Assembly (NCBI RefSeq): GCF_001426685.1
Contig: NZ_LMFB01000041.1
Coordinates: 97,537 to 161,536, forward strand
Length of the DNA stretch: 64,000 nucleotides
Direction of reading: 5' to 3'
Source of the DNA: Rhizobium sp. Root483D2
Lineage (GTDB): Bacteria > Pseudomonadota > Alphaproteobacteria > Rhizobiales > Rhizobiaceae
The first letter of the stretch is position 1, and each line of letters starts with the position of its first letter. Below, one piece after another: positions 1-64,000 of this stretch. The notes under the pieces are model-generated. The model had not been told where the DNA came from, made no database searches, and saw nothing but the letters and a program-made list of their open reading frames with translations. Made by a program: the position numbers and the translations under genes.

Positions 1-1206
1 CTGCGCGGCCCGTTGAAGCGCGTGACCGAAACGATGACGCGGCTTGCCAATGGCGATCTTGAAGTTGCCATCGAAGGCCGCAACCGCGGCGACGAAATTG
101 GCGACATGGTGCGCTCGGTTGCCGTGTTCCGCGACAATGCGGTTGAAAATGTCCGGCTGGGGCAGGAGGCGGAAGCGGCCCGCACGCTCTCGGCCGAAGA
201 GGAAGGCCGCCGCCGCAAGGAGCGCGCCCGCATCGAGGCCGATCAGATGGAAGCGCTCACCGCGCTGTCGGACGTGCTGGCCAAGCTTGCCGACGGCAAT
301 CTGGAAGAGGGCATGGCGGAAGATCTTTCCGAGGATTACATCGTCATGGCCCGCACCTATAACAATGCGGTGGACGCGCTGCGCGCGACGCTGATCGACG
401 TCCGCACGGTGACCGACGAAATCACCAGCGGTACCGGCAACCTTGCGACCTCGGCTGACGACCTCGCGCGCCGCACCGAGCAGCAGGCCGCAGCGCTGGA
501 GGAAAGCTCGCGCGCCCTTGGCCAGCTGACGGAGATCGTTCGCTCGACGGCGGAAAGCGCGCGCAAGACCACCGTCTCGGTCGATCAGACCCACAGCTAT
601 GCCAAGCATTCCGGCGAAGTCGTCGCCAAGGCGATCGATGCGATGGCGGCGATCAACAAGTCGTCCGACAAGATCTCGACGATCATCGGCGTCATCGACG
701 AAATTGCGTTCCAGACCAACCTTCTGGCGCTGAATGCCGGGGTCGAGGCGGCGCGGGCCGGCGAGGCGGGCCGCGGCTTTGCCGTCGTTGCCCAGGAAGT
801 CCGCGAGCTGGCGCAGCGCTGCGCAGGCGCTGCCCGCGAGATCAAGGGGCTGATCTCGGAAAGCTCCGTGCAGGTGCGCGGCGGCGTGGAACTGGTGCAG
901 GAAACCGGCAATGCGCTCACCGTCATCAACCAGCATATCTCGACCATCCACCAACTGGTCAGCAACATCGAATCGGCTGCCGCCGACCAGTATCGCGGCC
1001 TCAACGAGGTCAATCAGGCGGTGCGCGAAGTCGAGCTGATCACGCAGCAGAACGCGGCCATGGTCGAGGAAAACACCGCCGAAATCCACGGCCTTCGCCA
1101 TCAGGTCGATATTCTCAACGAGAAGATCGAACGCTTCAAGACAGGCACCAGCCGCTCGGTCTCGGGTGGCCGGGTTCAGGGATATGGCCGGAGTTACGCT
1201 GCGTAA
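1..1206 (+). CDS. Methyl-accepting chemotaxis protein (3' part, 5' end outside window)
   Basis: Chemoreceptor signalling half: relays ligand state to CheA/CheW at the membrane. The reading frame is open from base 1, so the sensor domain and transmembrane segments lie outside the window. Visible parts are a HAMP-like segment (MTRLANGDLEVAIEGR with GDEIGDM), a charged linker, a second HAMP-like segment (LADGNLEEG), and the methyl-accepting domain with the highly conserved hairpin tip (IDEIAFQTNLLALNAGVEAA, then AGRGFAVVAQEVRELAQR). The C-terminus (GYGRSYAA) lacks a CheR/CheB-binding pentapeptide, so adaptation may depend on other receptors. A rho-independent terminator follows directly. The ligand cannot be told from this fragment. 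Confidence 0.95.
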   Translation: MRGPLKRVTETMTRLANGDLEVAIEGRNRGDEIGDMVRSVAVFRDNAVENVRLGQEAEAARTLSAEEEGRRRKERARIEADQMEALTALSDVLAKLADGNLEEGMAEDLSEDYIVMARTYNNAVDALRATLIDVRTVTDEITSGTGNLATSADDLARRTEQQAAALEESSRALGQLTEIVRSTAESARKTTVSVDQTHSYAKHSGEVVAKAIDAMAAINKSSDKISTIIGVIDEIAFQTNLLALNAGVEAARAGEAGRGFAVVAQEVRELAQRCAGAAREIKGLISESSVQVRGGVELVQETGNALTVINQHISTIHQLVSNIESAAADQYRGLNEVNQAVREVELITQQNAAMVEENTAEIHGLRHQVDILNEKIERFKTGTSRSVSGGRVQGYGRSYAA

Positions 1207-1233
1207 GCGCTGACAATGCCGATGCGAATGAAG

Positions 1234-1257
1234 GCCGCCCAAACCGGGCGGCTTTTT
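1234..1257 (+). terminator. Rho-independent terminator of the chemoreceptor gene
   Basis: GCCGCCC and GGGCGGC form a perfect 7-bp stem with a 5-nt loop, followed by five T residues. It lies 27 bases after the chemoreceptor stop codon. Confidence 0.85.
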
Positions 1258-1268
1258 GTTGAGCTGGG

Positions 1269-2189
1269 TCAGCCGTCCAATTCATCCCCATAATCGGAAA
1301 GGACCTGGCTGATGGCATGGCGGGATATGTTGACGAGGACCGGGTTGGTGTTCAAATAGTAAGGGAGCGCGACAACCGCGACGGAGAGGGCCCAGCCTCT
1401 GGCTCTGTTCCATGTTGCGTCGTCGGCGGACAAGTGTTGGCGGAATGTGGCGCGGGCTCCAGCATCCAGGAGGTTCCAGCCAACCATCAGATCGCATGCG
1501 GGATCACCAATGCCAAGGCCGCCGAAATCGATGGCGGCGGTGATGCGGCCTTGATCGACAAGCAGGTTTGCGGCGTGGATGTCGCCATGCAGCCAGACTG
1601 CGGGCCTGTCCCATGGCGTCGTCTTAAGGGCGGCATTCCAGGCGTGCGTCAGCGGAGCCGTTTCAATGATGCCGGTCAAGCTTTCAATGGCGGCGCGAGT
1701 CTGCACGTCCCGGCTTGTAAGAGATGCGCCTCGGAAGAAATTATGCGCGCCGGGTGGCGGGCCACCGGTGATATTGATTTTCCGCAGGGCGCTGATGAAC
1801 CGGGAAAGACTGATTGCGGCCTCGTGGAGATCATCGATCGGGCTGGACACAGCGTCTTTACCTGGCAGCCATTGGCATACCGACCAATGGAAGGGGTAAC
1901 CCGAGGCCGGCATGCCGAGTGCCAGCGGGACAGGGACTGCGAGCGGCAGGTGCGGGGCAAGGCGCGGCAGCCAGAGGCTTTCTTTCTTTATTTGCAGCGC
2001 GGCGCCTGCGTGGCGCGGCAGACGCACGGCCATATCGCTTCCCAAACGATATATAGCGTTGTCGGTGCCTGCCGAAAGCACAGGTTTTAGAGGAAGAGCG
2101 GCCCAAGCTGGAAACTGTTCCGCGATCAGGCGGCTTACAAGCGGCTTACCGATATCAAGCTCGTCCTGATGCATCCTTTTAACCGGCAT
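1269..2189 (-). CDS. Aminoglycoside phosphotransferase-family (APH/ChoK fold) protein
   Basis: Kinase-fold protein of the APH family (306 aa). The catalytic loop HGDIHAANLL is at about residues 201-210 and the metal-binding DFG at 221-223, followed by GDPACDL, the usual APH ending of the active site. The N-lobe segment SAGTDNAIYRLG (39-50) fits the nucleotide-binding loop. The family phosphorylates aminoglycosides, macrolides, choline or other small hydroxyl compounds. Nothing here fixes the substrate, and chromosomal copies in rhizobia are usually not proven resistance genes. It is convergent with the chemoreceptor gene and lies 34 bp after moaA on the same strand, so it could be co-transcribed with moaA. 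Confidence 0.8.
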   Translation of the reverse strand: MPVKRMHQDELDIGKPLVSRLIAEQFPAWAALPLKPVLSAGTDNAIYRLGSDMAVRLPRHAGAALQIKKESLWLPRLAPHLPLAVPVPLALGMPASGYPFHWSVCQWLPGKDAVSSPIDDLHEAAISLSRFISALRKINITGGPPPGAHNFFRGASLTSRDVQTRAAIESLTGIIETAPLTHAWNAALKTTPWDRPAVWLHGDIHAANLLVDQGRITAAIDFGGLGIGDPACDLMVGWNLLDAGARATFRQHLSADDATWNRARGWALSVAVVALPYYLNTNPVLVNISRHAISQVLSDYGDELDG

Positions 2190-2223
2190 CGATAACCGCG
2201 CACCTATCCTAGGAGGTCTGTAT

Positions 2224-3276
2224 TTAGCCGCCCGTAACGCTCATATGTCTTGCAACTGCCGGCTTGTTGCGGGTGCGGTCGATGATGAAGTCGTGGCCCT
2301 TGGGTTTGCGGGTGATGGCTTCGTCGATGACGGTGGACAGGTAGGCGTCGTCTTCGGAGGCGCGCAGCGCCGTGCGCAGGTCAGCGGCGTCGTTCTGGCC
2401 GAGGCACATGTACAGCGTGCCAGTGCAGGTAAGGCGCACCCGGTTGCAGCTCTCGCAGAAATTATGGGTCATCGGCGTGATCAGGCCAAGGCGGCCACCG
2501 GTCTCGGCGACCTGAAGATAGCGTGCCGGGCCGCCGGTTTTGTAGGGAATGTCGGAGAAGGTGAATTTTTCGGCAAGCGTATCGCGCAGTTCGGACAGCG
2601 GCATGTAGTGGTCCGTGCGGTCCTCGTCGATTTCGCCCATCGGCATGGTTTCGATCAGTGTCAGGTCCATGCCGCGTCCATGCGCCCAGCGCATCATGGC
2701 GGGGATTTCCAAATCGTTGAAGCCCTTGAGCGCGACGGCGTTGATCTTGACGTGGATGCCGGCTGCCTGCGCGGCATCGATGCCTTCCATGACTTTCGCC
2801 AACTCGCCCCAGCGGGTGATCTGCTTGAATTTTTGCGGATCGAGCGTGTCGAGCGAGACGTTGATGCGGCGTACGCCGCAATCGGCGAGTTCGGCTGCGA
2901 ATTTCGACAGTTGCGAGCCGTTGGTGGTCAGCGTCAATTCGTCGAGATCGCCGGCATGCACATGCTTGCCCAGTTCGCGCACCAGGAACATGACGTTCTT
3001 GCGCACCAGCGGTTCGCCGCCGGTCAGCCGCAGCTTGCGCACGCCCTTGGCGATGAAGGCGGAACAGAGCCGGTTCAGTTCTTCCAGCGTCAACAGGTCC
3101 TTCTTCGGCAGGAAGGTCATGTTTTCGGCCATGCAATAGGTGCAGCGGAAGTCACAGCGATCCGTGACCGAAACCCGCAAATAGGTTACGGCCCGCCCGA
3201 AGGGGTCGATCATCGGTGTTTTCGCATCGGCCAGCCTCTGGGCGCCGGTCCTGTCGATGGTGACGGTATTCAACAC
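2224..3276 (-). CDS. moaA: GTP 3',8-cyclase MoaA (molybdenum cofactor biosynthesis)
   Basis: Radical SAM enzyme that, with MoaC, converts GTP to cyclic pyranopterin monophosphate, the first step of molybdopterin synthesis. The N-terminal [4Fe-4S] cluster motif is C41-x3-C45-x2-C48 (CDFRCTYCM). The second, substrate-side cluster is C274-x2-C277-x13-C291. The protein ends in the double glycine (SVTGG) that MoaA inserts into its active site. Its length (350 aa) is normal. No other moa genes are nearby, so the pathway is dispersed as in other rhizobia. The roughly 190 bp upstream, towards the divergent DUF971 gene, show no obvious Moco riboswitch. Confidence 0.97.
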
Positions 3277-3470
3277 AATTCTCCTGTTCCTTCAATGTCG
3301 TGACCAAAACAGGCGGCGTCAAGGCGCAAGCGGTCAAATGCTTGAGAAACAGGCGAGAAACAGTTTATTCCGATGAGAGGGAAGTGCGGCTTTGCGATCG
3401 CGGCGACGCGGGCAATTCCCTCCGGTTCGAAACTGCGCTAGTGCTCTCGCAGCAATGGAGACGACATGGC

Positions 3471-3845
3471 ATGAGCGATATCTGGCCGACCGAACTGCGC
3501 GTATCCAAGGACCGCCACCGGCTGACGGTTGCTTTCAACGATGGCACGTCCTTTGATCTTTCGGCTGAAATGCTGCGCGTCCTGTCGCCGTCGGCTGAGG
3601 TCCAGGGCCATGGACCGGGGCAGGGATTGACCGTGCCCGGCAAGCGCAATGTCGCGATCATCTCGATGACCCCAACCGGAAACTATGCGGTTCGCATCGG
3701 CTTTGACGACGGCCACGATACCGGCATCTTCACCTGGACTTATCTGCGCGAGCTGGGGGCAACCGGAGAAACGCTGTTTGCGGCCTACGAACAGGATCTC
3801 TCTGACAAGGGCATGACGCGCGACAAGGCGGAAAAGCCGCGCTGA
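3471..3845 (+). CDS. DUF971 (gamma-butyrobetaine hydroxylase-like N-terminal domain) protein
   Basis: Small single-domain protein (124 aa) beginning MSDIWPTELRVSKD. The pattern of a hydrophobic strand, DGTSFDLSAEMLRVLSPSAE, then a GIFTWTYLREL ending fits the DUF971/GBBH-like N-terminal family. Related proteins occur beside Fe-S cluster and Moco genes, but their role is not established. The start is the ATG at 3471, with GGAG about 10 bases upstream. A longer open frame reaches back to 3300 but has no ribosome site and unlikely composition. It is divergent from moaA and convergent with the MarR gene. Confidence 0.8.
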   Translation: MSDIWPTELRVSKDRHRLTVAFNDGTSFDLSAEMLRVLSPSAEVQGHGPGQGLTVPGKRNVAIISMTPTGNYAVRIGFDDGHDTGIFTWTYLRELGATGETLFAAYEQDLSDKGMTRDKAEKPR

Positions 3846-3860
3846 CGGTGTGCTTCGCCA

Positions 3861-4346
3861 TCAGCCGAGGTCGGCTTCGTCTTTCAGCAGCCGCTGGATC
3901 AGCCGTTCCATCGATTGCGCCACCATCAGGCATTCCTCGATTGGCTCGCTCTCCAGCGATTTGTCGATCACGGCCGTCTGGATTTCCATCGCCTGTTCGG
4001 TGAGCAGACGGCCGTCTGCCGTCAGCGACAGGCGCAGCACGCGCTTGTCCTTGTCGTCGCCGCGCCGCTCGATCAGGCCGCGCTTTTCCAGCTGCGGCAG
4101 CAGCATGCTCATATTGGAGCGGCCGACCAGCAGTTTTCGCGCCAGCTCCTGCTGCGAGATGCCGTCGAAGCGATAAAGATTGATCAGGATATCCAGGTGC
4201 GGCGGCTTGATATCGAGTTCGGCGAGCCTGCGCGTCAGCGTTTGCTGCATCAGCTGGCAGGCACGGGCAACGGCGATCCAGCTGCGGAAACGCGGATGAT
4301 CCCAGGGAAATTGAGGATGTTCGATCGTCGCTTGCTTTTTGTTCAT
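3861..4346 (-). CDS. MarR-family transcriptional regulator
   Basis: Winged-helix repressor family, about 161 aa from the MNKKQ start. The core reads ISQQELARKLLVGRSNMSMLLPQLEKRGLIERR then DKRVLRLSLTADG, the recognition helix and wing of MarR proteins. A start ten codons earlier (4376) is possible, but that ATG lies inside a perfect palindrome likely to be the operator, so 4346 is preferred; neither start has a strong ribosome site. It is divergent from the alpha/beta hydrolase gene, which it probably controls together with itself. MarR proteins usually respond to phenolic or oxidant ligands; the ligand here is unknown. Confidence 0.9.
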   Translation of the reverse strand: MNKKQATIEHPQFPWDHPRFRSWIAVARACQLMQQTLTRRLAELDIKPPHLDILINLYRFDGISQQELARKLLVGRSNMSMLLPQLEKRGLIERRGDDKDKRVLRLSLTADGRLLTEQAMEIQTAVIDKSLESEPIEECLMVAQSMERLIQRLLKDEADLG

Positions 4347-4377
4347 CGTTGTACAATAATGTTCATCATTGAACATT
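4341..4377. promoter_or_regulatory. Tandem palindromic operators between marR-type gene and hydrolase gene
   Basis: A perfect inverted repeat AATGTTCA-TCAT-TGAACATT occupies 4358-4377. A second, imperfect copy, TGTTCA/TGTACA-like, lies at about 4341-4355. Both sit in the short divergent region, as expected for MarR autoregulation and repression of the hydrolase gene. Binding is inferred, not shown. Confidence 0.6.
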
Positions 4378-4393
4378 TAAAGGGAATCCCACT

Positions 4394-5308
4394 ATGGCAT
4401 CCTTTGCGGTCAAGGTCACCCGCCTTGCGCTGAAATGCGTTTCGGCGGTTTCGCCGGAGATGGCGGGCCAGATGGCCTTCCGCCTGTTCAGCATCACGCC
4501 ATCGCGCAAGCCCAGGAGTCCCAAGGAAAAAGCAGCACTTGCGGCTGCGGAACCCGTGATGGCCAGGGCGCGGCCGGTGACGCTGTCCTTTGCCGGCGGC
4601 TGGATCACGGCAAAGCATTTTGACGCGCAACCGGCAGGCGGCGCGAAAAGCCGTGTCCTCCTGGTTCACGGCTGGGGATCACGCAGCAATTATCTGGCGG
4701 CCATGATCGACGGATTGACGGCCGGTGGCGCCGAGGTGGTTGCTCTCGATTGGCCGGGACACGGCGCTTCGCCGGGACGCACCTTGACCATGCCGGCGGC
4801 CGTGCGGGCGATCGATGCGGCATGGCGGCAGTTCGGCGGCTTCGATGCCGCCGTTGGGCATTCTTTCGGCGGTGCGAGCCTTGCCTGTGCGGCGGGCGGT
4901 GTGGTGGACGATGTGCCCTCCCACGTTGCCGGGAAAATGGTGCTGATCGGCGCACCCAGCGAGATGACCTGGCTTTTCAAAGGCTTTGGCAGGTATCTCC
5001 GGCTATCCGCCAAGGCCCAGGCGGCACTTGAGGATATGGTGATGCGTCTCTCCGGCCGGAAGATCGAGGAGTTCGATGCAGCACGGATCGTTGGAATGCT
5101 TGGCACGCCGGTGCTGGTGATCCATGCCGAGGACGACAAGGAAGTCAGTGCCGATCATGCGCGCCGGTATGCGGCGGCGGGCGGCAATATCGATCTCGAA
5201 TGGGCCAACGGCCTCGGTCACCGCCGGATCGTCTCTGCTCCAGCCGTGATCGCGCGCATCAATGCCTTCCTTCATGCGAGTGAGGCCGGGCAGCGCAGGG
5301 CTGCCTGA
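4394..5308 (+). CDS. Alpha/beta hydrolase
   Basis: Serine hydrolase of the alpha/beta fold (304 aa). VLLVHGWGSRSN gives the oxyanion-hole HG motif, GHSFGGAS is the nucleophile elbow with catalytic serine, VIHAEDDKEV supplies the acidic residue, and LGHRRI supplies the catalytic histidine near the C-terminus. The N-terminal 60 residues are a basic, partly hydrophobic extension without a clear signal peptide. Its position opposite a MarR regulator suggests substrate- or stress-induced expression. The substrate (ester, lactone or similar) cannot be told. Confidence 0.88.
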   Translation: MASFAVKVTRLALKCVSAVSPEMAGQMAFRLFSITPSRKPRSPKEKAALAAAEPVMARARPVTLSFAGGWITAKHFDAQPAGGAKSRVLLVHGWGSRSNYLAAMIDGLTAGGAEVVALDWPGHGASPGRTLTMPAAVRAIDAAWRQFGGFDAAVGHSFGGASLACAAGGVVDDVPSHVAGKMVLIGAPSEMTWLFKGFGRYLRLSAKAQAALEDMVMRLSGRKIEEFDAARIVGMLGTPVLVIHAEDDKEVSADHARRYAAAGGNIDLEWANGLGHRRIVSAPAVIARINAFLHASEAGQRRAA

Positions 5309-5407
5309 CCGATTCGCGCGTGCTGTCATAATGACGTCATGCTATCGGTCGAAAGGATCGCCAGGGCTTACGGCCCTGACGAAGGCGGGTTCGATATGGA
5401 GAGCGGC

Positions 5408-6016
5408 ATGACGATCATTCGCACGGTCGAGGAACTGACGGCGCTGTATGGCGCCACGAGCGAGGCATCGATGGTCAAGGTGACCAGCCGGCTGACGCCT
5501 GACTATGCCCGGATGATCGAGGCGTCACCTTTTGCAGCACTTGCAACGGTCGGACCGGAAGGGCTCGACTGTTCTCCGCGCGGCGACGACGCCTGCGTGG
5601 TGCGCATCGCAGAGGACAAGACCGTACTGATGCCGGACTGGCGCGGCAATAACCGGGTGGATTCGCTGGCCAATATCGTGCGCGACCCGCGGGTGGCGCT
5701 GATGTTCCTGGTGCCGGGCTCGACGACGACGATGCGGATCAACGGCACCGCCGTGGTCAGCGTCGATCCGGACCTCACCCAGTCGTTCGAGGTCGATGGC
5801 AAACATCCGCGCAGCGTCATCGTCGTCACCGTCGGCGAGGTCTATTTCCAATGTGCCCGCGCCCTCATCCGCTCCCGAATCTGGGATCCCGAACGCTTCG
5901 TCGATCCGCAGTCGCTGCCCACACCGGGCACGCTGTTGAAGGCCGCCAAAGCGGATTTCGACAAGGACAGCTATGACCGCGAATGGCCGGAGCGCGCCGC
6001 AAAGACCATGTGGTAA
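5408..6016 (+). CDS. Pyridoxamine 5'-phosphate oxidase-fold flavin protein
   Basis: Split-barrel FMN-binding protein of about 202 aa, of the MSMEG_1061-like subgroup. Typical stretches are MIEASPFAALATVGPEGLDCSPRG, VLMPDWRGNNRVDSLANIV and DPRVALMFLVPG. The start is the ATG of MTIIRTVEEL, with GGAG six bases upstream; the frame continues to 5339 without a better ribosome site. These proteins are generally flavin- or F420-dependent oxidoreductases of unknown substrate rather than true PdxH. It follows the hydrolase gene by 99 bp on the same strand and may share its transcript. Confidence 0.8.
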   Translation: MTIIRTVEELTALYGATSEASMVKVTSRLTPDYARMIEASPFAALATVGPEGLDCSPRGDDACVVRIAEDKTVLMPDWRGNNRVDSLANIVRDPRVALMFLVPGSTTTMRINGTAVVSVDPDLTQSFEVDGKHPRSVIVVTVGEVYFQCARALIRSRIWDPERFVDPQSLPTPGTLLKAAKADFDKDSYDREWPERAAKTMW

Positions 6017-6122
6017 AAAACGCGGTCGCTGGCGAATAAAACCGGGTCGCAAATCGTTTTTCCAGCAACAGGCATGGTGTTCGTTTGATGATGCAACAGT
6101 TGCCGTTTGTTGGGGGGAAGAT

Positions 6123-6509
6123 ATGACATACAGGACCGCATTTCTGGCAATGATCGCCGCATTTGGCTTTTCAGCGGGCGCCGCACAAGCCGACAGGCTC
6201 GTCGAGGAATATAGTGCCTATATCGGCGAGGAGGATCTCTATAACTCCAATGGCGAGGCGTTGACTGAGCCCTGGCAGGTGATCCGGCAGGACCGGGCGA
6301 ACTATCACCGCTACGGCGTCCGCCAGCCCGGCGATGAAGGCGATAGTTTCTTTGCCTCGCCCAAAAACCGTGAAAAGGCCGAGCGCATGATCGAGTATGG
6401 CACGATCGATTACCGCGCCGCCCGCGCGCTGCTGCGGGGCGGGTCCGTCATCGATGTGCAGATTTTAAGGGGTGCCGATGGCGACTATATAAATGTTTCC
6501 GTCGATTAG
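6123..6509 (+). CDS. Small secreted protein of unknown function
   Basis: Not recognised as a named family. The 128-residue product has a clean signal peptide (MTYRTAFLAMIAAFGFSAGA, cleavage near AQA) and a mature part rich in Tyr and acidic residues (YSAYIGEEDLYNS), ending VQILRGADGDYINVSVD. The ATG at 6123 has a strong GGGGGGAAG ribosome site. Its last 17 bases overlap the start of the M15 peptidase gene in another frame, so the two are translationally coupled and probably both act in the periplasm. Confidence 0.7.
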   Translation: MTYRTAFLAMIAAFGFSAGAAQADRLVEEYSAYIGEEDLYNSNGEALTEPWQVIRQDRANYHRYGVRQPGDEGDSFFASPKNREKAERMIEYGTIDYRAARALLRGGSVIDVQILRGADGDYINVSVD

Positions 6510-7296
6510 GCGGGTGTTCGCCGGGCTGGCGGTTGCAGCGACGGTGGCTACCGCCTTTCCAGCTCAGGCCTCGGAACTGACGCTTGAACAGAAAGTGAAT
6601 TTGCTGATCGCGGCCTATCCCGCAACGCTTTCCAAAGCCGAAGATGGCTCCGTTGCCTTGCGCTCGGGCGGATCGCTGCCGGTCGATGACGGCAAGGTCA
6701 AGGATCATGCGGAAAAACTGGCTAACGGCGATATCGAGGACAGCCTGTCCCAGCTCTATCCCGCCGGTCCCTGCGCGATCAAGCCGGACGTGAATTTCGA
6801 TCCGGGCCGCATTCGCAGCGATGTGCTGATGATGCAGCTTTATGGACAATCGGCCAATGAGGTGAAGGCGTCTCTCGTCCCCGTCGACTGGTTCGGCACG
6901 GTGCTGCGCGTGACCAAACGTCAAGGGGCTGCCGCAGCGCTGGAAAAGGTGCGCGACGCATTGAAGACGATGCCGGAACTGAAGGCGTTTCTCACGCCAT
7001 CGGCCGGAACCTTCAACTGGCGCAGGGTGGCTGGCGCCTCGAATATGTCAGTCCATAGTTTCGGGGCGGCGATCGATCTCAATACCCAACATGCCGATTA
7101 CTGGATCTGGGCCGGCGGCAAGCCGGGCAGGGTGGCGCAATACCGCAACCAATATCCGATGGAGATCGTCGATGTCTTTGAGCGGCACGGTTTCATCTGG
7201 GGCGGGCGCTGGTATCACTACGACACCATGCATTTCGAATACCGGCCCGAACTGATCGCCATCGGCAAGGCAGCCGGCGCTGCGGCCTGCCGGTAG
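6493..7296 (+). CDS. M15-family D-alanyl-D-alanine carboxypeptidase-like peptidase (secreted)
   Basis: Periplasmic zinc peptidase (267 aa) with signal peptide (cleavage near PAQASEL). The zinc ligands follow the M15 pattern: H188 and D195 in SVHSFGAAID, and H247 in YHYDTMHFEY, with WGGRWYHYD just before. Such enzymes trim peptidoglycan stem peptides (VanY/endolysin-type D,D- or L,D-peptidase activity). The gene overlaps the preceding small secreted-protein gene by 17 bases. Which peptide bond is cut cannot be told from sequence. Confidence 0.85.
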   Translation: MFPSIRRVFAGLAVAATVATAFPAQASELTLEQKVNLLIAAYPATLSKAEDGSVALRSGGSLPVDDGKVKDHAEKLANGDIEDSLSQLYPAGPCAIKPDVNFDPGRIRSDVLMMQLYGQSANEVKASLVPVDWFGTVLRVTKRQGAAAALEKVRDALKTMPELKAFLTPSAGTFNWRRVAGASNMSVHSFGAAIDLNTQHADYWIWAGGKPGRVAQYRNQYPMEIVDVFERHGFIWGGRWYHYDTMHFEYRPELIAIGKAAGAAACR

Positions 7297-7326
7297 CGCT
7301 TAAGGAGCTGGGAATCGCATCGCCGT

Positions 7327-8394
7327 CTACTTGCGGTAGATCAGCCAGTTCTTGCCGGTATCCTTCTTCATGCCCTCTTCGAACAGGATCGTCCTGTTGC
7401 GGCCGGCATTCTTGGCGCAGTAGAGCGCGATATCGGACTTGTTGTAGAGGTCGGTCGGGTCGTCGGCATGCGATGCCTGGCAGACGCCGACGGAGAGCGT
7501 GATCGGGCCGTAATTGACGCCGGTCTTGGAGTTCTTGAAGGGCGTGGTCGCCAGTGCGTTGCGGATGCGCTCGGCCACCTGCAGGCTTTCCTCCAGGCTG
7601 CTATCGCTCAGAATGATGGCGAATTCCTCGCCGCCGGTGCGCGCCACAAAGGCGTCGCGGCGCAGATTGGCGCGGATGACCGTGCCGACCGTCGCCAGGA
7701 TCTTGTCGCCGACCGGATGGCCGTAACTGTCATTGACCTTCTTGAAATGGTCGATATCGGCAATCAGCAAGCCGGTGAAGCTGCGCTGCTGGTCGGAATT
7801 GTAGATCGAAGCCAGTTTTTCGTCGAAAGCCCGGCGGTTGGCAAGGCGGGTCAGGGAATCGGTGTTGGCGATGCGCTTATATTCGTCGAGTTCCTGGCGG
7901 ATGATCTCCATTTCGAAGGATTTCAGCGAGACATTTTCGGCCCGCTCCTTGCCCTGGCTCATCGTGTCCGCCGTCGCCTCGGTCAGAAGGCTGACGCATT
8001 GGCGCAGGATTTCGGCGCTGGAACTGCTCTTGCCGGTAATGTTCTGATAGGTCTCGTCCAGAAGCTTGTTGTAGTTCTCCAGCGCAAACTGTTCGTCGCG
8101 CAACAGCTTGAGCAGTTCGGCAAGTTCGGTGGTCAGATGGTTATGGGCGCGGTCGATGCCGGCGGCATGATGGACATGACTGAAATAGCGGGCACCGATC
8201 TCGTCAAGCTCTTCCTGTGTTGCACGGCTGCCGAGTGCTGCCAGTTCCTTGGTCAATTTCGGGTTGGAGCCGATATAGGCTTCGTAATAAAGCTCATAGT
8301 TGCGTGGCAGCGGTGAGATGCCCATGATCCGCATAGCGTAGGTTACCTGCGCCGCGATATCCGGAATTTGCGCCTTATTAGAAGTCGCTTGCAT
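7327..8394 (-). CDS. Diguanylate cyclase (GGDEF domain)
   Basis: Makes cyclic di-GMP from two GTP. The N-terminal 190 residues are helical, without transmembrane segments, and resemble the cytosolic sensory/dimerisation region of rhizobial GGDEF proteins. The GGDEF domain follows, starting near DSLTRLANRRAFDE, with active site GGEEF at 254-258, so catalysis is likely. The product-inhibition I-site normally has RxxD four residues before the Arg that precedes the GGDEF motif; here the aspartate position is alanine by hand alignment (RRDAFVAR), so feedback inhibition may be weak. No EAL domain is present. Confidence 0.92.
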   Translation of the reverse strand: MQATSNKAQIPDIAAQVTYAMRIMGISPLPRNYELYYEAYIGSNPKLTKELAALGSRATQEELDEIGARYFSHVHHAAGIDRAHNHLTTELAELLKLLRDEQFALENYNKLLDETYQNITGKSSSSAEILRQCVSLLTEATADTMSQGKERAENVSLKSFEMEIIRQELDEYKRIANTDSLTRLANRRAFDEKLASIYNSDQQRSFTGLLIADIDHFKKVNDSYGHPVGDKILATVGTVIRANLRRDAFVARTGGEEFAIILSDSSLEESLQVAERIRNALATTPFKNSKTGVNYGPITLSVGVCQASHADDPTDLYNKSDIALYCAKNAGRNRTILFEEGMKKDTGKNWLIYRK

Positions 8395-8505
8395 GGCAAG
8401 CTCCTGTTTTGTTGTCTCCAGCCGCTAGTTTTAGGGGTTAAAGATTTTGGAAGGCTTAACGTTTGGCAAATCCGGCCATGAAAAAATGCTTTCACACCTT
8501 GGCAG

Positions 8506-8535
8506 ACAAAAACGGGCAGCCCTGAGGACTGCCCG
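8506..8535 (-). terminator. Rho-independent terminator of fumC
   Basis: Read on the minus strand, CGGGCAG and CTGCCCG pair with a GC-rich loop, followed by TTTTTGTC. It lies about 35 bp beyond the fumC stop. Confidence 0.85.
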
Positions 8536-8567
8536 AATGATCTACCGGAGATTGCGTGCTTGCCGTC

Positions 8568-9959
8568 TCAGGAAGGGCTGATCATCGTTTCGGGGCGCAC
8601 CGCCGCGTCGAACTCGGCATCGGTGACGTAACCGCCGCCGACAGCTTCTTCGCGTAGTGTCGTGCCGTTCTTATGGGCGGTCTTGGCGATCTTGGCGGCA
8701 TTGTCATAGCCGATCTTCGGGGCAAGCGCCGTGACGAGCATCAGCGAACGGTCGAGGGCCGCCTTGATATTGTCTTCGCGCGCCTCGATGCCGACGACGC
8801 AATTGTCGGTGAAGGAGACCACGGCATCGGAGAGCAGCTGGACCGACTGCAGGAAGTTATAGGCCATCAGCGGATTGTAGACATTGAGTTCGAAATGGCC
8901 CTGGCTGCCGGCGAAGGTGAGGGCGGCATTGTTGCCGAAGACCTGAACGCAGACCTGGGTCAGCGCTTCGCACTGGGTGGGGTTGACCTTGCCCGGCATG
9001 ATCGACGATCCGGGCTCGTTTTCCGGCAGCGACAGTTCGCCAAGGCCGGAGCGCGGGCCGGAGCCGAGGAAGCGGATATCGTTGGCGATCTTGAAGAGGG
9101 CGGCTGCGGCCGAATTGATGGCGCCGTGGCTGAACACCATCGAATCGTGGGCGGCGAGCGCTTCGAACTTGTTGGGGGCGGTGACGAAGGCGATGCCGGT
9201 GATCGCGGCGATCTCCTCGGCAACCTTTTCGGCAAAGCCGATCGGCGCGTTGAGGCCGGTTCCGACCGCCGTGCCGCCTTGTGCCAGTTCGCAAAGGCCG
9301 GGCAGGGTCATTTCGATGCGCTTGATCGAGGAGGCGACCTGTGCGGCATAGCCGGAGAATTCCTGGCCGAGCGTCAGCGGCGTGGCATCCTGCGTGTGGG
9401 TGCGGCCGATCTTGATGATATGGTCGAAGGCCTTCACCTTCGCGACGAGCGCGGCATGCAGGTGCTTCAGGGCCGGCAGGAGGTCATGGACGACACGTTC
9501 GGCGCAGGCGATGTGCATGGCCGTCGGATAGGTGTCGTTCGACGACTGGCTCATGTTGACATGGTCGTTCGGATGCACCGGCTTCTTCGAGCCCATGACG
9601 CCACCGAGCATTTCGATGGCCCGGTTGGAGATGACTTCATTGGCGTTCATGTTGGACTGCGTGCCGGAGCCCGTCTGCCAGACGACGAGCGGGAAATGAT
9701 CGTTGAGCTTGCCGTCGATGACTTCCTGGGCGGCCGCGATGATCGCGTTGCCGACGGTCGGGTCAAGGCCCTGCAGTTCCATGTTGGCGCGGGCGGCGGC
9801 CTGCTTGACGATCCCCAAGGCGCGCACGATCGACAGCGGCTGCTTTTCCCAGCCGATCTTGAAATTGCCGAGTGAGCGCTGTGCCTGTGCGCCCCAATAG
9901 CGGTCGCTGGCAACGTCGATCGGGCCGAACGTATCTGTTTCCGTGCGCGTTGAAGTCAT
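8568..9959 (-). CDS. fumC: Fumarate hydratase, class II
   Basis: Interconverts fumarate and L-malate in the TCA cycle, as an oxygen-stable homotetramer without an Fe-S cluster. The 463-residue protein carries the aspartase/fumarase signature [11 protein letters not shown] near residue 320, the substrate-binding stretches [13 protein letters not shown] and [14 protein letters not shown], and [11 protein letters not shown] with the catalytic-site histidine. Length and motifs are normal for FumC. A terminator follows. The 560 bp upstream hold no convincing gene. Confidence 0.98.
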
Positions 9960-10522
9960 CTGAAATCCCTGCTTTCGTCATGCGGTGGAGGACCGGGGCG
10001 GTTTCAAGGCCGGGCGGTTGACACCGGAAGGTGGATTTTGCCGCCGGGTGCGGCGGTCTAAAGCTGTGATGCGGTTCTCTCTGGCCCAGGTGCCCGGTGC
10101 TTGTAAAGAGGTTGTGAGGGCGGGCGCCATGCTACAATCGTTTAAAATATCATCCCGCCGGTCTTTCCGGTGGTTGCGCGTGGAGATGGCTATTCGCCGC
10201 ACCTCCCGCACGCCTGCCTGTGCCTTTTCAGACACAAGCGCCGGGATAGTTTTACCGGCATTCTCAGCAGTTTTAATGCGGCAGGCCGATTTTCTCGCAT
10301 TGTTGAAAAATAATGCAAGGATTTCAAATTTTTGGATGCCCTCATCCGTCTTCTTCATGCAGCCGTTCTCACAGATTTGTGACGGTCTGCGCGGGTCTTG
10401 CCAGCTGGCCGTTTCCTTTTCATTCACCATCCTTTCTTATAAGTACGAAAGCCTGGTGACATGACGGAGCATCAGGCGCGAACCGCTGGTGGCGGCAATG
10501 CGATACGGGGACGAGTGAGCCA
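9960..10522. other. Gene-poor interval between fumC and the L,D-transpeptidase gene
   Basis: Open frames exist on both strands (about 150 codons each), but they overlap almost completely, lack convincing ribosome sites and domains, and have low-complexity basic composition, so neither is annotated. The interval presumably contains the divergent promoters of fumC and the L,D-transpeptidase. The part around 10290-10330 is more AT-rich than its surroundings. No structured RNA was recognised. Confidence 0.4.
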
Positions 10523-12400
10523 ATGAAGTTGATGAAGACTGCTGCGATCGTGACACTGATGACCGGGTGCGCGTTTGCCTCTCTCGGTGTGCACAATGCC
10601 GAAGCGCTGACCCTCATGGATCTTTTCCGCAAGAAGAGGCCGGTTGCCGAGGAATACCAGCCTTTGCCGGGTGTCGAGCAGACACAGCCCGTGCAGAAAC
10701 AGGCGGCACGGCCGCTGCCCAAGGTGACGTCGCCGCAATATTATACCTATAAGGCCGAGCCGCTGCGCCGGATCGCCACGGCAAAGCTCGTCGATCCTGT
10801 GGTGACCGGTTCCGTCAGTACCGACGTTTCGGCAACGGCGCCGGTGGACGCGCCAGCCGGTGCGCGCCAGTTTCTTCCAGACGTCACCGCTTACGCTCCG
10901 GCCGATATCGCAAAGGCGGTCGAGGCTTTTTACACGGGCCGCGACGGCTTCGTCTGGATCGACGGCGAAGCGCCGAATGCAGCCGCCAAAGCGGCGCTGA
11001 CTGTTTTGGGGCAGGCGGCAAGCGTCGGTCTTGATCCGCAGGATTATGCCGTCACGGTTCCATCCGATATGTTCGACCGCAACGACATGCCCGCGCGCGA
11101 AAAGGCGCTGGTCGAGTTCGAAATCCAACTGTCTGCCGCAACGCTCACCTATATCGCTGACACCGTGCGTGGCCGCATCGATCCAAACAAGATTTCCGGC
11201 TATCACGATTTCAAGCGCAAGGACGTCAACCTCACCGGCAAGATGGAGAATATCGCCAGAAGCCATGACGTTGCCGCCTATCTGAATTCGCAGACGCCGA
11301 CCGGTGTCGAATTTCAGGCGCTGAAGCGCGAACTGGCGGCCCTTCAGGCCGAGAGCGGTGATGCACCGCGGATTGCGATTGCGCCGGGCACCTTGTTGAA
11401 GCCAGGGATCAGCAATCCGGAGCTGGCCAATGTGGTCGCTGCCATCCGCGCCAAGGGCTCGGATGCGCTGAAGGTCGAACACGCGCTGACGCTGTCGGCC
11501 TATCAGGGTACGCCGGACTATACGCCGGACCTGGTGGCGCTGGTCGAAGGTTTTCAGAAAGAACACGGCCTGACGCCTGACGGTGTCGTCGGCAAGGCGT
11601 CGATCCGCCTGCTCACGGGTGGCGACACGACAGAAAGCAAAGCCGCCAAGGTGCGGATCGCCATGGAGCAGGCCCGCTGGCTTCCGGGCGATCTCGGCAG
11701 CCGCTATGTGTTCATCAATCAGCCCGCCTTCATGGTGTATTACCACGATCAGGGTGCTGAGCAGTTTGCCATGCGCGTGGTCGTCGGCTCCAAGGCGCAC
11801 CAGACATTCTTCTTCCAGGACGAGATCCAGACGGTCGAGTTCAATCCCTATTGGGGCGTACCGCAGTCGATCATCATCAATGAGATGCTACCCAAGCTGC
11901 GCAACGATCCCGGTTATCTCGACCGTCTCGGCTACCAGGTGGAAGTGAAGGGGCGGCCGGTTTCGTCCTACGACGTCAACTGGAACGGCTCGACCGCCGG
12001 CGTCGCCGTGCGCCAGCCGCCAAGCAGCGACAATGCGCTGGGCGAGTTGAAGATCCTGTTCCCGAATGCGCATGCCATCTACATGCACGACACACCGTCA
12101 AAGAGCTTCTTCAAAAAGGACGACCGGGCGCTGAGCCATGGCTGCGTGCGCCTGGCCGATCCGCGCAAGATGGCGGCAGCCGTGCTTGGAACGACGGTCG
12201 AGGATGTCGGCAAGCAGATTGCCGGTGGCCGCAACAAGGGCGTGTCGGTACCGGAGAAAATCCCGGTCTACGTAGCCTATTTCACCGCATGGCCGAACAA
12301 GGACGGTACGGTCGAATATTTCCATGATGTCTATGATCGCGACATGTATATGGACCGCGCCCTTGAGGCCACTCGCCTCGCCCGCCGCGCCGAGGGGTGA
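10523..12400 (+). CDS. L,D-transpeptidase (YkuD domain, YcbB/LdtD-like)
   Basis: Periplasmic peptidoglycan cross-linking enzyme (625 aa) that forms 3-3 links between meso-diaminopimelate residues. Order of parts: signal peptide (MKLMKTAAIVTLMTGCAFAS); a Pro/Lys-rich spacer; a YcbB-type scaffold domain (about 120-260); a peptidoglycan-binding domain (VEGFQKEHGLTPDGVVGKAS, about 345-370); and the YkuD catalytic domain with H-x-SHGCVR, catalytic Cys541. Rhizobiales have many such enzymes and rely heavily on 3-3 links during polar growth, which makes its presence in the same window as the GPR/RgsE protein notable. The start has a weak ribosome site. Confidence 0.93.
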   Translation: MKLMKTAAIVTLMTGCAFASLGVHNAEALTLMDLFRKKRPVAEEYQPLPGVEQTQPVQKQAARPLPKVTSPQYYTYKAEPLRRIATAKLVDPVVTGSVSTDVSATAPVDAPAGARQFLPDVTAYAPADIAKAVEAFYTGRDGFVWIDGEAPNAAAKAALTVLGQAASVGLDPQDYAVTVPSDMFDRNDMPAREKALVEFEIQLSAATLTYIADTVRGRIDPNKISGYHDFKRKDVNLTGKMENIARSHDVAAYLNSQTPTGVEFQALKRELAALQAESGDAPRIAIAPGTLLKPGISNPELANVVAAIRAKGSDALKVEHALTLSAYQGTPDYTPDLVALVEGFQKEHGLTPDGVVGKASIRLLTGGDTTESKAAKVRIAMEQARWLPGDLGSRYVFINQPAFMVYYHDQGAEQFAMRVVVGSKAHQTFFFQDEIQTVEFNPYWGVPQSIIINEMLPKLRNDPGYLDRLGYQVEVKGRPVSSYDVNWNGSTAGVAVRQPPSSDNALGELKILFPNAHAIYMHDTPSKSFFKKDDRALSHGCVRLADPRKMAAAVLGTTVEDVGKQIAGGRNKGVSVPEKIPVYVAYFTAWPNKDGTVEYFHDVYDRDMYMDRALEATRLARRAEG

Positions 12401-12500
12401 GACGATTGATCCGTTCCCGAAGCCGGTGTTGAGCCGGCTTCAAGCTATGCATAAATTCGTTCCCCGTAGGCTACTTGGGAAATCGGGCGATTGCCAAATC

Positions 12501-12622
12501 CTCCGTCATTCCTGTGCTTGTCACAGGAATCCAGTCAGCTCAAGTCCTTGAGCTGAAAGAGTCTTTTGACCCGACGGACGCCGGGTCGCTGGATCCCCGC
12601 CACGGGGGCGAGGATGACGGAG
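12501..12622. repeat. Rhizobial mosaic palindromic repeat (RIME-like)
   Basis: An element of about 122 bp bounded by CTCCGTCAT (12501-12509) and its complement ATGACGGAG (12614-12622). Inside are four smaller hairpins: CCTGTG/CACAGG (12511-12527), AGCTCAAG/CTTGAGCT (12537-12554), GACCCG/CGGGTC (12568-12587) and CCCCG/CGGGG (12595-12607). This nested build is typical of intergenic mosaic elements spread through Rhizobiaceae genomes. It lies between convergent genes and may act in transcription termination or mRNA stability. Confidence 0.75.
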
Positions 12623-12716
12623 AGTGGGGTACGGCTCTTGCCAAACCCTTGTGTTCTGAGTTTACGAGCGGTCTGAAAAGAGCTTTTAAGCTGCCGCCCT
12701 TATAACTGAGCGACTA

Positions 12717-13394
12717 TCACGTCCGTGCGATCAGGCGTTCGATCAAAGCCGGGGTCAGTTCGTCGAAATGGCGGATGATGATATCGGGCTGAAGGCTTTC
12801 GATGGGCACGTCGGAATAGCCGAAGGGAACGCCGATCGAGCGGATGGAGGCGTTCCTGGCGACGAGAATATCGTTGAGGCTGTCGCCGATCATGACGGAC
12901 TTTTCCGGTGATCCACCGGCAAGGCGGATGGTCGATAGCAGATGTTCGGCATCGGGCTTGCGAACCGAAAAGGTATCGCCGCCGGTGATGGCCGCGAAGC
13001 GGGACGCCAGGCCCAGGCCCTCGAGCAGGCTTTTCGCCAGCATTTCCAGCTTGTTGGTGCAGACGGCGAGCGTATAGCCCGCATCGGTGAGACGGTCCAT
13101 GGCGGTCACGACGCCCGGATAGGGAAACGAATCGCCCGGCATCGAGCCATGATAGAAATCGATGAATTCCTTCATCTGCCAGTCCAGATCCGTGGTGGAG
13201 AGTGTCTGGCCGCGCAATGTGAACGTGCGCTCGATCATCGCCTTGGCGCCGTGGCCGACGAGATGGGTGAGGTCGTCATAGGTCACTGGCGCAAGCCCGG
13301 CTTGCGTGACGGCATGGTTGAGGCTTGCCACCAGATCGGGTGCTGTATCGACGAGGGTTCCATCAAGATCAAAGACGACAACGGATGCGGACAC
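12717..13394 (-). CDS. gph: Phosphoglycolate phosphatase (HAD family)
   Basis: HAD hydrolase (225 aa) that dephosphorylates 2-phosphoglycolate, produced for example in DNA repair. Motif I is VVFDLDGTLVD close to the N-terminus, motif II CTNK, and motifs III/IV lie in KPDAEHLL ... MIGDSLNDILVARNA, with cap region DLVASLNHAV. The start is taken as GTG at 13394, preceded by AGAGG at good spacing; the open frame runs on to 13640 but that extension is basic, unrelated to the family and overlaps the rpiA start. Related HAD phosphatases are hard to separate by sequence, so the substrate is probable rather than proven. Confidence 0.88.
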   Translation of the reverse strand: MSASVVVFDLDGTLVDTAPDLVASLNHAVTQAGLAPVTYDDLTHLVGHGAKAMIERTFTLRGQTLSTTDLDWQMKEFIDFYHGSMPGDSFPYPGVVTAMDRLTDAGYTLAVCTNKLEMLAKSLLEGLGLASRFAAITGGDTFSVRKPDAEHLLSTIRLAGGSPEKSVMIGDSLNDILVARNASIRSIGVPFGYSDVPIESLQPDIIIRHFDELTPALIERLIART

Positions 13395-13614
13395 TGGAAC
13401 CTCTTGAAATTGGCGAAAAATCTTGCCATCCGGGTAGGCGAAGCGGGCGGGAAAAGCAATCGCAACTTTCTGCGGCAGCGCCGGTTTGCTTTTGCATTCT
13501 GGCCGCCATGGGGGCTTTTGTTTGGTGTTGCAGCCGTGTAAACGTCTCAACGGAACGAAGCGGCGGCAGGTTTTACCGTCGCCCACCGGTGCGTTTTTGG
13601 GGAGATTGCGGCGC

Positions 13615-14307
13615 ATGGACGCCCGTGAAATGAAGATCAAGGCTGCTGCGGCAGCGCTCGACTATGTCGAAAACGGCATGCGGCTTGGGATCGGCACCGG
13701 CTCGACGGCGGAAGAATTCGTCCGTCTGCTCGCCGAAAAGGTGGCGTCCGGCTTCCGGGTCGAGGGTGTGCCGACATCGGAGCGCACGGCTCGGCTTTGC
13801 CTGGAACTGGGCGTGCCGCTGAAATCGCTCGAGGACCTTCCCGAACTTGACCTGACGATCGACGGCGCCGACGAGGTGGATCCGCAGCTGCGTCTGATCA
13901 AGGGCGGCGGCGGTGCGCTTTTGCGGGAAAAGATTGTCGCCTGCGCGTCGGCGCGGATGATCGTCATCGCCGATGAAACGAAGGTGGTCGAAACACTCGG
14001 CGCGTTCAAGCTGCCGATCGAGGTCAACTCGTTCGGCCTGGGCGCCACGCGTATCGCCGTTGAAAAGCTGGCCGCGCGGCACGGACTTTCCGGCGAGATC
14101 AGCGTGCGCGCGTCCGGCGACGGGCCGTTCATGACCGACGGCGGACATCTCATTCTGGACGCATCTTTTGGCCGCATTCCTGATGCAGATGCGCTGGCAC
14201 GCGAATTGAACGCCATTCCCGGCGTTGTCGAACACGGACTTTTCATCGGCATCGCATCTCTGGCCATCATCGCCGGTCCGGCGGGGGCGAGGGTGATGAC
14301 GGTTTGA
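13615..14307 (+). CDS. rpiA: Ribose-5-phosphate isomerase A
   Basis: Interconverts ribose 5-phosphate and ribulose 5-phosphate in the non-oxidative pentose phosphate pathway. Family motifs are [12 protein letters not shown] (phosphate loop), TIDGADEVD with the active-site aspartates, [16 protein letters not shown] with the catalytic glutamate/lysine region, and [10 protein letters not shown]. The start ATG at 13615 has GGGGAG upstream. The open frame extends to 13486 but has no ribosome site there. It is divergent from gph and followed by a DUF2059 gene, as in other Rhizobiaceae. Confidence 0.97.
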
Positions 14308-14504
14308 CCGGCTGCGGCCGGGCCGCGCGAGGCTTTGCGGCCGTGGCTGCGTGAGACTTGCGGCCGTGGCCGTGCAGGATTGTTGCAGCGCCGCCGGCCG
14401 GACTTGTCCGGTGCAGTGGCGGCCGCTTTAAATTTGAATTATGCCAGGGTTCGCAGATACAAGGCGGGCGCAACCCGGCATCAACTGACAGGAGCGTTAC
14501 AGAC

Positions 14505-15056
14505 ATGATGAATTTCGCAGGTCTCGGCCGTACAGTGGCTGCAACGGCCATTATCCTTTCCGCCGTTATGGTCCCCACGCTGCGGGCGCAGGACGTGACG
14601 GACGACCAGATCAAGGCCGCACGCGCCGCTATCGCCGCTATCAACGCCACCAGCGGCTTCGACAATATCCTGCCGGGTCTCGCCGAACGCCTGAAGACGA
14701 CGCTCATCCAGTCCTCGCCGAACTATGAGGACCTGATCTCCAAGACGGTTGATGCCAAGGCGCTTGAACTGGCTGCCCGCCGTGGCGATCTGGAGCGCGA
14801 AGCGGCGACCATCTACGCCAAGACCTTTTCCGTCGAGCAGTTGAACGCAATCACCGCATTCTACACGTCCGATGCCGGCAAGAAGCTGCTGAACGACGGC
14901 CCGATCGCCTCGCGCGAACTCGTCAAGGCCGCCAATATCTGGGGGGCCGGCATTTCCCGCGATCTGAACGCGGCTGCAACCAAGGAACTGAGCGCGACGC
15001 TCGGTGCCGGCCAGCAGCCGGCCGATGGCGCAGCGCCTGCGACGCCTGCCCAATAA
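14505..15056 (+). CDS. DUF2059 domain secreted protein
   Basis: Periplasmic protein of unknown role (183 aa). It has a signal peptide (MMNFAGLGRTVAATAIILSA, cleavage after LRA) and a helical DUF2059 domain with LEREAATIYAKTFSVEQLNAIT and FYTSDAGKKLL, the family hallmark. The C-terminus is Ala/Pro-rich (QPADGAAPATPAQ). GGAG lies 12 bases before the ATG; the next ATG is directly adjacent. It sits between rpiA and gor and is followed by a terminator, so it is probably an independent or rpiA-linked unit. Confidence 0.85.
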   Translation: MMNFAGLGRTVAATAIILSAVMVPTLRAQDVTDDQIKAARAAIAAINATSGFDNILPGLAERLKTTLIQSSPNYEDLISKTVDAKALELAARRGDLEREAATIYAKTFSVEQLNAITAFYTSDAGKKLLNDGPIASRELVKAANIWGAGISRDLNAAATKELSATLGAGQQPADGAAPATPAQ

Positions 15057-15102
15057 GACACCGCCGCCGGTTCCCGGCAGTGATTGTCACGACGATTTGC
15101 TG

Positions 15103-15130
15103 AAGCCCGGGTCATTCCGGGCTTTTCATT
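15103..15130 (+). terminator. Rho-independent terminator after the DUF2059 gene
   Basis: AAGCCCGG and CCGGGCTT form an 8-bp stem with a 6-nt loop, followed by a T-rich run (TTTTCATTTT). Confidence 0.8.
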
Positions 15131-15238
15131 TTGGTGGCTGCCACCCTATATCACCTTCACACATCACACGGTGGAATCGCCAGTCTTGCCCCGCGCTCCG
15201 CCTTCCTTCGCATATGACCCGGCCGGGAGTATCTCATC

Positions 15239-16630
15239 ATGGCTTCTTTCGATTATGACCTCTTCGTTATTGGCGGCGGTTCCGGCGGCGTGCGCAGCGG
15301 CCGGCTTGCCGCGTCCATGGGCAAGAAGGTGGCGATCGCCGAAGAGTTCCGCTATGGCGGCACCTGCGTGATCCGCGGCTGTGTGCCGAAGAAGCTTTAT
15401 GTCTATGCCTCGCAATTTGCCGAGCATTTCGAGGATGCCGAAGGGTTTGGCTGGACCGTCGGTGAAAGCACGTTCGACTGGAAAAAGCTGGTTGCGGCGA
15501 AAGACACGGAAATCACCCGGCTGGAGGGTCTCTACCAGAAGGGGCTGGCCAATGCCGGCGCTGAGATCCTGCACACCAGGGCAGAACTGACCGGACCGAA
15601 CACGATCAAACTGCTCGACAGCGGCAAAACCGTCACGGCGGAGCGTATCGTCATTGCGGTCGGCGGTCATCCGACGCCGCACGAAGCGCTGCCGGGCCAT
15701 GAGCTTTGCATCAGCTCCAACGAAGCCTTCGATCTGCCGGAACTGCCGAAATCGATCGTGATTGCCGGCGGCGGTTATATCGCCGTCGAATTCGCCAATA
15801 TCTTCCATGGCCTCGGCGTCGAGACGACGCTGATCTATCGCGGCAAGGAAATCCTGTCGCGCTTCGACCAGGACATGCGGCGCGGCCTGCATGTGGCAAT
15901 GGAACAGAAGGGCATCCGCATCCTCTGCGAGGACCTGATCCAGTCCGTCACCAAGAATGCCGAGGGCAGGCTGGTGGCCGAGACGATGAAGCATGGCACC
16001 TTGACCGCAGACCAGGTGATGCTGGCGCTTGGGCGCGTGCCGAACACCACCGGGCTCGGCCTTGATGCGGCCGGTGTGACCGTCAACGAACGCGGCGCGA
16101 TCGTCATCGACGCATTTTCGCGCACTAGCGCGCCCGGCATCTATGCGCTGGGTGACGTGACCGACCGCGTGCAGCTGACGCCGGTGGCGATCCACGAGGC
16201 GATGTGCTTCATCGAGACCGAGTACAAGGGCAACCCGACGTCTCCCGATCATGATCTGATCGCCACCGCCGTCTTCTCGCAGCCGGAAATCGGCACGGTG
16301 GGCCTGTCGGAAGAGGATGCCTCAAAGAAATTCGAGGACCTTGAAGTGTACCGCGCCGAATTCCGCCCGATGAAGGCGACCCTTTCGGGGCGCAGCGAAA
16401 AAACCATCATGAAGCTGATCGTCAACGCTGCCGACCGTAAGGTTCTGGGGGCGCATATTCTGGGCCATGAGGCCGGCGAAATGGCGCAATTGCTTGGAAT
16501 TACGCTGAAAGCCGGTTGCACCAAGGACGATTTCGACCGGACCATGGCGGTGCACCCGACGGCGTCGGAAGAGCTTGTGACCATGTACAATCCGAGCTAC
16601 CGGATCAAGAACGGCGAGCGGATCAGCTAG
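15239..16630 (+). CDS. gor: Glutathione-disulfide reductase
   Basis: FAD- and NADPH-dependent reductase that keeps glutathione reduced in the cytosol. The FAD-binding motif GGGSGGVRSGRLAA opens the protein, the redox-active disulfide is C43/C48 in GGTCVIRGCVPKKL, the NADPH-binding motif is IAGGGYIAVEFA, the second FAD motif is GIYALGDV, and the catalytic base is H439 in MAVHPTASEE. Length (463 aa) is normal. The R-x5-R-type NADPH specificity region (LIYRGKEILSRFD) fits glutathione reductase rather than lipoamide dehydrogenase. Confidence 0.95.
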   Translation: MASFDYDLFVIGGGSGGVRSGRLAASMGKKVAIAEEFRYGGTCVIRGCVPKKLYVYASQFAEHFEDAEGFGWTVGESTFDWKKLVAAKDTEITRLEGLYQKGLANAGAEILHTRAELTGPNTIKLLDSGKTVTAERIVIAVGGHPTPHEALPGHELCISSNEAFDLPELPKSIVIAGGGYIAVEFANIFHGLGVETTLIYRGKEILSRFDQDMRRGLHVAMEQKGIRILCEDLIQSVTKNAEGRLVAETMKHGTLTADQVMLALGRVPNTTGLGLDAAGVTVNERGAIVIDAFSRTSAPGIYALGDVTDRVQLTPVAIHEAMCFIETEYKGNPTSPDHDLIATAVFSQPEIGTVGLSEEDASKKFEDLEVYRAEFRPMKATLSGRSEKTIMKLIVNAADRKVLGAHILGHEAGEMAQLLGITLKAGCTKDDFDRTMAVHPTASEELVTMYNPSYRIKNGERIS

Positions 16631-16906
16631 GGCGGCGGCCTCTTCCGCCATACGCATGGCACTATAGGGCAGGGTGCGTTGGAGGGTCGGCGCACTTTGC
16701 TGGCACAATGGCTTTGCAATCCCCATGTTAACGTTTATAAGCCCGCATCCGCAAAATCGCCGCTTTCCGGAAAGGGAAGGCTGCGGTTCAGGAATTGTGC
16801 CGTTGATACGCGGTTCAAAACCGGTTTCAGGCGGCATTGCCCGGAGGGGATCCGGTGATGCAACTGCTGCTGCGGCGGACCTTGCGCAAGAGAACAGGTG
16901 ATCGAC

Positions 16907-18280
16907 ATGGTACAGAATTGGACCCCGAACAGCTGGCGGCAGAAGCCCATCCAGCAGGTGCCGGATTTTCCGGATATGGCAGCGCTTGCAGCCGCCGAAG
17001 CGCAGCTCGCGACCTATCCGCCGCTGGTTTTTGCCGGTGAGGCACGCCGCCTGAAGAGCCAGCTCGCCAATGTTTCGGAAGGCAAGGGTTTTCTCCTGCA
17101 GGGCGGCGATTGCGCCGAGAGCTTTGCCGAACATGGCGCGGACACGATCCGCGATTTCTTCCGCGCTTTCCTGCAGATGGCTGTCGTGCTGACCTTCGGC
17201 GCGCAGCAGCCTGTGGTCAAGGTCGGCCGCATTGCCGGCCAGTTCGCCAAGCCGCGCTCCTCCAATATCGAGAAGCAGGGTGATATCGAGCTGCCGAGCT
17301 ATCGTGGCGACATCATCAACGGTATCGAATTCACCGAAAAGGCCCGTATTCCGGACCCCGAGCGCCAGATCATGGCTTACCGCCAGTCGGCAGCGACGCT
17401 CAACCTACTGCGCGCCTTCGCGATGGGCGGCTATGCCAATCTCGACAACGTGCACCAGTGGATGCTCGGTTTCGTCAAGGAAAGCCCGCAGGCCGAGCGC
17501 TACCGCAAGCTCGCCGACCGGATTTCCGAAACCATGGATTTCATGAAGGCGATCGGCATTACGCCGGAAACCAATCCGAACCTGCGCGAGACCGATTTCT
17601 TCACCAGCCATGAGGCGCTGCTGCTCGGCTACGAGCAGGCGCTGACCCGCGTCGATTCGACCTCGGGCGACTGGTATGCCACATCCGGCCACATGATCTG
17701 GATCGGCGACCGGACGCGCCAGGCCGATCACGCGCATATCGAATATTGCCGTGGCATCAAGAACCCGCTTGGCCTCAAATGCGGTCCGTCGCTGACGGCC
17801 GATGGCCTGATCGAGCTGATCGACCTGCTCAACCCGCAGAACGAAGCCGGCCGTCTGACGTTGATCTGCCGCTTTGGCCATGACAAGGTGGCTGAAAACC
17901 TGCCGCGCCTCATTCGTGCGGTCGAAAAGGAAGGCCGCAAGGTCGTCTGGTCCTGCGACCCGATGCATGGCAACACGATCACGCTCAACAACTACAAGAC
18001 GCGTCCCTTCGAGCGGATCCTGTCAGAAGTCGAAAGCTTCTTCCAGATCCACCGCGCCGAGGGCACGCATCCGGGCGGCATCCATATCGAGATGACCGGC
18101 AATGACGTCACGGAATGCACCGGTGGCGCGCGCGCGCTGTCGGGCGCCGATCTCGCCGATCGCTACCACACCCATTGCGATCCGCGCCTCAATGCCGACC
18201 AGGCGCTGGAACTGGCCTTCCTTCTTGCCGAGCGCATGAAGGGCGGCCGCGACGAAAAGCGGATGGTCGTCAACGGCTGA
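16907..18280 (+). CDS. Class II 3-deoxy-7-phosphoheptulonate (DAHP) synthase
   Basis: First enzyme of the shikimate pathway, joining phosphoenolpyruvate and erythrose 4-phosphate. It belongs to the plant/mycobacterial class II family: [12 protein letters not shown] holds the metal-binding cysteine, followed by [22 protein letters not shown] sequence ([11 protein letters not shown]) and [10 protein letters not shown]. The start is taken as ATG ([10 protein letters not shown]); a GTG three codons upstream is in frame. Length (457 aa) fits. Gene names for this enzyme differ between rhizobial annotations (aroF or aroG), so none is given. A strong terminator follows. Confidence 0.95.
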
Positions 18281-18323
18281 TCAGCGCGGCTGATAACAGT
18301 CTTTCGCGCATTGAATTTGACAG

Positions 18324-18358
18324 AACCGGGCTGGCTGACGAAGCTGGCCCGGTTTTTT
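18324..18358 (+). terminator. Rho-independent terminator after DAHP synthase gene
   Basis: AACCGGGC pairs with GCCCGGTT, with a further GCT/AGC extension of the stem, and six T residues follow. Confidence 0.85.
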
Positions 18359-18400
18359 CATGCCCGGTTGCGGGGCCAAGAACTGTCGAGAGGGATGAGC

Positions 18401-18799
18401 ATGACGGATGTCCATACGGGATCTTGCAATTGCGGCGCGGTGCGGCTGCGCACACAGGGGCCACTGCGCGCCGTGACCGCCTGCCATTGTTCCCAGTGCC
18501 GCAAGCAGACCGGGCTCTACTACGCCGCCACCAATGTTGCGGACAGCCACCTGGAGATCGAAGGCGCGGAGAACATCACTTGGTATCGCTCCAGCCCGCA
18601 AGCCCGCCGGGGCTTTTGCCGGACATGCGGCTCGGCGCTCATCTGGAAGCGGGACGGCGACGATTATTCATCGATCATGGCCGGAGCCTTCGACACTCCG
18701 ACCGGCCTGGCATTCGGCATCCACATCTTCTGTGCCGATAAGGGCGATTTCTACGAAATCGATGATGACCTGCCCAAATTTGCGCAGTCGGATGCCTGA
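18401..18799 (+). CDS. GFA-family (glutathione-dependent formaldehyde-activating-like) zinc protein
   Basis: Small zinc-binding protein (132 aa). The cysteine pattern GSCNCGAVRL, CHCSQCRK and FCRTCGSALIW matches the GFA/CENP-V fold. The founding member helps formaldehyde add to glutathione, but most relatives have unknown substrates. The start is the ATG of MTDVHTG, with GAGAGGG six bases upstream; an ATG two codons earlier is possible. It follows the DAHP synthase terminator, so it has its own promoter. Confidence 0.85.
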   Translation: MTDVHTGSCNCGAVRLRTQGPLRAVTACHCSQCRKQTGLYYAATNVADSHLEIEGAENITWYRSSPQARRGFCRTCGSALIWKRDGDDYSSIMAGAFDTPTGLAFGIHIFCADKGDFYEIDDDLPKFAQSDA

Positions 18800-18805
18800 A
18801 CTTTA

Positions 18806-18921
18806 CCCTCCCCTTGAGGTGGAGGGTCGGCACGCAGTGCCGGGGTGGGGTGACTTGTGCGTCTCTGACCGTCACCCCCACCCGCAGCGTTGCTGCGACC
18901 TCCCCCCTCAAGGGGGAGGTG
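18806..18921. repeat. Second rhizobial palindromic mosaic repeat
   Basis: A run of nested hairpins: CCCTCC/GGAGGG (from 18807), CGGCAC/GTGCCG (18828-18842), a long-range pairing of GGGTGGGGTGAC with GTCACCCCCACCC, CGCAGC/GCTGCG (18883-18897), and ACCTCCCCC/GGGGGAGGT (18898-18920). It fills the gap between two convergent genes, suggesting a terminator-like or mRNA-end role. It differs in sequence from the repeat at 12.5 kb. Confidence 0.7.
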
Positions 18922-18927
18922 GGCGTT

Positions 18928-19848
18928 CTAGCGCGCGCCGGCGTCGATCAGGCGCACGGCTTCCCTGTAAGCCCGGTCCAGCGCGCAGAATTTGATCGAC
19001 TGCCAGCGTTTGTAATCCTCCACGAAATCGGCTGTCACCCAGATCCGGTTGCGGTTGCCGTTGCGATCCAGCCAGCCGATCCAGCCCTGCGCTTCTGCGC
19101 GCGCAAAGAGACGGCGCACATGCGTGCGTGAGAGCGAATAATGGCTGGAGAGCTCGGAAAAGCGCAGGTCCTCGACCCAGTGGCGCCCGTCCTCCGGTTC
19201 GGCATTGGCAATGCGGGTGATGAAATCATCGAGAATCAAGCCGCCATATTCTGTCCAGACGAAGCAGGAGATGCTGAGCGGCGGTTCGCGCCATGCGGGA
19301 TCGGCGATCAGCCGTTTTGCGGCGATCGGCTGGGCATAGCGGAAGACATCAGGATCCGCCTCCAGCCGCGCCACGCGGCTGCCCTGGTCGATCAGGTCGA
19401 GGCTGCGCATCTGGGCTCGAAACCACAAGGTCATCGCCTCATGACTGATGTCCGTTGGCTCCAGCGGGCGGCTGCGCTTGCTGGGCGATCCGGGAACGTC
19501 ACGCACCAGCTTATAGGCGCGCAATTCGGCGAGAAAGGCAGTCGCCGTGTTGCGGCTGGCAAGGCTGGTCTGGGCGATGAGGTCGAGCAATCGTGCGGCC
19601 GTGATGCCGGAAAGGGGATCTGAGGGATCGCGCTCGAGATGCAAGGAATACGCAGCTTGCGTCAGCAGCCATTTCTGCTGGGCGGCGACCAGGCGGGCGA
19701 CCCGCGGAAAGTGATCGTAAAGCTCGATCATGTGCCGCGCACCCTGCTGCAGGATGGGGAACAGGGCAGGATTGGCCGCAAACAGATCAACCTCTGAGGC
19801 GAGGCCGGTTTCGTCAGTATAGATCGCGGATGACGGCTTGCCGGTCAT
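18928..19848 (-). CDS. Conserved hypothetical protein with C-terminal winged-helix-like region
   Basis: No named family recognised. The product is about 306 aa from the ATG at 19848; an upstream TTG at 19929 is also in frame. It is helical and soluble. The part FSELSSHYSLSRTHVRRLFARAEAQGWI (about residues 238-265) looks like a helix-turn-helix with wing, and an earlier stretch around SLASRNTATAFLAELRAYKLV looks like a second one, so a transcription-factor role is plausible. It stands alone between a mosaic repeat and the TadG-like gene. Function is not assigned. Confidence 0.65.
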   Translation of the reverse strand: MTGKPSSAIYTDETGLASEVDLFAANPALFPILQQGARHMIELYDHFPRVARLVAAQQKWLLTQAAYSLHLERDPSDPLSGITAARLLDLIAQTSLASRNTATAFLAELRAYKLVRDVPGSPSKRSRPLEPTDISHEAMTLWFRAQMRSLDLIDQGSRVARLEADPDVFRYAQPIAAKRLIADPAWREPPLSISCFVWTEYGGLILDDFITRIANAEPEDGRHWVEDLRFSELSSHYSLSRTHVRRLFARAEAQGWIGWLDRNGNRNRIWVTADFVEDYKRWQSIKFCALDRAYREAVRLIDAGAR

Positions 19849-20000
19849 GATGTTGGCGAAAGTTCCTACGGGTGCTGCGTCGCGCCGGGAATCGGCTGAG
19901 ATCCTATTGTGAAGGTATGTCTCTTGCAAAACGGTTTAAGTCCATCAATTGTTTCACCAAAGCGTGTAAATAAGAGACGGTTTCAAGGGGCGATCTATTC

Positions 20001-20037
20001 AAATAAAAAGACCGGATAGCGATATTGCCATCCGGTC
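20001..20037 (-). terminator. Rho-independent terminator of the TadG/TadE-like genes
   Basis: On the minus strand, GACCGGAT and ATCCGGTC form an 8-bp stem, with an additional inner GC pair, followed by TTTTTATTT. Confidence 0.85.
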
Positions 20038-20062
20038 AGAGGAGAAAAGCGCGTTTCTACGT

Positions 20063-21796
20063 TTATTGAACCAGAACCGGCTGCAGGCAGTTGACGCCGG
20101 TGACGCGCACATCGGCCTCGCCGACCCGGACACCGACCGCCAGCAGCAGATTGTAGATCAGCGTGTCGATCGCCGGGGTCACGGCGCCCAAGGTCTGGGC
20201 GAGCGCTGCCTGAACGAGCTTGGGGCTGCCGAGCGTCAGGAACAGCACCTGGATATCGACGTCCAGATTGTTGAGCAGCGTTTGCGTCGCCGAGGTCAGG
20301 ATATCCTTGGTCGAAACCGTCTTGAGGGAGTTTGCCGCAACTTCGGACGGGCTGAAGGTCAGTCTCTGGGGCTTCAGGTTCGTGGCTTCGACATGGGCAA
20401 TGCCGTCGATCCTCACCAGCAGGGAATCGAGGATGCGCGCTTTTTCCACCCTTGCGTCGCTGCTGAAGTTTGACAATACGGTTGGATTGACCGTGCCGAT
20501 AGCGATCTCGGCGACGCCGGGAACGGCATCGATCGAAACGCTGGCGTTGGTGGCCGATCCGCCATAGCAGCGGATATCGGCAAGCTTGGCCTCGGCATAA
20601 GCCACTTCAACATAGATCGGCAGCTTGATCTTTAAACCGGCCAGCAGCGCCAGACCGTCGATATTGACCTCTATCATCAGCCGCGTCTGTGCAGTGCGCA
20701 CGGCCGAACCCGGTGCGCCGAGCCTGTGACTGGGCGTGGTAACCGGCGGTTCGCCGATGGCAAGATTGACGCTGGCGGAGGCAATGCCGGGCAGGCCGGC
20801 GATGGCGGCGAGCGATATCTGCTTGTTGCCATTGGCAAGAGCTGCGGCCGTTGAAACGATATCGAGCGCGCTGACCTTCATGGCCCAGTTCGAGCCGGCA
20901 TTGACGCTGATCGCCTTCTTCGGGTCGATGTTGAGGATCTGCGAAAGAGTGAAGGTCTTCTTGTTGAGTTTTGTCGCGGTTTCCAGCGCCTTGAGCGCGG
21001 AATTTGCGGCAGCGGAGACCCCTTGCACCGCCTGCATGGAGGCAAGCAGCTGTGGCATGGTGATATTGGCCTTCAGCACATCGTCATAGCTCGCCGCCGT
21101 CAGGTTCAGACGGGTGGAGACGTTTTTGAGGAAGGGCTGGATGTTGATATCCGCATTCACCAGAGCCTGATAGTCCATCAGCTTCAGGGAAATGGTGGTG
21201 CCGAGCATCTGGCCGAGGAGTTGGTTGAGAATTCCGTCATTGAGGCTGGCGAGCCTTGAGCCGACGGAGAAGGAGGCAAGCTTGGTGCTGGCTGCAGTGC
21301 CGGTCGCGCTCATCGTCGGCGGTTTGCTGAACATGGCCGCGAGGTGGATCGTGCCTTCCTTCTCGATCGTGACCTGGGCTGCATCCGCCGGCGTGGCATT
21401 GGCGATGAAGCGCTGTCCGGTTGGCAGCGACGGGTCGGGCACGTAGCGCCCCGTGACGATCGTGGCGATGCCGTTTTTCGCTGCGAACTGATCTTTCGGG
21501 ATGACTTTGCCGTCCGGGTTGATCAGCCCGTTCTTGGTTGCGATCGCCATGGAAAGGCCGTTGGTCTTGAAGTGGTTGCGCGCCGCAGTTTCCAGATTGG
21601 GCAGATCGGAGGCAGCGACGATGGCGGTGAGGTCCGCGACGCCCTGCAGTTCCTGCTTTTGCAGCGTCAGATAGCCGAAATCGACGCCAAGCCCGAGGGA
21701 CAGAACGACGAGGGGCAGAACGAGGGCTGCGGACATTCCGATATTGCCGGATGTGTTGGTCAGAATATTGGAGCGTTTCAGCGTATCGCGGATCAT
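20063..21796 (-). CDS. TadG-like pilus-assembly/secreted protein
   Basis: Membrane-anchored exported protein (577 aa). The N-terminus has the Flp/TadG-type segment: NTSGNIGMSAALVLPLVVLSLG then VDFGYLTLQKQELQGVADLTAIVAA. The rest is a large periplasmic region with repeated Ala/Leu/Ile-rich stretches and no vWA MIDAS motif that I can see. TadG helps assemble Flp pili in complete tad loci. Here only the adjacent TadE-like gene is present, one base away and on the same strand. Export through a tad system encoded elsewhere, or an independent envelope role, are both possible. Confidence 0.75.
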   Translation of the reverse strand: MIRDTLKRSNILTNTSGNIGMSAALVLPLVVLSLGLGVDFGYLTLQKQELQGVADLTAIVAASDLPNLETAARNHFKTNGLSMAIATKNGLINPDGKVIPKDQFAAKNGIATIVTGRYVPDPSLPTGQRFIANATPADAAQVTIEKEGTIHLAAMFSKPPTMSATGTAASTKLASFSVGSRLASLNDGILNQLLGQMLGTTISLKLMDYQALVNADINIQPFLKNVSTRLNLTAASYDDVLKANITMPQLLASMQAVQGVSAAANSALKALETATKLNKKTFTLSQILNIDPKKAISVNAGSNWAMKVSALDIVSTAAALANGNKQISLAAIAGLPGIASASVNLAIGEPPVTTPSHRLGAPGSAVRTAQTRLMIEVNIDGLALLAGLKIKLPIYVEVAYAEAKLADIRCYGGSATNASVSIDAVPGVAEIAIGTVNPTVLSNFSSDARVEKARILDSLLVRIDGIAHVEATNLKPQRLTFSPSEVAANSLKTVSTKDILTSATQTLLNNLDVDIQVLFLTLGSPKLVQAALAQTLGAVTPAIDTLIYNLLLAVGVRVGEADVRVTGVNCLQPVLVQ

Positions 21797-21797
21797 A

Positions 21798-22220
21798 TCA
21801 AATGCCTCCCAGCCTTACGGTTGCGTAACGTCTGATGTTTTCGTCGGGCAGCGCGAAGGAAAACAGCTTCCAGATCGGCAGGTCGCTCGCGTCGTAGACG
21901 ATGGTCACGGTGAATTGGTTGAGGTTCTTTGCGTCATCTGCGACATCAACCTTCAGCTTTGCCGGGGTGATGAAGGGGTACTTCAGCGTCGATGACTGGA
22001 TGAAGCTTTGCGCGAGACTTTTTCGCTCCGTCAGCGACAGGCCAGCGACTGCGGTGCGGGCCGCATCGGCGGCGATCTGCTGCACGGCATGCGCGGCACT
22101 CAGATAAATGCCATAGCCGATCATGCTGAAAATCGTCAGGAAGAACAGTGGGGCGACCAGGGCAAATTCCAGCGCCGCCGCACCTTTGGTATCGCCGCGC
22201 ATCCGCGATATCAGAGACAT
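21798..22220 (-). CDS. TadE-like pseudopilin-type membrane protein
   Basis: Short protein (140 aa) with the TadE signature at the N-terminus: RGDTKGAAALEFALVAPLFF, including the conserved Glu five residues into the hydrophobic segment, then one membrane helix and a periplasmic domain. The start is the ATG of MSLIS, with GGGAG eight bases upstream; an in-frame GTG lies three codons earlier. It sits immediately before the TadG-like gene and shares its terminator, so the pair forms a two-gene operon. No tadA, tadB/C, cpaB or flp gene is in the window. Confidence 0.8.
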   Translation of the reverse strand: MSLISRMRGDTKGAAALEFALVAPLFFLTIFSMIGYGIYLSAAHAVQQIAADAARTAVAGLSLTERKSLAQSFIQSSTLKYPFITPAKLKVDVADDAKNLNQFTVTIVYDASDLPIWKLFSFALPDENIRRYATVRLGGI

Positions 22221-22435
22221 CAAACACACTCCCAGGTTTGTAGGAAGCCGTTATGCCAGGGCCTCTACACCTATATCGTGTGCTGTATTTCTTAATTTTT
22301 TCCCTGCTCTAAAGATCGGTTTTTAGGTTTAGACCCCAAAAAATTACTGAATTTCGATTTTAAGTTGCGACATTTTTGGTTGAGTGTGATGAAGAATGCA
22401 TCAACTGCATGTAAATTGTACAACCCTGTTCACAT

Positions 22436-22981
22436 CTACAGGTTGTCCTTATCTCTGTATTGCGCGAGTTGAATTTGCAACCGGGCGACATCTGCGCGAA
22501 GTTCGGATATCTCGCGCAACAGCACCGTATCGATCTTGTTGTGCAGCGAAATCAGCTCCACTTCCGACTTCAGATTGACCTCGTAATCCTTGGAGGCATC
22601 GAAGCGATCCTTCATCGCCTGGCGGTTTTGCGACATCATGATGATCGGCGCCTGGATGGCGGCGATCATCGACAAGAGCAGGTTGAGGAAGATGAAGGGG
22701 TAGGGATCGAAGGCATCGCGCGTCAGCAAGACCGTATTGGCGAAGGCCCAGACAACCAGGAAAATCAGGAAGGCGATGATGAACCCCCAGGAACCGCCGA
22801 TCCGGGCGATGCTGTCGGCCATCCGGTCGCCAAACCCTTGTCCGGCAATGAAGCTGGCATTGGTGTCCTCGGAGACGATCTTGCGTTCTTTGGCATGGTG
22901 CAGAACCCGGCGCTCGATGGCTCCGAGTTCGCTGCTGGCTTTGCCAAAGAGGGTGCGGGAGATTTCGTCAAGATGCGGCAT
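22436..22981 (-). CDS. DUF1003 membrane protein
   Basis: Inner-membrane protein of 181 aa. The DUF1003 core is DRMADSIARIGGSWGFIIAFL, two transmembrane segments (FIIAFLIFLVVWAFANTVLL and PFIFLNLLLSMIAAIQAPII), then MMSQNRQAMKDR, with a C-terminal coiled coil (ELRADVARLQIQLAQYRD). Function is unknown; relatives are sometimes called cyclic-nucleotide or magnesium-linked proteins without proof. It is followed after about 200 AT-rich bases by the TadE-like gene's promoter side. Confidence 0.85.
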   Translation of the reverse strand: MPHLDEISRTLFGKASSELGAIERRVLHHAKERKIVSEDTNASFIAGQGFGDRMADSIARIGGSWGFIIAFLIFLVVWAFANTVLLTRDAFDPYPFIFLNLLLSMIAAIQAPIIMMSQNRQAMKDRFDASKDYEVNLKSEVELISLHNKIDTVLLREISELRADVARLQIQLAQYRDKDNL

Positions 22982-23070
22982 GGGCGTGCTCCGTTGAGAA
23001 AACGTTGCCCTGTTTTAGCCTATGCCGTTGATTTGCGGAAACGCCGGAAGTTGGCGTCCCCGCTTCTTTT

Positions 23071-25017
23071 TTACAGTGCGTTTGCAAACAGATCGGCGTG
23101 CGACTGGAAGAACCGGTCCGTCGCATAGCGCTGGCCAAACATCATGTCATGCTGCAGGAAGCGATAGTCGCGGATGAGCGGCGGGATGGTCTTCTTGCGG
23201 CCCCAACCTGCGGTCTCCTTGCCTGCGGCATCGACAAGCATGTAGCGGTCGATGATGGGGTACTTTTCAAAGATATTGCCTAGAAAGCCGGTATAGTAGG
23301 GATGCTCGAAGCCGCCCTGCTTGAGGATCTGGTAGGACAGGAAGGCCGGGCTGATCGAGCCGATATCCTTGACCGGGCCTGTCTTGTTCGACCAGACCAC
23401 GAGCGGCGTTTCGTGCTGCGCCTTCATCTGCTCGAGCGAGCCTTTGCGCGAGGCGGTGACGTCGTTCATGAAACCGCTGTTCGGATAGACCGTGTTGAGC
23501 GGCGGCAGGTGATCGCCAAACAGCACGATGATGGTTTCGCGGTCGCGCTCGTTCGCCCAGTCCATCAGCATCTTCAGGCTGTCATCGGCTTCCTTGATAC
23601 CCTGCGCATAGGTTTCGAGCACCTGCTTGTCGGCAGCCGGAAGGTTGCCTTCGACCTTGATGGTGTTCTTGGCGTAGCGGTTGGCCTCATAGGGGCCATG
23701 GCCCTGCAGGGTGACCGTGAAAAAGAAGAACGGGTCGCGCAGCTGATCGGCCTGGCGGATGATTTCCTTGGTCAGCGATTCGTCCGACGCGAAGATGCCG
23801 CGCTTCTGCATGACCGGCATATTCTCTTCCGACTTGAACTGATCAAAGCCGAACGCCTTGTAGACGGCACTGCGGTTCCAGAACCATTTCTGGAACGGAT
23901 GCACGGCGCGCGCCACATAGCCTTCGCCGCGGAAGAAGGTGGCAAGCGACGGGATCGGATTGCGGATATATTGCTGATAGGGAATGCTGCCATAGGGCAG
24001 GAAGGCATTCGAAAAACCCGTCAGCGCCTCGAACTCGACATTGGCGGTCATCCCTCCGAATTCCGGCGAAAAGACATTGCCCGACTGCATCTCGCGGATC
24101 GTCGGCATCGGATCGGGCGACAGTTTGACATTCGGCAGGCGGGTCGGATCCCAGAAGGATTCGCTCATCAGCACGATCACGTCTGGCTTGCCGCGATGCG
24201 ACGTGCCGGCCGGCATCGGCTTGGTCGGGATCTCGTCGATCGCGTCCGCCATGTAGCCCTGCGGTGCGGTGACGTTGGCCATCGGCAGGTTCAGCGCAAA
24301 GGCCATGGTGAAGCCGTTGTGACGATAGTTTTCGGTCTGGTCCCACATGATCGGAATGACCTGCAGGCGATCGCGCACCCAGGAGAACGTGTTGTAGTCC
24401 ATCAGATGATAGAATGCGCCAAGCAGCGGCAAGGCCACGGCAAAGCGCGCCAGGCGCTGGCGCCGGGAGAGGTTTGGAAAACGGCGCCAGGCGAAACGGA
24501 TGAGCCAGGCAAGGGCAACCAGCGCCACAATGAGGCCGACGACGATCCCGACAGCCGTCCAAGGACGGTCGCGCACCAGAACCGGCATCAACTCCATGAT
24601 CTGGCGGCCGAACAGGAAATCCGTGGGGTAAAGCGGGTCAGACAGAAAGATCTGCTTCTGGCGGCTCACAAGTGCCGGGACGAGCGCCAGCGGCGAAAGC
24701 AGAATGACGCCAAAATTTTCGCGCGCGAAAATCGCATCGACGGCGAGAAAGAGCAGAAAGAATACGCCGATGGTCGTCCAGGCCGGGCGCGCCGGATCGA
24801 GGAAAAACCGCACCGCCTCCATTGCGGAATTGCGGGCGATCCATTCCACACAGAAAATCAATGCGATAGACAAAAGCAGAGACAGCGAGAGATGCCGTGC
24901 AATCGACAGCGTCTTGGCATGGCGGGCGCCAAAACTGATGTGCGGACCATATGCCCTGGAAGCAGTGGCAGCGATTGCTGCCGATTCAAAACTGGCCAAG
25001 GCCGTCTCCAATTTCAT
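23071..25017 (-). CDS. LTA synthase-like phosphoglycerol transferase (sulfatase fold)
   Basis: Inner-membrane enzyme of 648 aa. About five transmembrane helices occupy the first 230 residues (such as LSLSLLLSIALIFCVEWIA and TAVGIVVGLIVALVALAWLI). The periplasmic alkaline-phosphatase/sulfatase-fold domain follows: DVIVLMSESFWDP for metal binding, GGMTANVEFEALTG with the probable nucleophile Thr, and LFGDHLPPL near the C-terminal metal site. Gram-negative relatives transfer phosphoglycerol to periplasmic glucans (OpgB and the rhizobial cyclic-glucan modifier CgmB), which is the likeliest role here; the acceptor cannot be told. Confidence 0.85.
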   Translation of the reverse strand: MKLETALASFESAAIAATASRAYGPHISFGARHAKTLSIARHLSLSLLLSIALIFCVEWIARNSAMEAVRFFLDPARPAWTTIGVFFLLFLAVDAIFARENFGVILLSPLALVPALVSRQKQIFLSDPLYPTDFLFGRQIMELMPVLVRDRPWTAVGIVVGLIVALVALAWLIRFAWRRFPNLSRRQRLARFAVALPLLGAFYHLMDYNTFSWVRDRLQVIPIMWDQTENYRHNGFTMAFALNLPMANVTAPQGYMADAIDEIPTKPMPAGTSHRGKPDVIVLMSESFWDPTRLPNVKLSPDPMPTIREMQSGNVFSPEFGGMTANVEFEALTGFSNAFLPYGSIPYQQYIRNPIPSLATFFRGEGYVARAVHPFQKWFWNRSAVYKAFGFDQFKSEENMPVMQKRGIFASDESLTKEIIRQADQLRDPFFFFTVTLQGHGPYEANRYAKNTIKVEGNLPAADKQVLETYAQGIKEADDSLKMLMDWANERDRETIIVLFGDHLPPLNTVYPNSGFMNDVTASRKGSLEQMKAQHETPLVVWSNKTGPVKDIGSISPAFLSYQILKQGGFEHPYYTGFLGNIFEKYPIIDRYMLVDAAGKETAGWGRKKTIPPLIRDYRFLQHDMMFGQRYATDRFFQSHADLFANAL

Positions 25018-25286
25018 AAAACTGTCGTTCTAATGTCATACAGTTGTCATCTTGAACGGAGGATGAATAATTCAAGTGGCGTTCTCCACTGCTTTTTCGG
25101 CGCGTGATGGCATCGGACATTTGCGGGAACGCGGGGTCTGCGCCGCGCAGAGGCGGTCATCGGCAACGAAGAGCGGATTTTTTTCTGACTTCATGGCAAG
25201 CACGCGGTATTTTGCTGCGGAATGCGATAAACAGCTCTTTGGATGCCCCGGTATCCGCGATAACAAGATCAAGCACAGGCCTGTTC

Positions 25287-26966
25287 ATGACCGCGCAAAA
25301 GACCATTTCCACGAAGTTCCGTATCGCTGTTGCCCAGCTCAACCCAACGGTTGGCGATGTCGCAGGCAATCTCGCCAAGGCACGCGAAGCCCGCGCTGAT
25401 GCAGCGCGCAGCGGCGCCGACCTGCTTCTGCTGACCGAATTGTTCATCTCCGGCTATCCGCCGGAGGATCTGGTGCTGAAGCCGGCGTTTCTCAAAGCAT
25501 GCCAGAAGGCCGTCGATGCGCTGGCAGCGGACACAGCGGATGGTGGCCCGGGTGTCATCGTCGGCTATCCACGGCAGGGGGAAGCGGGGCGCCACAATTC
25601 CGTTGCGGTTCTGGATGGTGGTGAGGTGCTCGTTGTTCGCGACAAGCTCGATCTGCCCAATTACGGCGAGTTCGACGAAAAGCGTGTCTTTACCGAAGGC
25701 GCGATGCCGGGACCGGTCAATTTTCGCGGCGTACGGCTCGGCGTTCCGATCTGCGAGGAAGTCTGGAACGATTTGGGTGTCTGCGAGACGCTGGCGGAGA
25801 GCGGTGCTGAAATCCTGCTGGTGCCGAACGGCTCGCCCTATTATCGCGGCAAGATCGACGTGCGCTATCAGGTGGTGCTTCGCCAGGTGATCGAGACGGG
25901 TCTGCCGATTATCTATGCCAATCAGGTGTGTGGACAGGATGAACTGGTGTTTGACGGCGCAAGTTTCGCCTTCAATGCCGACCGGCAGCTCGCATTCCAG
26001 ATGAGCCAGTTCGAAGAGAGCATTTCCATTTCCGAATGGCACAGAAACGGCGATGGCTGGGTCTGCCGACACGGCATGATGTCGAGGCTGCCGCAGCAGG
26101 AGGAGGCCGATTATCGCGCCTGCATGCTGGGCTTTCGCGATTACGTTAACAAGAACGGCTTCAAGAATGTCGTGCTTGGCCTGTCCGGCGGCATCGATTC
26201 GGCGATCTGTGCGGCCCTTGCCGTCGATGCGCTGGGCGAGGAGCGCGTGCGCACGGTGATGCTGCCCTACCGCTATACCTCAGCTGATTCCTTCAAGGAT
26301 GCCGAGGACTGCGCCAAGGCGCTCGGCTGCCGCTACGATATCGTTCCGATCGAAGAGCCGGTAAAGGGCTTTTTGAGCGCGTTGTCGGAAATGTTTGAGG
26401 GAACAGAATCGGGCATTACCGAGGAAAACCTGCAGAGCCGTACGCGCGGCACCATCCTGATGGCGCTGTCCAACAAGTTCGGCTCGATGGTGGTGACCAC
26501 CGGCAACAAGTCGGAAATGTCGGTTGGCTACGCGACGCTTTATGGCGACATGAATGGTGGCTTCAATCCGATCAAGGACCTCTACAAGATGCAGGTCTAC
26601 GGCCTGTCGCGCTGGCGCAACACGACCGTACCGCCAGGTGCGCTCGGGCCATCGGGCGAGGTGATCCCGAAGAACATCATCGACAAGGCGCCCTCGGCCG
26701 AGCTTCGCCCCAACCAGACGGACCAGGATTCACTGCCGCCTTATCCGGTGCTCGACGATATCCTCGAATGCCTGGTCGAAAAGGAAATGGGCACGGAAGA
26801 GATCGTCGCGCGCGGCCATGACGAGGCAACCGTGCACCGGATCGAGCATCTGCTTTATATCGCCGAATACAAGCGCCGCCAGTCGGCACCGGGCGTGAAG
26901 ATCACCAAGAAGAACTTTGGCCGCGACCGGCGCTATCCCATTACCAACCGGTTTCGCGACCGGTAG
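25287..26966 (+). CDS. nadE: Glutamine-dependent NAD+ synthase
   Basis: Last step of NAD synthesis: amidates nicotinate adenine dinucleotide using ammonia from glutamine. The N-terminal nitrilase-type glutaminase domain has a Glu in LLLTELFISGYPPE (about 51) and the nucleophilic Cys in GVPICEEVWND (about 155). The C-terminal synthetase domain has the ATP pyrophosphatase loop LGLSGGIDSAI (about 295-305). Length is 559 aa from the ATG of MTAQKTI; upstream in-frame codons to 25104 have atypical composition. The PD40 protein gene starts 17 bases downstream and is probably co-transcribed. Confidence 0.96.
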   Translation: MTAQKTISTKFRIAVAQLNPTVGDVAGNLAKAREARADAARSGADLLLLTELFISGYPPEDLVLKPAFLKACQKAVDALAADTADGGPGVIVGYPRQGEAGRHNSVAVLDGGEVLVVRDKLDLPNYGEFDEKRVFTEGAMPGPVNFRGVRLGVPICEEVWNDLGVCETLAESGAEILLVPNGSPYYRGKIDVRYQVVLRQVIETGLPIIYANQVCGQDELVFDGASFAFNADRQLAFQMSQFEESISISEWHRNGDGWVCRHGMMSRLPQQEEADYRACMLGFRDYVNKNGFKNVVLGLSGGIDSAICAALAVDALGEERVRTVMLPYRYTSADSFKDAEDCAKALGCRYDIVPIEEPVKGFLSALSEMFEGTESGITEENLQSRTRGTILMALSNKFGSMVVTTGNKSEMSVGYATLYGDMNGGFNPIKDLYKMQVYGLSRWRNTTVPPGALGPSGEVIPKNIIDKAPSAELRPNQTDQDSLPPYPVLDDILECLVEKEMGTEEIVARGHDEATVHRIEHLLYIAEYKRRQSAPGVKITKKNFGRDRRYPITNRFRDR

Positions 26967-26982
26967 ACCTGGAGACGAGGCG

Positions 26983-27816
26983 ATGCGCAGTTCGGTCGAA
27001 ATCTACACGATTGCCACGGGCGAAACCCACATCGTCTGGCAGACCCAGCAGCTGGTCGAGGCTCCGAACTGGTCGCCGGACGGGCAGTCGCTTGTCATCA
27101 ACGGCGATGGATTGCTCTATCGCCTAGCCCTTTCAGGCGGCGAACCCCAGCTCATCGATACCGGCTTTGCCCGCACCTGCAACAACGATCACGGCATTTC
27201 GCCGGATGGATCAACAATCGTCATCAGCGACAAGACGGAATTCGGCGCATCGACGATCTATACGTTGCCGGCGGCCGGCGGTGTACCCCGGCAGGTGACG
27301 CTGAACCGGCCGTCCTACTGGCATGGCTGGTCGCCTGACGGCAAGACGCTGGCCTATTGCGGCATTCGCGATCAGGTCTTCGATATCTACACCATTCCCG
27401 TCGAGGGCGGCGAGGAGACCCGGCTGACCTTCGGCGAGGGGCGCAATGACGGTCCCGACTACGGTCATGACGGTGCGTGGATCTATTTCAACTCCAGCCG
27501 CAGCGGCCGGATGCAGATCTGGCGGGTGCGCGCCGATGGCTCGGATGTGACGCGCGTGACCGACAGCGAATATGGCGACTGGTTCCCGCATCCGTCTCCC
27601 GACGGCAAACACCTGCTGGTCCTCTCCTATGACGGCGACGTCTTTGACCATCCGCGCGATCTCGACGTGCGGCTGCGGCTGATGGATCCGGATGGCGGCA
27701 ATGCGCGCGTGCTGTTCAGCCTGTTTGGCGGGCAGGGCACGATCAACGTTCCCAACTGGTCGCCCGATGGCACTGCGTTCGCTTTCCTGCGCTACGAGCC
27801 GGCTGCGGACCAATAG
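26983..27816 (+). CDS. TolB-like PD40 beta-propeller protein
   Basis: Soluble beta-propeller protein (277 aa) without a signal peptide, so not periplasmic TolB itself. PD40 repeats are clear: APNWSPDGQSLVI, DHGISPDGSTIVIS, WHGWSPDGKTLAY, GPDYGHDGAWIYF, FPHPSPDGKHLLV and VPNWSPDGTAFAF, six blades in all. Start ATG follows CTGGAGACGAGG. Close spacing to nadE suggests co-transcription, but no functional link is known. It is convergent with the LacI gene. Confidence 0.85.
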   Translation: MRSSVEIYTIATGETHIVWQTQQLVEAPNWSPDGQSLVINGDGLLYRLALSGGEPQLIDTGFARTCNNDHGISPDGSTIVISDKTEFGASTIYTLPAAGGVPRQVTLNRPSYWHGWSPDGKTLAYCGIRDQVFDIYTIPVEGGEETRLTFGEGRNDGPDYGHDGAWIYFNSSRSGRMQIWRVRADGSDVTRVTDSEYGDWFPHPSPDGKHLLVLSYDGDVFDHPRDLDVRLRLMDPDGGNARVLFSLFGGQGTINVPNWSPDGTAFAFLRYEPAADQ

Positions 27817-27881
27817 CGGTCCTCAGGCCCGTTTGTTCCAATGAGGTTTTGGCGCGCATGCTTTTGGACCCATTCACGGCA

Positions 27882-28910
27882 TCACCGCAGCGACAGCGGA
27901 ATATTGTAGGGCGTGATGACCTCGACGGCGGAGAGGCGGGCGATGCCGGGTGCCGTAACCGCGCTGCGGCGGCCGATGATGGCCCGGAAGACGGTGCGCA
28001 CGTCGGCTTTCAGGTCGTGATGCAGGACGAAATGGATTTTTCCGTTGCGCAGCAAGTCGAGATTTCCGCTGTCGAGATCATGGGCCAGGAACACGGCGCA
28101 TGTCCGGTTCGCTTGCGCAAAGGCAGAAAGCACTGCGCGATTGCCGCCGCCGATCGAATAGACGGCGTTGATGCCGGGATGGGCTGAAAGCGCTGCCGTT
28201 ACCAGAGCACCCGTCGCATCGTCGCGGCCGAGACCCTCGCTGATTTCGACGATGCCGATCGACGGATAGCGGTCGCGCAAGGTGCGGCGAAAGCCGATTT
28301 CGCGTTCTTCTTCGCCCCGGAACCGGCTGCTCGACAGGGTTGCCAGCACCGTGGCCGGCTGGCCGGAGAAACGTTCGCCGATCAGGTAGGCTGCGGTTTC
28401 GCCCGCTGCCCTGTTGTCCGCCCCGGCATAGGCGGTGCGCGGCGCGTTGGGCAGATCGGTGACCAGCGTGACCACGGGAATGCCGGATTGTTCGAGCCGC
28501 GCGACGGCGGCGCTGATCTCGGGCACATCCGGCGCTTTGAGCACCACACCGTCGGTGCCGCGCAGGCGTATCCGGTCGAGCAACTGGACAATGTCGCCCG
28601 GCCGCATCATTTCGGCGAAATGGAAGCGGGAGCGGAAGATCGTCGGCAGGAATGTCAGGCTTTCGCTCTCGAACGCATCGCGCACCGTGTCGGTGAACCG
28701 GTCGGGGGCCTCCATGACGATATCGATGCCAAACTTGCGTCCCTGGATTTCGACGCCCGCCTGCTGTTTTTCCAGCTCGCGGATGGCGGCGCGCACGCGC
28801 AGTTCCGTCTGTTTCCGCACGCCCGCACGTTCGTTGAGCACGCGATCGACCGTGGCAGCGCTCAATCCGGCCTGAAAGGCGATGTCCTTGACCAGAAACT
28901 CGTGCGCCAT
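27882..28910 (-). CDS. LacI-family transcriptional regulator
   Basis: Sugar-type repressor (342 aa). The N-terminal helix-turn-helix reads VKDIAFQAGLSAATVDRVLNERAGV, with hinge helix just after, and the C-terminal periplasmic-binding-like domain senses an effector (for example AYAGADNRAAGETAAYLIGERF and FLAHDLDSGNLDLLRNGKI). It is divergent from the PhyH-type dioxygenase and SDR genes and is probably their regulator. The ligand is unknown, but a sugar, polyol or related acid would be usual. Confidence 0.92.
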   Translation of the reverse strand: MAHEFLVKDIAFQAGLSAATVDRVLNERAGVRKQTELRVRAAIRELEKQQAGVEIQGRKFGIDIVMEAPDRFTDTVRDAFESESLTFLPTIFRSRFHFAEMMRPGDIVQLLDRIRLRGTDGVVLKAPDVPEISAAVARLEQSGIPVVTLVTDLPNAPRTAYAGADNRAAGETAAYLIGERFSGQPATVLATLSSSRFRGEEEREIGFRRTLRDRYPSIGIVEISEGLGRDDATGALVTAALSAHPGINAVYSIGGGNRAVLSAFAQANRTCAVFLAHDLDSGNLDLLRNGKIHFVLHHDLKADVRTVFRAIIGRRSAVTAPGIARLSAVEVITPYNIPLSLR

Positions 28911-29015
28911 CGCGGCTCCGTTCTGATGGTTTTTTGATGGGTTTCTGCTCTATATCAGCTTTTGTCCCCGCGTATAGTGCTGGCAACGACAGAGATCCGG
29001 TGGGAGGAAAACGGG

Positions 29016-30209
29016 ATGAAGACCGACAACAATATCAAGCAGCGCGCCGACCGCGTCTGGCTGACGGAGGCCAGCTGCGATCTGGAGGATTTCCGGGCCG
29101 AGGTGGAGCGCACGGTGTCGCTTGCCGACTATCCGCATGCTGAGCGCGCCGAGAAGAACGTTCTGATCTACAATGGCGCCAGCGTGCTGAAGGCGGCCGC
29201 CACCCCCGACGGGCGCCGGGCGGTGCTGGCTGAGATCTGCGAGGCCTTTGCGACCGGGCCGGGCGTCATCGTCTTGAAGCAAGCTTTCGAGGACACGGCC
29301 GTGATCGATGCGGCCAGCGGCATTTTCGACGATATTATCAACGAACAGCACCGCACCAATAGCGGCGGCGGCGATCATTTTGCCAAGCCGGGGGCCAATG
29401 ACCGCATCTGGAATTCGCTGGAAAAGCATTGCCTGCGTGCGCCGGAGAATTTTGCCGCCTATTACGGTAATGCGCTGATCGCCTTGGTCAGCGAAGCCTG
29501 GCTTGGGCCGGGCTACCAAATGACCGCGCAGGTCAACCGGGTCAATCCGGGCGGTGCGGCGCAATCGGCGCACCGGGATTACCATCTCGGTTTTCAGTCC
29601 TCCGCAGTGATCGAGCAGTTTCCGGCGCATGTTCACCGGCTGTCGCCGGTCCTGACGCTGCAGGGCGCCGTTGCCCATTGCGACATGCCGCTGGAAAGCG
29701 GGCCGACCTTGTTCCTGCCGTTCAGCCAGACTTATGTGCCCGGCTATCTGGCGCTGAAACGTCCGGAGTTCCGTGCGTATTTCGATGAGCACCATGTTCA
29801 ACTGCCCTTGGAAAAGGGTGATCTGGTATTCTTCAATCCAGCGCTGTTTCACGCCGCAGGAACCAATCGCTCCGAGGGTATCAAGCGGGTGGCGAACCTC
29901 CTGCAGGTGTCCTCCGCCTTTGGCCGGGCGATGGAGACGGTCAACCGGGAGCGCATGAGCGGCGTTCTCTATCCTGCCTTGAAGGCAATGCTTGCGCACG
30001 GCCGGCTGTCCGCAGCGCAAGCGGCGTGCGCTATTGCCTCCTGCGCCGAGGGCTATTCCTTCCCGACCAATCTCGACCGCGATCCGCCGGTCGGCGGGCT
30101 TGCGCCGAAGACGCAGGCGCAGTTGATGCATGAGGCGCTGTCAGGCAACTGGGAGGAGGCGCAGTTTACGAAGGCACTTGCGGACCAGTCGGAGAAGAAG
30201 CTCAGTTAG
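29016..30209 (+). CDS. Phytanoyl-CoA dioxygenase (PhyH)-family Fe(II)/2-oxoglutarate oxygenase
   Basis: Probable non-haem iron oxygenase of 397 aa. The HxD pair of the iron site is SAHRDYHLG, and the distal His is FFNPALFHAAGTNRS, with the nearby Arg for 2-oxoglutarate in IKRVANLLQ. It starts at the ATG of MKTDNN after TGGGAGGAAAACGGG. It lies opposite a LacI regulator and 87 bp before an SDR gene, so the two enzymes may act in sequence on one small molecule. The substrate is unknown; relatives hydroxylate lipids, ectoine or amino-acid derivatives. Confidence 0.85.
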   Translation: MKTDNNIKQRADRVWLTEASCDLEDFRAEVERTVSLADYPHAERAEKNVLIYNGASVLKAAATPDGRRAVLAEICEAFATGPGVIVLKQAFEDTAVIDAASGIFDDIINEQHRTNSGGGDHFAKPGANDRIWNSLEKHCLRAPENFAAYYGNALIALVSEAWLGPGYQMTAQVNRVNPGGAAQSAHRDYHLGFQSSAVIEQFPAHVHRLSPVLTLQGAVAHCDMPLESGPTLFLPFSQTYVPGYLALKRPEFRAYFDEHHVQLPLEKGDLVFFNPALFHAAGTNRSEGIKRVANLLQVSSAFGRAMETVNRERMSGVLYPALKAMLAHGRLSAAQAACAIASCAEGYSFPTNLDRDPPVGGLAPKTQAQLMHEALSGNWEEAQFTKALADQSEKKLS

Positions 30210-30231
30210 AGCCACCACATCTTGCAATTTG

Positions 30232-30264
30232 AACTCCTGCCCGGATGCCGGGCGGGAGTTTTTT
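30232..30264 (+). terminator. Terminator between the PhyH and SDR genes
   Basis: AACTCCTGCCCGG and CCGGGCGGGAGTT pair with a single mismatch across a 3-nt loop, followed by a T run. It sits between two same-strand genes, so the SDR gene is either transcribed separately or through partial read-through. Confidence 0.8.
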
Positions 30265-30296
30265 GACATCAGCGACATCGAAACGGAGGAAATAGG

Positions 30297-31118
30297 ATGA
30301 GCAATGACCATGGCCGTCTGGACGGCAAAATCGCGATCGTGACCGGGGGGACGCAAGGGCTGGGGGCAACGATCGCGACGCTGTTTGCCGAGCGCGGTGC
30401 GGCCGGCATCGTCATCTGCGGGCGCAATGCCATCAAGGGCGAGGCCAAGGCCGAAGAGATCGGCAAGGCGACCGGCACCAAGGTCGTCTACGTGCAGGCC
30501 GATCTCGAACAGGTGGAGGATGCGCGCAAGGTTGTGGCTGCCTGCGACAGTGCGTTTGGCCGCGTCGATGCGCTGGTCAATGCGGCGGCGATCACCGATC
30601 GCGGCACGATCCTCGATACAAGCCCGGAGTTGTTCGACCGGATGTTTGCCGTCAATGTGCGCGCGCCGTTCTTCCTGATGCAGGAGGCGATCAACGTGAT
30701 GCGCCGGGAAAAGATCGAGGGCACCATCGTCAATATCGGCTCGATGTCGGCTAAGGCTGGTCAGCCGTTCATCGCAGCTTATTGCGCCTCCAAGGGCGCC
30801 TTGGAAACGCTGACCAAGAACACCGCCTATGCCGTGTTGCGCAACCGGATCCGCGTCAATGGCCTCAATATCGGCTGGATGGCCTCTGAAGGCGAAGATC
30901 GCATCCAGCGGGAATATCACGGTGCAGCCAGCGACTGGCTGGACAAGGCTGCGGCAAGCCAGCCGTTTGGCCGTCTGGTCGATCCGGCCGAGGTGGCGCG
31001 GGCCTGCGCCTATCTGTCATCTGGTGAATCCGGCCTGATGACCGGCTCGGTGATCTGCTTTGACCAGTCGATCTGGGGTGCCTATGACGGCTCGCCGCAT
31101 CCGGTTGCCGCGATTTGA
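30297..31118 (+). CDS. Short-chain dehydrogenase/reductase
   Basis: NAD(P)-dependent oxidoreductase (273 aa) with all classical SDR motifs: TGGTQGLGA (cofactor loop), NAAAITD, catalytic Ser in NIGSMSAKA, and Y-x3-K in AYCASKGAL. After the active site comes RVNGLNIGWMASEGEDRIQREYHG, an extended loop over the substrate. The ribosome site is GGAGGAAATAGG. Context beside a LacI regulator and a 2-oxoglutarate oxygenase suggests sugar or polyol-derivative metabolism. The substrate is not known. Confidence 0.9.
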   Translation: MSNDHGRLDGKIAIVTGGTQGLGATIATLFAERGAAGIVICGRNAIKGEAKAEEIGKATGTKVVYVQADLEQVEDARKVVAACDSAFGRVDALVNAAAITDRGTILDTSPELFDRMFAVNVRAPFFLMQEAINVMRREKIEGTIVNIGSMSAKAGQPFIAAYCASKGALETLTKNTAYAVLRNRIRVNGLNIGWMASEGEDRIQREYHGAASDWLDKAAASQPFGRLVDPAEVARACAYLSSGESGLMTGSVICFDQSIWGAYDGSPHPVAAI

Positions 31119-31168
31119 CGGGATCAGGGTGGGCCGTCTTGCATTTGGCGGCCCGCCATGCCCATATC

Positions 31169-32111
<943 letters not shown>

Positions 32112-33224
32112 TCAATTCGTCTGCTGCTGCTGGTAGCCGGGGCCGGCGGGATGCCTGAGGTCGATCGAGGTTTCCTGCGATGGCAGGAAGCTGGGGCCGA
32201 CGACGCGAACCTTGTTGTCCTGCGGATTGTAAGGCCGGTCCGCAACGGTGTTTTTCACCTGCGTTGCCTCAGTGTCCTGCGTCTTCTTGGTGGCGCGCAG
32301 ATCGACGACGCCCTTGCCGTTGTCGGGCGTGCTCTGCTGGATGGCGGTTTGACCCAGCGGACGGCAGCCGCACTGGCCGTTCTGGCTGCGGTCGCGGGTC
32401 TTGTAGGCAAATGCCGAGGGCAGGTCGGCATAGGGCTCGCCGGTGGCGGCCGACACCATCTGGTCGGTCTCTTCGGTCGTCAGCGCGTGATAATACAGCG
32501 CCGTCTCTGCGCCCGGGCACCGCTGCCGGCAGGTTTCCGCATCGCGCTGGAAATCGGCGGGTGAGGCATCGGACGAAATCGGGAAGAACGAGCCGTCGCA
32601 GGTGCGCACGCAGAGCGTCCGGAAACTTCCGGTGGCTCCGGGGCCGTAGTTGTCATGCGGCGTGGTGAAGTCGGTATCGCTGCCGCGCATGTCATCGTAA
32701 CCGTCGCTGATCGGCGGCAGGCCGTTCAGGATATTGCGGTGGGCTTCCGGCTCTTCAATGGCGGCTTCCAGAACCTCGTCCTGATCGTCAAAGCAGCGAT
32801 TGACGGCAAGGGCGGCCTCGATGCGGCGGCGGATGACGTCGCTGTCGCTTCCCGTCACCAGGCTTTGGCGGCGGGCCTTCAGCGTTTGAAGATCCATTTC
32901 CATCTGCGAGATTTCAGCGCTGAGGCTATCGCAGGCGTCTTCATTCGGACCGCCGACAATGATGACGCTGCCCGAACTGCAGCCCATCCGCCTGAGATCG
33001 CTGCGCGCCTGACGCAGGTCGAGATTCTGGCGGGAGATTGCGCCGGTATAGTCGCGCACATTGGCATTGGAGGCGACGATCCTCGGCAGGCTGGCAAGAC
33101 GGGCATTCAGCCGTTCACACACCGCCGAGGCGCTGGCGGTTGCCGTCATGGCCAGAAGAAGCGGAGCGATCAGCGCCGCAGTGGATATCGAACGGAAAAT
33201 CACGTGTTTCTCTCGCCTGAGCAT
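32112..33224 (-). CDS. DUF2865 secreted protein
   Basis: Periplasmic protein of about 370 aa from the ATG of MLRREKHV, with signal peptide (FRSISTAALIAPLLLAMTATAS). A helical region (LRQARSDLRRMGC and MEMDLQTLKARRQSL) precedes the DUF2865 domain: FRTLCVRTCDGSFFPIS, then CRQRCPGAETALYYH, then QNGQCGCRPLG. The many cysteines could form disulfides. The family is almost confined to Rhizobiales and has no known function. It is convergent with bluB and downstream on the same strand of the luxR/luxI pair. Confidence 0.9.
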   Translation of the reverse strand: MLRREKHVIFRSISTAALIAPLLLAMTATASASAVCERLNARLASLPRIVASNANVRDYTGAISRQNLDLRQARSDLRRMGCSSGSVIIVGGPNEDACDSLSAEISQMEMDLQTLKARRQSLVTGSDSDVIRRRIEAALAVNRCFDDQDEVLEAAIEEPEAHRNILNGLPPISDGYDDMRGSDTDFTTPHDNYGPGATGSFRTLCVRTCDGSFFPISSDASPADFQRDAETCRQRCPGAETALYYHALTTEETDQMVSAATGEPYADLPSAFAYKTRDRSQNGQCGCRPLGQTAIQQSTPDNGKGVVDLRATKKTQDTEATQVKNTVADRPYNPQDNKVRVVGPSFLPSQETSIDLRHPAGPGYQQQQTN

Positions 33225-33396
33225 ACCGGCTCCCTGCCGGGTGCGAAGGAACATCCTCGCACTCTGACTTTTTGCCCATCATAGCGTCATTCGGCGCTGC
33301 TGCAACGCAGTCTCGTTGCCAGCGTTAACGGGAAGCGGGAGATAAATGCGGGGCGAGGCGGGAGAGCCACAATCGGCGGCTCTCCCGGATATCCGG

Positions 33397-34041
33397 TCAT
33401 GCCGCCCGGGCGGTTTCAAGCGACATTGGCCGCTCCAGCACCGAACCGCCGATTTCGGCGACAGTTTTCATCTGCTCCAGAAGGCCGGTTGTGACCTCCC
33501 AGGCAACGGCAACGGCAAACACCGAGCCGATCCGCTGCGGTTCGCCGATGCGCTCGCCAGGGCAGCCCATGCGCCGGAACATGCGCTCCAGGAAGACATC
33601 GGTGACGGTGACGATATGGCTGAGGCCGGAGGACAGGCCGAGCTCTCCGACGCCGCACATCAGCTCCGCCGCTGCGATCGTCACCTGGTTGGAGCCGCGA
33701 TCCTGCGAGATGGCCGGATCGATGCAGAAGCGGCTGGATTCCCAGATGGAGGCGCTGCGCACCTGCGGATTGTCGCCGAGCAGGATCGGAAACGTATCAT
33801 CCAGCATGTTCGGTCCGAGCGTCGGCAGCAGCCGCAACGCGCCGCGCAGACGGCCCGTCTGGTCCGAATAGGACATGACATAGAGCGGATTGGCGTCGTC
33901 GTAGTGATCGATTTCCCAATCGCCACGCAGCGAAACGTCCCATTTCAGCAGGTCGTGAAAGACGCGCTTGCGCAGCCGGAACATGGCATCGAGGTCGCCG
34001 GGATTCTGCTTGCCGGTGTTGCGGTTGAAAATCCTGATCAT
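33397..34041 (-). CDS. Acyl-homoserine-lactone synthase (LuxI family)
   Basis: Makes an AHL signal from acyl-ACP and S-adenosylmethionine. With the start at MIRIFNR (ribosome site CAGGAG), the residues conserved in LuxI proteins fall almost exactly at the usual numbers: R24, F28, W34, D45, D48, R70, F84, E101 and R104. Length is 214 aa. The acyl chain length cannot be predicted here. The gene lies 198 bp downstream of a LuxR-type gene on the same strand, with a lux-box-like dyad about 60 bp before the start, which suggests positive feedback. Confidence 0.93.
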   Translation of the reverse strand: MIRIFNRNTGKQNPGDLDAMFRLRKRVFHDLLKWDVSLRGDWEIDHYDDANPLYVMSYSDQTGRLRGALRLLPTLGPNMLDDTFPILLGDNPQVRSASIWESSRFCIDPAISQDRGSNQVTIAAAELMCGVGELGLSSGLSHIVTVTDVFLERMFRRMGCPGERIGEPQRIGSVFAVAVAWEVTTGLLEQMKTVAEIGGSVLERPMSLETARAA

Positions 34042-34101
34042 GGTTTGCTCCTGTGTTGATGGTTCAGGAGCAAATGCTGTCAAATTTTATGGGTTGGCAT
34101 A

Positions 34102-34120
34102 ACTGTCGGTAGTGACAGGT
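34102..34120. promoter_or_regulatory. lux-box-like dyad upstream of luxI-type gene
   Basis: CTGTC and GACAG form an inverted repeat with a 6-bp spacer, and flanking bases A-A/T-T extend it weakly, close to the lux-box pattern ACCTGT...ACAGGT. It lies about 61 bp upstream of the AHL synthase start, the right place for LuxR activation of a -35-less promoter. Confidence 0.55.
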
Positions 34121-34141
34121 TTCCAATGCACGCCAATGCGT

Positions 34142-34183
34142 TTCTCCTGATCGGAGGTCCAAAAGGACCTCCGATCAGGAGAA
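34142..34183. repeat. Perfect 19-bp inverted repeat between luxR- and luxI-type genes
   Basis: TTCTCCTGATCGGAGGTCC at 34142-34160 and its exact complement at 34165-34183 flank a 4-nt AAAA loop. In RNA this would be a very stable hairpin. It is followed by no T tract on either strand, so it is not a typical terminator. It starts 22 bp upstream of the lux-box-like dyad as read toward luxI. Confidence 0.9.
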
Positions 34184-34239
34184 GACGGAAAACAAGGGAT
34201 GAAGGGGCTTCGGGCTACGACGAACCCTTGCGGACGATG

Positions 34240-34977
34240 TCAGAAGGTGGGGATGAGATCGCGCCGGACGGCCTGGGCGACGGCCTGGCTGTTGGAGACG
34301 ACGTTCAGCTTTCGCCGGGCATTGGTCATGAAGAAGCGGACGGTGCGCTCCGAAATGCCAAGGATGGTGGCGATTTCCCAGTAGCTCTTGCCGGCGGCAG
34401 CCCAGCCGAGCACTTCGGTTTCCCGGTGGGTTAACGCCTTGGCGCATTCTTCGGGCGGCTGACACTCCTCGTCGCTTTCCAGCAGGGCGGCGTGGAAGAG
34501 ATTGGCCAGCAGTTGGAAATCGCGCAGGTGCAGACGCCTGTAGGCCGGCCATTCGTCGGCGGGGACATCGGCCTGGATTGCCAAAAAGGCCAGCCGCCGC
34601 GGCGGTGTGGCAAGCGGCAGGGTGACGCCGTCGAGCCCATGGCCGAGCTGCGTGGCCGAGGAGAAAAGGGGCTCGCTTTCGGGATGAAGCTTGCGCGCCG
34701 TTGCCCAATCCACGGGCCGCAAGCCGCCCATGGTCATGCGCAGGATCGGATCGATACGCTGGTATTGCTTGTCGATATAGGTTGAGAGGCTGCGGGCGCT
34801 GAACGTGTGGTGCAGCCTGTGGATAACCACACCGGCCGTCAGAATGCCGACGTCGAGGTAAAGCAGGTTTGCAATGCTGAAAGTGCTGCACATCAGGTCG
34901 AAAAACCGTGTCGGCTCAACGAGTTCCTCGTTTTCCATAATGTCCAGCAGGTCAAAGAATGCCTGTTGGTCAGCCAT
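34240..34977 (-). CDS. LuxR-family quorum-sensing regulator
   Basis: Two-domain regulator (245 aa). The N-terminal autoinducer-binding domain keeps Y67, D76, P77 and W91 at the spacing of TraR Y61, D70, P71 and W85; the tryptophan expected at TraR W57 is Ser63 here. The C-terminal LuxR helix-turn-helix is residues 182-226: LTHRETEVLGWAAAGKS, then EIATILGISERTVRFFMTNA. It precedes the AHL synthase gene and probably binds its product. Two small dyads lie upstream of its start. Confidence 0.92.
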   Translation of the reverse strand: MADQQAFFDLLDIMENEELVEPTRFFDLMCSTFSIANLLYLDVGILTAGVVIHRLHHTFSARSLSTYIDKQYQRIDPILRMTMGGLRPVDWATARKLHPESEPLFSSATQLGHGLDGVTLPLATPPRRLAFLAIQADVPADEWPAYRRLHLRDFQLLANLFHAALLESDEECQPPEECAKALTHRETEVLGWAAAGKSYWEIATILGISERTVRFFMTNARRKLNVVSNSQAVAQAVRRDLIPTF

Positions 34978-35055
34978 GCTACGATACCCTGTTATTTTGT
35001 GGGTTTCAGCATGATAACCGTTTCAGTCTTTGTCCAGTGCAATCTTTGGTTAACT

Positions 35056-35094
35056 GTGTATTTTTGATACACTAAACTATAAATTGCAGTTTAG
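35056..35094. promoter_or_regulatory. Two overlapping dyads upstream of the luxR-type gene
   Basis: GTGTAT-TTTTG-ATACAC occupies 35056-35072, and CTAAACT-N9-AGTTTAG occupies 35072-35094. They sit 79-117 bp upstream of the LuxR start in an AT-rich stretch. Either could be an operator; neither is a recognised lux box. Confidence 0.35.
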
Positions 35095-35110
35095 ATTGTG
35101 GATTTATTTT

Positions 35111-35148
35111 GATCAAACCGGTTTTTACGCCGGTTTGATCCGTTTTTT
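35111..35148 (+). terminator. Hairpin with T tract between luxR-type and malic enzyme genes
   Basis: GATCAAACCGG and CCGGTTTGATC form an 11-bp stem with an 8-nt loop, followed on the plus strand by CGTTTTTT. It immediately follows the malic enzyme stop codon on the minus strand, where it has only an A-rich tail, so its best terminator direction is toward the malic enzyme gene. Confidence 0.6.
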
Positions 35149-35149
35149 A

Positions 35150-37462
35150 CTAGGCGGGGTAGGAGGCTTCCACCACCGCCAGTGCGGCCATGTTGACCAC
35201 GCCGCGCGATGTGACCGATGGCGACAGGATATGCGCGGGCAGGGCCGTACCCAGAAGGATCGGTCCGACATGCAGGCTATCGGTCATGGTCTTGACGACG
35301 CCGAGCGTGATATTGGCTGCGTCGAGATTGGGGAAGACCAGGAGATTGGCCTCGCCGGCCAGTGTGCTGTTGGGCATAACGCGGCGGCGCAGGGCTTCCG
35401 AAATGGCGGAATCGCCGTGCATCTCGCCATCGGCCTCCAGATCGGGCGCCAGTTCCCGCACGATCTGCATGGCCTTGCGCATCTTGAAGGCGCTTTCCGA
35501 ATCCCGCGAGCCGAAATTCGAATGGGAGACCAGGGCCGCGCGCGGGGTAATGCCGAAGCGGCGGATTTCCTGGGCGGCCATGACCGTCTTCTGGGCGATT
35601 TCCTCGGCCGTCGGATTGAAGGTCACATAGGTATCGGTAAGGAAAGTCGCGCCGCGCTGCGAGATCAGCAGGCTGAGCGCGGAATAGTCCAGCACGCCCT
35701 CACGCTTGCCGATGATCTGCGAGACGGCGCGCAGATGGGCGCTGTAGCGTCCTTCGACGCCGCAGATGAGGGCATCGGCTTCGCCGCGCCGCACGGCAAG
35801 CGCGCCGATGACGGTCTGGTTGGTTCGAACGATGGTGCGGGCTGCTTCCGGAATGACGCCGAGGCGGCCGACCAGCGCGAAATAATCATCGACATAGTCG
35901 CGGAACCGGGGATCGCCTTCCGGATTGACGACTTCGAAATCCACGTCCGGGCGGATGCGCAGGCCGTAGCGTTTCAGGCGGGTTTCGATGATCTGCGGGC
36001 GGCCGATCAGGATCGGGCGGGCCGTGCCATCTTCCAAGAGTACCTGGGCGGCGCGCAGCACGCGCTCGTCCTCGCCTTCCGAAAAGATCACCCGGTTCTT
36101 CTGAGCATTCTTGGCGGCGGCAAAGATCGGCTTCATGATGAAGCCGGAGCGGAAGACGAAACGGTTGAGCTGATCGAGATAGGCGTCGAAATCGGTAATC
36201 GGCCGGTTGGCGACGCCGCTATCGGCGGCGGCCCTGGCAACAGCCGGCGCGATCCGCAGGATCAGGCGCTGGTCGAACGGCGAGGGGATCAGGTAGTCCG
36301 GGCCGAAGACCGGGGTTTCGCCGGAATAGGCGCGGGCGGCGACATCGGAAGGTTCTTCGCGGGCAAGAGCTGCGATGGCGCGCACGGCCGCCATCTTCAT
36401 TTCCTCGTTGATCGTACGGGCACCGCAATCGAGCGCGCCGCGGAAGATATAGGGGAAGCAGAGGACGTTGTTGACCTGGTTGGGAAAGTCCGAGCGGCCG
36501 GTGCAGATCATGGCGTCGGGGCGGGCTGCCCGCGCAACCTCCGGCATGATTTCGGGATTGGGGTTGGCGAGCGCCATGATCAGCGGCTTTTCCGCCATCT
36601 GGACCAGAAGTTCCGGCTTCAGAACGCCGGCGGCAGAGAGGCCGAGGAAGACGTCAGCACCGGCAATGCTGTCGGCCAGCACACGGTTGTCGCTATCTTG
36701 CGCATAGATCGACTTCCACTCGTCCATCAGCACTTCGCGGCCGGTATAGACGAGGCCTTCGAGATCGTGCACCCAGATATTTTGAAGCTCTGCGCCGAGC
36801 GTCACCAGAAGATTGAGGCAGGCGAGGGCTGCGGCACCGGCACCGGAGGTAACGATCTTCGCCTTGGCGATGTCCTTGCCGGCCAGCTCCAGGCCGTTGA
36901 GGATGGCGGCGGCAACGATGATTGCGGTTCCGTGCTGGTCGTCGTGGAAAACCGGAATATCCATCTTTTCGCGCAGGCGGCGTTCGACCTCGAAACATTC
37001 CGGCGCCTTGATGTCTTCCAGGTTGATGCCGCCGAAGGTCGGCTCCAGCGCCGAGATGACATTGACCATCTGGTCGATTTCAGGCGCATCGATCTCGATA
37101 TCGAAGACGTCGATACCGGCGAATTTCTTGAACAGGACGGCCTTGCCCTCCATGACCGGCTTGGAGGCGAGCGGGCCGATATTGCCAAGGCCCAGAACCG
37201 CCGTGCCGTTCGAGACGACGGCGACCAGATTGGCGCGCGCGGTATAGTCGGCAGCGGTTGCCGGATCGTCGCGTATGGCAAGGCAGGGGGCTGCAACGCC
37301 GGGGGAATAGGCAAGCGCCAGGTCGCGCTGGTTGCCAAGCGGCTTGGTCGGCTGGATCTCGAGCTTTCCTGGGCGCGGATAGCGGTGGAAAAACAGCGCC
37401 TGCTCGTCGAGGTCGCCGCTTGCTGGGGCCGCTGGGGTCTTGGCCTTGTCGCCGGTGCTCAT
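35150..37462 (-). CDS. NAD(P)-dependent malic enzyme with phosphotransacetylase-like C-terminal domain
   Basis: Decarboxylates malate to pyruvate; in rhizobia this supplies acetyl-CoA during growth on dicarboxylates. The 770-residue protein has the malic enzyme half ([29 protein letters not shown] with catalytic Lys and Asp, [13 protein letters not shown], and nucleotide loop [12 protein letters not shown]). The C-terminal half (from about 440) resembles phosphate acetyltransferase ([14 protein letters not shown]) but is thought to be regulatory. Rhizobia carry an NAD form (Dme) and an NADP form (Tme); the N-terminus [15 protein letters not shown] matches this family but I cannot tell which cofactor is preferred. 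Confidence 0.95.
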
Positions 37463-37667
37463 ATCGTCATTCCCTACCTATTCGTCGCGGCTCTTTTTGC
37501 ATGAAAAGTCGGCTCCGTACAGTTTCGAAACGGGCGTTTATCCCCGGTTTTCGGGAACAGGTGTTTCTCCGGGCATGCCGCTGGTTCCACAGGCTGTCAT
37601 TATCCTGAAACAAGAGTCTGTTTTTGAAGGCTTACAAGAGAGGCACGACAGACCGTTGCGAGGCAGC

Positions 37668-38501
37668 ATGACCGAGAAAGAGCAAGAACCCCAGCGTTTC
37701 AGGACCCTGTTCATTTCCGACGTTCATCTGGGTTCAAAGGCCGCCAAGACCGATTATCTCCTCGATTTCCTGCGTGTGACCGAGGCCGAGACGATCATCC
37801 TTGTCGGCGATATCGTCGATGGATGGCGGCTGAAGCGCAGCTGGTACTGGCCGCAATCGTGCAACGACGTCGTCCAGAAACTGCTGCGCAAGGCGCGCAA
37901 GGGCACCCGCATCATCTACATTCCCGGCAATCACGATGAGTTCATGCGCGATTTTCCAGGCGTGCATTTCGGCGGCATCGAGGTGGCCCAGCGCCACATG
38001 CACGAGGCTGCCGACGGCCGCAAATATCTGGTGCTGCACGGGGACGAATTCGACGTGGTCGTGCGCAATGCCCGCCTTCTCGCCTATCTCGGCGACTGGG
38101 CCTATGACACGGCGATCGTCATCAATATCGGCCTGGCTGCCATCCGCCGCCGTCTTGGAATGCCCTACTGGTCGTTTTCCGCCTGGGCGAAGCTGCAGGT
38201 CAAGCACGCGGTCAACTTCATCGGCGAATTCCAGCGCGTGGTGGCCGACGAGGCCCGCCGCGAAAATGCCGATGGTGTCATCTGCGGCCATATCCATCAT
38301 GCCGTGATGGAAGACATTGGCGGCATCCGCTACATCAATACCGGCGACTGGGTGGAGAGCTGCACGGCGATCGCCGAGCATCATGACGGAACCATGGAGC
38401 TGATTACCTGGCGGGAGCTGAGCAGCGCGCCGGTTACGCGCGAAGACACGACCGAGGTCGAAATCATGATGGCGCGGGCTCTTTCGCAACAGGCGGCCTA
38501 A
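37668..38501 (+). CDS. UDP-2,3-diacylglucosamine diphosphatase-like metallophosphoesterase
   Basis: Calcineurin-like two-metal phosphoesterase (277 aa). Metal-binding motifs are DVHLG (18-22), GDIVDGW (47-53), GNHDE (87-91), LHGDEFD (123-129), and GHIHHA (about 205) with NTGDWVE. The overall pattern is that of LpxH-like enzymes, which split UDP-diacylglucosamine in lipid A synthesis; alphaproteobacteria mostly use LpxI, so this paralogue may have another substrate. The start is the ATG of MTEKEQ after CGAGGC; the longer frame to 37440 overlaps the malic enzyme. It is divergent from the malic enzyme gene. Confidence 0.85.
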   Translation: MTEKEQEPQRFRTLFISDVHLGSKAAKTDYLLDFLRVTEAETIILVGDIVDGWRLKRSWYWPQSCNDVVQKLLRKARKGTRIIYIPGNHDEFMRDFPGVHFGGIEVAQRHMHEAADGRKYLVLHGDEFDVVVRNARLLAYLGDWAYDTAIVINIGLAAIRRRLGMPYWSFSAWAKLQVKHAVNFIGEFQRVVADEARRENADGVICGHIHHAVMEDIGGIRYINTGDWVESCTAIAEHHDGTMELITWRELSSAPVTREDTTEVEIMMARALSQQAA

Positions 38502-38594
38502 AACTGTGGTTGGCAGGCCCTGTAGGGAAAACTAGCGGCTGGCGCTGTTCTCAGCTCGCGTGATAAATCCTGCACGTTACTGTCAGGTCCTTCC

Positions 38595-39797
38595 ATGATT
38601 CCCTTGTCTCCGCCTCCCGTTCGCGAGGAAGCGCCGCGTTATTTCGTGGTGCGGATCGCCTTGCTCTTTTGCGCGCCGCTGGTCGTCAATGGTTTTGCCA
38701 TGCCGTATTTTCCGGTCTGGCTGAGCACGTTGTCGCTGAGCGATTTCGAGATCGGCATCATCCTCGCCGTGCCGATGTTCGTGCGCGTCGTGACGGCGCC
38801 GCTGGTCGGGCTTCTGGCCGACAAAATCGGCGAGCGGGCGCAAGTGCTGATCTGGTCGGCCGTGCTGTCCTTGCTGACGGCACTCGCGCTCTTCGTCTCC
38901 CACAGTTTCTGGTTCGTGCTGATCATCTACGCCGTCCAGGGCGGCGTCTATGCGCCCTATGTGCCGATCGTCGAGGCGATTGCGCTGACCGGCGTGCGGC
39001 GCTGGGGTTTCGATTATGCGACGATGCGCGTCTGGGGCTCCGTCGCCTTCATCGGGGCGACCATGCTGGGCGGGGTGATGATCGGCCTTTACGGCGGCGC
39101 GATGGTGCTGCCTGCCATGGCCGGTGGTTTTCTGCTGATGATTGCGCTGACCTTCATTGCGCCACGCGTCGGCAAGCCGCGCCGTCCGTCCACCCTGACG
39201 ACGCTCACGGAGCCGCCACCCAAGGCGCTGCGCAAACTGGATCTGCAGCTGCTTTTGATCGGCGTGACGCTGGTCAACGGCAGCCATGCGATGCTGTTTG
39301 CCTTTTCGGCGATCTATTGGCAGCATATCGGCTTTACCGGCACCGAAATCGGTCTTCTCTGGAGTGCGGGGGTTGCCGCTGAAGTTGCGATGTTCTTCTG
39401 CGCGAGAATGATCATCCGGCGGTTCAGCCTGTGGACGATGATCTTTTCAGGCTGCCTCCTTGCCGTCGTACGCTGGATCATCTTTCCGATGGATCTCGGC
39501 TTCTGGGGCTATTTCGCCCTCCAATGCTTCCACGCCTTCACCTATGCAATCATGCATACGGGGATGCAGAATATCCTGGTGCAGCGCGTTCCGGAGGAAC
39601 AGGAATCCTCGGCGCAGGGGCTGTACTTCTTTTATACCGGCATCTTCACGGCGATCTTCACGTTCACTTCCGGCTATTTCTACACCTGGTTTGGCGTGCA
39701 CGGCTTCTACTCGATGTCGGTCGTTGCCTTTATCGGCTGCTGTTCTGCCTTTGCCGCCTGGGTTCTTCAGCCCCAGAGAGCGGGACGAGGCGGGTAG
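38595..39797 (+). CDS. Major facilitator superfamily transporter (MFS_1-like)
   Basis: Twelve-helix membrane transporter (400 aa) close to the HcaT/3-phenylpropionate type (MFS_1_like). Visible features are PYFPVWLSTLSLSDFEIG, the loop motif GLLADKIGERAQ, and the C-half LFAFSAIYWQHIGFTGTEIGLLWSAG. Long hydrophobic helices run throughout. Substrate is unknown. Its last 31 bases overlap the 3' end of the convergent epimerase-like gene, so both transcripts share an antisense end. Confidence 0.88.
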   Translation: MIPLSPPPVREEAPRYFVVRIALLFCAPLVVNGFAMPYFPVWLSTLSLSDFEIGIILAVPMFVRVVTAPLVGLLADKIGERAQVLIWSAVLSLLTALALFVSHSFWFVLIIYAVQGGVYAPYVPIVEAIALTGVRRWGFDYATMRVWGSVAFIGATMLGGVMIGLYGGAMVLPAMAGGFLLMIALTFIAPRVGKPRRPSTLTTLTEPPPKALRKLDLQLLLIGVTLVNGSHAMLFAFSAIYWQHIGFTGTEIGLLWSAGVAAEVAMFFCARMIIRRFSLWTMIFSGCLLAVVRWIIFPMDLGFWGYFALQCFHAFTYAIMHTGMQNILVQRVPEEQESSAQGLYFFYTGIFTAIFTFTSGYFYTWFGVHGFYSMSVVAFIGCCSAFAAWVLQPQRAGRGG

Positions 39798-40750
39798 ACC
39801 AGCGATCCCTCGTAGTGCAGGCCGGGCTCGCGGTCACGGGCGAGAAGCAGCGGACCGTCGAGATCGACGAACTCGGCGCCCTCAGCCAAAAGCACCGCCG
39901 GCGCCATGCCGAGCGACGTGCCGACCATGCAGCCAACCATGATTTTCAGGTTGAGTGCCCGCGCCGCATCGCGCATGCGCAGCGCCTCGGTCAGGCCGCC
40001 GGTCTTGTCGAGCTTGATATTGACGGCGTCATAAAGCCCTGCAAGCTTCGGCAGGTCCTCGGTCTTGTGGACGCTTTCATCAGCGCAGACCGGGACGGGG
40101 CGGCTGATGGAGGCGAGCGGCGCATCGTGTCCTGCGGGAAGCGGCTGCTCGATCAAGGATACTCCCGATTCGGCGCAGACGGCGAAGTGATAGGCGAGGT
40201 TGGTTTCCGTCCAGCCTTCATTGGCATCGAGAATAATGGCGCTATCTGGGGCCGCCGCCCGCACGGCGCGGATCCGCGAGGCATCGTCGGCCGTTCCGAC
40301 CTTGACCTTTAAGAGCGCCCGGTGCGCATAATGTGCGGTCTGTGCCGCCATGGCCTCGGGCTCACCGAGCGAAATCGTATAGGCGGTGGTCAGCGGGCGG
40401 GGCTCAGCAAGTCCGGCAAGCGTGAAGACGGGAATCCCGGCTTTTTTCGCTTCCAGATCCCAAAGCGCGCAATCGACGGCATTGCGCGCCGCACCGGCTT
40501 GCATGATCTGCCGCAACTCCCCGCGGCCGATGCCAGCCTCGATCTGCGGGCGCATCGCTTCGATTGCCGCCAGAACGCTGTCAATGGTTTCACCGTAGCG
40601 CCCATAGGGCACGCATTCGCCGATGCCAGAAAATCCGCCGTCGGAAACGTGGCAGGTCACCACGGAGGCGGTGGTCTTGCTGCCGCGCGAAATCGTGAAA
40701 CTGCCTGAGATCGGAAAGTGTTCGGCAGTGGTTTTCATCTGGCGGGTCAT
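39767..40750 (-). CDS. Dipeptide epimerase / N-acyl amino acid racemase-like (enolase superfamily)
   Basis: Enolase-superfamily member of the muconate-lactonizing subgroup (327 aa). LLKVKVG has the K-x-K catalytic base, DANEGWTE the first metal ligand, IEQPLPAG the second, ADESVH the third, and NIKLDKTGG the second-side lysine. Sequence resembles DgcA-type N-acetyl-D-Glu racemases and L-Ala-D/L-Glu epimerases, which recycle peptidoglycan peptides or osmolytes. The start MTRQMKTT follows AGGAGAACGCC. The partner DgcN was not seen. It is convergent with the MFS gene, which could move the substrate, though that is only a suggestion. Confidence 0.85.
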   Translation of the reverse strand: MTRQMKTTAEHFPISGSFTISRGSKTTASVVTCHVSDGGFSGIGECVPYGRYGETIDSVLAAIEAMRPQIEAGIGRGELRQIMQAGAARNAVDCALWDLEAKKAGIPVFTLAGLAEPRPLTTAYTISLGEPEAMAAQTAHYAHRALLKVKVGTADDASRIRAVRAAAPDSAIILDANEGWTETNLAYHFAVCAESGVSLIEQPLPAGHDAPLASISRPVPVCADESVHKTEDLPKLAGLYDAVNIKLDKTGGLTEALRMRDAARALNLKIMVGCMVGTSLGMAPAVLLAEGAEFVDLDGPLLLARDREPGLHYEGSLVYPPRPALWG

Positions 40751-40860
40751 GGCGTTCTCCTGTGTCTTCCATGGCGCAGCTGGCAACCGTTTGGTACGGA
40801 AACGTTTCAATCGGTGACAGACCGGGTTCTAGCGGCTATGAGTCGCTGACGTTTTATCAA

Positions 40861-42033
40861 ATGCAGCCATCTCCGGAAGACCTAACACACGTGACGCGTT
40901 CCCAACTGAAAACCGATACCGACGTCGAGCTCGCAGAAGCTGACGATGGCAGCACCCGGGCCTATCGGTTTAGCGGCGATTGGCGCAGCGTCTCCATTCA
41001 CCTGGCGACGCCGAAGCTGGATGCGTTCGCGGCCAAGGGCGGCGAGGCGGGCGAGGTGGATCTGAGCGGCGTCACCGCGATGGACACGGCCGGCGCCTGG
41101 GTCATCCGCCGCTTCATGACGCAGATCGGCGACGTGAAGCTCACCAGCGACAAGCCGCGCTATATCGAACTCCTGAGCGCCTTGCCGGAAGCGCTGCCCG
41201 AGCCGGCCGAAGACGGCAAGAGCGCCAGATCACTGTTTGTCCGCATCTTTACCCCGGTCGGTAATTCGGTCGTCTCCGCCTGGGAAGACACCGTTGCCGC
41301 GATGTTCATTCTCGGGTCGGCGGTGCGCGGTGCGCAATTGAAGCTTGGCCGCCAGAGCGGAGTGTCGCCGGCGGCCATTATCAACCAGATCGATCGCATG
41401 GGTGTCCAGGCGGTGCCGATCATCCTGTTGATGTCGTTTCTGATCGGCGCGATCATTGCCCAGCAGGGGGCGTTCCAGCTGCGCTATTTCGGCGCCGAAC
41501 TCTTTGTCGTCGATCTCGTCGGCATCCTGCAGCTGCGTGAAATCGGCGTTTTGCTCACCGCCATCATGATCGCCGGCCGTTCCGGCAGCGCGATCACGGC
41601 CGAAATCGGCTCGATGAAGATGCGCGAGGAAATCGATGCGCTGAAAGTGATGGGACTGAGCCCGATCGGCGTCCTGGTATTTCCAAGGCTGGTGGCGCTG
41701 ACCGTGGCGCTGCCGCTGTTGACGATCATCGCCAATTTTTCTGCGCTCACGGGTGCTGCCGTGGTGACCTGGAGCTATTCCGGCATCACGTTTTCCACCT
41801 TTTTGGCGCGCCTTCAGGAAGCAGTCGATTTTTCCTCTGTCCTGGCCGGCATGATCAAGGCGCCCTTCATGGCGCTGATCATCGGCGTGGTTGCCGCCGT
41901 TGAAGGCTTGAAGGTCGGCGGCAGCGCCGAATCGCTTGGCAAGCACGTGACCCAGTCGGTGGTGAAGTCGATCTTCGTGGTCATTCTCGTCGATGGCCTG
42001 TTTGCGATCTTCTATGCGGCGATCAATTTCTGA
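40861..42033 (+). CDS. Mla-type ABC transporter permease with N-terminal STAS domain
   Basis: Permease of an MCE-system lipid transporter (390 aa). An N-terminal STAS-like domain (VDLSGVTAMDTAGAWVIRRF, about 50-110) is fused to the MlaE domain, whose signature runs LREIGVLLTAIMIAGRSGSA then AEIGSMKMREEIDALKVMG, followed by several membrane helices. The ATG of MQPSPED is preferred; the open frame continues to 40762 without a ribosome site. Its stop overlaps the ATPase start in TGATG, so the two are translationally coupled. Confidence 0.9.
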   Translation: MQPSPEDLTHVTRSQLKTDTDVELAEADDGSTRAYRFSGDWRSVSIHLATPKLDAFAAKGGEAGEVDLSGVTAMDTAGAWVIRRFMTQIGDVKLTSDKPRYIELLSALPEALPEPAEDGKSARSLFVRIFTPVGNSVVSAWEDTVAAMFILGSAVRGAQLKLGRQSGVSPAAIINQIDRMGVQAVPIILLMSFLIGAIIAQQGAFQLRYFGAELFVVDLVGILQLREIGVLLTAIMIAGRSGSAITAEIGSMKMREEIDALKVMGLSPIGVLVFPRLVALTVALPLLTIIANFSALTGAAVVTWSYSGITFSTFLARLQEAVDFSSVLAGMIKAPFMALIIGVVAAVEGLKVGGSAESLGKHVTQSVVKSIFVVILVDGLFAIFYAAINF

Positions 42034-42884
42034 TGGGAGAGGTTTTGCCGGTGGATGTAGAGGACGAGATGACAGACGACGCGGTGAAACAGCCGGGTGA
42101 AGACGGCACGGAAGTCATCCTGTCGGTAAAGGACCTGACCGTCGGTTTCGGCTCCAATATCGTTCTCGACAAGCTGAACCTGGATATCTATCGCGGCGAA
42201 ATTCTCGGTTTCGTCGGGGCGTCGGGCACCGGCAAATCGGTACTGATGCGCACGGTTCTGCGGCTTTTGCCGCGCCGGTCCGGCTCGATCAAGATTCTCG
42301 GCGTCGAATATGATGCCGTCAGCGAGGAGGAACGCATGGAGCTCGACATGCGCCTGGGCGTGCTGTTCCAGCACGGCGCGCTGTTTTCCTCCCTGACGGT
42401 CAAGGAAAACATCCAGGTGCCGATGCGGGAATATCTCAACCTGCCGCAGGAGCTGATGGACGAGCTGGCCCGGTTGAAGATCGATATGGTGGGCCTCGCG
42501 CCGGAAGCGGCCGACAAGTTTCCATCCGAACTTTCCGGCGGCATGATCAAGCGCGCGGCTCTAGCACGCGCTTTGGCACTCGATCCCGACCTTGTCTTCC
42601 TCGATGAACCGACCTCCGGGCTCGACCCGATCGGGGCGGCGGAGTTCGATAATCTGATCGCCAAACTGCGCGACACCCTGGGATTGACCGTGTATATGGT
42701 GACTCACGACCTCGACAGCCTGTTTTCGGTCTGCGACCGGATTGCGGTGCTCGGCAAGAAGAAGGTTCTGGTCGAAGGCACGATCGAGGACATGCTGGCC
42801 TGCGACGACGAGTGGGTGACCTCCTACTTCCAGGGCAAGCGCGCGCGTTCGATCGTGCGCGACGATGACACGAAAGCCTCCTGA
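42033..42884 (+). CDS. Mla-type ABC transporter ATP-binding protein
   Basis: ATPase of the lipid transporter (283 aa). Walker A is GASGTGKSVLMRT, the Q-loop LFQHGALFSSLTV, the signature LSGGMIKRAALARAL, Walker B LVFLDEPTSGLDP and the H-loop MVTHDL. The start overlaps the permease stop codon; a later ATG (MTDDAVKQ) is also possible. It powers lipid movement between inner and outer membranes with the permease and MCE protein next to it. Confidence 0.94.
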   Translation: MGEVLPVDVEDEMTDDAVKQPGEDGTEVILSVKDLTVGFGSNIVLDKLNLDIYRGEILGFVGASGTGKSVLMRTVLRLLPRRSGSIKILGVEYDAVSEEERMELDMRLGVLFQHGALFSSLTVKENIQVPMREYLNLPQELMDELARLKIDMVGLAPEAADKFPSELSGGMIKRAALARALALDPDLVFLDEPTSGLDPIGAAEFDNLIAKLRDTLGLTVYMVTHDLDSLFSVCDRIAVLGKKKVLVEGTIEDMLACDDEWVTSYFQGKRARSIVRDDDTKAS

Positions 42885-42977
42885 CAGCGCTGCATGACAG
42901 GAACGACGAATTGAAGCCGACTGATTAATTGAAGCAAGGAGCCGCGTTGGCGGCGTCCCCCAAGGGTACCGGTAGCA

Positions 42978-44348
42978 ATGGAAACAAAAGCCAATTACGC
43001 CATCGTCGGATTTTTCACCGTCGCGGTCATCTTCGCGGCCTTCGGCTTTGTCTACTGGATGTCCCAATATGGCAGAAGCGGCGAAATGGCTGAGCTTGTC
43101 ATCAGCATTCCTGGCTCGGCCAACGGCTTGAGCGTCGGATCACCGGTGCGCTTCAACGGTATTCCCGTCGGTTCGGTGCGCAGCCTTGCCATCAATTCCA
43201 ACGATCCGCGCTATTCCGTTGCCGTGACCGAGGTGTCGGCCGATGCGCCGGTGCTGAAATCGACCACGGCAACCCTGGAAATCCAGGGTCTGACAGGGGC
43301 TGCCTATATCGAGCTCAGCGGCGGCAACAAGGGTGACGAGAATATCCTGCGCAAGGCGCTGGACACCGGCACATCCGCACAGCTGACCGCCGACCAGTCC
43401 AGCGTCACCAGCCTTCTGGCCACCGCCGACAAAATCCTCGACCGTGCCAATGACGCGATCGGCGACATCCAGGGCTTCGTCAAGGATGTGCGCGGGCCGT
43501 TGACCAATACGATCTCCAATGCCGACCGTTTCACCCGGTCGCTGGCCGACAATTCGGAAGGCATCGACAAATTCCTGGAAAGCGTCAGCGCGCTATCGAC
43601 CTCGATCACGTCAGCGGCGAGCAAGCTCGATTCCACCCTGTCTGCCGCCGATACGCTGGTCAAATCGGTTGATCCAAGGAAGATCGACAATATCGTCGCC
43701 AATGTTGAGAAGATGAGCAACGACCTGAGCGCTGCTTCCTCCGGCGTGGCCGATACCATCGCCTCGTTCAAGAAGACGGCCGATACCTATGAACGGTTTG
43801 GCGAAAAGGCGACGGCATCGCTCGATCGTGTCGATCTGCTGATTGCCTCCATCGACACGCAGAAGGTCTCCGGCGTCGTCAACGATGTCTCAGCGGCCAG
43901 CGCCGATGCCCGCAAGGCGGTTGCGTCGGTGGCGGATTTTGCCGAGAGCATCAAGGGCCGCCAGAACGATATCGACCAGACGATCACCGATGTCACGCAG
44001 ATGGCCAACAAGCTGAATGCCGCGTCGAGCCGCGTCGATGGTATCCTGGTCAAGCTCGACGGCTTCCTGGGCGATGCCGATGCGCCGTCACTGTCAGCGG
44101 ACGCCCGCGCGACGCTTCAGTCCTTCCGCAAGGTTGCCGACAATCTGAATGCGCAGATCGGTCCGATCGCGGAAAACCTCAAGCGTTTCTCGGGGTCTGG
44201 CCTGCGCGATATCGAAGCACTGGTCAGCGATACCCGCCGGACCGTCAATTCGCTCGATACGACGATTTCGACCTTCGACAAGAATCCGCAGCGGCTGCTG
44301 TTCGGAGGCGAAACGGTCAAGCAATATGACGGACGCACGCGGCGCTGA
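42978..44348 (+). CDS. MlaD/MCE-domain substrate-binding protein
   Basis: Inner-membrane-anchored MCE protein (456 aa) that forms the periplasmic lipid channel. One N-terminal transmembrane helix (ANYAIVGFFTVAVIFAAFGF), then the MCE domain (VRFNGIPVGSVRSLAI and ATLEIQGLTGAAYIEL, about 40-120), then a long helical region of repeated Asp/Ala/Ser-rich segments. Length is greater than E. coli MlaD and similar to rhizobial homologues. It follows the ATPase gene by 93 bp. A terminator-like hairpin follows, before the lipoprotein gene. Confidence 0.93.
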   Translation: METKANYAIVGFFTVAVIFAAFGFVYWMSQYGRSGEMAELVISIPGSANGLSVGSPVRFNGIPVGSVRSLAINSNDPRYSVAVTEVSADAPVLKSTTATLEIQGLTGAAYIELSGGNKGDENILRKALDTGTSAQLTADQSSVTSLLATADKILDRANDAIGDIQGFVKDVRGPLTNTISNADRFTRSLADNSEGIDKFLESVSALSTSITSAASKLDSTLSAADTLVKSVDPRKIDNIVANVEKMSNDLSAASSGVADTIASFKKTADTYERFGEKATASLDRVDLLIASIDTQKVSGVVNDVSAASADARKAVASVADFAESIKGRQNDIDQTITDVTQMANKLNAASSRVDGILVKLDGFLGDADAPSLSADARATLQSFRKVADNLNAQIGPIAENLKRFSGSGLRDIEALVSDTRRTVNSLDTTISTFDKNPQRLLFGGETVKQYDGRTRR

Positions 44349-44440
44349 TTCGAGCATAACGGCAATCATCGGGACGGGAAATTGGCGCTGAGACCACCAG
44401 CGAACAGCGCTTTGCTTCCATCGACGTGACGTTTGCGTGG

Positions 44441-44467
44441 CAAGGCTGCACGCCTTGGCGGTTTTTT
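44441..44467 (+). terminator. Terminator-like hairpin after the MCE gene
   Basis: CAAGGC and GCCTTG form a 6-bp stem with 5-nt loop, and a TTTTTT tract lies a few bases later. It separates the MCE gene from the lipoprotein gene. Confidence 0.6.
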
Positions 44468-44559
44468 AACCTATCCGCAGCGGTTTCACTGCTTTTTTGG
44501 CTTGTTTTGACCGGATCAGCCTCTACGTTGCTGCTGATTGGCGAAGGATAGTGTTTGCA

Positions 44560-45174
44560 ATGAATTTTCCCGGTATGTCGTTTGGTCGTAAGGCAGGTTT
44601 GATCCGGGCCTGTTCTGCACTCCTTCTTGCCGCCACGCTTTCCGCCTGTGCCGGCAAGGCCAATAACGACACCTATAGCCTGTCCGCTTCCCCCGTTGTC
44701 GAAGGGCCTTCTTCGAGCAAAAAGCAGATCCTTGTTCCCGAGCCGACGGCGCTGAAGGCACTGGATAGCGACCAGGTGGTGATCCGGCTGTCGGGTTCGG
44801 AAATCCAGTATCTGGCCAAATCGCAGTGGAGCGACCGCTTGCCGAAAATGGTGCAGGCGAAGCTGGTGCAGGCCTTTGAGAATACCGGCAAGATTGGCGG
44901 CGTCGGCAAGCCGGGCGAGGGACTCGCCATCGACTATCAGGTGATCACCGAAATCCGCTCGTTCGAAATATCGACGGCTGGCTCCGATACCGCCGTCGTG
45001 GAAATTTTCGCCAAGATCCTCAATGATCGCACCGGCACTGTCGGGGCACAAAAGGCATTTCGCGCTACCGTTCCGGTGCGCGGGAGCGGAGCGCCGGCAT
45101 TCGTCGCGGGTCTTGACGGTGCATTTGCACAGGTTGCCGGCGAGATTGTCCGCTGGACGCTGAAAGCGATCTGA
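44560..45174 (+). CDS. ABC-type transport auxiliary lipoprotein (PqiC/DUF330 family)
   Basis: Outer-membrane-type lipoprotein (204 aa) with lipobox LSAC after a signal peptide. The mature part has the PqiC-like fold: YSLSASPVV, then WSDRLPKMVQAKLVQAFE and LAIDYQVITEIRSFEIS. Partners of MCE systems (PqiC, LetAB type) receive lipid at the outer membrane. The start is the ATG of MNFPGMS. It follows the MCE gene after a terminator-like hairpin, so it may have its own promoter as well. Confidence 0.88.
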   Translation: MNFPGMSFGRKAGLIRACSALLLAATLSACAGKANNDTYSLSASPVVEGPSSSKKQILVPEPTALKALDSDQVVIRLSGSEIQYLAKSQWSDRLPKMVQAKLVQAFENTGKIGGVGKPGEGLAIDYQVITEIRSFEISTAGSDTAVVEIFAKILNDRTGTVGAQKAFRATVPVRGSGAPAFVAGLDGAFAQVAGEIVRWTLKAI

Positions 45175-45204
45175 TCGGACAAGAACCCGATCAGGTAACC
45201 GGGA

Positions 45205-45468
45205 TCAAGCCACCACGATCCGGTTGACGGTTTCCGCAACGCCTTCTACTGAGTTTGCGGCTTCTTCTGCCCGCTCCACCTCTTCGATGGTCGCTACCGT
45301 GCCGTTGAGCACGATCGTGTTTCCCTTCGAGACCACCGAAATATCCGATGCGTCCAGTCCGTCCACGGTGGCCAGGCAATTGGCGACCCGCGTTTCGAGA
45401 TCCGCCTCATCGCCCTCGATCAGCTCTTCGGGCGTTTTGCCGTAGAATGTGCGCTCTTTGAAAACCAT
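45205..45468 (-). CDS. BON-domain protein
   Basis: Small cytosolic-looking protein (87 aa) made of one BON domain: LETRVANCLATVDGLDASDISVV, then GNTIVLNGTVATIEEVERAEEAANSV and VAETVNRIVV, typical of the phospholipid-binding BON fold. No signal peptide is visible, which is unusual for OsmY-type BON proteins. The start is the ATG of MVFKERT; a longer frame to 45510 has weaker support. It is convergent with the lipoprotein gene. Confidence 0.8.
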   Translation of the reverse strand: MVFKERTFYGKTPEELIEGDEADLETRVANCLATVDGLDASDISVVSKGNTIVLNGTVATIEEVERAEEAANSVEGVAETVNRIVVA

Positions 45469-45624
45469 GGCTTTGTGCTCCGATGCGGTTATGCGCGGAT
45501 AACGCGGCATTGAGCCTTTTGTTCAGCCCTGTTCCATTCGAAACAGCGCAGATAAGCGGCGCGTGAGACTGTTGGATCACTGGATGAGACGAACTCATCA
45601 GGAACCAACAGAGGAGATTTCAGC

Positions 45625-45879
45625 ATGCGCAAGTTCATTCTTTCCGCCGCCGTCGCAGTCATTGCCGCCATCTCGTTTGCCGCACCGTCGCAGGCCGGCG
45701 GACATCACCATCACGGCCGTCACCATGGCGGATTCTCCATCGGCTTCTACAACACGGGCTATTATGGCGATGGATATTATGGCGGCGGCTACTATCAGCC
45801 ATCCTGCTACACCAAGAAGGTGAAGCGCTGGGACCGCTGGGGTAACCTGCATATCCGCCGCATCAAGATCTGCGACTGA
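45625..45879 (+). CDS. Secreted His/Tyr/Gly-rich small protein
   Basis: Not a named family that I recognise. The 84-residue product has a signal peptide (cleavage near PSQAGG), then a metal-binding-looking tract GGHHHHGRHHGGF, a Tyr/Gly repeat (YYGDGYYGGGYY), and a short conserved-looking C-terminus with two cysteines. Such proteins are common in rhizobia, usually uncharacterised. A strong ribosome site (GAGGAG) precedes the ATG. A terminator follows. Confidence 0.75.
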   Translation: MRKFILSAAVAVIAAISFAAPSQAGGHHHHGRHHGGFSIGFYNTGYYGDGYYGGGYYQPSCYTKKVKRWDRWGNLHIRRIKICD

Positions 45880-45900
45880 TACGCACTCTTCAGGCAACAA

Positions 45901-45932
45901 AAATCCGGCCGTTGACAGCGGCCGGATTTTTG
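45901..45932. terminator. Bidirectional terminator between the small secreted protein and hemF
   Basis: AAATCCGGCC pairs perfectly with GGCCGGATTT over a 9-nt loop; A and T tracts flank both sides, so it works for both convergent genes. Confidence 0.85.
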
Positions 45933-45948
45933 CGTCAGGCATCACTTC

Positions 45949-46860
45949 TCAGGGCCAGCGAACCACGGGCGGCAGCGAGGACAGGATCGAATCGACATTG
46001 CCGCCGGTTTTCAGGCCGAAGATCGTGCCGCGATCGTAGAGCAGGTTGAATTCGACATAGCGGCCACGGCGCACCAGCTGCTCGTCGCGATCTTCCTCGG
46101 TCCAAGGCCTGTTGAAATTGGCGCGCACGATCTTGGGATAGATCAGGCTGAACGCCTTGCCGACATCCTGGGTGAAGGCGAAGTCGGCCTCCCAGCCGCC
46201 TTTTTCCTCGCCGGAATGCAGCCAGTCGAAGAAGATGCCGCCGATGCCGCGGGATTCGTTGCGGTGTTTCAGGAAGAAATACTCGTCGCACCAATCCTTG
46301 AAGCGCGGGTAATCGGCAACGGCGTGGCGCCGGCAGGCGATCTCCATACCGCGATGAAACAGCATCGTATCCGGATCGGTCTGCGTGCGGCGGCTGTCGA
46401 GCACCGGCGTGAGATCGGCGCCGCCGCCAAACCAGTGGCTGGTGGTGACGACCATGCGGGTGTTCATGTGCACGGCGGGCACGTTCGGATTGACCGGATG
46501 GGCAATCAGCGAAATGCCGGACGCCCAGAAGGTCGGGTCTTCCTCGGCGCCGGGGATCTGGCTGCGGAATTCCGGCGAGAACTCGCCGTGGACGGTGGAT
46601 GTGTGAACGCCGACCTTTTCAAAAACCCGGCCGTCCATCATCGACATGCGGCCGCCGCCGCCGGCACCCTTGTCGCGCAGCCAGTCCTTGCCGATGAAGC
46701 GCCCCGGCTCGCGGTCGGACAAGGGGCCTGCCAGTTCGTCCTCGATGGTCTCGAACGCGGCGCAGATGCTGTCGCGCAAGGATTGAAACCAAGCCGTTGC
46801 TCTCGCCTTCTTGTCTTCGATATCCGCAGGCAATCCTTGCGGCAGGTTGGGTCGTTCCAT
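45949..46860 (-). CDS. hemF: Oxygen-dependent coproporphyrinogen III oxidase
   Basis: Haem biosynthesis: oxidative decarboxylation of coproporphyrinogen III to protoporphyrinogen IX using oxygen. The 303-residue protein shows the family hallmark [22 protein letters not shown] and [14 protein letters not shown] ending ([21 protein letters not shown]). The start is the ATG of MERPNLPQG. The gene is convergent with the small secreted protein and shares its terminator. An anaerobic HemN is presumably elsewhere. Confidence 0.97.
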
Positions 46861-47074
46861 GAAAGTAATCCTGTTTGGCGTGGCCTGAAGCGGCAACAAA
46901 GCGCGCCGATTCGCATCTTGGCCGACAGTTCAGATTTTTGCCACAGCTGGCAACGGCGCAGGGCGCGAACCGGTCAGTGTGCCGCAGGGGCCGACCCTTT
47001 GATTCGGACTCGCAAAACCCGGAATATTTCCCTATCTTCAACAGGCGAGTTCGACTGGCGAAAGGTAGGAGCTC

Positions 47075-47335
47075 ATGGCAAGACTTCCGGCAGCACCGCC
47101 GCTCGACGGGTTGAAACGTCAGATCGACCGGCACCGCAAGGACAATCCGCAACGCAATGACGGATTGTTCGTGCGCGAGACGTTCCGGCTCGAGCGGAGC
47201 GATGCGCGGCAGAAAGCGCAGGAATGGTTCGATGCCTGGCCAAAAGCCGCCTATTGGACTGAGGTGGAAAGCTGGCGGCTGTTGGACGGTGACCAGATCG
47301 AATTCACCATGCGGCGTCTGCCCAGCGCCGATTGA
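47075..47335 (+). CDS. Hypothetical small protein (86 aa)
   Basis: Not recognised. It is charged and basic at the N-terminus (LKRQIDRHRKDNPQ), then has two short aromatic segments (WFDAWPKAAYWTEVESW). A TAGGAG ribosome site lies six bases before the ATG, and composition fits a real gene. It stands alone between hemF (divergent) and soxR (convergent). No signal peptide or membrane segment is visible. Confidence 0.6.
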   Translation: MARLPAAPPLDGLKRQIDRHRKDNPQRNDGLFVRETFRLERSDARQKAQEWFDAWPKAAYWTEVESWRLLDGDQIEFTMRRLPSAD

Positions 47336-47363
47336 CGGCCGATAACATTCTCCATCCCCAGCA

Positions 47364-47843
47364 TCAGCCCTGTTCTTCGCCGGCATGTTCGATCAGATAG
47401 GCGCCGGCGCCCTTTTCCGACAATGTGTCATCCGGGTTGCGCAGCGGACAGTCGCGCATGGAAAGACAGCCGCAGCCGATGCAGGACGTCAGCTGGTCGC
47501 GCAGCGCGGTGAGCTTGGCGATCCGTTCGTTCAAATCGGCCTTCCAGTGTTCCGACAGACGCTCCCAGTCGCTGACCAGCAATTGCCGGTCGTTCGGTAG
47601 GGCGGAAAGCTCCTTTTGAATATCGGCGAGCGGAATGCCCGTGCGCTGAGCAATCTTGATGACGGCGATGCGGCGCAGGACGCTGCGGGGATAGCGGCGC
47701 TGGTTGCCGCGGCTGCGCATGCTCTGGATCAGGCCTTTGGTCTCGTAGAAATGCAGCGTCGAGACCGCGACGCCGCTACGGGCAGCGACTTCTCCGACGG
47801 TCAGTTCGCGGCGTGGCAGCTGGCCCTGGTTTTTTTCCGGCAT
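47364..47843 (-). CDS. soxR: Redox-sensitive transcriptional activator SoxR
   Basis: MerR-family sensor of redox-cycling compounds (159 aa). The N-terminal helix-turn-helix reads [21 protein letters not shown], and the [2Fe-2S] cluster is held by C121-x2-C124-x-C126-x5-C132 ([12 protein letters not shown]). The start is the ATG of MPEKNQG. A perfect SoxR box lies in the gap to the divergent flavin reductase gene. Outside enterobacteria SoxR typically controls redox-enzyme and efflux genes directly, without SoxS, and this arrangement fits. Confidence 0.96.
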
Positions 47844-47848
47844 CTCTA

Positions 47849-47879
47849 TTGACCTCAACTTTAGTTGAGGTTTTATACC
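47849..47879 (+). promoter_or_regulatory. SoxR box inside a 19-bp-spacer promoter
   Basis: ACCTCAACTTTAGTTGAGGT at 47852-47871 is a perfect palindrome almost identical to the known SoxR site. It lies between TTGACC (47849) and TATACC (47874), which are 19 bp apart, the over-long spacing typical of MerR-family promoters. It faces the FMN reductase gene. Confidence 0.9.
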
Positions 47880-47917
47880 ATGAGCTCCATTCTATCGGCA
47901 ACGGAGCTTTTGCAGAC

Positions 47918-48487
47918 ATGAACGAGAAAATGACCATCGCCGTCGTCTATGGCAGCGCACGCCAAGGGCGCTTCTGCGACACCGTCGTCAACTGGGCCTT
48001 GACGGAGCTGTGGGCCGAATGCGGGTTCCGCATCACGCTGATCGATCCTCTGGAGCTGAAGGGTGGCGCCGGAGACGGGGTGCTCGACGGTGAGGCGCTT
48101 GAAGACAAGATCGCTGCCGCCGACGCCTTCATCATCGTGACGCCGGAATATAACCACGGTTATCCGGCCTGCCTGAAGGAACTGATCGACAGTTGCTACG
48201 AGCCCTGGCACGCAAAGCCGGTCGGCTTCATCTCCTATGGCGGCATTTCCGGTGGCTTGCGCGCCGTCGAGCAGTTGCGCCAGGTCTTTGCCGAACTGCA
48301 CACCGTCACCATCCGCGACACCGTCAGCTTTTCCAATGTCTGGGGCCAGTTCGATGCCGCCGGCAATCCGTTCAAGGCGGCGGAAGCCAAGGCCGGGCTG
48401 ATGGTGATGCTGCGGCGCCTGAAATGGTGGGCGAGCGCCCTGAAAGCGGCCCGGGCCGAAAACGCCTATGCGGGCGTTGCGGCGTGA
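47918..48487 (+). CDS. NADPH-dependent FMN reductase-like flavoprotein
   Basis: Flavodoxin-fold reductase of about 189 aa: GSARQGRFCDTVV binds FMN phosphate and TPEYNHGYPACLKELID is the family signature, with FISYGGISGGLRAVEQLR. Predicted to be a quinone or flavin reductase that lowers radical formation. It is divergent from soxR, with the SoxR box just upstream, so it is the probable SoxR target. The start is the ATG of MNEKMT; frames upstream to 47813 cross the SoxR box and are not used. Confidence 0.93.
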   Translation: MNEKMTIAVVYGSARQGRFCDTVVNWALTELWAECGFRITLIDPLELKGGAGDGVLDGEALEDKIAAADAFIIVTPEYNHGYPACLKELIDSCYEPWHAKPVGFISYGGISGGLRAVEQLRQVFAELHTVTIRDTVSFSNVWGQFDAAGNPFKAAEAKAGLMVMLRRLKWWASALKAARAENAYAGVAA

Positions 48488-48503
48488 CGCGGAAGCGTCG
48501 CTC

Positions 48504-48968
48504 TCAGCCGGCGACCTGCCGGAGCGCTTCGCCCGCGATCATCGCCACCGACATGGCCACGTTCAGCGACCGCTGGCCCTCGACCATCGGGACGATGATG
48601 CGGCTGTCCGCCCTGTCATGGACGTGATCGGGAACCCCGGCGCTTTCGCGGCCAAAGAGCAGCGTGTCGTTGGGCTGGAAGGAGAACCGCGTATAGGGCT
48701 CTGCCGCCTTGGTGGAGGCCAGCACCAGGCGGCGGCCCTCACGCAGACGCACCGCCTCGAAGCACTCCCAGTTGACGTGGCGGGTCAGGGTCACAGAGGC
48801 GATGTAATCCATGCCGGCGCGCTTCAGGTTCTTGTCGGACAGATCGAACCCGGCGGGCTCGATAATATCGACGGCAAGGCCCAGACACGCGGCAAGGCGC
48901 AGAATCGTCCCGGTATTGCCGGGAATATCGGGCTGGTAGAGGGCGATGCGCAGTGAATGTGGCGACAT
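48504..48968 (-). CDS. trmL: tRNA (cytidine(34)-2'-O)-methyltransferase
   Basis: SPOUT-class methyltransferase for the wobble base of tRNA-Leu isoacceptors. Motifs: ALYQPDIPGNTGTILRLAA, FGRESAGVPDHV and IPMVEGQRSLNVAMSVA, which form the knotted SAM site. The start is the ATG of MSPHSLR; an in-frame ATG nine codons upstream is less likely. Length (154 aa) is normal. It is convergent with the FMN reductase gene. Confidence 0.92.
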   Translation of the reverse strand: MSPHSLRIALYQPDIPGNTGTILRLAACLGLAVDIIEPAGFDLSDKNLKRAGMDYIASVTLTRHVNWECFEAVRLREGRRLVLASTKAAEPYTRFSFQPNDTLLFGRESAGVPDHVHDRADSRIIVPMVEGQRSLNVAMSVAMIAGEALRQVAG

Positions 48969-49139
48969 ATCAACAAGTCTTATGGGCTTCATCAATGGCC
49001 GTAATCAATCTGTGCCGTAATGGCAACAGAATCCTGCCAGAGACAAAAATGATGAAAAAAACGCCATGGACAATCTGGCGTACCGGCGCAAATCATTCTA
49101 GTCATGCTTCATCTTCAACGCGAACCATAGGAGGCATGC

Positions 49140-49196
49140 ATGGATATTCGAATGACCACCAGCCTCCAGGCTGTGCCTCCAGTCCTTTTCGGCTGA
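49140..49196 (+). CDS. Putative 18-codon leader peptide upstream of ABC exporter genes
   Basis: ATG at 49140 opens MDIRMTTSLQAVPPVLFG and stops at TGA. A consensus AGGAGG ribosome site (49129-49134) lies five bases upstream, far stronger than most in this window. The peptide has a Pro-Pro pair near its end. Local RNA could refold: GGAGGC at the ribosome site can pair with GCCTCC at 49162 or 49175, and AGCCT/AGGCT forms a small hairpin within the ORF. About 165 nt later the ABC gene's ribosome site is also in a hairpin. A regulatory leader is inferred, not shown. Confidence 0.55.
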   Translation: MDIRMTTSLQAVPPVLFG

Positions 49197-49316
49197 CCGG
49201 TTTCGCGCTTTTCCTTTTACGGCATCCTTGCGCTCGACCGCCCGCATTCCGGACGAACACGTCTCGCGTTCACGATTGAGCTGTTTTCCGGGTTTTTATG
49301 TTTCTGATCGATGAAT

Positions 49317-49357
49317 GCGGGATGTCCCGCCTTCCTTCATTGGCTTCCTGAAGGAGC
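49317..49357 (+). promoter_or_regulatory. Hairpins at the ribosome site of the first ABC exporter gene
   Basis: GCGGGA/TCCCGC (49317-49330) forms a perfect 6-bp stem. GCTTCCTGAAGGAGC (49343-49357) folds so that TTCC pairs with the AAGGAG ribosome site of the ABC gene. Together they could limit translation initiation until opened, for example by the leader ORF. Confidence 0.4.
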
Positions 49358-49362
49358 TTAGC

Positions 49363-51231
49363 ATGTTCGGCTGGTTTGAATCCCGCCTCAATCCCTATCC
49401 CGTCGAGGAGCCCACGGTTCCGCCGCAGGGTCTGTTTGCGTTCTGCTGGCACTATACCAAGCCGGCGGCCCCCTGGCTGTTGACCATGTCGGTCTGCACT
49501 ATGCTGATCGCGATCGGCGAAGTGGCACTGTTCCAGTTTCTCGGCAATGTCGTGGATTGGCTGTCGTCCGCCAGGCAGGACACGTTCCTGCAAAGCGAAG
49601 GCACCAAACTGATCTGGATGGGCGCGCTCATCCTGATTGGCCTGCCAACGGTCGTCGCGATCGATTCGATCATCATGCACCAGGTGCTTCTCGGCAATTA
49701 TCCGATGATCGCGCGCTGGCAGATGCACCGGTATCTGCTGCGCCAGGGCATGACCTTTTTCGCCAACGAGTTTGCCGGCCGCGTCGCCACCAAGGTGATG
49801 CAGACCTCGCTTGCCGTGCGCGAAACGGTGATGAAGATCCTCGACGTCTTCGTCTATGTCGTTGCCTATTTCATCTCGATGCTTGTCGTTGTGGCCGCCG
49901 CCGACTGGCGGCTTCTGGCGCCGCTGATCGTCTGGATCATCATCTATATCTGCATCGTGACGCATTTCGTGCCGCGTCTGCGCAAGATCTCCAAGGATCA
50001 GGCGGATGCACGCTCGATGATGACCGGCCGCGTGGTGGACAGCTATACCAATATCGCCACCGTCAAGCTGTTTTCGCATGCCGGCCGCGAGGAGATCTAT
50101 GCCAAGGAAAGCATGGATGCGTTTCTGCAGACCGTGCACCGGCAGATGCGCAAGGTGACGCTGTTCCATGTGCTCGTCTACACCAACAACTGCATCGCGC
50201 TGTTTGCGATCTCGGCGCTCGGCATCTATTTCTGGATGACCAGCGGCATGTCGGTCGGTTCGATCGCCATTGCCGTATCGCTCGCCATGCGCATCAACGG
50301 CATGTCGCAGTGGATCATGTGGGAAGTCTCGGCGCTGTTTGAGAATATCGGCACCGTTTATGACGGCATGAGCATGATGACCAAGGCGCATGACATTGTC
50401 GATAACGACAATGCCAAGGTGCTGAAGGCGCCGCAGGGGGCCATCGCGTTCGAAAATATCGGCTTCCACTACGGCAAGAACAAGGGCGTGATCGAAAACC
50501 TCTCGCTCGCGATCAAGCCGGGCGAGAAGATCGGCCTGGTTGGACGCTCGGGCGCTGGCAAGACGACGCTGATGAACGTGTTGCTGCGCTTCTACGATCT
50601 GGAATCGGGTACGATCCGGATCGACGGGCAGGATATCGCTGCGGCGACGCAGGACAGCCTGCGCGCCCAGATCGGCGTGGTAACGCAGGATACCTCGCTC
50701 TTGCACCGCTCGATCCGGGACAACATCGCCTATGGTCACCCGGAAGCCGGGGATGCCGACATTATCGCCGCCGCCAAGCGGGCCAATGCCTTGGATTTCA
50801 TCGAACAGCTCGAGGACAACCAGGGGCGCAGGGGACTGGATGCCCAGGTCGGCGAACGCGGCGTCAAGTTGTCCGGCGGTCAGCGCCAGCGGATCGCCAT
50901 CGCCCGGGTCTTCCTGAAGGATGCGCCGATCCTCATCCTCGACGAGGCAACCTCGGCGCTCGATTCGGAAGTGGAAGCGGCCATTCAGGAAAACCTGTTT
51001 GCGCTGATGAAGGGCAAGACGGTAATCGCCATCGCCCACCGCCTGTCGACGCTGACGGAGATGGACCGGCTGGTCATTCTCGAAGCCGGCAAGATCGTCG
51101 AGACCGGTAGCCATGCCGAGCTCATCAGCCGCAGCGGTCTCTATTCCGATCTCTGGTCGCGGCAATCCGGCGGGTTCATCGCCGATGATGGCGATGGCAC
51201 GGACAAACAAAAGGAGGAGGCGGCCGAATAG
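49363..51231 (+). CDS. ABC exporter (fused transmembrane and ATPase domains), first of pair
   Basis: Half-transporter of 622 aa. Six transmembrane helices fill the first 330 residues (LTMSVCTMLIAIGEVALFQF and VVVAAADWRLLAPLIVWI, for example). The ATPase has Walker A GRSGAGKTTLMNV, Q-loop GVVTQDTSLLH, signature KLSGGQRQRIAI, Walker B ILILDEATSALDS and H-loop IAHRLST. Family members export lipids, peptides or drugs. AAGGAG lies seven bases before the ATG. A second exporter of exactly equal length follows, with a small gene between them. No accessory adaptor is seen. Confidence 0.93.
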   Translation: MFGWFESRLNPYPVEEPTVPPQGLFAFCWHYTKPAAPWLLTMSVCTMLIAIGEVALFQFLGNVVDWLSSARQDTFLQSEGTKLIWMGALILIGLPTVVAIDSIIMHQVLLGNYPMIARWQMHRYLLRQGMTFFANEFAGRVATKVMQTSLAVRETVMKILDVFVYVVAYFISMLVVVAAADWRLLAPLIVWIIIYICIVTHFVPRLRKISKDQADARSMMTGRVVDSYTNIATVKLFSHAGREEIYAKESMDAFLQTVHRQMRKVTLFHVLVYTNNCIALFAISALGIYFWMTSGMSVGSIAIAVSLAMRINGMSQWIMWEVSALFENIGTVYDGMSMMTKAHDIVDNDNAKVLKAPQGAIAFENIGFHYGKNKGVIENLSLAIKPGEKIGLVGRSGAGKTTLMNVLLRFYDLESGTIRIDGQDIAAATQDSLRAQIGVVTQDTSLLHRSIRDNIAYGHPEAGDADIIAAAKRANALDFIEQLEDNQGRRGLDAQVGERGVKLSGGQRQRIAIARVFLKDAPILILDEATSALDSEVEAAIQENLFALMKGKTVIAIAHRLSTLTEMDRLVILEAGKIVETGSHAELISRSGLYSDLWSRQSGGFIADDGDGTDKQKEEAAE

Positions 51232-51240
51232 GCCGCCTCC
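51216..51240 (+). repeat. 10-bp stem hairpin at the end of the first ABC gene
   Basis: GGAGGCGGCC and GGCCGCCTCC pair perfectly over a 5-nt loop, and the stop codon lies in the hairpin. No T tract follows, so it is not a classical terminator; it could slow decay or reduce read-through. Confidence 0.6.
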
Positions 51241-51249
51241 AAGCCTTGC

Positions 51250-51657
51250 ATGTCAACTTCTAGGGCGATCGGCGTGAGCGATATCGGTTTTGAATTCGAC
51301 GTCCTGATAAAGGGTGAGCGCACGGCGGCATTCGATGTCTTCACCGCTGGAAATCCGGACTGGACCTGCCGCTACGGAAAGAATGGCGGCTTCCTCAGTG
51401 AGCCGCCTCAGCTGACCCTGGATGAAACGGATGCCAGCCGTTTCGTGGCGCTGCATCTCGATGCATATGCGGCCCAGTTGTCGTTGCTTAGAAATCTTGG
51501 GCATGGTCATTGCATTCGCATCGCCGTCTATTTCGACAGCGCGACGACGGCGGGTTTCAGCCTTGGCCTCAAGCCCTCGACCATGGCTCGGGTTTCGGCG
51601 CTTGGCTATGAACTCGAGTTTTGCGTCTATCCGTTCGCCGGCCATGATGACGACTGA
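51250..51657 (+). CDS. Hypothetical protein between two ABC exporter genes
   Basis: No certain family. The 135-residue product is mixed alpha/beta, with hydrophobic strand-like stretches (IGFEFDVLIKGERTAAFDVF, HCIRIAVYFDSATTAGFSLG) and a C-terminus near DUF4279 patterns (LGYELEFCVYPF). It begins 18 bases after the first exporter and ends 113 bp before the second, on the same strand, so it is probably part of the same transcript. The function is not known. Confidence 0.55.
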   Translation: MSTSRAIGVSDIGFEFDVLIKGERTAAFDVFTAGNPDWTCRYGKNGGFLSEPPQLTLDETDASRFVALHLDAYAAQLSLLRNLGHGHCIRIAVYFDSATTAGFSLGLKPSTMARVSALGYELEFCVYPFAGHDDD

Positions 51658-51770
51658 AAATTGGGGGCTGGAAGCACCGCTTTTGAACATGACGGATTTG
51701 TAATCGAGATCATCGGCGGTTGCGGCCGATTCCGGATTGCCGCGCGCGCGAATCTGCCTATATCGGAGAG

Positions 51771-53639
51771 ATGCTGCTGCGCGCCCTGTTTGCCTATTTC
51801 GAGAACTGGATACAGCCTTTCGCTGTTCGCGACGGCTTGCAGCCGCCGGAACGGCTGATCCCCTATATCTGGTTCTACATCCGCCAGGCCAAGGCGCCAT
51901 TCATCGCCATGCTTATTCTCGGCGGATTGACGGCGGCGATCGAGGCGACGCTGTTCTGGTTTGTCGGCCGCGTCGTCGATATCCTCGCAACGGTCAAACC
52001 GGCCGACGGCTGGAGCGGGCTTCTGGCGGCGCACGGCGCCGAGCTGTTCGGTATGCTCGTCCTGATCGGCATTGTCCGTTTCGTGGTGTCGCTGGTGATG
52101 GCGCTGGTCGATCAGCAGGTGATCACGCCCGGGTTCTACAATCTGGTGCGCTGGCAGTCTTATCTGCATGTCTCGCGTCAGTCGCTTTCTTTCTTCCAGA
52201 ACGATTTTTCCGGCCGCATCGTCACCAAGGTCTGGTCGGGCGGGCAGGCGGTCGGCGATGTCGTGACGTCGCTGATGGAAAGTGTTTGGTTCGTCGGCAT
52301 CTATTCGGTCTCGACGCTGGTGCTGGTCGGGCAGCTCGATCTGTCGCTTGCCGTCGTCGTTCTGCTCTGGCTGATCGGCTTTGCCTTCCTGGCGCGCTAT
52401 TTCGTGCCGCGCATCCGCAAACATTCCAAGGAAACGGCCGAAGCGTCGTCCATGCTGAGCGGCCGCATGGTCGATGCCTACAGCAACATGCAGACGCTGA
52501 AACTGTTTGCGCGCGACGAGGAAAACGACCGCTACATGCGGCAGGGTTTCGATATCTATCAGGATACGATCCTGCGCTTCACCCGGTTCATCACCGGCGT
52601 TCGCGCCTCCATGGCATTTCTGTCGGGGATCATGATCGTCACCATGGCGGGGTTGAGCGTCGATCTCTGGCTGTCCGGGGCAATCAGCTCAGGCGCCGTC
52701 GCATTTACCATGGCGCTGATCCTGCGGCTGAATTTTCTCCTTAGCCGGATGATGGTTCAGTTCAACGGCATCATGCGCAATATCGGCACGATCCAGAACG
52801 CCGCCGAAATGATCTCGCAGCCGGTCCAGCTGGTCGACCAGCCGGATGCGCCGGCCCTTGTCGTCGAAAGCCCCGCGATCCGTTTCGAGAATATTCATTT
52901 CCATTACGGCAAGGGGCAGGGCGTTATCGATAACCTGTCTCTCGTGGTCCGGCCGGGTGAGAAAATCGGCATTGTCGGCCGCTCAGGTGCTGGCAAGACG
53001 ACGCTCGTCAATCTGCTGCTGCGCTTTTACGATCTGGAATCCGGCCGCATCCTGATCGACGGGCAGGACATTTCCCTGGTGCGGCAGGAATCGCTGCGCA
53101 TGCAAATCGGCGTCGTCAGCCAGGATACCTCTCTGCTACACCGCTCGATCCGCGACAATATCCTGTTCGGCCGTCCCGATGCCGATGAGCATGGCCTGCG
53201 CGACGCCGCCGAAAAGGCAGAGGCTCTGGAGTTTATCGAGAATCTGCAGGACCAAAGGGGCCGCAGGGGATTTGACGCGCATGTGGGCGAGCGCGGAGTG
53301 AAGCTCTCCGGCGGGCAGCGCCAGCGGGTGGCGATAGCACGCGTGATGCTGAAGGACGCGCCGATCCTCGTGCTCGACGAGGCGACTTCGGCGCTTGATT
53401 CGGAAGTCGAGGCCGCCATCCAGTCCAATCTTGACCGGCTGATGCACGGAAAGACCGTGCTTGCCATTGCGCATCGCCTGTCCACCATCGCAGCGCTCGA
53501 CCGTCTGATCGTCATGGATCAGGGCCGGATCGTCGAAGATGGGACCCATGACCAGCTGATCGCAGCCGGCGGTCTCTACGCCGATCTGTGGCTGCGCCAG
53601 TCCGGCGGTTTTCTGGCCCGCGAGGCTGCGGCCGAATAA
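51771..53639 (+). CDS. ABC exporter (fused transmembrane and ATPase domains), second of pair
   Basis: 622-residue half-transporter clearly paralogous to the first. Helices include PFIAMLILGGLTAAIEATLF and LVLVGQLDLSLAVVVLLWLI. The ATPase shows Walker A GRSGAGKTTLVNL, signature KLSGGQRQRVAI, Walker B ILVLDEATSALDS and H-loop IAHRLST. Both copies keep all catalytic residues, so they could act as homodimers or as a heterodimer. The start is the ATG of MLLRALFAYF after TCGGAGAG. Confidence 0.92.
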   Translation: MLLRALFAYFENWIQPFAVRDGLQPPERLIPYIWFYIRQAKAPFIAMLILGGLTAAIEATLFWFVGRVVDILATVKPADGWSGLLAAHGAELFGMLVLIGIVRFVVSLVMALVDQQVITPGFYNLVRWQSYLHVSRQSLSFFQNDFSGRIVTKVWSGGQAVGDVVTSLMESVWFVGIYSVSTLVLVGQLDLSLAVVVLLWLIGFAFLARYFVPRIRKHSKETAEASSMLSGRMVDAYSNMQTLKLFARDEENDRYMRQGFDIYQDTILRFTRFITGVRASMAFLSGIMIVTMAGLSVDLWLSGAISSGAVAFTMALILRLNFLLSRMMVQFNGIMRNIGTIQNAAEMISQPVQLVDQPDAPALVVESPAIRFENIHFHYGKGQGVIDNLSLVVRPGEKIGIVGRSGAGKTTLVNLLLRFYDLESGRILIDGQDISLVRQESLRMQIGVVSQDTSLLHRSIRDNILFGRPDADEHGLRDAAEKAEALEFIENLQDQRGRRGFDAHVGERGVKLSGGQRQRVAIARVMLKDAPILVLDEATSALDSEVEAAIQSNLDRLMHGKTVLAIAHRLSTIAALDRLIVMDQGRIVEDGTHDQLIAAGGLYADLWLRQSGGFLAREAAAE

Positions 53640-54010
53640 CGCACCGGCGTGGCGTCAAGCGGCCCTGCAATGCCGCGTTTCGATCGCACCGGGCGGCAAA
53701 AAGCGGTTTGCGAACATCGGCTTCGGTTTTCCCGCGACAATGTGGCTCACCCCTTGCACCCAAGGCTAGACATCCCCAGCGATCAAGCATAGAACGCGCC
53801 GGAATGCCGGGGGAATCTGCCGTTTTTTTGATGGGCGAGGTTTGCCCGGTTTTGGTGCATGAGCGGAGAAGGCGAAAGTTTTCTTCGAATCGTGCATAGA
53901 GGCTTATTGATTTGGCGCTGTTCTTTCGCTCAAGTGTCAGCACGGGGCGCGGATCGACGCCGGGGACAGTGCGGTTTCCGCAAAACATTGCGTGAGAGGA
54001 TGGTTTAGCC
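53640..54010. other. Gap before petA
   Basis: No convincing gene on either strand; the open minus-strand frame crossing into petA has antisense composition. The interval probably holds the petABC promoter. A T-rich run (CCGTTTTTTT near 53820) is present with only a weak hairpin before it. Confidence 0.4.
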
Positions 54011-54589
54011 GTGAGCGAACACGAGATATCAAGCGAAACCTCGGGCGAGCCCACTCGCCGCGATTTCCTGTATTTGACCACCGGCATGGCCGGTGCGGTT
54101 GGTGCAGCCGCCGTTGCATGGCCGTTCATCGACCAGATGCGGCCCGACGCCTCGACGCTGGCGCTGGCCTCGATCGAGGTCGATGTCGCAAGCCTGCAGC
54201 CGGGCATGTCGCTGACGGTGAAATGGCGCGGCAAGCCGATCTTCATCCGCAACCGGACCGACAAGGAAGTCGAGGAGGCCAATGCGGTGGCGCTGGCCGA
54301 CCTGAAGGACCCGGTTGCGCGCAACGCCAACCTGCCGGCCGATGCGACGGCGACCGACCTTGACCGCTCCGCCGGCAAGGAAAAAGAAAACTGGATCGTC
54401 ATGGTCGGCTCCTGCACGCATCTGGGGTGCGTACCGCTTGGCCAGGCCGGCGATTTTGGCGGCTGGTTCTGTCCGTGCCACGGCTCTCACTACGATACGG
54501 CCGGCCGTATCCGTAAGGGCCCGGCACCGCAGAACCTCGCCGTACCGACATTTGCGTTCGCTACCGACACAGTCATCAAGATCGGTTGA
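54011..54589 (+). CDS. petA: Ubiquinol-cytochrome c reductase iron-sulfur (Rieske) subunit
   Basis: Rieske protein of the cytochrome bc1 complex (192 aa, GTG start). A twin-arginine motif ([11 protein letters not shown], Arg16-Arg17) precedes the single membrane anchor, showing Tat export. The [2Fe-2S] ligands are C135-T-H137 with LGC140, and C154-P-C156-H157 with GSH. The cluster reduces cytochrome c1 from ubiquinol. petB starts 14 bp downstream. Confidence 0.97.
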
Positions 54590-54603
54590 GGGGAATACTG
54601 ATT

Positions 54604-55878
54604 ATGAGTGGTGATCATTCAACCTATACGCCGACGTCCGGTATCGAGAAATGGGTGGATTCGCGCCTGCCGCTGCCGCGGCTCGTGCATGACAGCTTCG
54701 TTTCCTATCCGGTTCCGCGCAATCTGAACTACGCCTACACATTCGGCGCCATGCTCTCGGTGATGCTGATCATCCAGATCCTGACCGGTGTCGTTCTGGC
54801 CATGCATTACGCCGCCGAAACGACGGTTGCGTTCAATTCCGTCGAAAAGATCATGCGCGACGTCAACCAGGGCTGGCTGCTGCGCTACATGCATGCCAAC
54901 GGTGCGTCGTTCTTCTTCATCGCCGTCTACCTGCATATCGGCCGCGGTCTCTACTACGGCTCGTACAAGGCGCCGCGCGAAATCCTCTGGATCCTCGGCG
55001 TGGTCATCTACCTTCTGATGATGGCTGCCGGCTTCATGGGCTACGTTCTGCCCTGGGGTCAGATGTCGTTCTGGGGCGCCACGGTTATCACCGGCTTCTT
55101 CTCGGCCTTCCCGCTGGTCGGTGAATGGATACAGCAGTTCCTGCTCGGTGGCTTTGCGGTTGACAATCCGACGCTCAACCGCTTCTTCGCGCTGCATTAC
55201 CTGCTGCCCTTCATGATCGCCGGCGTCGTCGTCCTTCACATCTGGGCCCTGCATGTGGTCGGCCAGACCAACCCGACCGGCGTCGAGGTCAAGACCAAGA
55301 CGGACACGGTTGCCTTTACCCCTTACGCGACCCTCAAGGATGCGCTCGGCGTATCGGTCTTCCTGTTGTTCTACGCGTGGTTCGTCTTCTACATGCCGAA
55401 CTTCCTTGGCCATCCCGACAACTACATCCCGGCCAATGCGCTGAAGACACCGGCCCATATCGTTCCGGAATGGTACTACCTGCCGTTCTACGCGATGCTG
55501 CGCGCCATCACCTTCAATGTCGGCCCGATCGATTCCAAGCTCGGTGGCGTTCTGGTGATGTTCGGTGCGATCATCATCCTGTTCTTCCTGCCATGGCTCG
55601 ATACGTCGAAGGTTCGCTCCGCCGTCTACCGCCCCTGGTACAAGCTGTTCTTCTGGCTCTTCGTGATCAACGCCATCCTGCTCGGCTGGCTGGGCTCGCG
55701 TCCTGCTGAAGGCCTCTACGTCGTGATGTCGCAGCTTGGCACTCTCTATTACTTCGGTTTCTTCCTCGTCATCATGCCGGTTCTCGGCCTGGTCGAGACG
55801 CCGAAGCGCATCCCGAATTCCATTACCGAAGCGGTTCTGGAAAAACAGGCTGCGAAGAAAAAGCCAGTTGCTGCGTGA
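54604..55878 (+). CDS. petB: Cytochrome b of the bc1 complex
   Basis: Membrane cytochrome b (424 aa) carrying two haems and both quinone sites. Typical features are [17 protein letters not shown] sequence ([18 protein letters not shown]), [15 protein letters not shown] (Qo region), [10 protein letters not shown], and eight hydrophobic helices. Haem-binding His pairs lie in helices B and D. The stop overlaps the next gene's possible ATG in TGATG. petB and petC are separate here, unlike the fused fbcH gene of Bradyrhizobium. Confidence 0.97.
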
Positions 55879-55907
55879 TGTCTGCGAAGATCAAGGAACC
55901 CAAAACA

Positions 55908-56801
55908 ATGAAAAAGCTTGTTACAGGCATTCTTTCGCTCGCAGTCGTCGCCGGTCTTGGTGCAGGCATGGTGTTCGCCGCTGAGACCGGTGAAGCCAAG
56001 CCTGCCGGTGCTGCCGCTGAGGAAGAGCATGGTGGCGGCACGCCGCATTACCCGATCCACAAGCCGGAACAGGAAGAGTGGTCCTTTGCCGGACCGTTCG
56101 GCCACTATGACAAGGGCCAGCTGCAGCGCGGCCTGAAGATCTACACCGAGGTCTGTTCCGCCTGCCACTCGATGAACCTTGTGTCCTTCCGCACGCTGGA
56201 AGGCCTCGGCTACTCGCCGGCCCAGGTAAAGACCTTTGCCGCCAATTACGAAGTCCAGGACGGCCCGAACGCCGACGGCGAAATGTATACCCGCAAGGCC
56301 GTGGCTTCGGATCATTTCCCCTCGCCATTCCCGAATGCCGAGGCTGCCGCTGCCGCCAACAATGGTGCAGCACCGCCGGACTTCTCGCTGATCGCCAAGG
56401 CGCGCGGTATCGAGCGCGGCTTCCCGACCTTCATCTTCGACATGTTCACCCAGTATCAGGAAGGCGGCCCGGACTATATCCACGCGCTGCTGACCGGCTA
56501 CCAGGATGCGCCGGAAGGCGTCGAGATTTCGCCGGGCACCCATTACAACCCGTATTTCGCCAATGCGGCGGCACTTGCGATGGCAAAGCCGATCTCCGAC
56601 GATCAGGTCACCTATGACGATGGTTCGCCGCAGACGGTCGAGCAATATTCGCGCGACGTCTCCGCTTTCCTGATGTGGGCTGCAGAGCCGCATCTGGAAG
56701 CGCGCAAGCGCACCGGCTTCATGGTCATGATCTTCCTGTTGATCTTTACGGGCCTGATCTACCTGACGAAGAAGTCGGTTTACGCCAACAAGGAACATTG
56801 A
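55908..56801 (+). CDS. petC: Cytochrome c1 of the bc1 complex
   Basis: Periplasmic haem protein with a C-terminal anchor. The start MKKLVTGILSL gives a good signal peptide (cleavage near FAAE) and has AAGGA upstream; an ATG overlapping petB's stop at 55878 is the alternative. Haem attaches at CSACH, the axial Met is probably in the MAKPISDD region, and the C-terminal helix FMVMIFLLIFTGLIYLT fixes it in the membrane. A terminator ends the petABC operon. Confidence 0.96.
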   Translation: MKKLVTGILSLAVVAGLGAGMVFAAETGEAKPAGAAAEEEHGGGTPHYPIHKPEQEEWSFAGPFGHYDKGQLQRGLKIYTEVCSACHSMNLVSFRTLEGLGYSPAQVKTFAANYEVQDGPNADGEMYTRKAVASDHFPSPFPNAEAAAAANNGAAPPDFSLIAKARGIERGFPTFIFDMFTQYQEGGPDYIHALLTGYQDAPEGVEISPGTHYNPYFANAAALAMAKPISDDQVTYDDGSPQTVEQYSRDVSAFLMWAAEPHLEARKRTGFMVMIFLLIFTGLIYLTKKSVYANKEH

Positions 56802-56828
56802 GGCCTGTCACGGCTTTCGAACGACAAG

Positions 56829-56855
56829 AGGCGGTCCGGGTGGCCGCCTTTTTTT
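56829..56855 (+). terminator. Rho-independent terminator of petABC
   Basis: AGGCGG and CCGCCT form the stem, with inner CC/GG pairing, followed by seven T residues. Confidence 0.85.
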
Positions 56856-57205
56856 GTGCCCATTATTTCGGGCCGTCCGAGGCTCTAAGTCAAAATGTTG
56901 GCGAACTCGCGCTCACACGCCAGCCGATCAATAACAGCCAATGCGCCGAGCTTTCTGAGAATAAGAGCGTTGGGGATCGTGGCCAGTCGCCACCGGACGA
57001 GGCAAGGCTGCGGGAGATTTGCGGACAACAGGTCTTTAAGCACGACGTCGCTTGGCCACGATGTCGCCTTCGCCGTAGTAATCATCGCGACTACGGTGAT
57101 TGGTTGACATGATTAAATGCTGCTCCTGAAAGGACCACTGCCGGGCGCCGCTTTAAAATGGGAATGTCTGAGAAGGGAAAGGGGACGACAATGGTTTCGT
57201 ATCTT
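56856..57205. other. Gene-poor interval after petABC
   Basis: No gene is supported. A 66-codon minus-strand frame (56885-57085) lacks a ribosome site. A TTGACA hexamer occurs near 57105 without a clear partner at -10. At the right end a 22-codon frame starting at 57191 has a GGGG-rich upstream but overlaps the next gene and is not annotated. Confidence 0.35.
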
Positions 57206-57559
57206 TCACAGATCACGAAATGCTTCCTTATCCTCCGGGCTGTCCCATTCGACAAATAGCTTGGAAACATTGACCAGATAATCGTCTGCGAACTGCACCT
57301 CGCGGATCGAGACGAGTTCGCCTCTTCTGGTTTTATACCAATCGTTCCAGACTTTTTTCATATTCCCGTCTGGCCGGATGCCTTCTGTCGGACGGCCGTC
57401 TTTTCCGCTTTTCATGCGCACCCACCGGCCGATAACTCCATCCGTTTCCAGATTAATGAATTCCTCGTCCGGCAAAGCCTTCAACCGCGCACGGAGTTGC
57501 GGGTTTTCGACATGCTTGATCCAAATGGCGATATCGGAAATTTTCACCTGGGGAACCAT
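57206..57559 (-). CDS. Hypothetical protein (117 aa), lower-GC than neighbours
   Basis: Not recognised. The product begins MVPQVKISDIAIWIKHVENP and has a compact, mostly charged sequence (VIGRWVRMKSGKDGRP, VWNDWYKTRRGELVSI). The base composition is visibly less GC-rich than the flanking genes, with many AT-ending codons, which suggests more recent acquisition. The start is the ATG at 57559, with only a weak ribosome site. It stands alone between petABC and the large GPR/RgsE gene. Confidence 0.6.
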   Translation of the reverse strand: MVPQVKISDIAIWIKHVENPQLRARLKALPDEEFINLETDGVIGRWVRMKSGKDGRPTEGIRPDGNMKKVWNDWYKTRRGELVSIREVQFADDYLVNVSKLFVEWDSPEDKEAFRDL

Positions 57560-57670
57560 GCTGGCTCGCTTGTGCCGGAGGGGTCTAGGCGAGGTATGGT
57601 AGCCGATCATCGACCCCTGACAACATCTCCGCCTCCGGTCAAAGAGGACATCCTGAGAGGCCTTGTCGAT

Positions 57671-57702
57671 AATAAAACGGCCCCGGAGTTTCCTCCGGGG
57701 CC
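57671..57702 (-). terminator. Rho-independent terminator of the large polar-growth gene
   Basis: On the minus strand, GGCCCCGGAG and CTCCGGGGCC form a 10-bp perfect stem with a 4-nt loop, followed by GTTTTATTAT. Confidence 0.9.
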
Positions 57703-57730
57703 TTGATGTCTCAGACTGCGCTCAACGCTT

Positions 57731-60700
57731 TCAGCTGAACCGTCCGGCGGCATGAGCGAGCATGGTGTAGACCTTGCCCGTGTCCGACGTCAGGTAGGTC
57801 TGCGTCATCACCTTGTCGCGGTCGTTGCGGGCGACGTCGCCGAGCAGTTTTTCGAAGTCGGCGATATAGCGATCGACGGCGGTGCGGAATTCCGGTTCGC
57901 GGTCATACTTGCGCTTGATCTCGTCGAAGGTCTGCTGGCCCTTGAGCGTATAGAGGCGGCGCGTGAACACGTCGCGTTCGCCGCGCTGGTAGCGGCGCCA
58001 GAGATCGACGGAGGCATCGTGATCGATGGCGCGGGCGATATCGACCGACAGCGAGTTCAGCGATTCCATCACATGGCGCGGGTTGCGTGTGTCGCCGGAG
58101 CGGGCCGCAGGCGCTGCCGGCTGCGGTTCCGCAGTGCGCTGGACCGGTGCTGCTGTGGTTGCGGGGTCCTCGTCACGCGAAGCACCGCGCAGGAGGTCGC
58201 GCATCCAGCCGCTTCCTTCTTCCGTCCGCTGGCTGCCTGCTGCCTGTGGCTCCGCCTGACGGGCAACGGGCTGTTGAAGGGCAGGCTGCTGAACGGCCGG
58301 CTGCTGGGCAACGGGCTGCGGCGTTGCGGGACGCGGCTGCTCGATACCGAGGCTGCCGCGAAGGGCGGGCTCAGGGCGGCGTGGCTCAGGCGCGGGCTGC
58401 TGGGTTACGGCGCGGACCGGGGCGGGCGCTACGGCCTGCTGGATGGCCTGCTGGGCCGTTGTCGGCTGGCGGACGGACGGCTGGGCGATCTCGAGCTGGC
58501 CGGAGGATTTGCCGATGATGTCGGACAGTTCCTGCAGCGCCTTGATCTGTTCGGCGACCGCACGGCGCATGACCGAGGCATTTTCCTTGGCTTCTTCCGG
58601 CAGGTCGAAGGCGCCGCGCTTCAGTTCCTCGCGGGTCATGTCGAGTTCCTTGCGGATCTCGTGCGCCGAGCGGCGGATTTCGTCGGTGGCCCCGCTGAAG
58701 CGGCTGACCGCCTCTTCGACGGCCTGGCGGATGGCCGTGCCCATATGCTCGGCTGTGCCATCGGATTTCTTGCTGGTTTCGGTCATCAGGCGATCGATGT
58801 CCGAGAGCGATGCACCAACGCTGCCGCGCAGGCGGGAGGCAACTTCCTTTGACCGTTCCTCGGCACGCACGAAGGCGCCTTCGACCGAGAGGCTTGCATC
58901 TTCGCCGGCCTTGGTGACGGCGGCGCGCATGGCTTCGCTGGCGGAGGCGGCGCGGGCTTCGGCTTCCGAAAGCGTCTTGCTGACATTGGCGAAGGACGAC
59001 TGGACACCGGCGCGCAGGTTGCTGGCGATCTCGTTGGAGCGTTCCTCTGCCCGCACGAAGACCGATTCGACCGACAGGCTCGCTTCGTCGCCAGCCTTGA
59101 CCACCGCGTTGCGCATGGCTTCGGCGGCCGAAGCGGCGCGCTGTTCGGCTTCGCTCAGAATGCGGCCGACATCGCTGAAGGACGACTGGATGCCGGAGCG
59201 CAGGTTTCCGGCGACCTGGGCCGAGCGGTCTTCCGCGCGCTGGAAGGCGCCATCGACGAAGCCTTCAAGCGCATGCATGGTCTTTTCGATCTCTTCGGAC
59301 CGGCTGACGAGACCGATGGAAAGGGTGCGCAGCGCATCCTGGCGCTCCTCGAGCGTGCTGACCAGATTGGACTGGGCGGCGGCAAGCAGATCGGACGCTT
59401 GGCTGAGAACCTTGGAATGGTCTTCGAAGCGGCCGACAATGCCGCCGATCTGCGACAGGGTGGAGCCGGAAATATCGGCCAGCTTATCGACCTTGCCTTC
59501 GAGAAGCCGGGTCGAGGTGGACAGCATGTCGGAGGCGCGGGTGGCGGATTCGGAGAAGCGCGCGGTGGTGGATTCCAGCTGCTCGTCCATGGCACCGAGA
59601 TTGGTGCTGGCCTGTTCGATGACCCCGGCGATCGAGCTGTTGCTGGCAGCCAGCTGGTCGATCAGGCCCATGGCCGTCGATTGCAGACGGTTTTCGACCA
59701 TCTTCATGGCCTTGGCCGTCTCTTCGGCACGGCTGGAGATCGCATTCAGCGTCTCGCCGGTGCGCTCGGTCAGGCTGTCGAGCAGGCTGGCATTTTCAGC
59801 GCGCAGACGCTGCGCACTCTGCTGGGCCACTTCGCTGATCCGGTCGGCCGCTTCCTTGCCGGTGGCGGCATACTGGTCGATGATCGGACGGGCCTGCTCG
59901 TCGATGATGCGTGTCAGCTCGGCGGACCGGCCAGCGAGCATCGAGTTGAGCTCGCGGGTGCTGTCGTCAAGCGTGGTGCGGATCGAGTTGCCACGGGTCT
60001 CCAGCGCCTTCTCGACATCGCTAAGGCTCTGGTTGAGCGAGGACGCCTGTTCGGCAACGCGCGACTGGGTCTGGGCGATGCGGGCGGCAGCGCCATCGGA
60101 TGCTTCGCCAACGGAACGGGCAAGCTCGGCGCTGCGCATCGCGGCGGTCGCTGCCGTCTGCTCCACCGCCGACTGGAAATCGGCCTGGCGTGCCGCCATC
60201 GCCTGGGCAAAATCGTCGCCGGCCTTGGCGAGCAGTTCGGCCGAGCGCTGGGCTTCGGCGTCGATGCCCTGGGCCGCTTCGCCGACGGCGCCGCGCAGGT
60301 TGGTGACGAGGCCGGCGGCCTTGCCCTCGATCGTGCGGCTGACATTGTCGAGGCCGATTGACAGCGCGCGGTCCATGGTGCCGAGGCGCTCTTCGATACG
60401 GCCTGTGCCACCTTCGATGCTGGCTTCGATGCGGGTCGCGGCAGCGGCCGTGACGCGGTCGAGTTCGGCGGTATGGGTGGTGAGCGTCTCGGTGATACGG
60501 GTCGCGGCTTCGCCGCTGATGCGGCCGATCTCGTCGGCGCGGCCGGAAAGGCTGACCGCGATCCGGTCGGCGGCGAGCGTGCCGACGCGGTCAAGTTCGG
60601 CCGTGTGGTCGGACAGGGTCGAGGCGATGCGCGCTGCGGCGGCATTGCCGACGCGGTCGATCTCTTCGGTCCGTCCAGCCAGGCTGTCGGTGATCATGGC

Positions 60701-63700
60701 GGCAGCTGCCGTGCTGATCTGGTCGAATTCGGCCGTATGGCTGGAGAGCGCATCGGCAATCCGCGCGGCGGCGACGCTGCCGATGCGGTCGATCTCGCCG
60801 GTGTGGCCGGACAGGCTGCCGGCAATGCGCGCAGCGGCGCGGTCGCTGACTTCATCCAGTTCGGAGACCTTGGCAGAGAGCGTATCGGCGATCCGCTGAC
60901 CGGCATTATCAACGAATTCGCTGACACCACCGACACTTTCGCGGATGCGGCCCTCAAGGGCGCCAAGGCTGGTTTCGATGCGGGCGCCGGTCTCATCGAC
61001 GCTGCTGTTGATCGCGGTGAGCGACGTATCCATACGGTGCGTCAGCGTGTCGGCAGCGCGGCTGATCTGGTCGGCCGTTTCGCCAAGCTGGGTGGCCACG
61101 TGGCTGGTGCTGGCGAGCATGCGCTGCTCAAGTGCAAGCGCACTTCTGTCGATCGTGCTTCCCAGTTCGGCCTGGCGTTCGTCCAGCGACATTTCCAGCA
61201 TGCTGGCGGAGGTGGCAAGCGTCGTGGCGATCGACATGGACTGTTCGGCCAGAACATCGGACAGCTGGCCGGTGCCTTGCGCCACGGCGACGTGGATCGC
61301 GTTGATCCGGTCGGCGAGCGTTGCGCGGATCTGATCGTGGGTGGAGGACAGCGAGGTCGATAGCTGATCGGCGCGGCCGGCAAGAGTCTGCTCGATATCG
61401 GCTGCGCGGCCGGTCATGGCGAGAGCCAGCTCGGAGGCATGACCGGACAGGGCGCTGGCAATTTCCGCCGAGGTGCTGGTCATCGTGCCGGCAATATCGC
61501 TGACGCGGCCCGAGAGATCGTCGGCAATCGCAGCAACGCGGCCGGAGAGTTCCTTTTCGATGTCGCTGACGCGGTCGGCCATTGTTTCGGCAATGGCGCT
61601 GGCGCGGTAGGACAGGCTGTCGGCAATTTCCTCGGTCTGGGTGCTGAGCGTTTCCGTCATTTCGGTGGCGCGGGCAGCCATGGTGCCGGAGATTTCGGCG
61701 GAACGTTCCGACAAAAGCATGTCGAGCGTGGTGGTCTGGGTCAAGAGCGTGTCGCCGAGCGCGCGGCTGCGTTCGCTCATGACGCTCTCCAGGCGATCGG
61801 CAGTGCCGCCGATGGCCTGTTCGATCGCACCCGTCGAGGAGGTCAAGACGTTGGCCAATGCACCCGTGCGGTGCGACAGGATGGTGTCGAGACGTTCCGC
61901 TGTGCCATCGAACGCGCCATCAATGGCTGCGGTCGATGAGGAGAGGACATTGGCGAGCGCGCCGGTGCGTTCCGACAGGATGGTGTCGATCCGCTCGGCC
62001 GTACCGTCAAACGCGCCGTCGATGGCGGCGGTCGATGTGGACAGGACATTGGCAAGGGCGCCGGTGCGCTGCGAGAGGATCGTGTCGATCCGCTCGGCCG
62101 TGCCGTCGAATGCACCGTCGATCGCGGCCGTCGATGTGGACAGGACATTGGCAAGAGCGCCGGTGCGTTGTGCCAGGATCGTGTCGATCCGCTCGGCCGT
62201 ACCGTCGAATGCGCCGTCAATGGCTGCGGTCGAGGTGGACAGCACCTCGGCAAGCGCGCCGGTGCGCTGTGACAAGATGGCGTCGATCCGCTCGGCCGTG
62301 CCATCGAATGCGCCGTCGATCGTTGCAGTCGAGGTGGACAGCACCTCCGCAAGGGCGCCAGTGCGCTGCGCCAGGATTGAGTCGATCCGCTCGGCGGTGC
62401 CATCAAAAGCGCCGTCGATGGCTGCTGTCGAAGAGGACAGGACGTTGGATAGGGCGCCGGTGCGCTGTGCCAGGATCGTATCGATCCGTTCCGCCGTGCC
62501 TTCAAAGGCGCTGTCGATGGATTCCGAGCTTGCGGCGAGCAGGCTGGAGAGTTCGACGGTTCGTTCCGACAATGTATTGTCGAGGCGCAGCTGGCTGGCG
62601 GCAATCGACGTGGTGATCTCGTCGGCGCGGTTGGTCAGCGTTTCCTCGATGCGGCCGTGGATGGCCTGCAGGCCGTCAATAAAGCCGGTTGTGTGCGTGT
62701 CCAGGTTTTGAGCGAGCTGCTGGTTGCTGGCATTGATCGCGCTGGTGCGGGCATCCAGCGTGTCGGCAAGCCGCTGCTGGCTCTCGGTAAGTGCCGTTTC
62801 AAGCGAGATTGCGCGCTGCGCAAAGCCGTTTTCGAGCCGGTCCTGGGCCGCCGTCAATGCGCCCATCAGGCTGCCGGACCGTTCCGACAGAACACCGTCG
62901 ATGCGGACATGGGCGTTGCCGATGGCGTCGCTGAGTTCGGCTGTCTTGCCGCTGATGGTCTGCTCGATGAAATCCTGCGTGGTGCCGAGCGTCGTCGCCA
63001 ATGTCAGCGACTGATCCTGCAGGGCGGTTTCGAAGCGGTCGATGCCGCCGTCCAGAATGCCGCCGATGGAATCGGCACCGCCGGTCACCGACTGGTTGAT
63101 CCGGGCAAGGCTTTCCATCAGCTTGGAATCGAGCAGGCTGGCGCGCTTGTCGAAGGCGGTGGCAAATTCGTGGAAGCGGCTGTCGAAGGCGGTGGCCAGG
63201 TGACCGACGGTCGTCTGCAGTTTCTCATCAAAGAAACCGGTGCGCAGGTCGATGTCCATGATCATGTCATCGGCACTGGACTTCAGGCTCTGGCGGAAAT
63301 TCGCGCCCTTTTCGTCCAGCGTCGCATTCAGCGTATTCAAGATATCGTCGAGACCGCCGGTAATGGCCTGCTGGCCGATATTGAGGCTCTCGTTGAGATC
63401 GCGCGTACGGGCAATCAGCGTCTCGTTGAGCTGGCGGGCGCGCTCATTGAGCGCGGCATTCAGCTTTTCCGTATTGGCATCGAGCGAGGAGGCGCGGGTC
63501 TCGAACTGGCCGAGAAGCTGCTGTCCGCGCTTTGCCAGCGTTTGGCTGAGATTGTCCAGCCGTGTGTCGAATTCGTTGCTGAGGGAGACGCCGGCGGTGG
63601 TCAGGCCCGAAAGCAGGGCGTCGGTGCGGGTCGACAGCATGGCGCCGATCGTCTGTGTGGCGTTATCGGAACGCTCCATCAGGGCGGCGGCACGGGTTTC

Positions 63701-64000
63701 GATCATCGAGGCAAAAGCTTCGCCGGAGGTGGCGATGCGGTTTGAAATGTCGTCGCCGGCAATCGCCAGCTCGTCCTTCAGCTGGGTATGGGCACCCGAG
63801 ATCGACGAGCGGATGCGTTCGGCATGGCCGACGATCGATTCGCGCTCAAGACCCAGTTCCTGCACGAGGGTGCGGACACGCAGTTCATTGTCGCTGTAGC
63901 TGCGCTCGAGCGCGTTGACTTCGGAATGAACCAGCGTCTCAAGCTCGGTGGCGCGCGCGATCGTGCGCTCGATGCCTTCGTTCATCGCCGATACTTCGCG
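57731..64000 (-). CDS. GPR/RgsE-type giant polar-growth protein (5' end outside window)
   Basis: Very long helical protein, at least 2089 residues in the window, with the frame still open at base 64000. It matches the apolipoprotein-like GPR of Agrobacterium and RgsE of Sinorhizobium, which form a ring at the growing pole. The N-terminal membrane part is missing. Most of it is amphipathic repeats: seven 33-residue units (61805-62497), fourteen 11-residue units (61286-61747), seven or more 22-residue units (60419-60880), then about 62-residue repeats (RAEERS ... LSEAEARAAS). A Pro/Gln-rich linker (58.2-58.5 kb) leads to a conserved globular C-terminus (SVDLWRRYQRGERDVFTRRLY). It lies convergent to petABC. 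Confidence 0.85.
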   Translation of the reverse strand, partial: REVSAMNEGIERTIARATELETLVHSEVNALERSYSDNELRVRTLVQELGLERESIVGHAERIRSSISGAHTQLKDELAIAGDDISNRIATSGEAFASMIETRAAALMERSDNATQTIGAMLSTRTDALLSGLTTAGVSLSNEFDTRLDNLSQTLAKRGQQLLGQFETRASSLDANTEKLNAALNERARQLNETLIARTRDLNESLNIGQQAITGGLDDILNTLNATLDEKGANFRQSLKSSADDMIMDIDLRTGFFDEKLQTTVGHLATAFDSRFHEFATAFDKRASLLDSKLMESLARINQSVTGGADSIGGILDGGIDRFETALQDQSLTLATTLGTTQDFIEQTISGKTAELSDAIGNAHVRIDGVLSERSGSLMGALTAAQDRLENGFAQRAISLETALTESQQRLADTLDARTSAINASNQQLAQNLDTHTTGFIDGLQAIHGRIEETLTNRADEITTSIAASQLRLDNTLSERTVELSSLLAASSESIDSAFEGTAERIDTILAQRTGALSNVLSSSTAAIDGAFDGTAERIDSILAQRTGALAEVLSTSTATIDGAFDGTAERIDAILSQRTGALAEVLSTSTAAIDGAFDGTAERIDTILAQRTGALANVLSTSTAAIDGAFDGTAERIDTILSQRTGALANVLSTSTAAIDGAFDGTAERIDTILSERTGALANVLSSSTAAIDGAFDGTAERLDTILSHRTGALANVLTSSTGAIEQAIGGTADRLESVMSERSRALGDTLLTQTTTLDMLLSERSAEISGTMAARATEMTETLSTQTEEIADSLSYRASAIAETMADRVSDIEKELSGRVAAIADDLSGRVSDIAGTMTSTSAEIASALSGHASELALAMTGRAADIEQTLAGRADQLSTSLSSTHDQIRATLADRINAIHVAVAQGTGQLSDVLAEQSMSIATTLATSASMLEMSLDERQAELGSTIDRSALALEQRMLASTSHVATQLGETADQISRAADTLTHRMDTSLTAINSSVDETGARIETSLGALEGRIRESVGGVSEFVDNAGQRIADTLSAKVSELDEVSDRAAARIAGSLSGHTGEIDRIGSVAAARIADALSSHTAEFDQISTAAAAMITDSLAGRTEEIDRVGNAAAARIASTLSDHTAELDRVGTLAADRIAVSLSGRADEIGRISGEAATRITETLTTHTAELDRVTAAAATRIEASIEGGTGRIEERLGTMDRALSIGLDNVSRTIEGKAAGLVTNLRGAVGEAAQGIDAEAQRSAELLAKAGDDFAQAMAARQADFQSAVEQTAATAAMRSAELARSVGEASDGAAARIAQTQSRVAEQASSLNQSLSDVEKALETRGNSIRTTLDDSTRELNSMLAGRSAELTRIIDEQARPIIDQYAATGKEAADRISEVAQQSAQRLRAENASLLDSLTERTGETLNAISSRAEETAKAMKMVENRLQSTAMGLIDQLAASNSSIAGVIEQASTNLGAMDEQLESTTARFSESATRASDMLSTSTRLLEGKVDKLADISGSTLSQIGGIVGRFEDHSKVLSQASDLLAAAQSNLVSTLEERQDALRTLSIGLVSRSEEIEKTMHALEGFVDGAFQRAEDRSAQVAGNLRSGIQSSFSDVGRILSEAEQRAASAAEAMRNAVVKAGDEASLSVESVFVRAEERSNEIASNLRAGVQSSFANVSKTLSEAEARAASASEAMRAAVTKAGEDASLSVEGAFVRAEERSKEVASRLRGSVGASLSDIDRLMTETSKKSDGTAEHMGTAIRQAVEEAVSRFSGATDEIRRSAHEIRKELDMTREELKRGAFDLPEEAKENASVMRRAVAEQIKALQELSDIIGKSSGQLEIAQPSVRQPTTAQQAIQQAVAPAPVRAVTQQPAPEPRRPEPALRGSLGIEQPRPATPQPVAQQPAVQQPALQQPVARQAEPQAAGSQRTEEGSGWMRDLLRGASRDEDPATTAAPVQRTAEPQPAAPAARSGDTRNPRHVMESLNSLSVDIARAIDHDASVDLWRRYQRGERDVFTRRLYTLKGQQTFDEIKRKYDREPEFRTAVDRYIADFEKLLGDVARNDRDKVMTQTYLTSDTGKVYTMLAHAAGRFS
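60419..60880 (-). repeat. Seven 66-bp units coding 22-residue repeats
   Basis: Within the giant protein, each unit reads like LSSHTAEFDQISTAAAAMITD plus one residue, with a conserved Leu start, Glu at 7, and ARI near 17-19. The units are protein-level repeats, with DNA identity only moderate. One more degenerate unit lies just upstream (to 60946). Confidence 0.85.
61286..61747 (-). repeat. Fourteen 33-bp units coding 11-residue (hendecad) repeats
   Basis: Units such as LSGRVAAIADD, LSGRVSDIAGT and MTGRAADIEQT follow each other without gaps. Leu/Met at position 1, Arg or Gln near 4, and Ile at 8 recur. Eleven-residue periodicity suits a right-handed coiled coil or lipid-surface helix. Confidence 0.85.
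61805..62497 (-). repeat. Seven tandem 99-bp repeats coding 33-residue units
   Basis: Each unit begins TAERID and reads TAERIDTILAQRTGALSN, then a VLSSSTAAIDGAFDG-like end. Seven units of exactly 99 bp fill 61805-62497 with high DNA identity; the last copy is more diverged. 33 is three times the 11-residue period. High identity makes copy-number change by recombination likely. Confidence 0.9.

What the first reader, a model, noticed from the sequence alone, without database searches (positions are those of the whole stretch)
57731..64000. Giant polar-growth protein built from 11-, 22- and 33-residue repeats
The repeat blocks in this protein all have periods that are multiples of 11: fourteen 11-mers, seven or more 22-mers and seven 33-mers. 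This is directly visible in the translation. Apolipoproteins use the same 11/22 period for lipid-surface helices, and hendecads also form right-handed coiled coils, so the protein may be one continuous hendecad rod that shapes or scaffolds the growing pole. The match to GPR/RgsE is from memory of the family; the unified hendecad reading is my inference.
Basis: partly seen in the sequence, partly recalled or inferred. Interest (0 to 1): 0.7.

Follow-up and report, generated by a model that had tools for sequence, protein, structure and literature searches.

The report
Register-locked hendecad rod in pole protein
This is the local version of a known giant bacterial pole-growth protein, and its long helical rod is built from 11-residue steps so regularly that related species lengthen or shorten it almost only by steps that keep the same side of the helix facing the same way.

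Summary
Partly confirmed. The gene runs past the window edge. The full protein is 2,310 aa: two membrane helices, a ~1,500-residue rod (plus ~300 residues of looser helix), a Pro/Gln-rich linker and a conserved 121-aa C-terminal domain. It is 49.5% identical to Agrobacterium GPR (identified here by contig and protein length).
Period 11 dominates (hydrophobic autocorrelation 0.53 at lag 11, 0.21 at lag 7). It is not one unbroken hendecad: a register model finds 16 breaks, ten equivalent to inserting 7 residues, and a 62-residue repeat is 5x11+7.
Beyond the finding: (1) between near relatives the rod changes length almost only by 11a+7b residues (165 of 172 gaps under 60; in the own genus 31 of 32 gaps are multiples of 11). 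(2) The Pfam apolipoprotein score survives shuffling within the 11 columns (97-105 bits, native 105; none when fully shuffled), so it reports the pattern and is no evidence of descent. (3) Sampled homologues outside the order use mostly a 25-residue metre (period 3.575); inside it, mostly hendecads (3.660).
Best reading: a self-registering, near-straight coiled-coil strut rather than a lipid-coating helix. Oligomeric state and lipid binding are untested.

The parts
57731..64000 (-). GPR/RgsE homologue, residues 222-2310 of 2310 plus stop; 5' end (start codon, two membrane helices) lies beyond the window
   Evidence: identity to GPR
58694..64000 (-). helical rod inside the window (aa 222-1990); hendecad pattern strong to about aa 1650, looser after
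   Evidence: periodicity; proline-free run aa 206-1592
61016..62731 (-). longest unbroken hendecad register, aa 645-1216 (52.0 hendecads)
   Evidence: two positions 100% and 98% ILVMF; predicted nearly all helix, (low confidence)
61811..62503 (-). seven 33-residue repeats (aa 721-951)
61046..61705 (-). tandem 11-residue units (aa 987-1206)
60380..60907 (-). eight 22-residue repeats (aa 1253-1428), outer ones weaker
   Evidence: (132-bp array)
58679..59236 (-). 62-residue repeat (5x11+7), two good copies and a decayed third (aa 1810-1995)
58097..58651 (-). Pro/Gln-rich linker (about aa 2005-2189, limits by eye)
   Evidence: composition of aa 1991-2180
57734..58096 (-). conserved C-terminal domain (aa 2190-2310), predicted all-helical
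   Evidence: in 8 relatives' domains no Pfam family matched more than one member, best E 0.021

Best explanation
The gene encodes the GPR/RgsE pole protein of a Rhizobiaceae-type bacterium. Two N-terminal membrane helices (seen here by hydropathy) anchor it to the inner membrane (shown in relatives, published). From there a very long, nearly straight, proline-free helix runs through the cytoplasm. Its hydrophobic stripe is two large residues per 11, spaced 7 and 4 apart, flanked by Ala/Ser/Thr. I infer that several rods pair along this stripe as a hendecad coiled coil, so each copy registers on the next; that is the strut or scaffold that holds the growth-pole machinery. Fully extended, aa 206-1690 would span about 223 nm (0.15 nm per residue, textbook value), the scale of the published 200-nm ring. 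The C-terminal helical domain is inferred to dock partners. Length is free to drift, register is not: the rod evolves by adding or removing units that keep the stripe in place (11, 22, 33, or mixes with 7 such as 18, 29, 36).
For: Family. Period 11/3 and core positions. Lag 11 above lag 7 in 80 of 81 homologues. Rod indels between near relatives: 119 of 220 multiples of 11, against 3 of 280 in the region from the C-side anchor to the C-terminal domain; of gaps under 60, 165 of 172 equal 11a+7b, where 29 of the integers 1-59 do; for pairs at least 70% identical in six groups the counts are 118 of 120, 116 of 117, 116 of 117 and 107 of 107 under four gap settings. Own genus: 13 distinct anchor-to-anchor lengths from 1301 to 1719, 11 in one residue class mod 11 and 2 offset by 4; Stappia 7 of 7 in one class. 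Rods net acidic in 196 of 196, median 1 proline, 90th percentile of Trp 0: unlike a lipid helix, fitting a soluble coiled coil. Published coiled-coil deletions interfere with wild type yet form paired foci on their own (PMC8262873 sections 7, 8), as register mismatch in mixed oligomers would predict.
Against: No structure, oligomer prediction or binding data. The model of aa 645-1216 has low confidence (pLDDT 63, pTM 0.24) and is broken into four long helices, a real fold-back or an artefact. Published foci are about 50 nm, smaller than an extended rod (PMC8262873 section 12). In-register indels could come from tandem-repeat recombination alone. In Mesorhizobium (9 of 64), the Aminobacter set (2 of 19) and Ensifer-like (0 of 9) the gaps are mostly not multiples of 11; they fit only the wider 11a+7b rule, and Mesorhizobium rod lengths fall in ten residue classes. 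Whole deletion A-IV-1 is severe although its register jump (7) turns the face little.
Confidence: 0.5

Rival explanations
1. Apolipoprotein-like: the 11/22-mers are amphipathic helices that lie on membrane lipid and organise lipid synthesis at the pole (the published proposal and part of the first reader's).
For: PF01442 scores 239 bits; apoA-IV is the best PDB sequence match, E 8.9e-5 for the whole protein and 2.3e-7 for aa 987-1260; mean hydrophobic moment 0.34.
Against: Shuffling residues within the 11 columns keeps 100, 105 and 97 bits against 105 native; a full shuffle matches nothing: the score is the pattern. Own rod has 0.13% Pro, 1.1% Lys, net charge -1.1 per 18; printed apoA-IV stretches (246 residues) have 3.25%, 7.3%, -0.42. 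Windows passing a HeliQuest-type lipid score (formula and 0.68 cut-off recalled): 2.9% own, 14.9% apoA-IV.
Confidence: 0.15
2. Folded bundle: the long helix folds back on itself into compact bundles, so that each focus is a globule, not a strut.
For: Low-confidence model with four long helices; 50-nm foci.
Against: No proline in aa 206-1592; two of the three breaks in the model fall in the two stretches under pLDDT 50; anchor-to-anchor lengths vary by 418 residues within one genus in steps of 11, not of a helix-turn-helix unit. The published argument that folding must occur takes 600 nm for 1,700 helical residues; at 0.15 nm per residue it is 255 nm.
Confidence: 0.25
3. Repeat-slippage by-product: indels are multiples of 33 bp because tandem DNA repeats recombine in register; the rod's register is not itself selected.
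For: DNA arrays with units of 99, 132 and 186 bp are present, and lineage repeat units match lineage indel sizes (29 and 36 in Mesorhizobium).
Against: Within aa 645-1216 units that differ widely still keep two positions 98-100% hydrophobic; the residue class is kept across the 13 distinct lengths of the genus but for a 4-step in two. Not decisive: repeats can only slip in register once the register exists.
Confidence: 0.1

Closest known systems
GPR of Agrobacterium tumefaciens (Atu1348; PMC8262873)
   Same: Two N-terminal membrane helices, giant hendecad rod, Pro-rich region before the end, conserved C-terminal domain; 49.5% identity
   Different: 195 residues longer; 9 of 13 gaps between aa 582 and 1933 are multiples of 11; different local repeats (lag 22 dominates GPR, lag 33 here)
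RgsE of Sinorhizobium meliloti (SMc00190; PMC7327166)
   Same: Same family by published homology to GPR, size and topology
   Different: Not compared directly: its sequence was not identified among the genomes fetched. The one Ensifer-like relative examined (unnamed, name inferred) has top lag 29
Exchangeable apolipoproteins (PF01442; apoA-IV)
   Same: 11/22-residue amphipathic periodicity
   Different: Almost no proline, lysine-poor, more acidic; the profile score is explained by per-column composition
Hendecad (right-handed or straight) coiled coils
   Same: Core spacing 7 and 4, period 3.66
   Different: 52 hendecads in one register, about 135 hendecad lengths in all (aa 206-1690); oligomeric state unknown
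TipN of Caulobacter (882 aa by PMC13170164)
   Same: Printed as similar or analogous to GPR (PMC8546619, PMC13170164, passages only)

Membership tests
GPR/RgsE | Sequence homology along the whole length | tested here: met
   1010 of 2041 aligned residues identical to the 2,115-aa GPR; score 4551 against 53 +/- 32 for 20 shuffles. GPR was recognised by contig and protein length, not by name
GPR/RgsE | Two N-terminal membrane helices, bulk cytoplasmic | tested here: met
   Two hydropathy peaks, 1.9 and 2.9, in the own frame; the cytoplasmic side is from the literature, not tested
GPR/RgsE | About 2,000 aa, dominated by helix, PF01442 matches | tested here: met
   2,310 aa, 239 bits for the window part, helix in the 572-aa model (low confidence)
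GPR/RgsE | Ring at the growth pole, needed for rod shape | not testable with these tools
   Published: ring for GPR, polar localisation and shape for RgsE
Exchangeable apolipoproteins | Profile score beyond what the 11-column composition gives | tested here: not met
   Three column-shuffled versions score 97.3-105.3 bits, native 104.9, one full shuffle no family. This removes the score as evidence; it does not exclude common descent
Exchangeable apolipoproteins | Proline-punctuated 22-mers (recalled) | tested here: not met
   No Pro from aa 206 to 1592
Exchangeable apolipoproteins | Lipid binding | not testable with these tools
   Only a sequence score: 2.9% of windows pass, apoA-IV stretches 14.9%
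Hendecad coiled coil | Hydrophobic period 11/3 with two core positions | tested here: met
Hendecad coiled coil | Defined oligomer with buried stripe | not testable with these tools
   No multimer modelling available
TipN | Homology to Caulobacter TipN | not tested

The most novel reading that the evidence does not exclude
An older alphaproteobacterial membrane-anchored pole protein with a shorter rod of 25-residue repeats (25 = 11+7+7, period 3.575, left-handed side of a straight helix) was re-metred once, on the branch to the Rhizobiales, into a hendecad rod (period 3.660, right-handed side) about twice as long, in the clade that largely lost MreB and grows from one pole. The rod then became a register-locked strut whose length changes only in whole helical quanta.
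Probability: 0.35. Interest if true: 0.85.

Novelty: new member of a known kind. Interest (0 to 1): 0.6.

Why it matters
GPR is classified in print as an apolipoprotein, and a lipid-sorting role is inferred from that. If the match is only periodicity, the working model should shift towards a coiled-coil strut. The register rule makes an open question (how this giant protein organises the pole) testable with a cheap deletion series: 22 residues against 20, 21 or 23. It offers a reading of a printed surprise, that a deletion of about 20 residues interferes more than deletion of the whole domain containing it. The change of metre at the base of the order links rod geometry to the clade that grows from the pole.
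Full report
WHAT IS THERE. The frame named in the finding is real but cut by the window edge. The neighbouring bases of the same contig extend it to an in-frame upstream stop; an ATG gives 2,310 aa. The window holds residues 222-2310. Two hydropathy peaks, aa 122-140 and 164-182 when the frame positions are counted from that ATG, lie outside it. Layout: N-terminal region, two membrane helices, rod (aa 206 to about 1690, looser helix to about 1990), Pro/Gln-rich linker, 121-aa C-terminal domain.

PERIODICITY. Over aa 216-1890 hydrophobic residues autocorrelate at lag 11 (0.53), 22 (0.53) and 33 (0.51), at lag 7 only 0.21; the maximum over 500 shuffles is 0.07 at lag 11. Windows of 220 residues between aa 331 and 1540 peak at period 3.65-3.67, not 3.5. 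A trained register model puts 89% ILVMF at two of eleven positions and finds 16 register breaks, ten of them a skip of 4, equivalent to inserting 7 residues. In aa 645-1216 the two positions are 100% and 98% ILVMF.

FAMILY. The C-terminal domain is found in 41 of 41 genomes of the relatives draw, 142 of 150 of the order, 119 of 121 of the family, own genome included each time, and in 39 of 39 of the genus I take for Agrobacterium, because 7 of the 11 telomere-resolvase matches among 394 family genomes lie in it. One of these 39 has the gene on a contig of 2,841,580 bases (the C58 chromosome length, recalled) and a Met-started frame of exactly 2,115 aa, the printed length of GPR (PMC8262873). 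Own against this: 1010 of 2041 identical. In a class-wide draw the domain is in 108 of 289 genomes; leaving out own and three of the same order, 104 of 285. In the phylum draw (70 of 299) every match lies in the class (the output does not say how many genomes of other classes were drawn). PMC7327166 (passages) already reports distant RgsE homologues in Emcibacterales and Rhodospirillales.

REGISTER-LOCKED LENGTH. I compared 201 frames (some are fragments). Own against GPR, the gaps from aa 582 to 1933 are 11, 4, 11, 11, 11, 15, 99, 11, 11, 29, 11, 29 and 33: 9 of 13 are multiples of 11. Between nearest relatives inside eight groups, 119 of 220 rod gaps are multiples of 11, and 55 of the other 101 are 4 or 7 mod 11 (the rest mainly 3, 26 times, and 10, 11 times); the region after the C-side anchor gives 3 of 280. 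That control is not the same kind of repetitive DNA, so it does not exclude a recombination bias. Under 60 residues 165 of 172 rod gaps are 11a+7b; of gaps from 7 to 59, 165 of 169 in the rod and 14 of 48 in the control region. For pairs at least 70% identical in six groups: 118 of 120, 116 of 117, 116 of 117, 107 of 107 under four gap settings. By lineage (multiples of 11): own genus 31 of 32 (sizes 11 to 330), Agrobacterium 46 of 51 (mostly 22), Stappia 12 of 12, Hoeflea 14 of 26, Shinella 5 of 7, Mesorhizobium 9 of 64 (mostly 29 and 36), the Aminobacter set 2 of 19, Ensifer-like 0 of 9 (18 and 29). These sizes bring the helix face back to nearly the same side. Anchor-to-anchor length: own genus 1301 to 1719, 19 of 21 in class 3 mod 11 and 2 in class 7; Stappia 7 of 7 in one class; Hoeflea 6 of 7; Agrobacterium 12, 6, 1, 1 in classes 10, 3, 7, 4; Ensifer-like 9, 4, 3 in classes 0, 4, 7; Mesorhizobium (33 rows, one bad) spread over ten classes. 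Of 24 same-genus genomes found, 20 were fetched; the other four had shorter open frames.

CHANGE OF METRE. I took 61 genomes of the order (own plus 60 of the matches, chosen by me for long genes and then for divergence) and 56 loci outside it (from the 104 genomes, mostly one per family; one genome gave two). Inside: 59 have a significant repeat lag, 51 of them a multiple of 11, none 25/50/75; period median 3.660, 51 of 61 at 3.63 or more. Outside: 47 have one, 39 of them 25, 50 or 75, one a multiple of 11; period median 3.575, none of 56 at 3.63 or more. Median rod 1459 against 724 residues. Lag-11 exceeds lag-25 autocorrelation in 60 of 61 against 6 of 56. All 106 top lags are 11a+7b, but 63% of the lags tested are, so that alone is weak. 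On a tree of the C-terminal domain (126 columns, few for 117 rows) the order is one side of a branch with weak support, 68. Exceptions inside: L119 and L122, from small genomes, without significant repeats and with period 3.565; L113 and L120, short rods, at about 3.60; three Mesorhizobium at 3.625. That the order largely lacks MreB is from PMC7327166. Handedness is inferred from the period alone.

THE APOLIPOPROTEIN SCORE. Of aa 645-1216, native scores 104.9 bits on PF01442; three shuffles that only permute residues within each of the 11 columns score 100.2, 105.3 and 97.3; a full shuffle matches nothing. So the score needs no common ancestry; it does not disprove it. The test was made on this protein, not on GPR itself. 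Composition points the same way: 196 of 196 rods are net acidic, own rod against apoA-IV stretches.

MECHANISM. Shown here: membrane helices by hydropathy, long proline-free helix-compatible rod, stripe, register conservation, C-terminal domain. [quoted passage not shown] PMC7327166: passages). Inferred: rods pair along the stripe, giving a strut near 223 nm. PMC8262873 section 12 states that an extended 1,700-residue helix would be 600 nm; 0.15 nm per residue gives 255 nm, so the size argument for folding is weaker than printed, though foci of 50 nm remain smaller than that.

A RETROSPECTIVE CHECK. On GPR the same model finds 17 breaks and gives register jumps at the domain limits printed in the text, taken as deletion ends: A-IV-4 (232-494, 263 residues) 4, the commonest natural step; the coiled-coil deletions as 413-433 and 1100-1120 (21 residues) 10, a turn of about -98 degrees; A-IV-1 (1036-1381) 7. 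The paper calls it surprising that the small A-IV-4cc deletion had the most severe interference, and both small deletions formed paired foci on their own; A-IV-1cc also complemented well. This fits register mismatch in mixed oligomers. It does not explain the severity of A-IV-1, and the paper's end points are inconsistent (413 to 434 would be 22 residues, jump 0).

NOVELTY. Searches of the held library for hendecad with apolipoprotein/growth pole and for growth pole ring with coiled coil, hendecad, repeat list no paper with both growth pole ring and hendecad; the main text of PMC8262873 has no occurrence of repeat, hendecad or amphipathic. The 2019 paper that first described GPR is not held and was not seen. 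The protein is a new member of a known family; the indel rule, the shuffle control and the change of metre are what I did not find in print.

Noticed in passing
L004:7830-8231, 8431-8802, 10047-11822: Upstream of the gene, beyond the window, lie an Hpt-like frame, a 2Fe-2S ferredoxin-like frame and folP-folB-folK-like frames (names by eye; only folP was used in a search).
   Followed up: partly
window 58443-60899 (+): An 818-aa open frame lies antisense to the rod; in seven of 81 loci an antisense frame was longer than the sense frame, probably an effect of composition.
   Followed up: partly
family f36 (G060, G102, G137): Three of three sampled genomes of one family of the order gave no match to the C-terminal domain (two are under 90% complete); they may be MreB-bearing, Rgs-lacking members known from print.
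   Followed up: no
family f74 (e.g. G846, G1028): Frames of only 330-368 aa match the end of the C-terminal domain at E 3e-8 to 2e-6 in several genomes; a short or rod-less relative.
   Followed up: no
G369:C1:351066-353819: A 1.0-Mb Rhizobiaceae genome carries two telomere resolvase frames of equal score and length, a divergent pair about 1.5 kb apart.
   Followed up: no
window 61016-62731 (-): Pfam Bactofilin scores 37 bits on the native rod piece, over its cut-off, but not on the column-shuffled versions.
   Followed up: no
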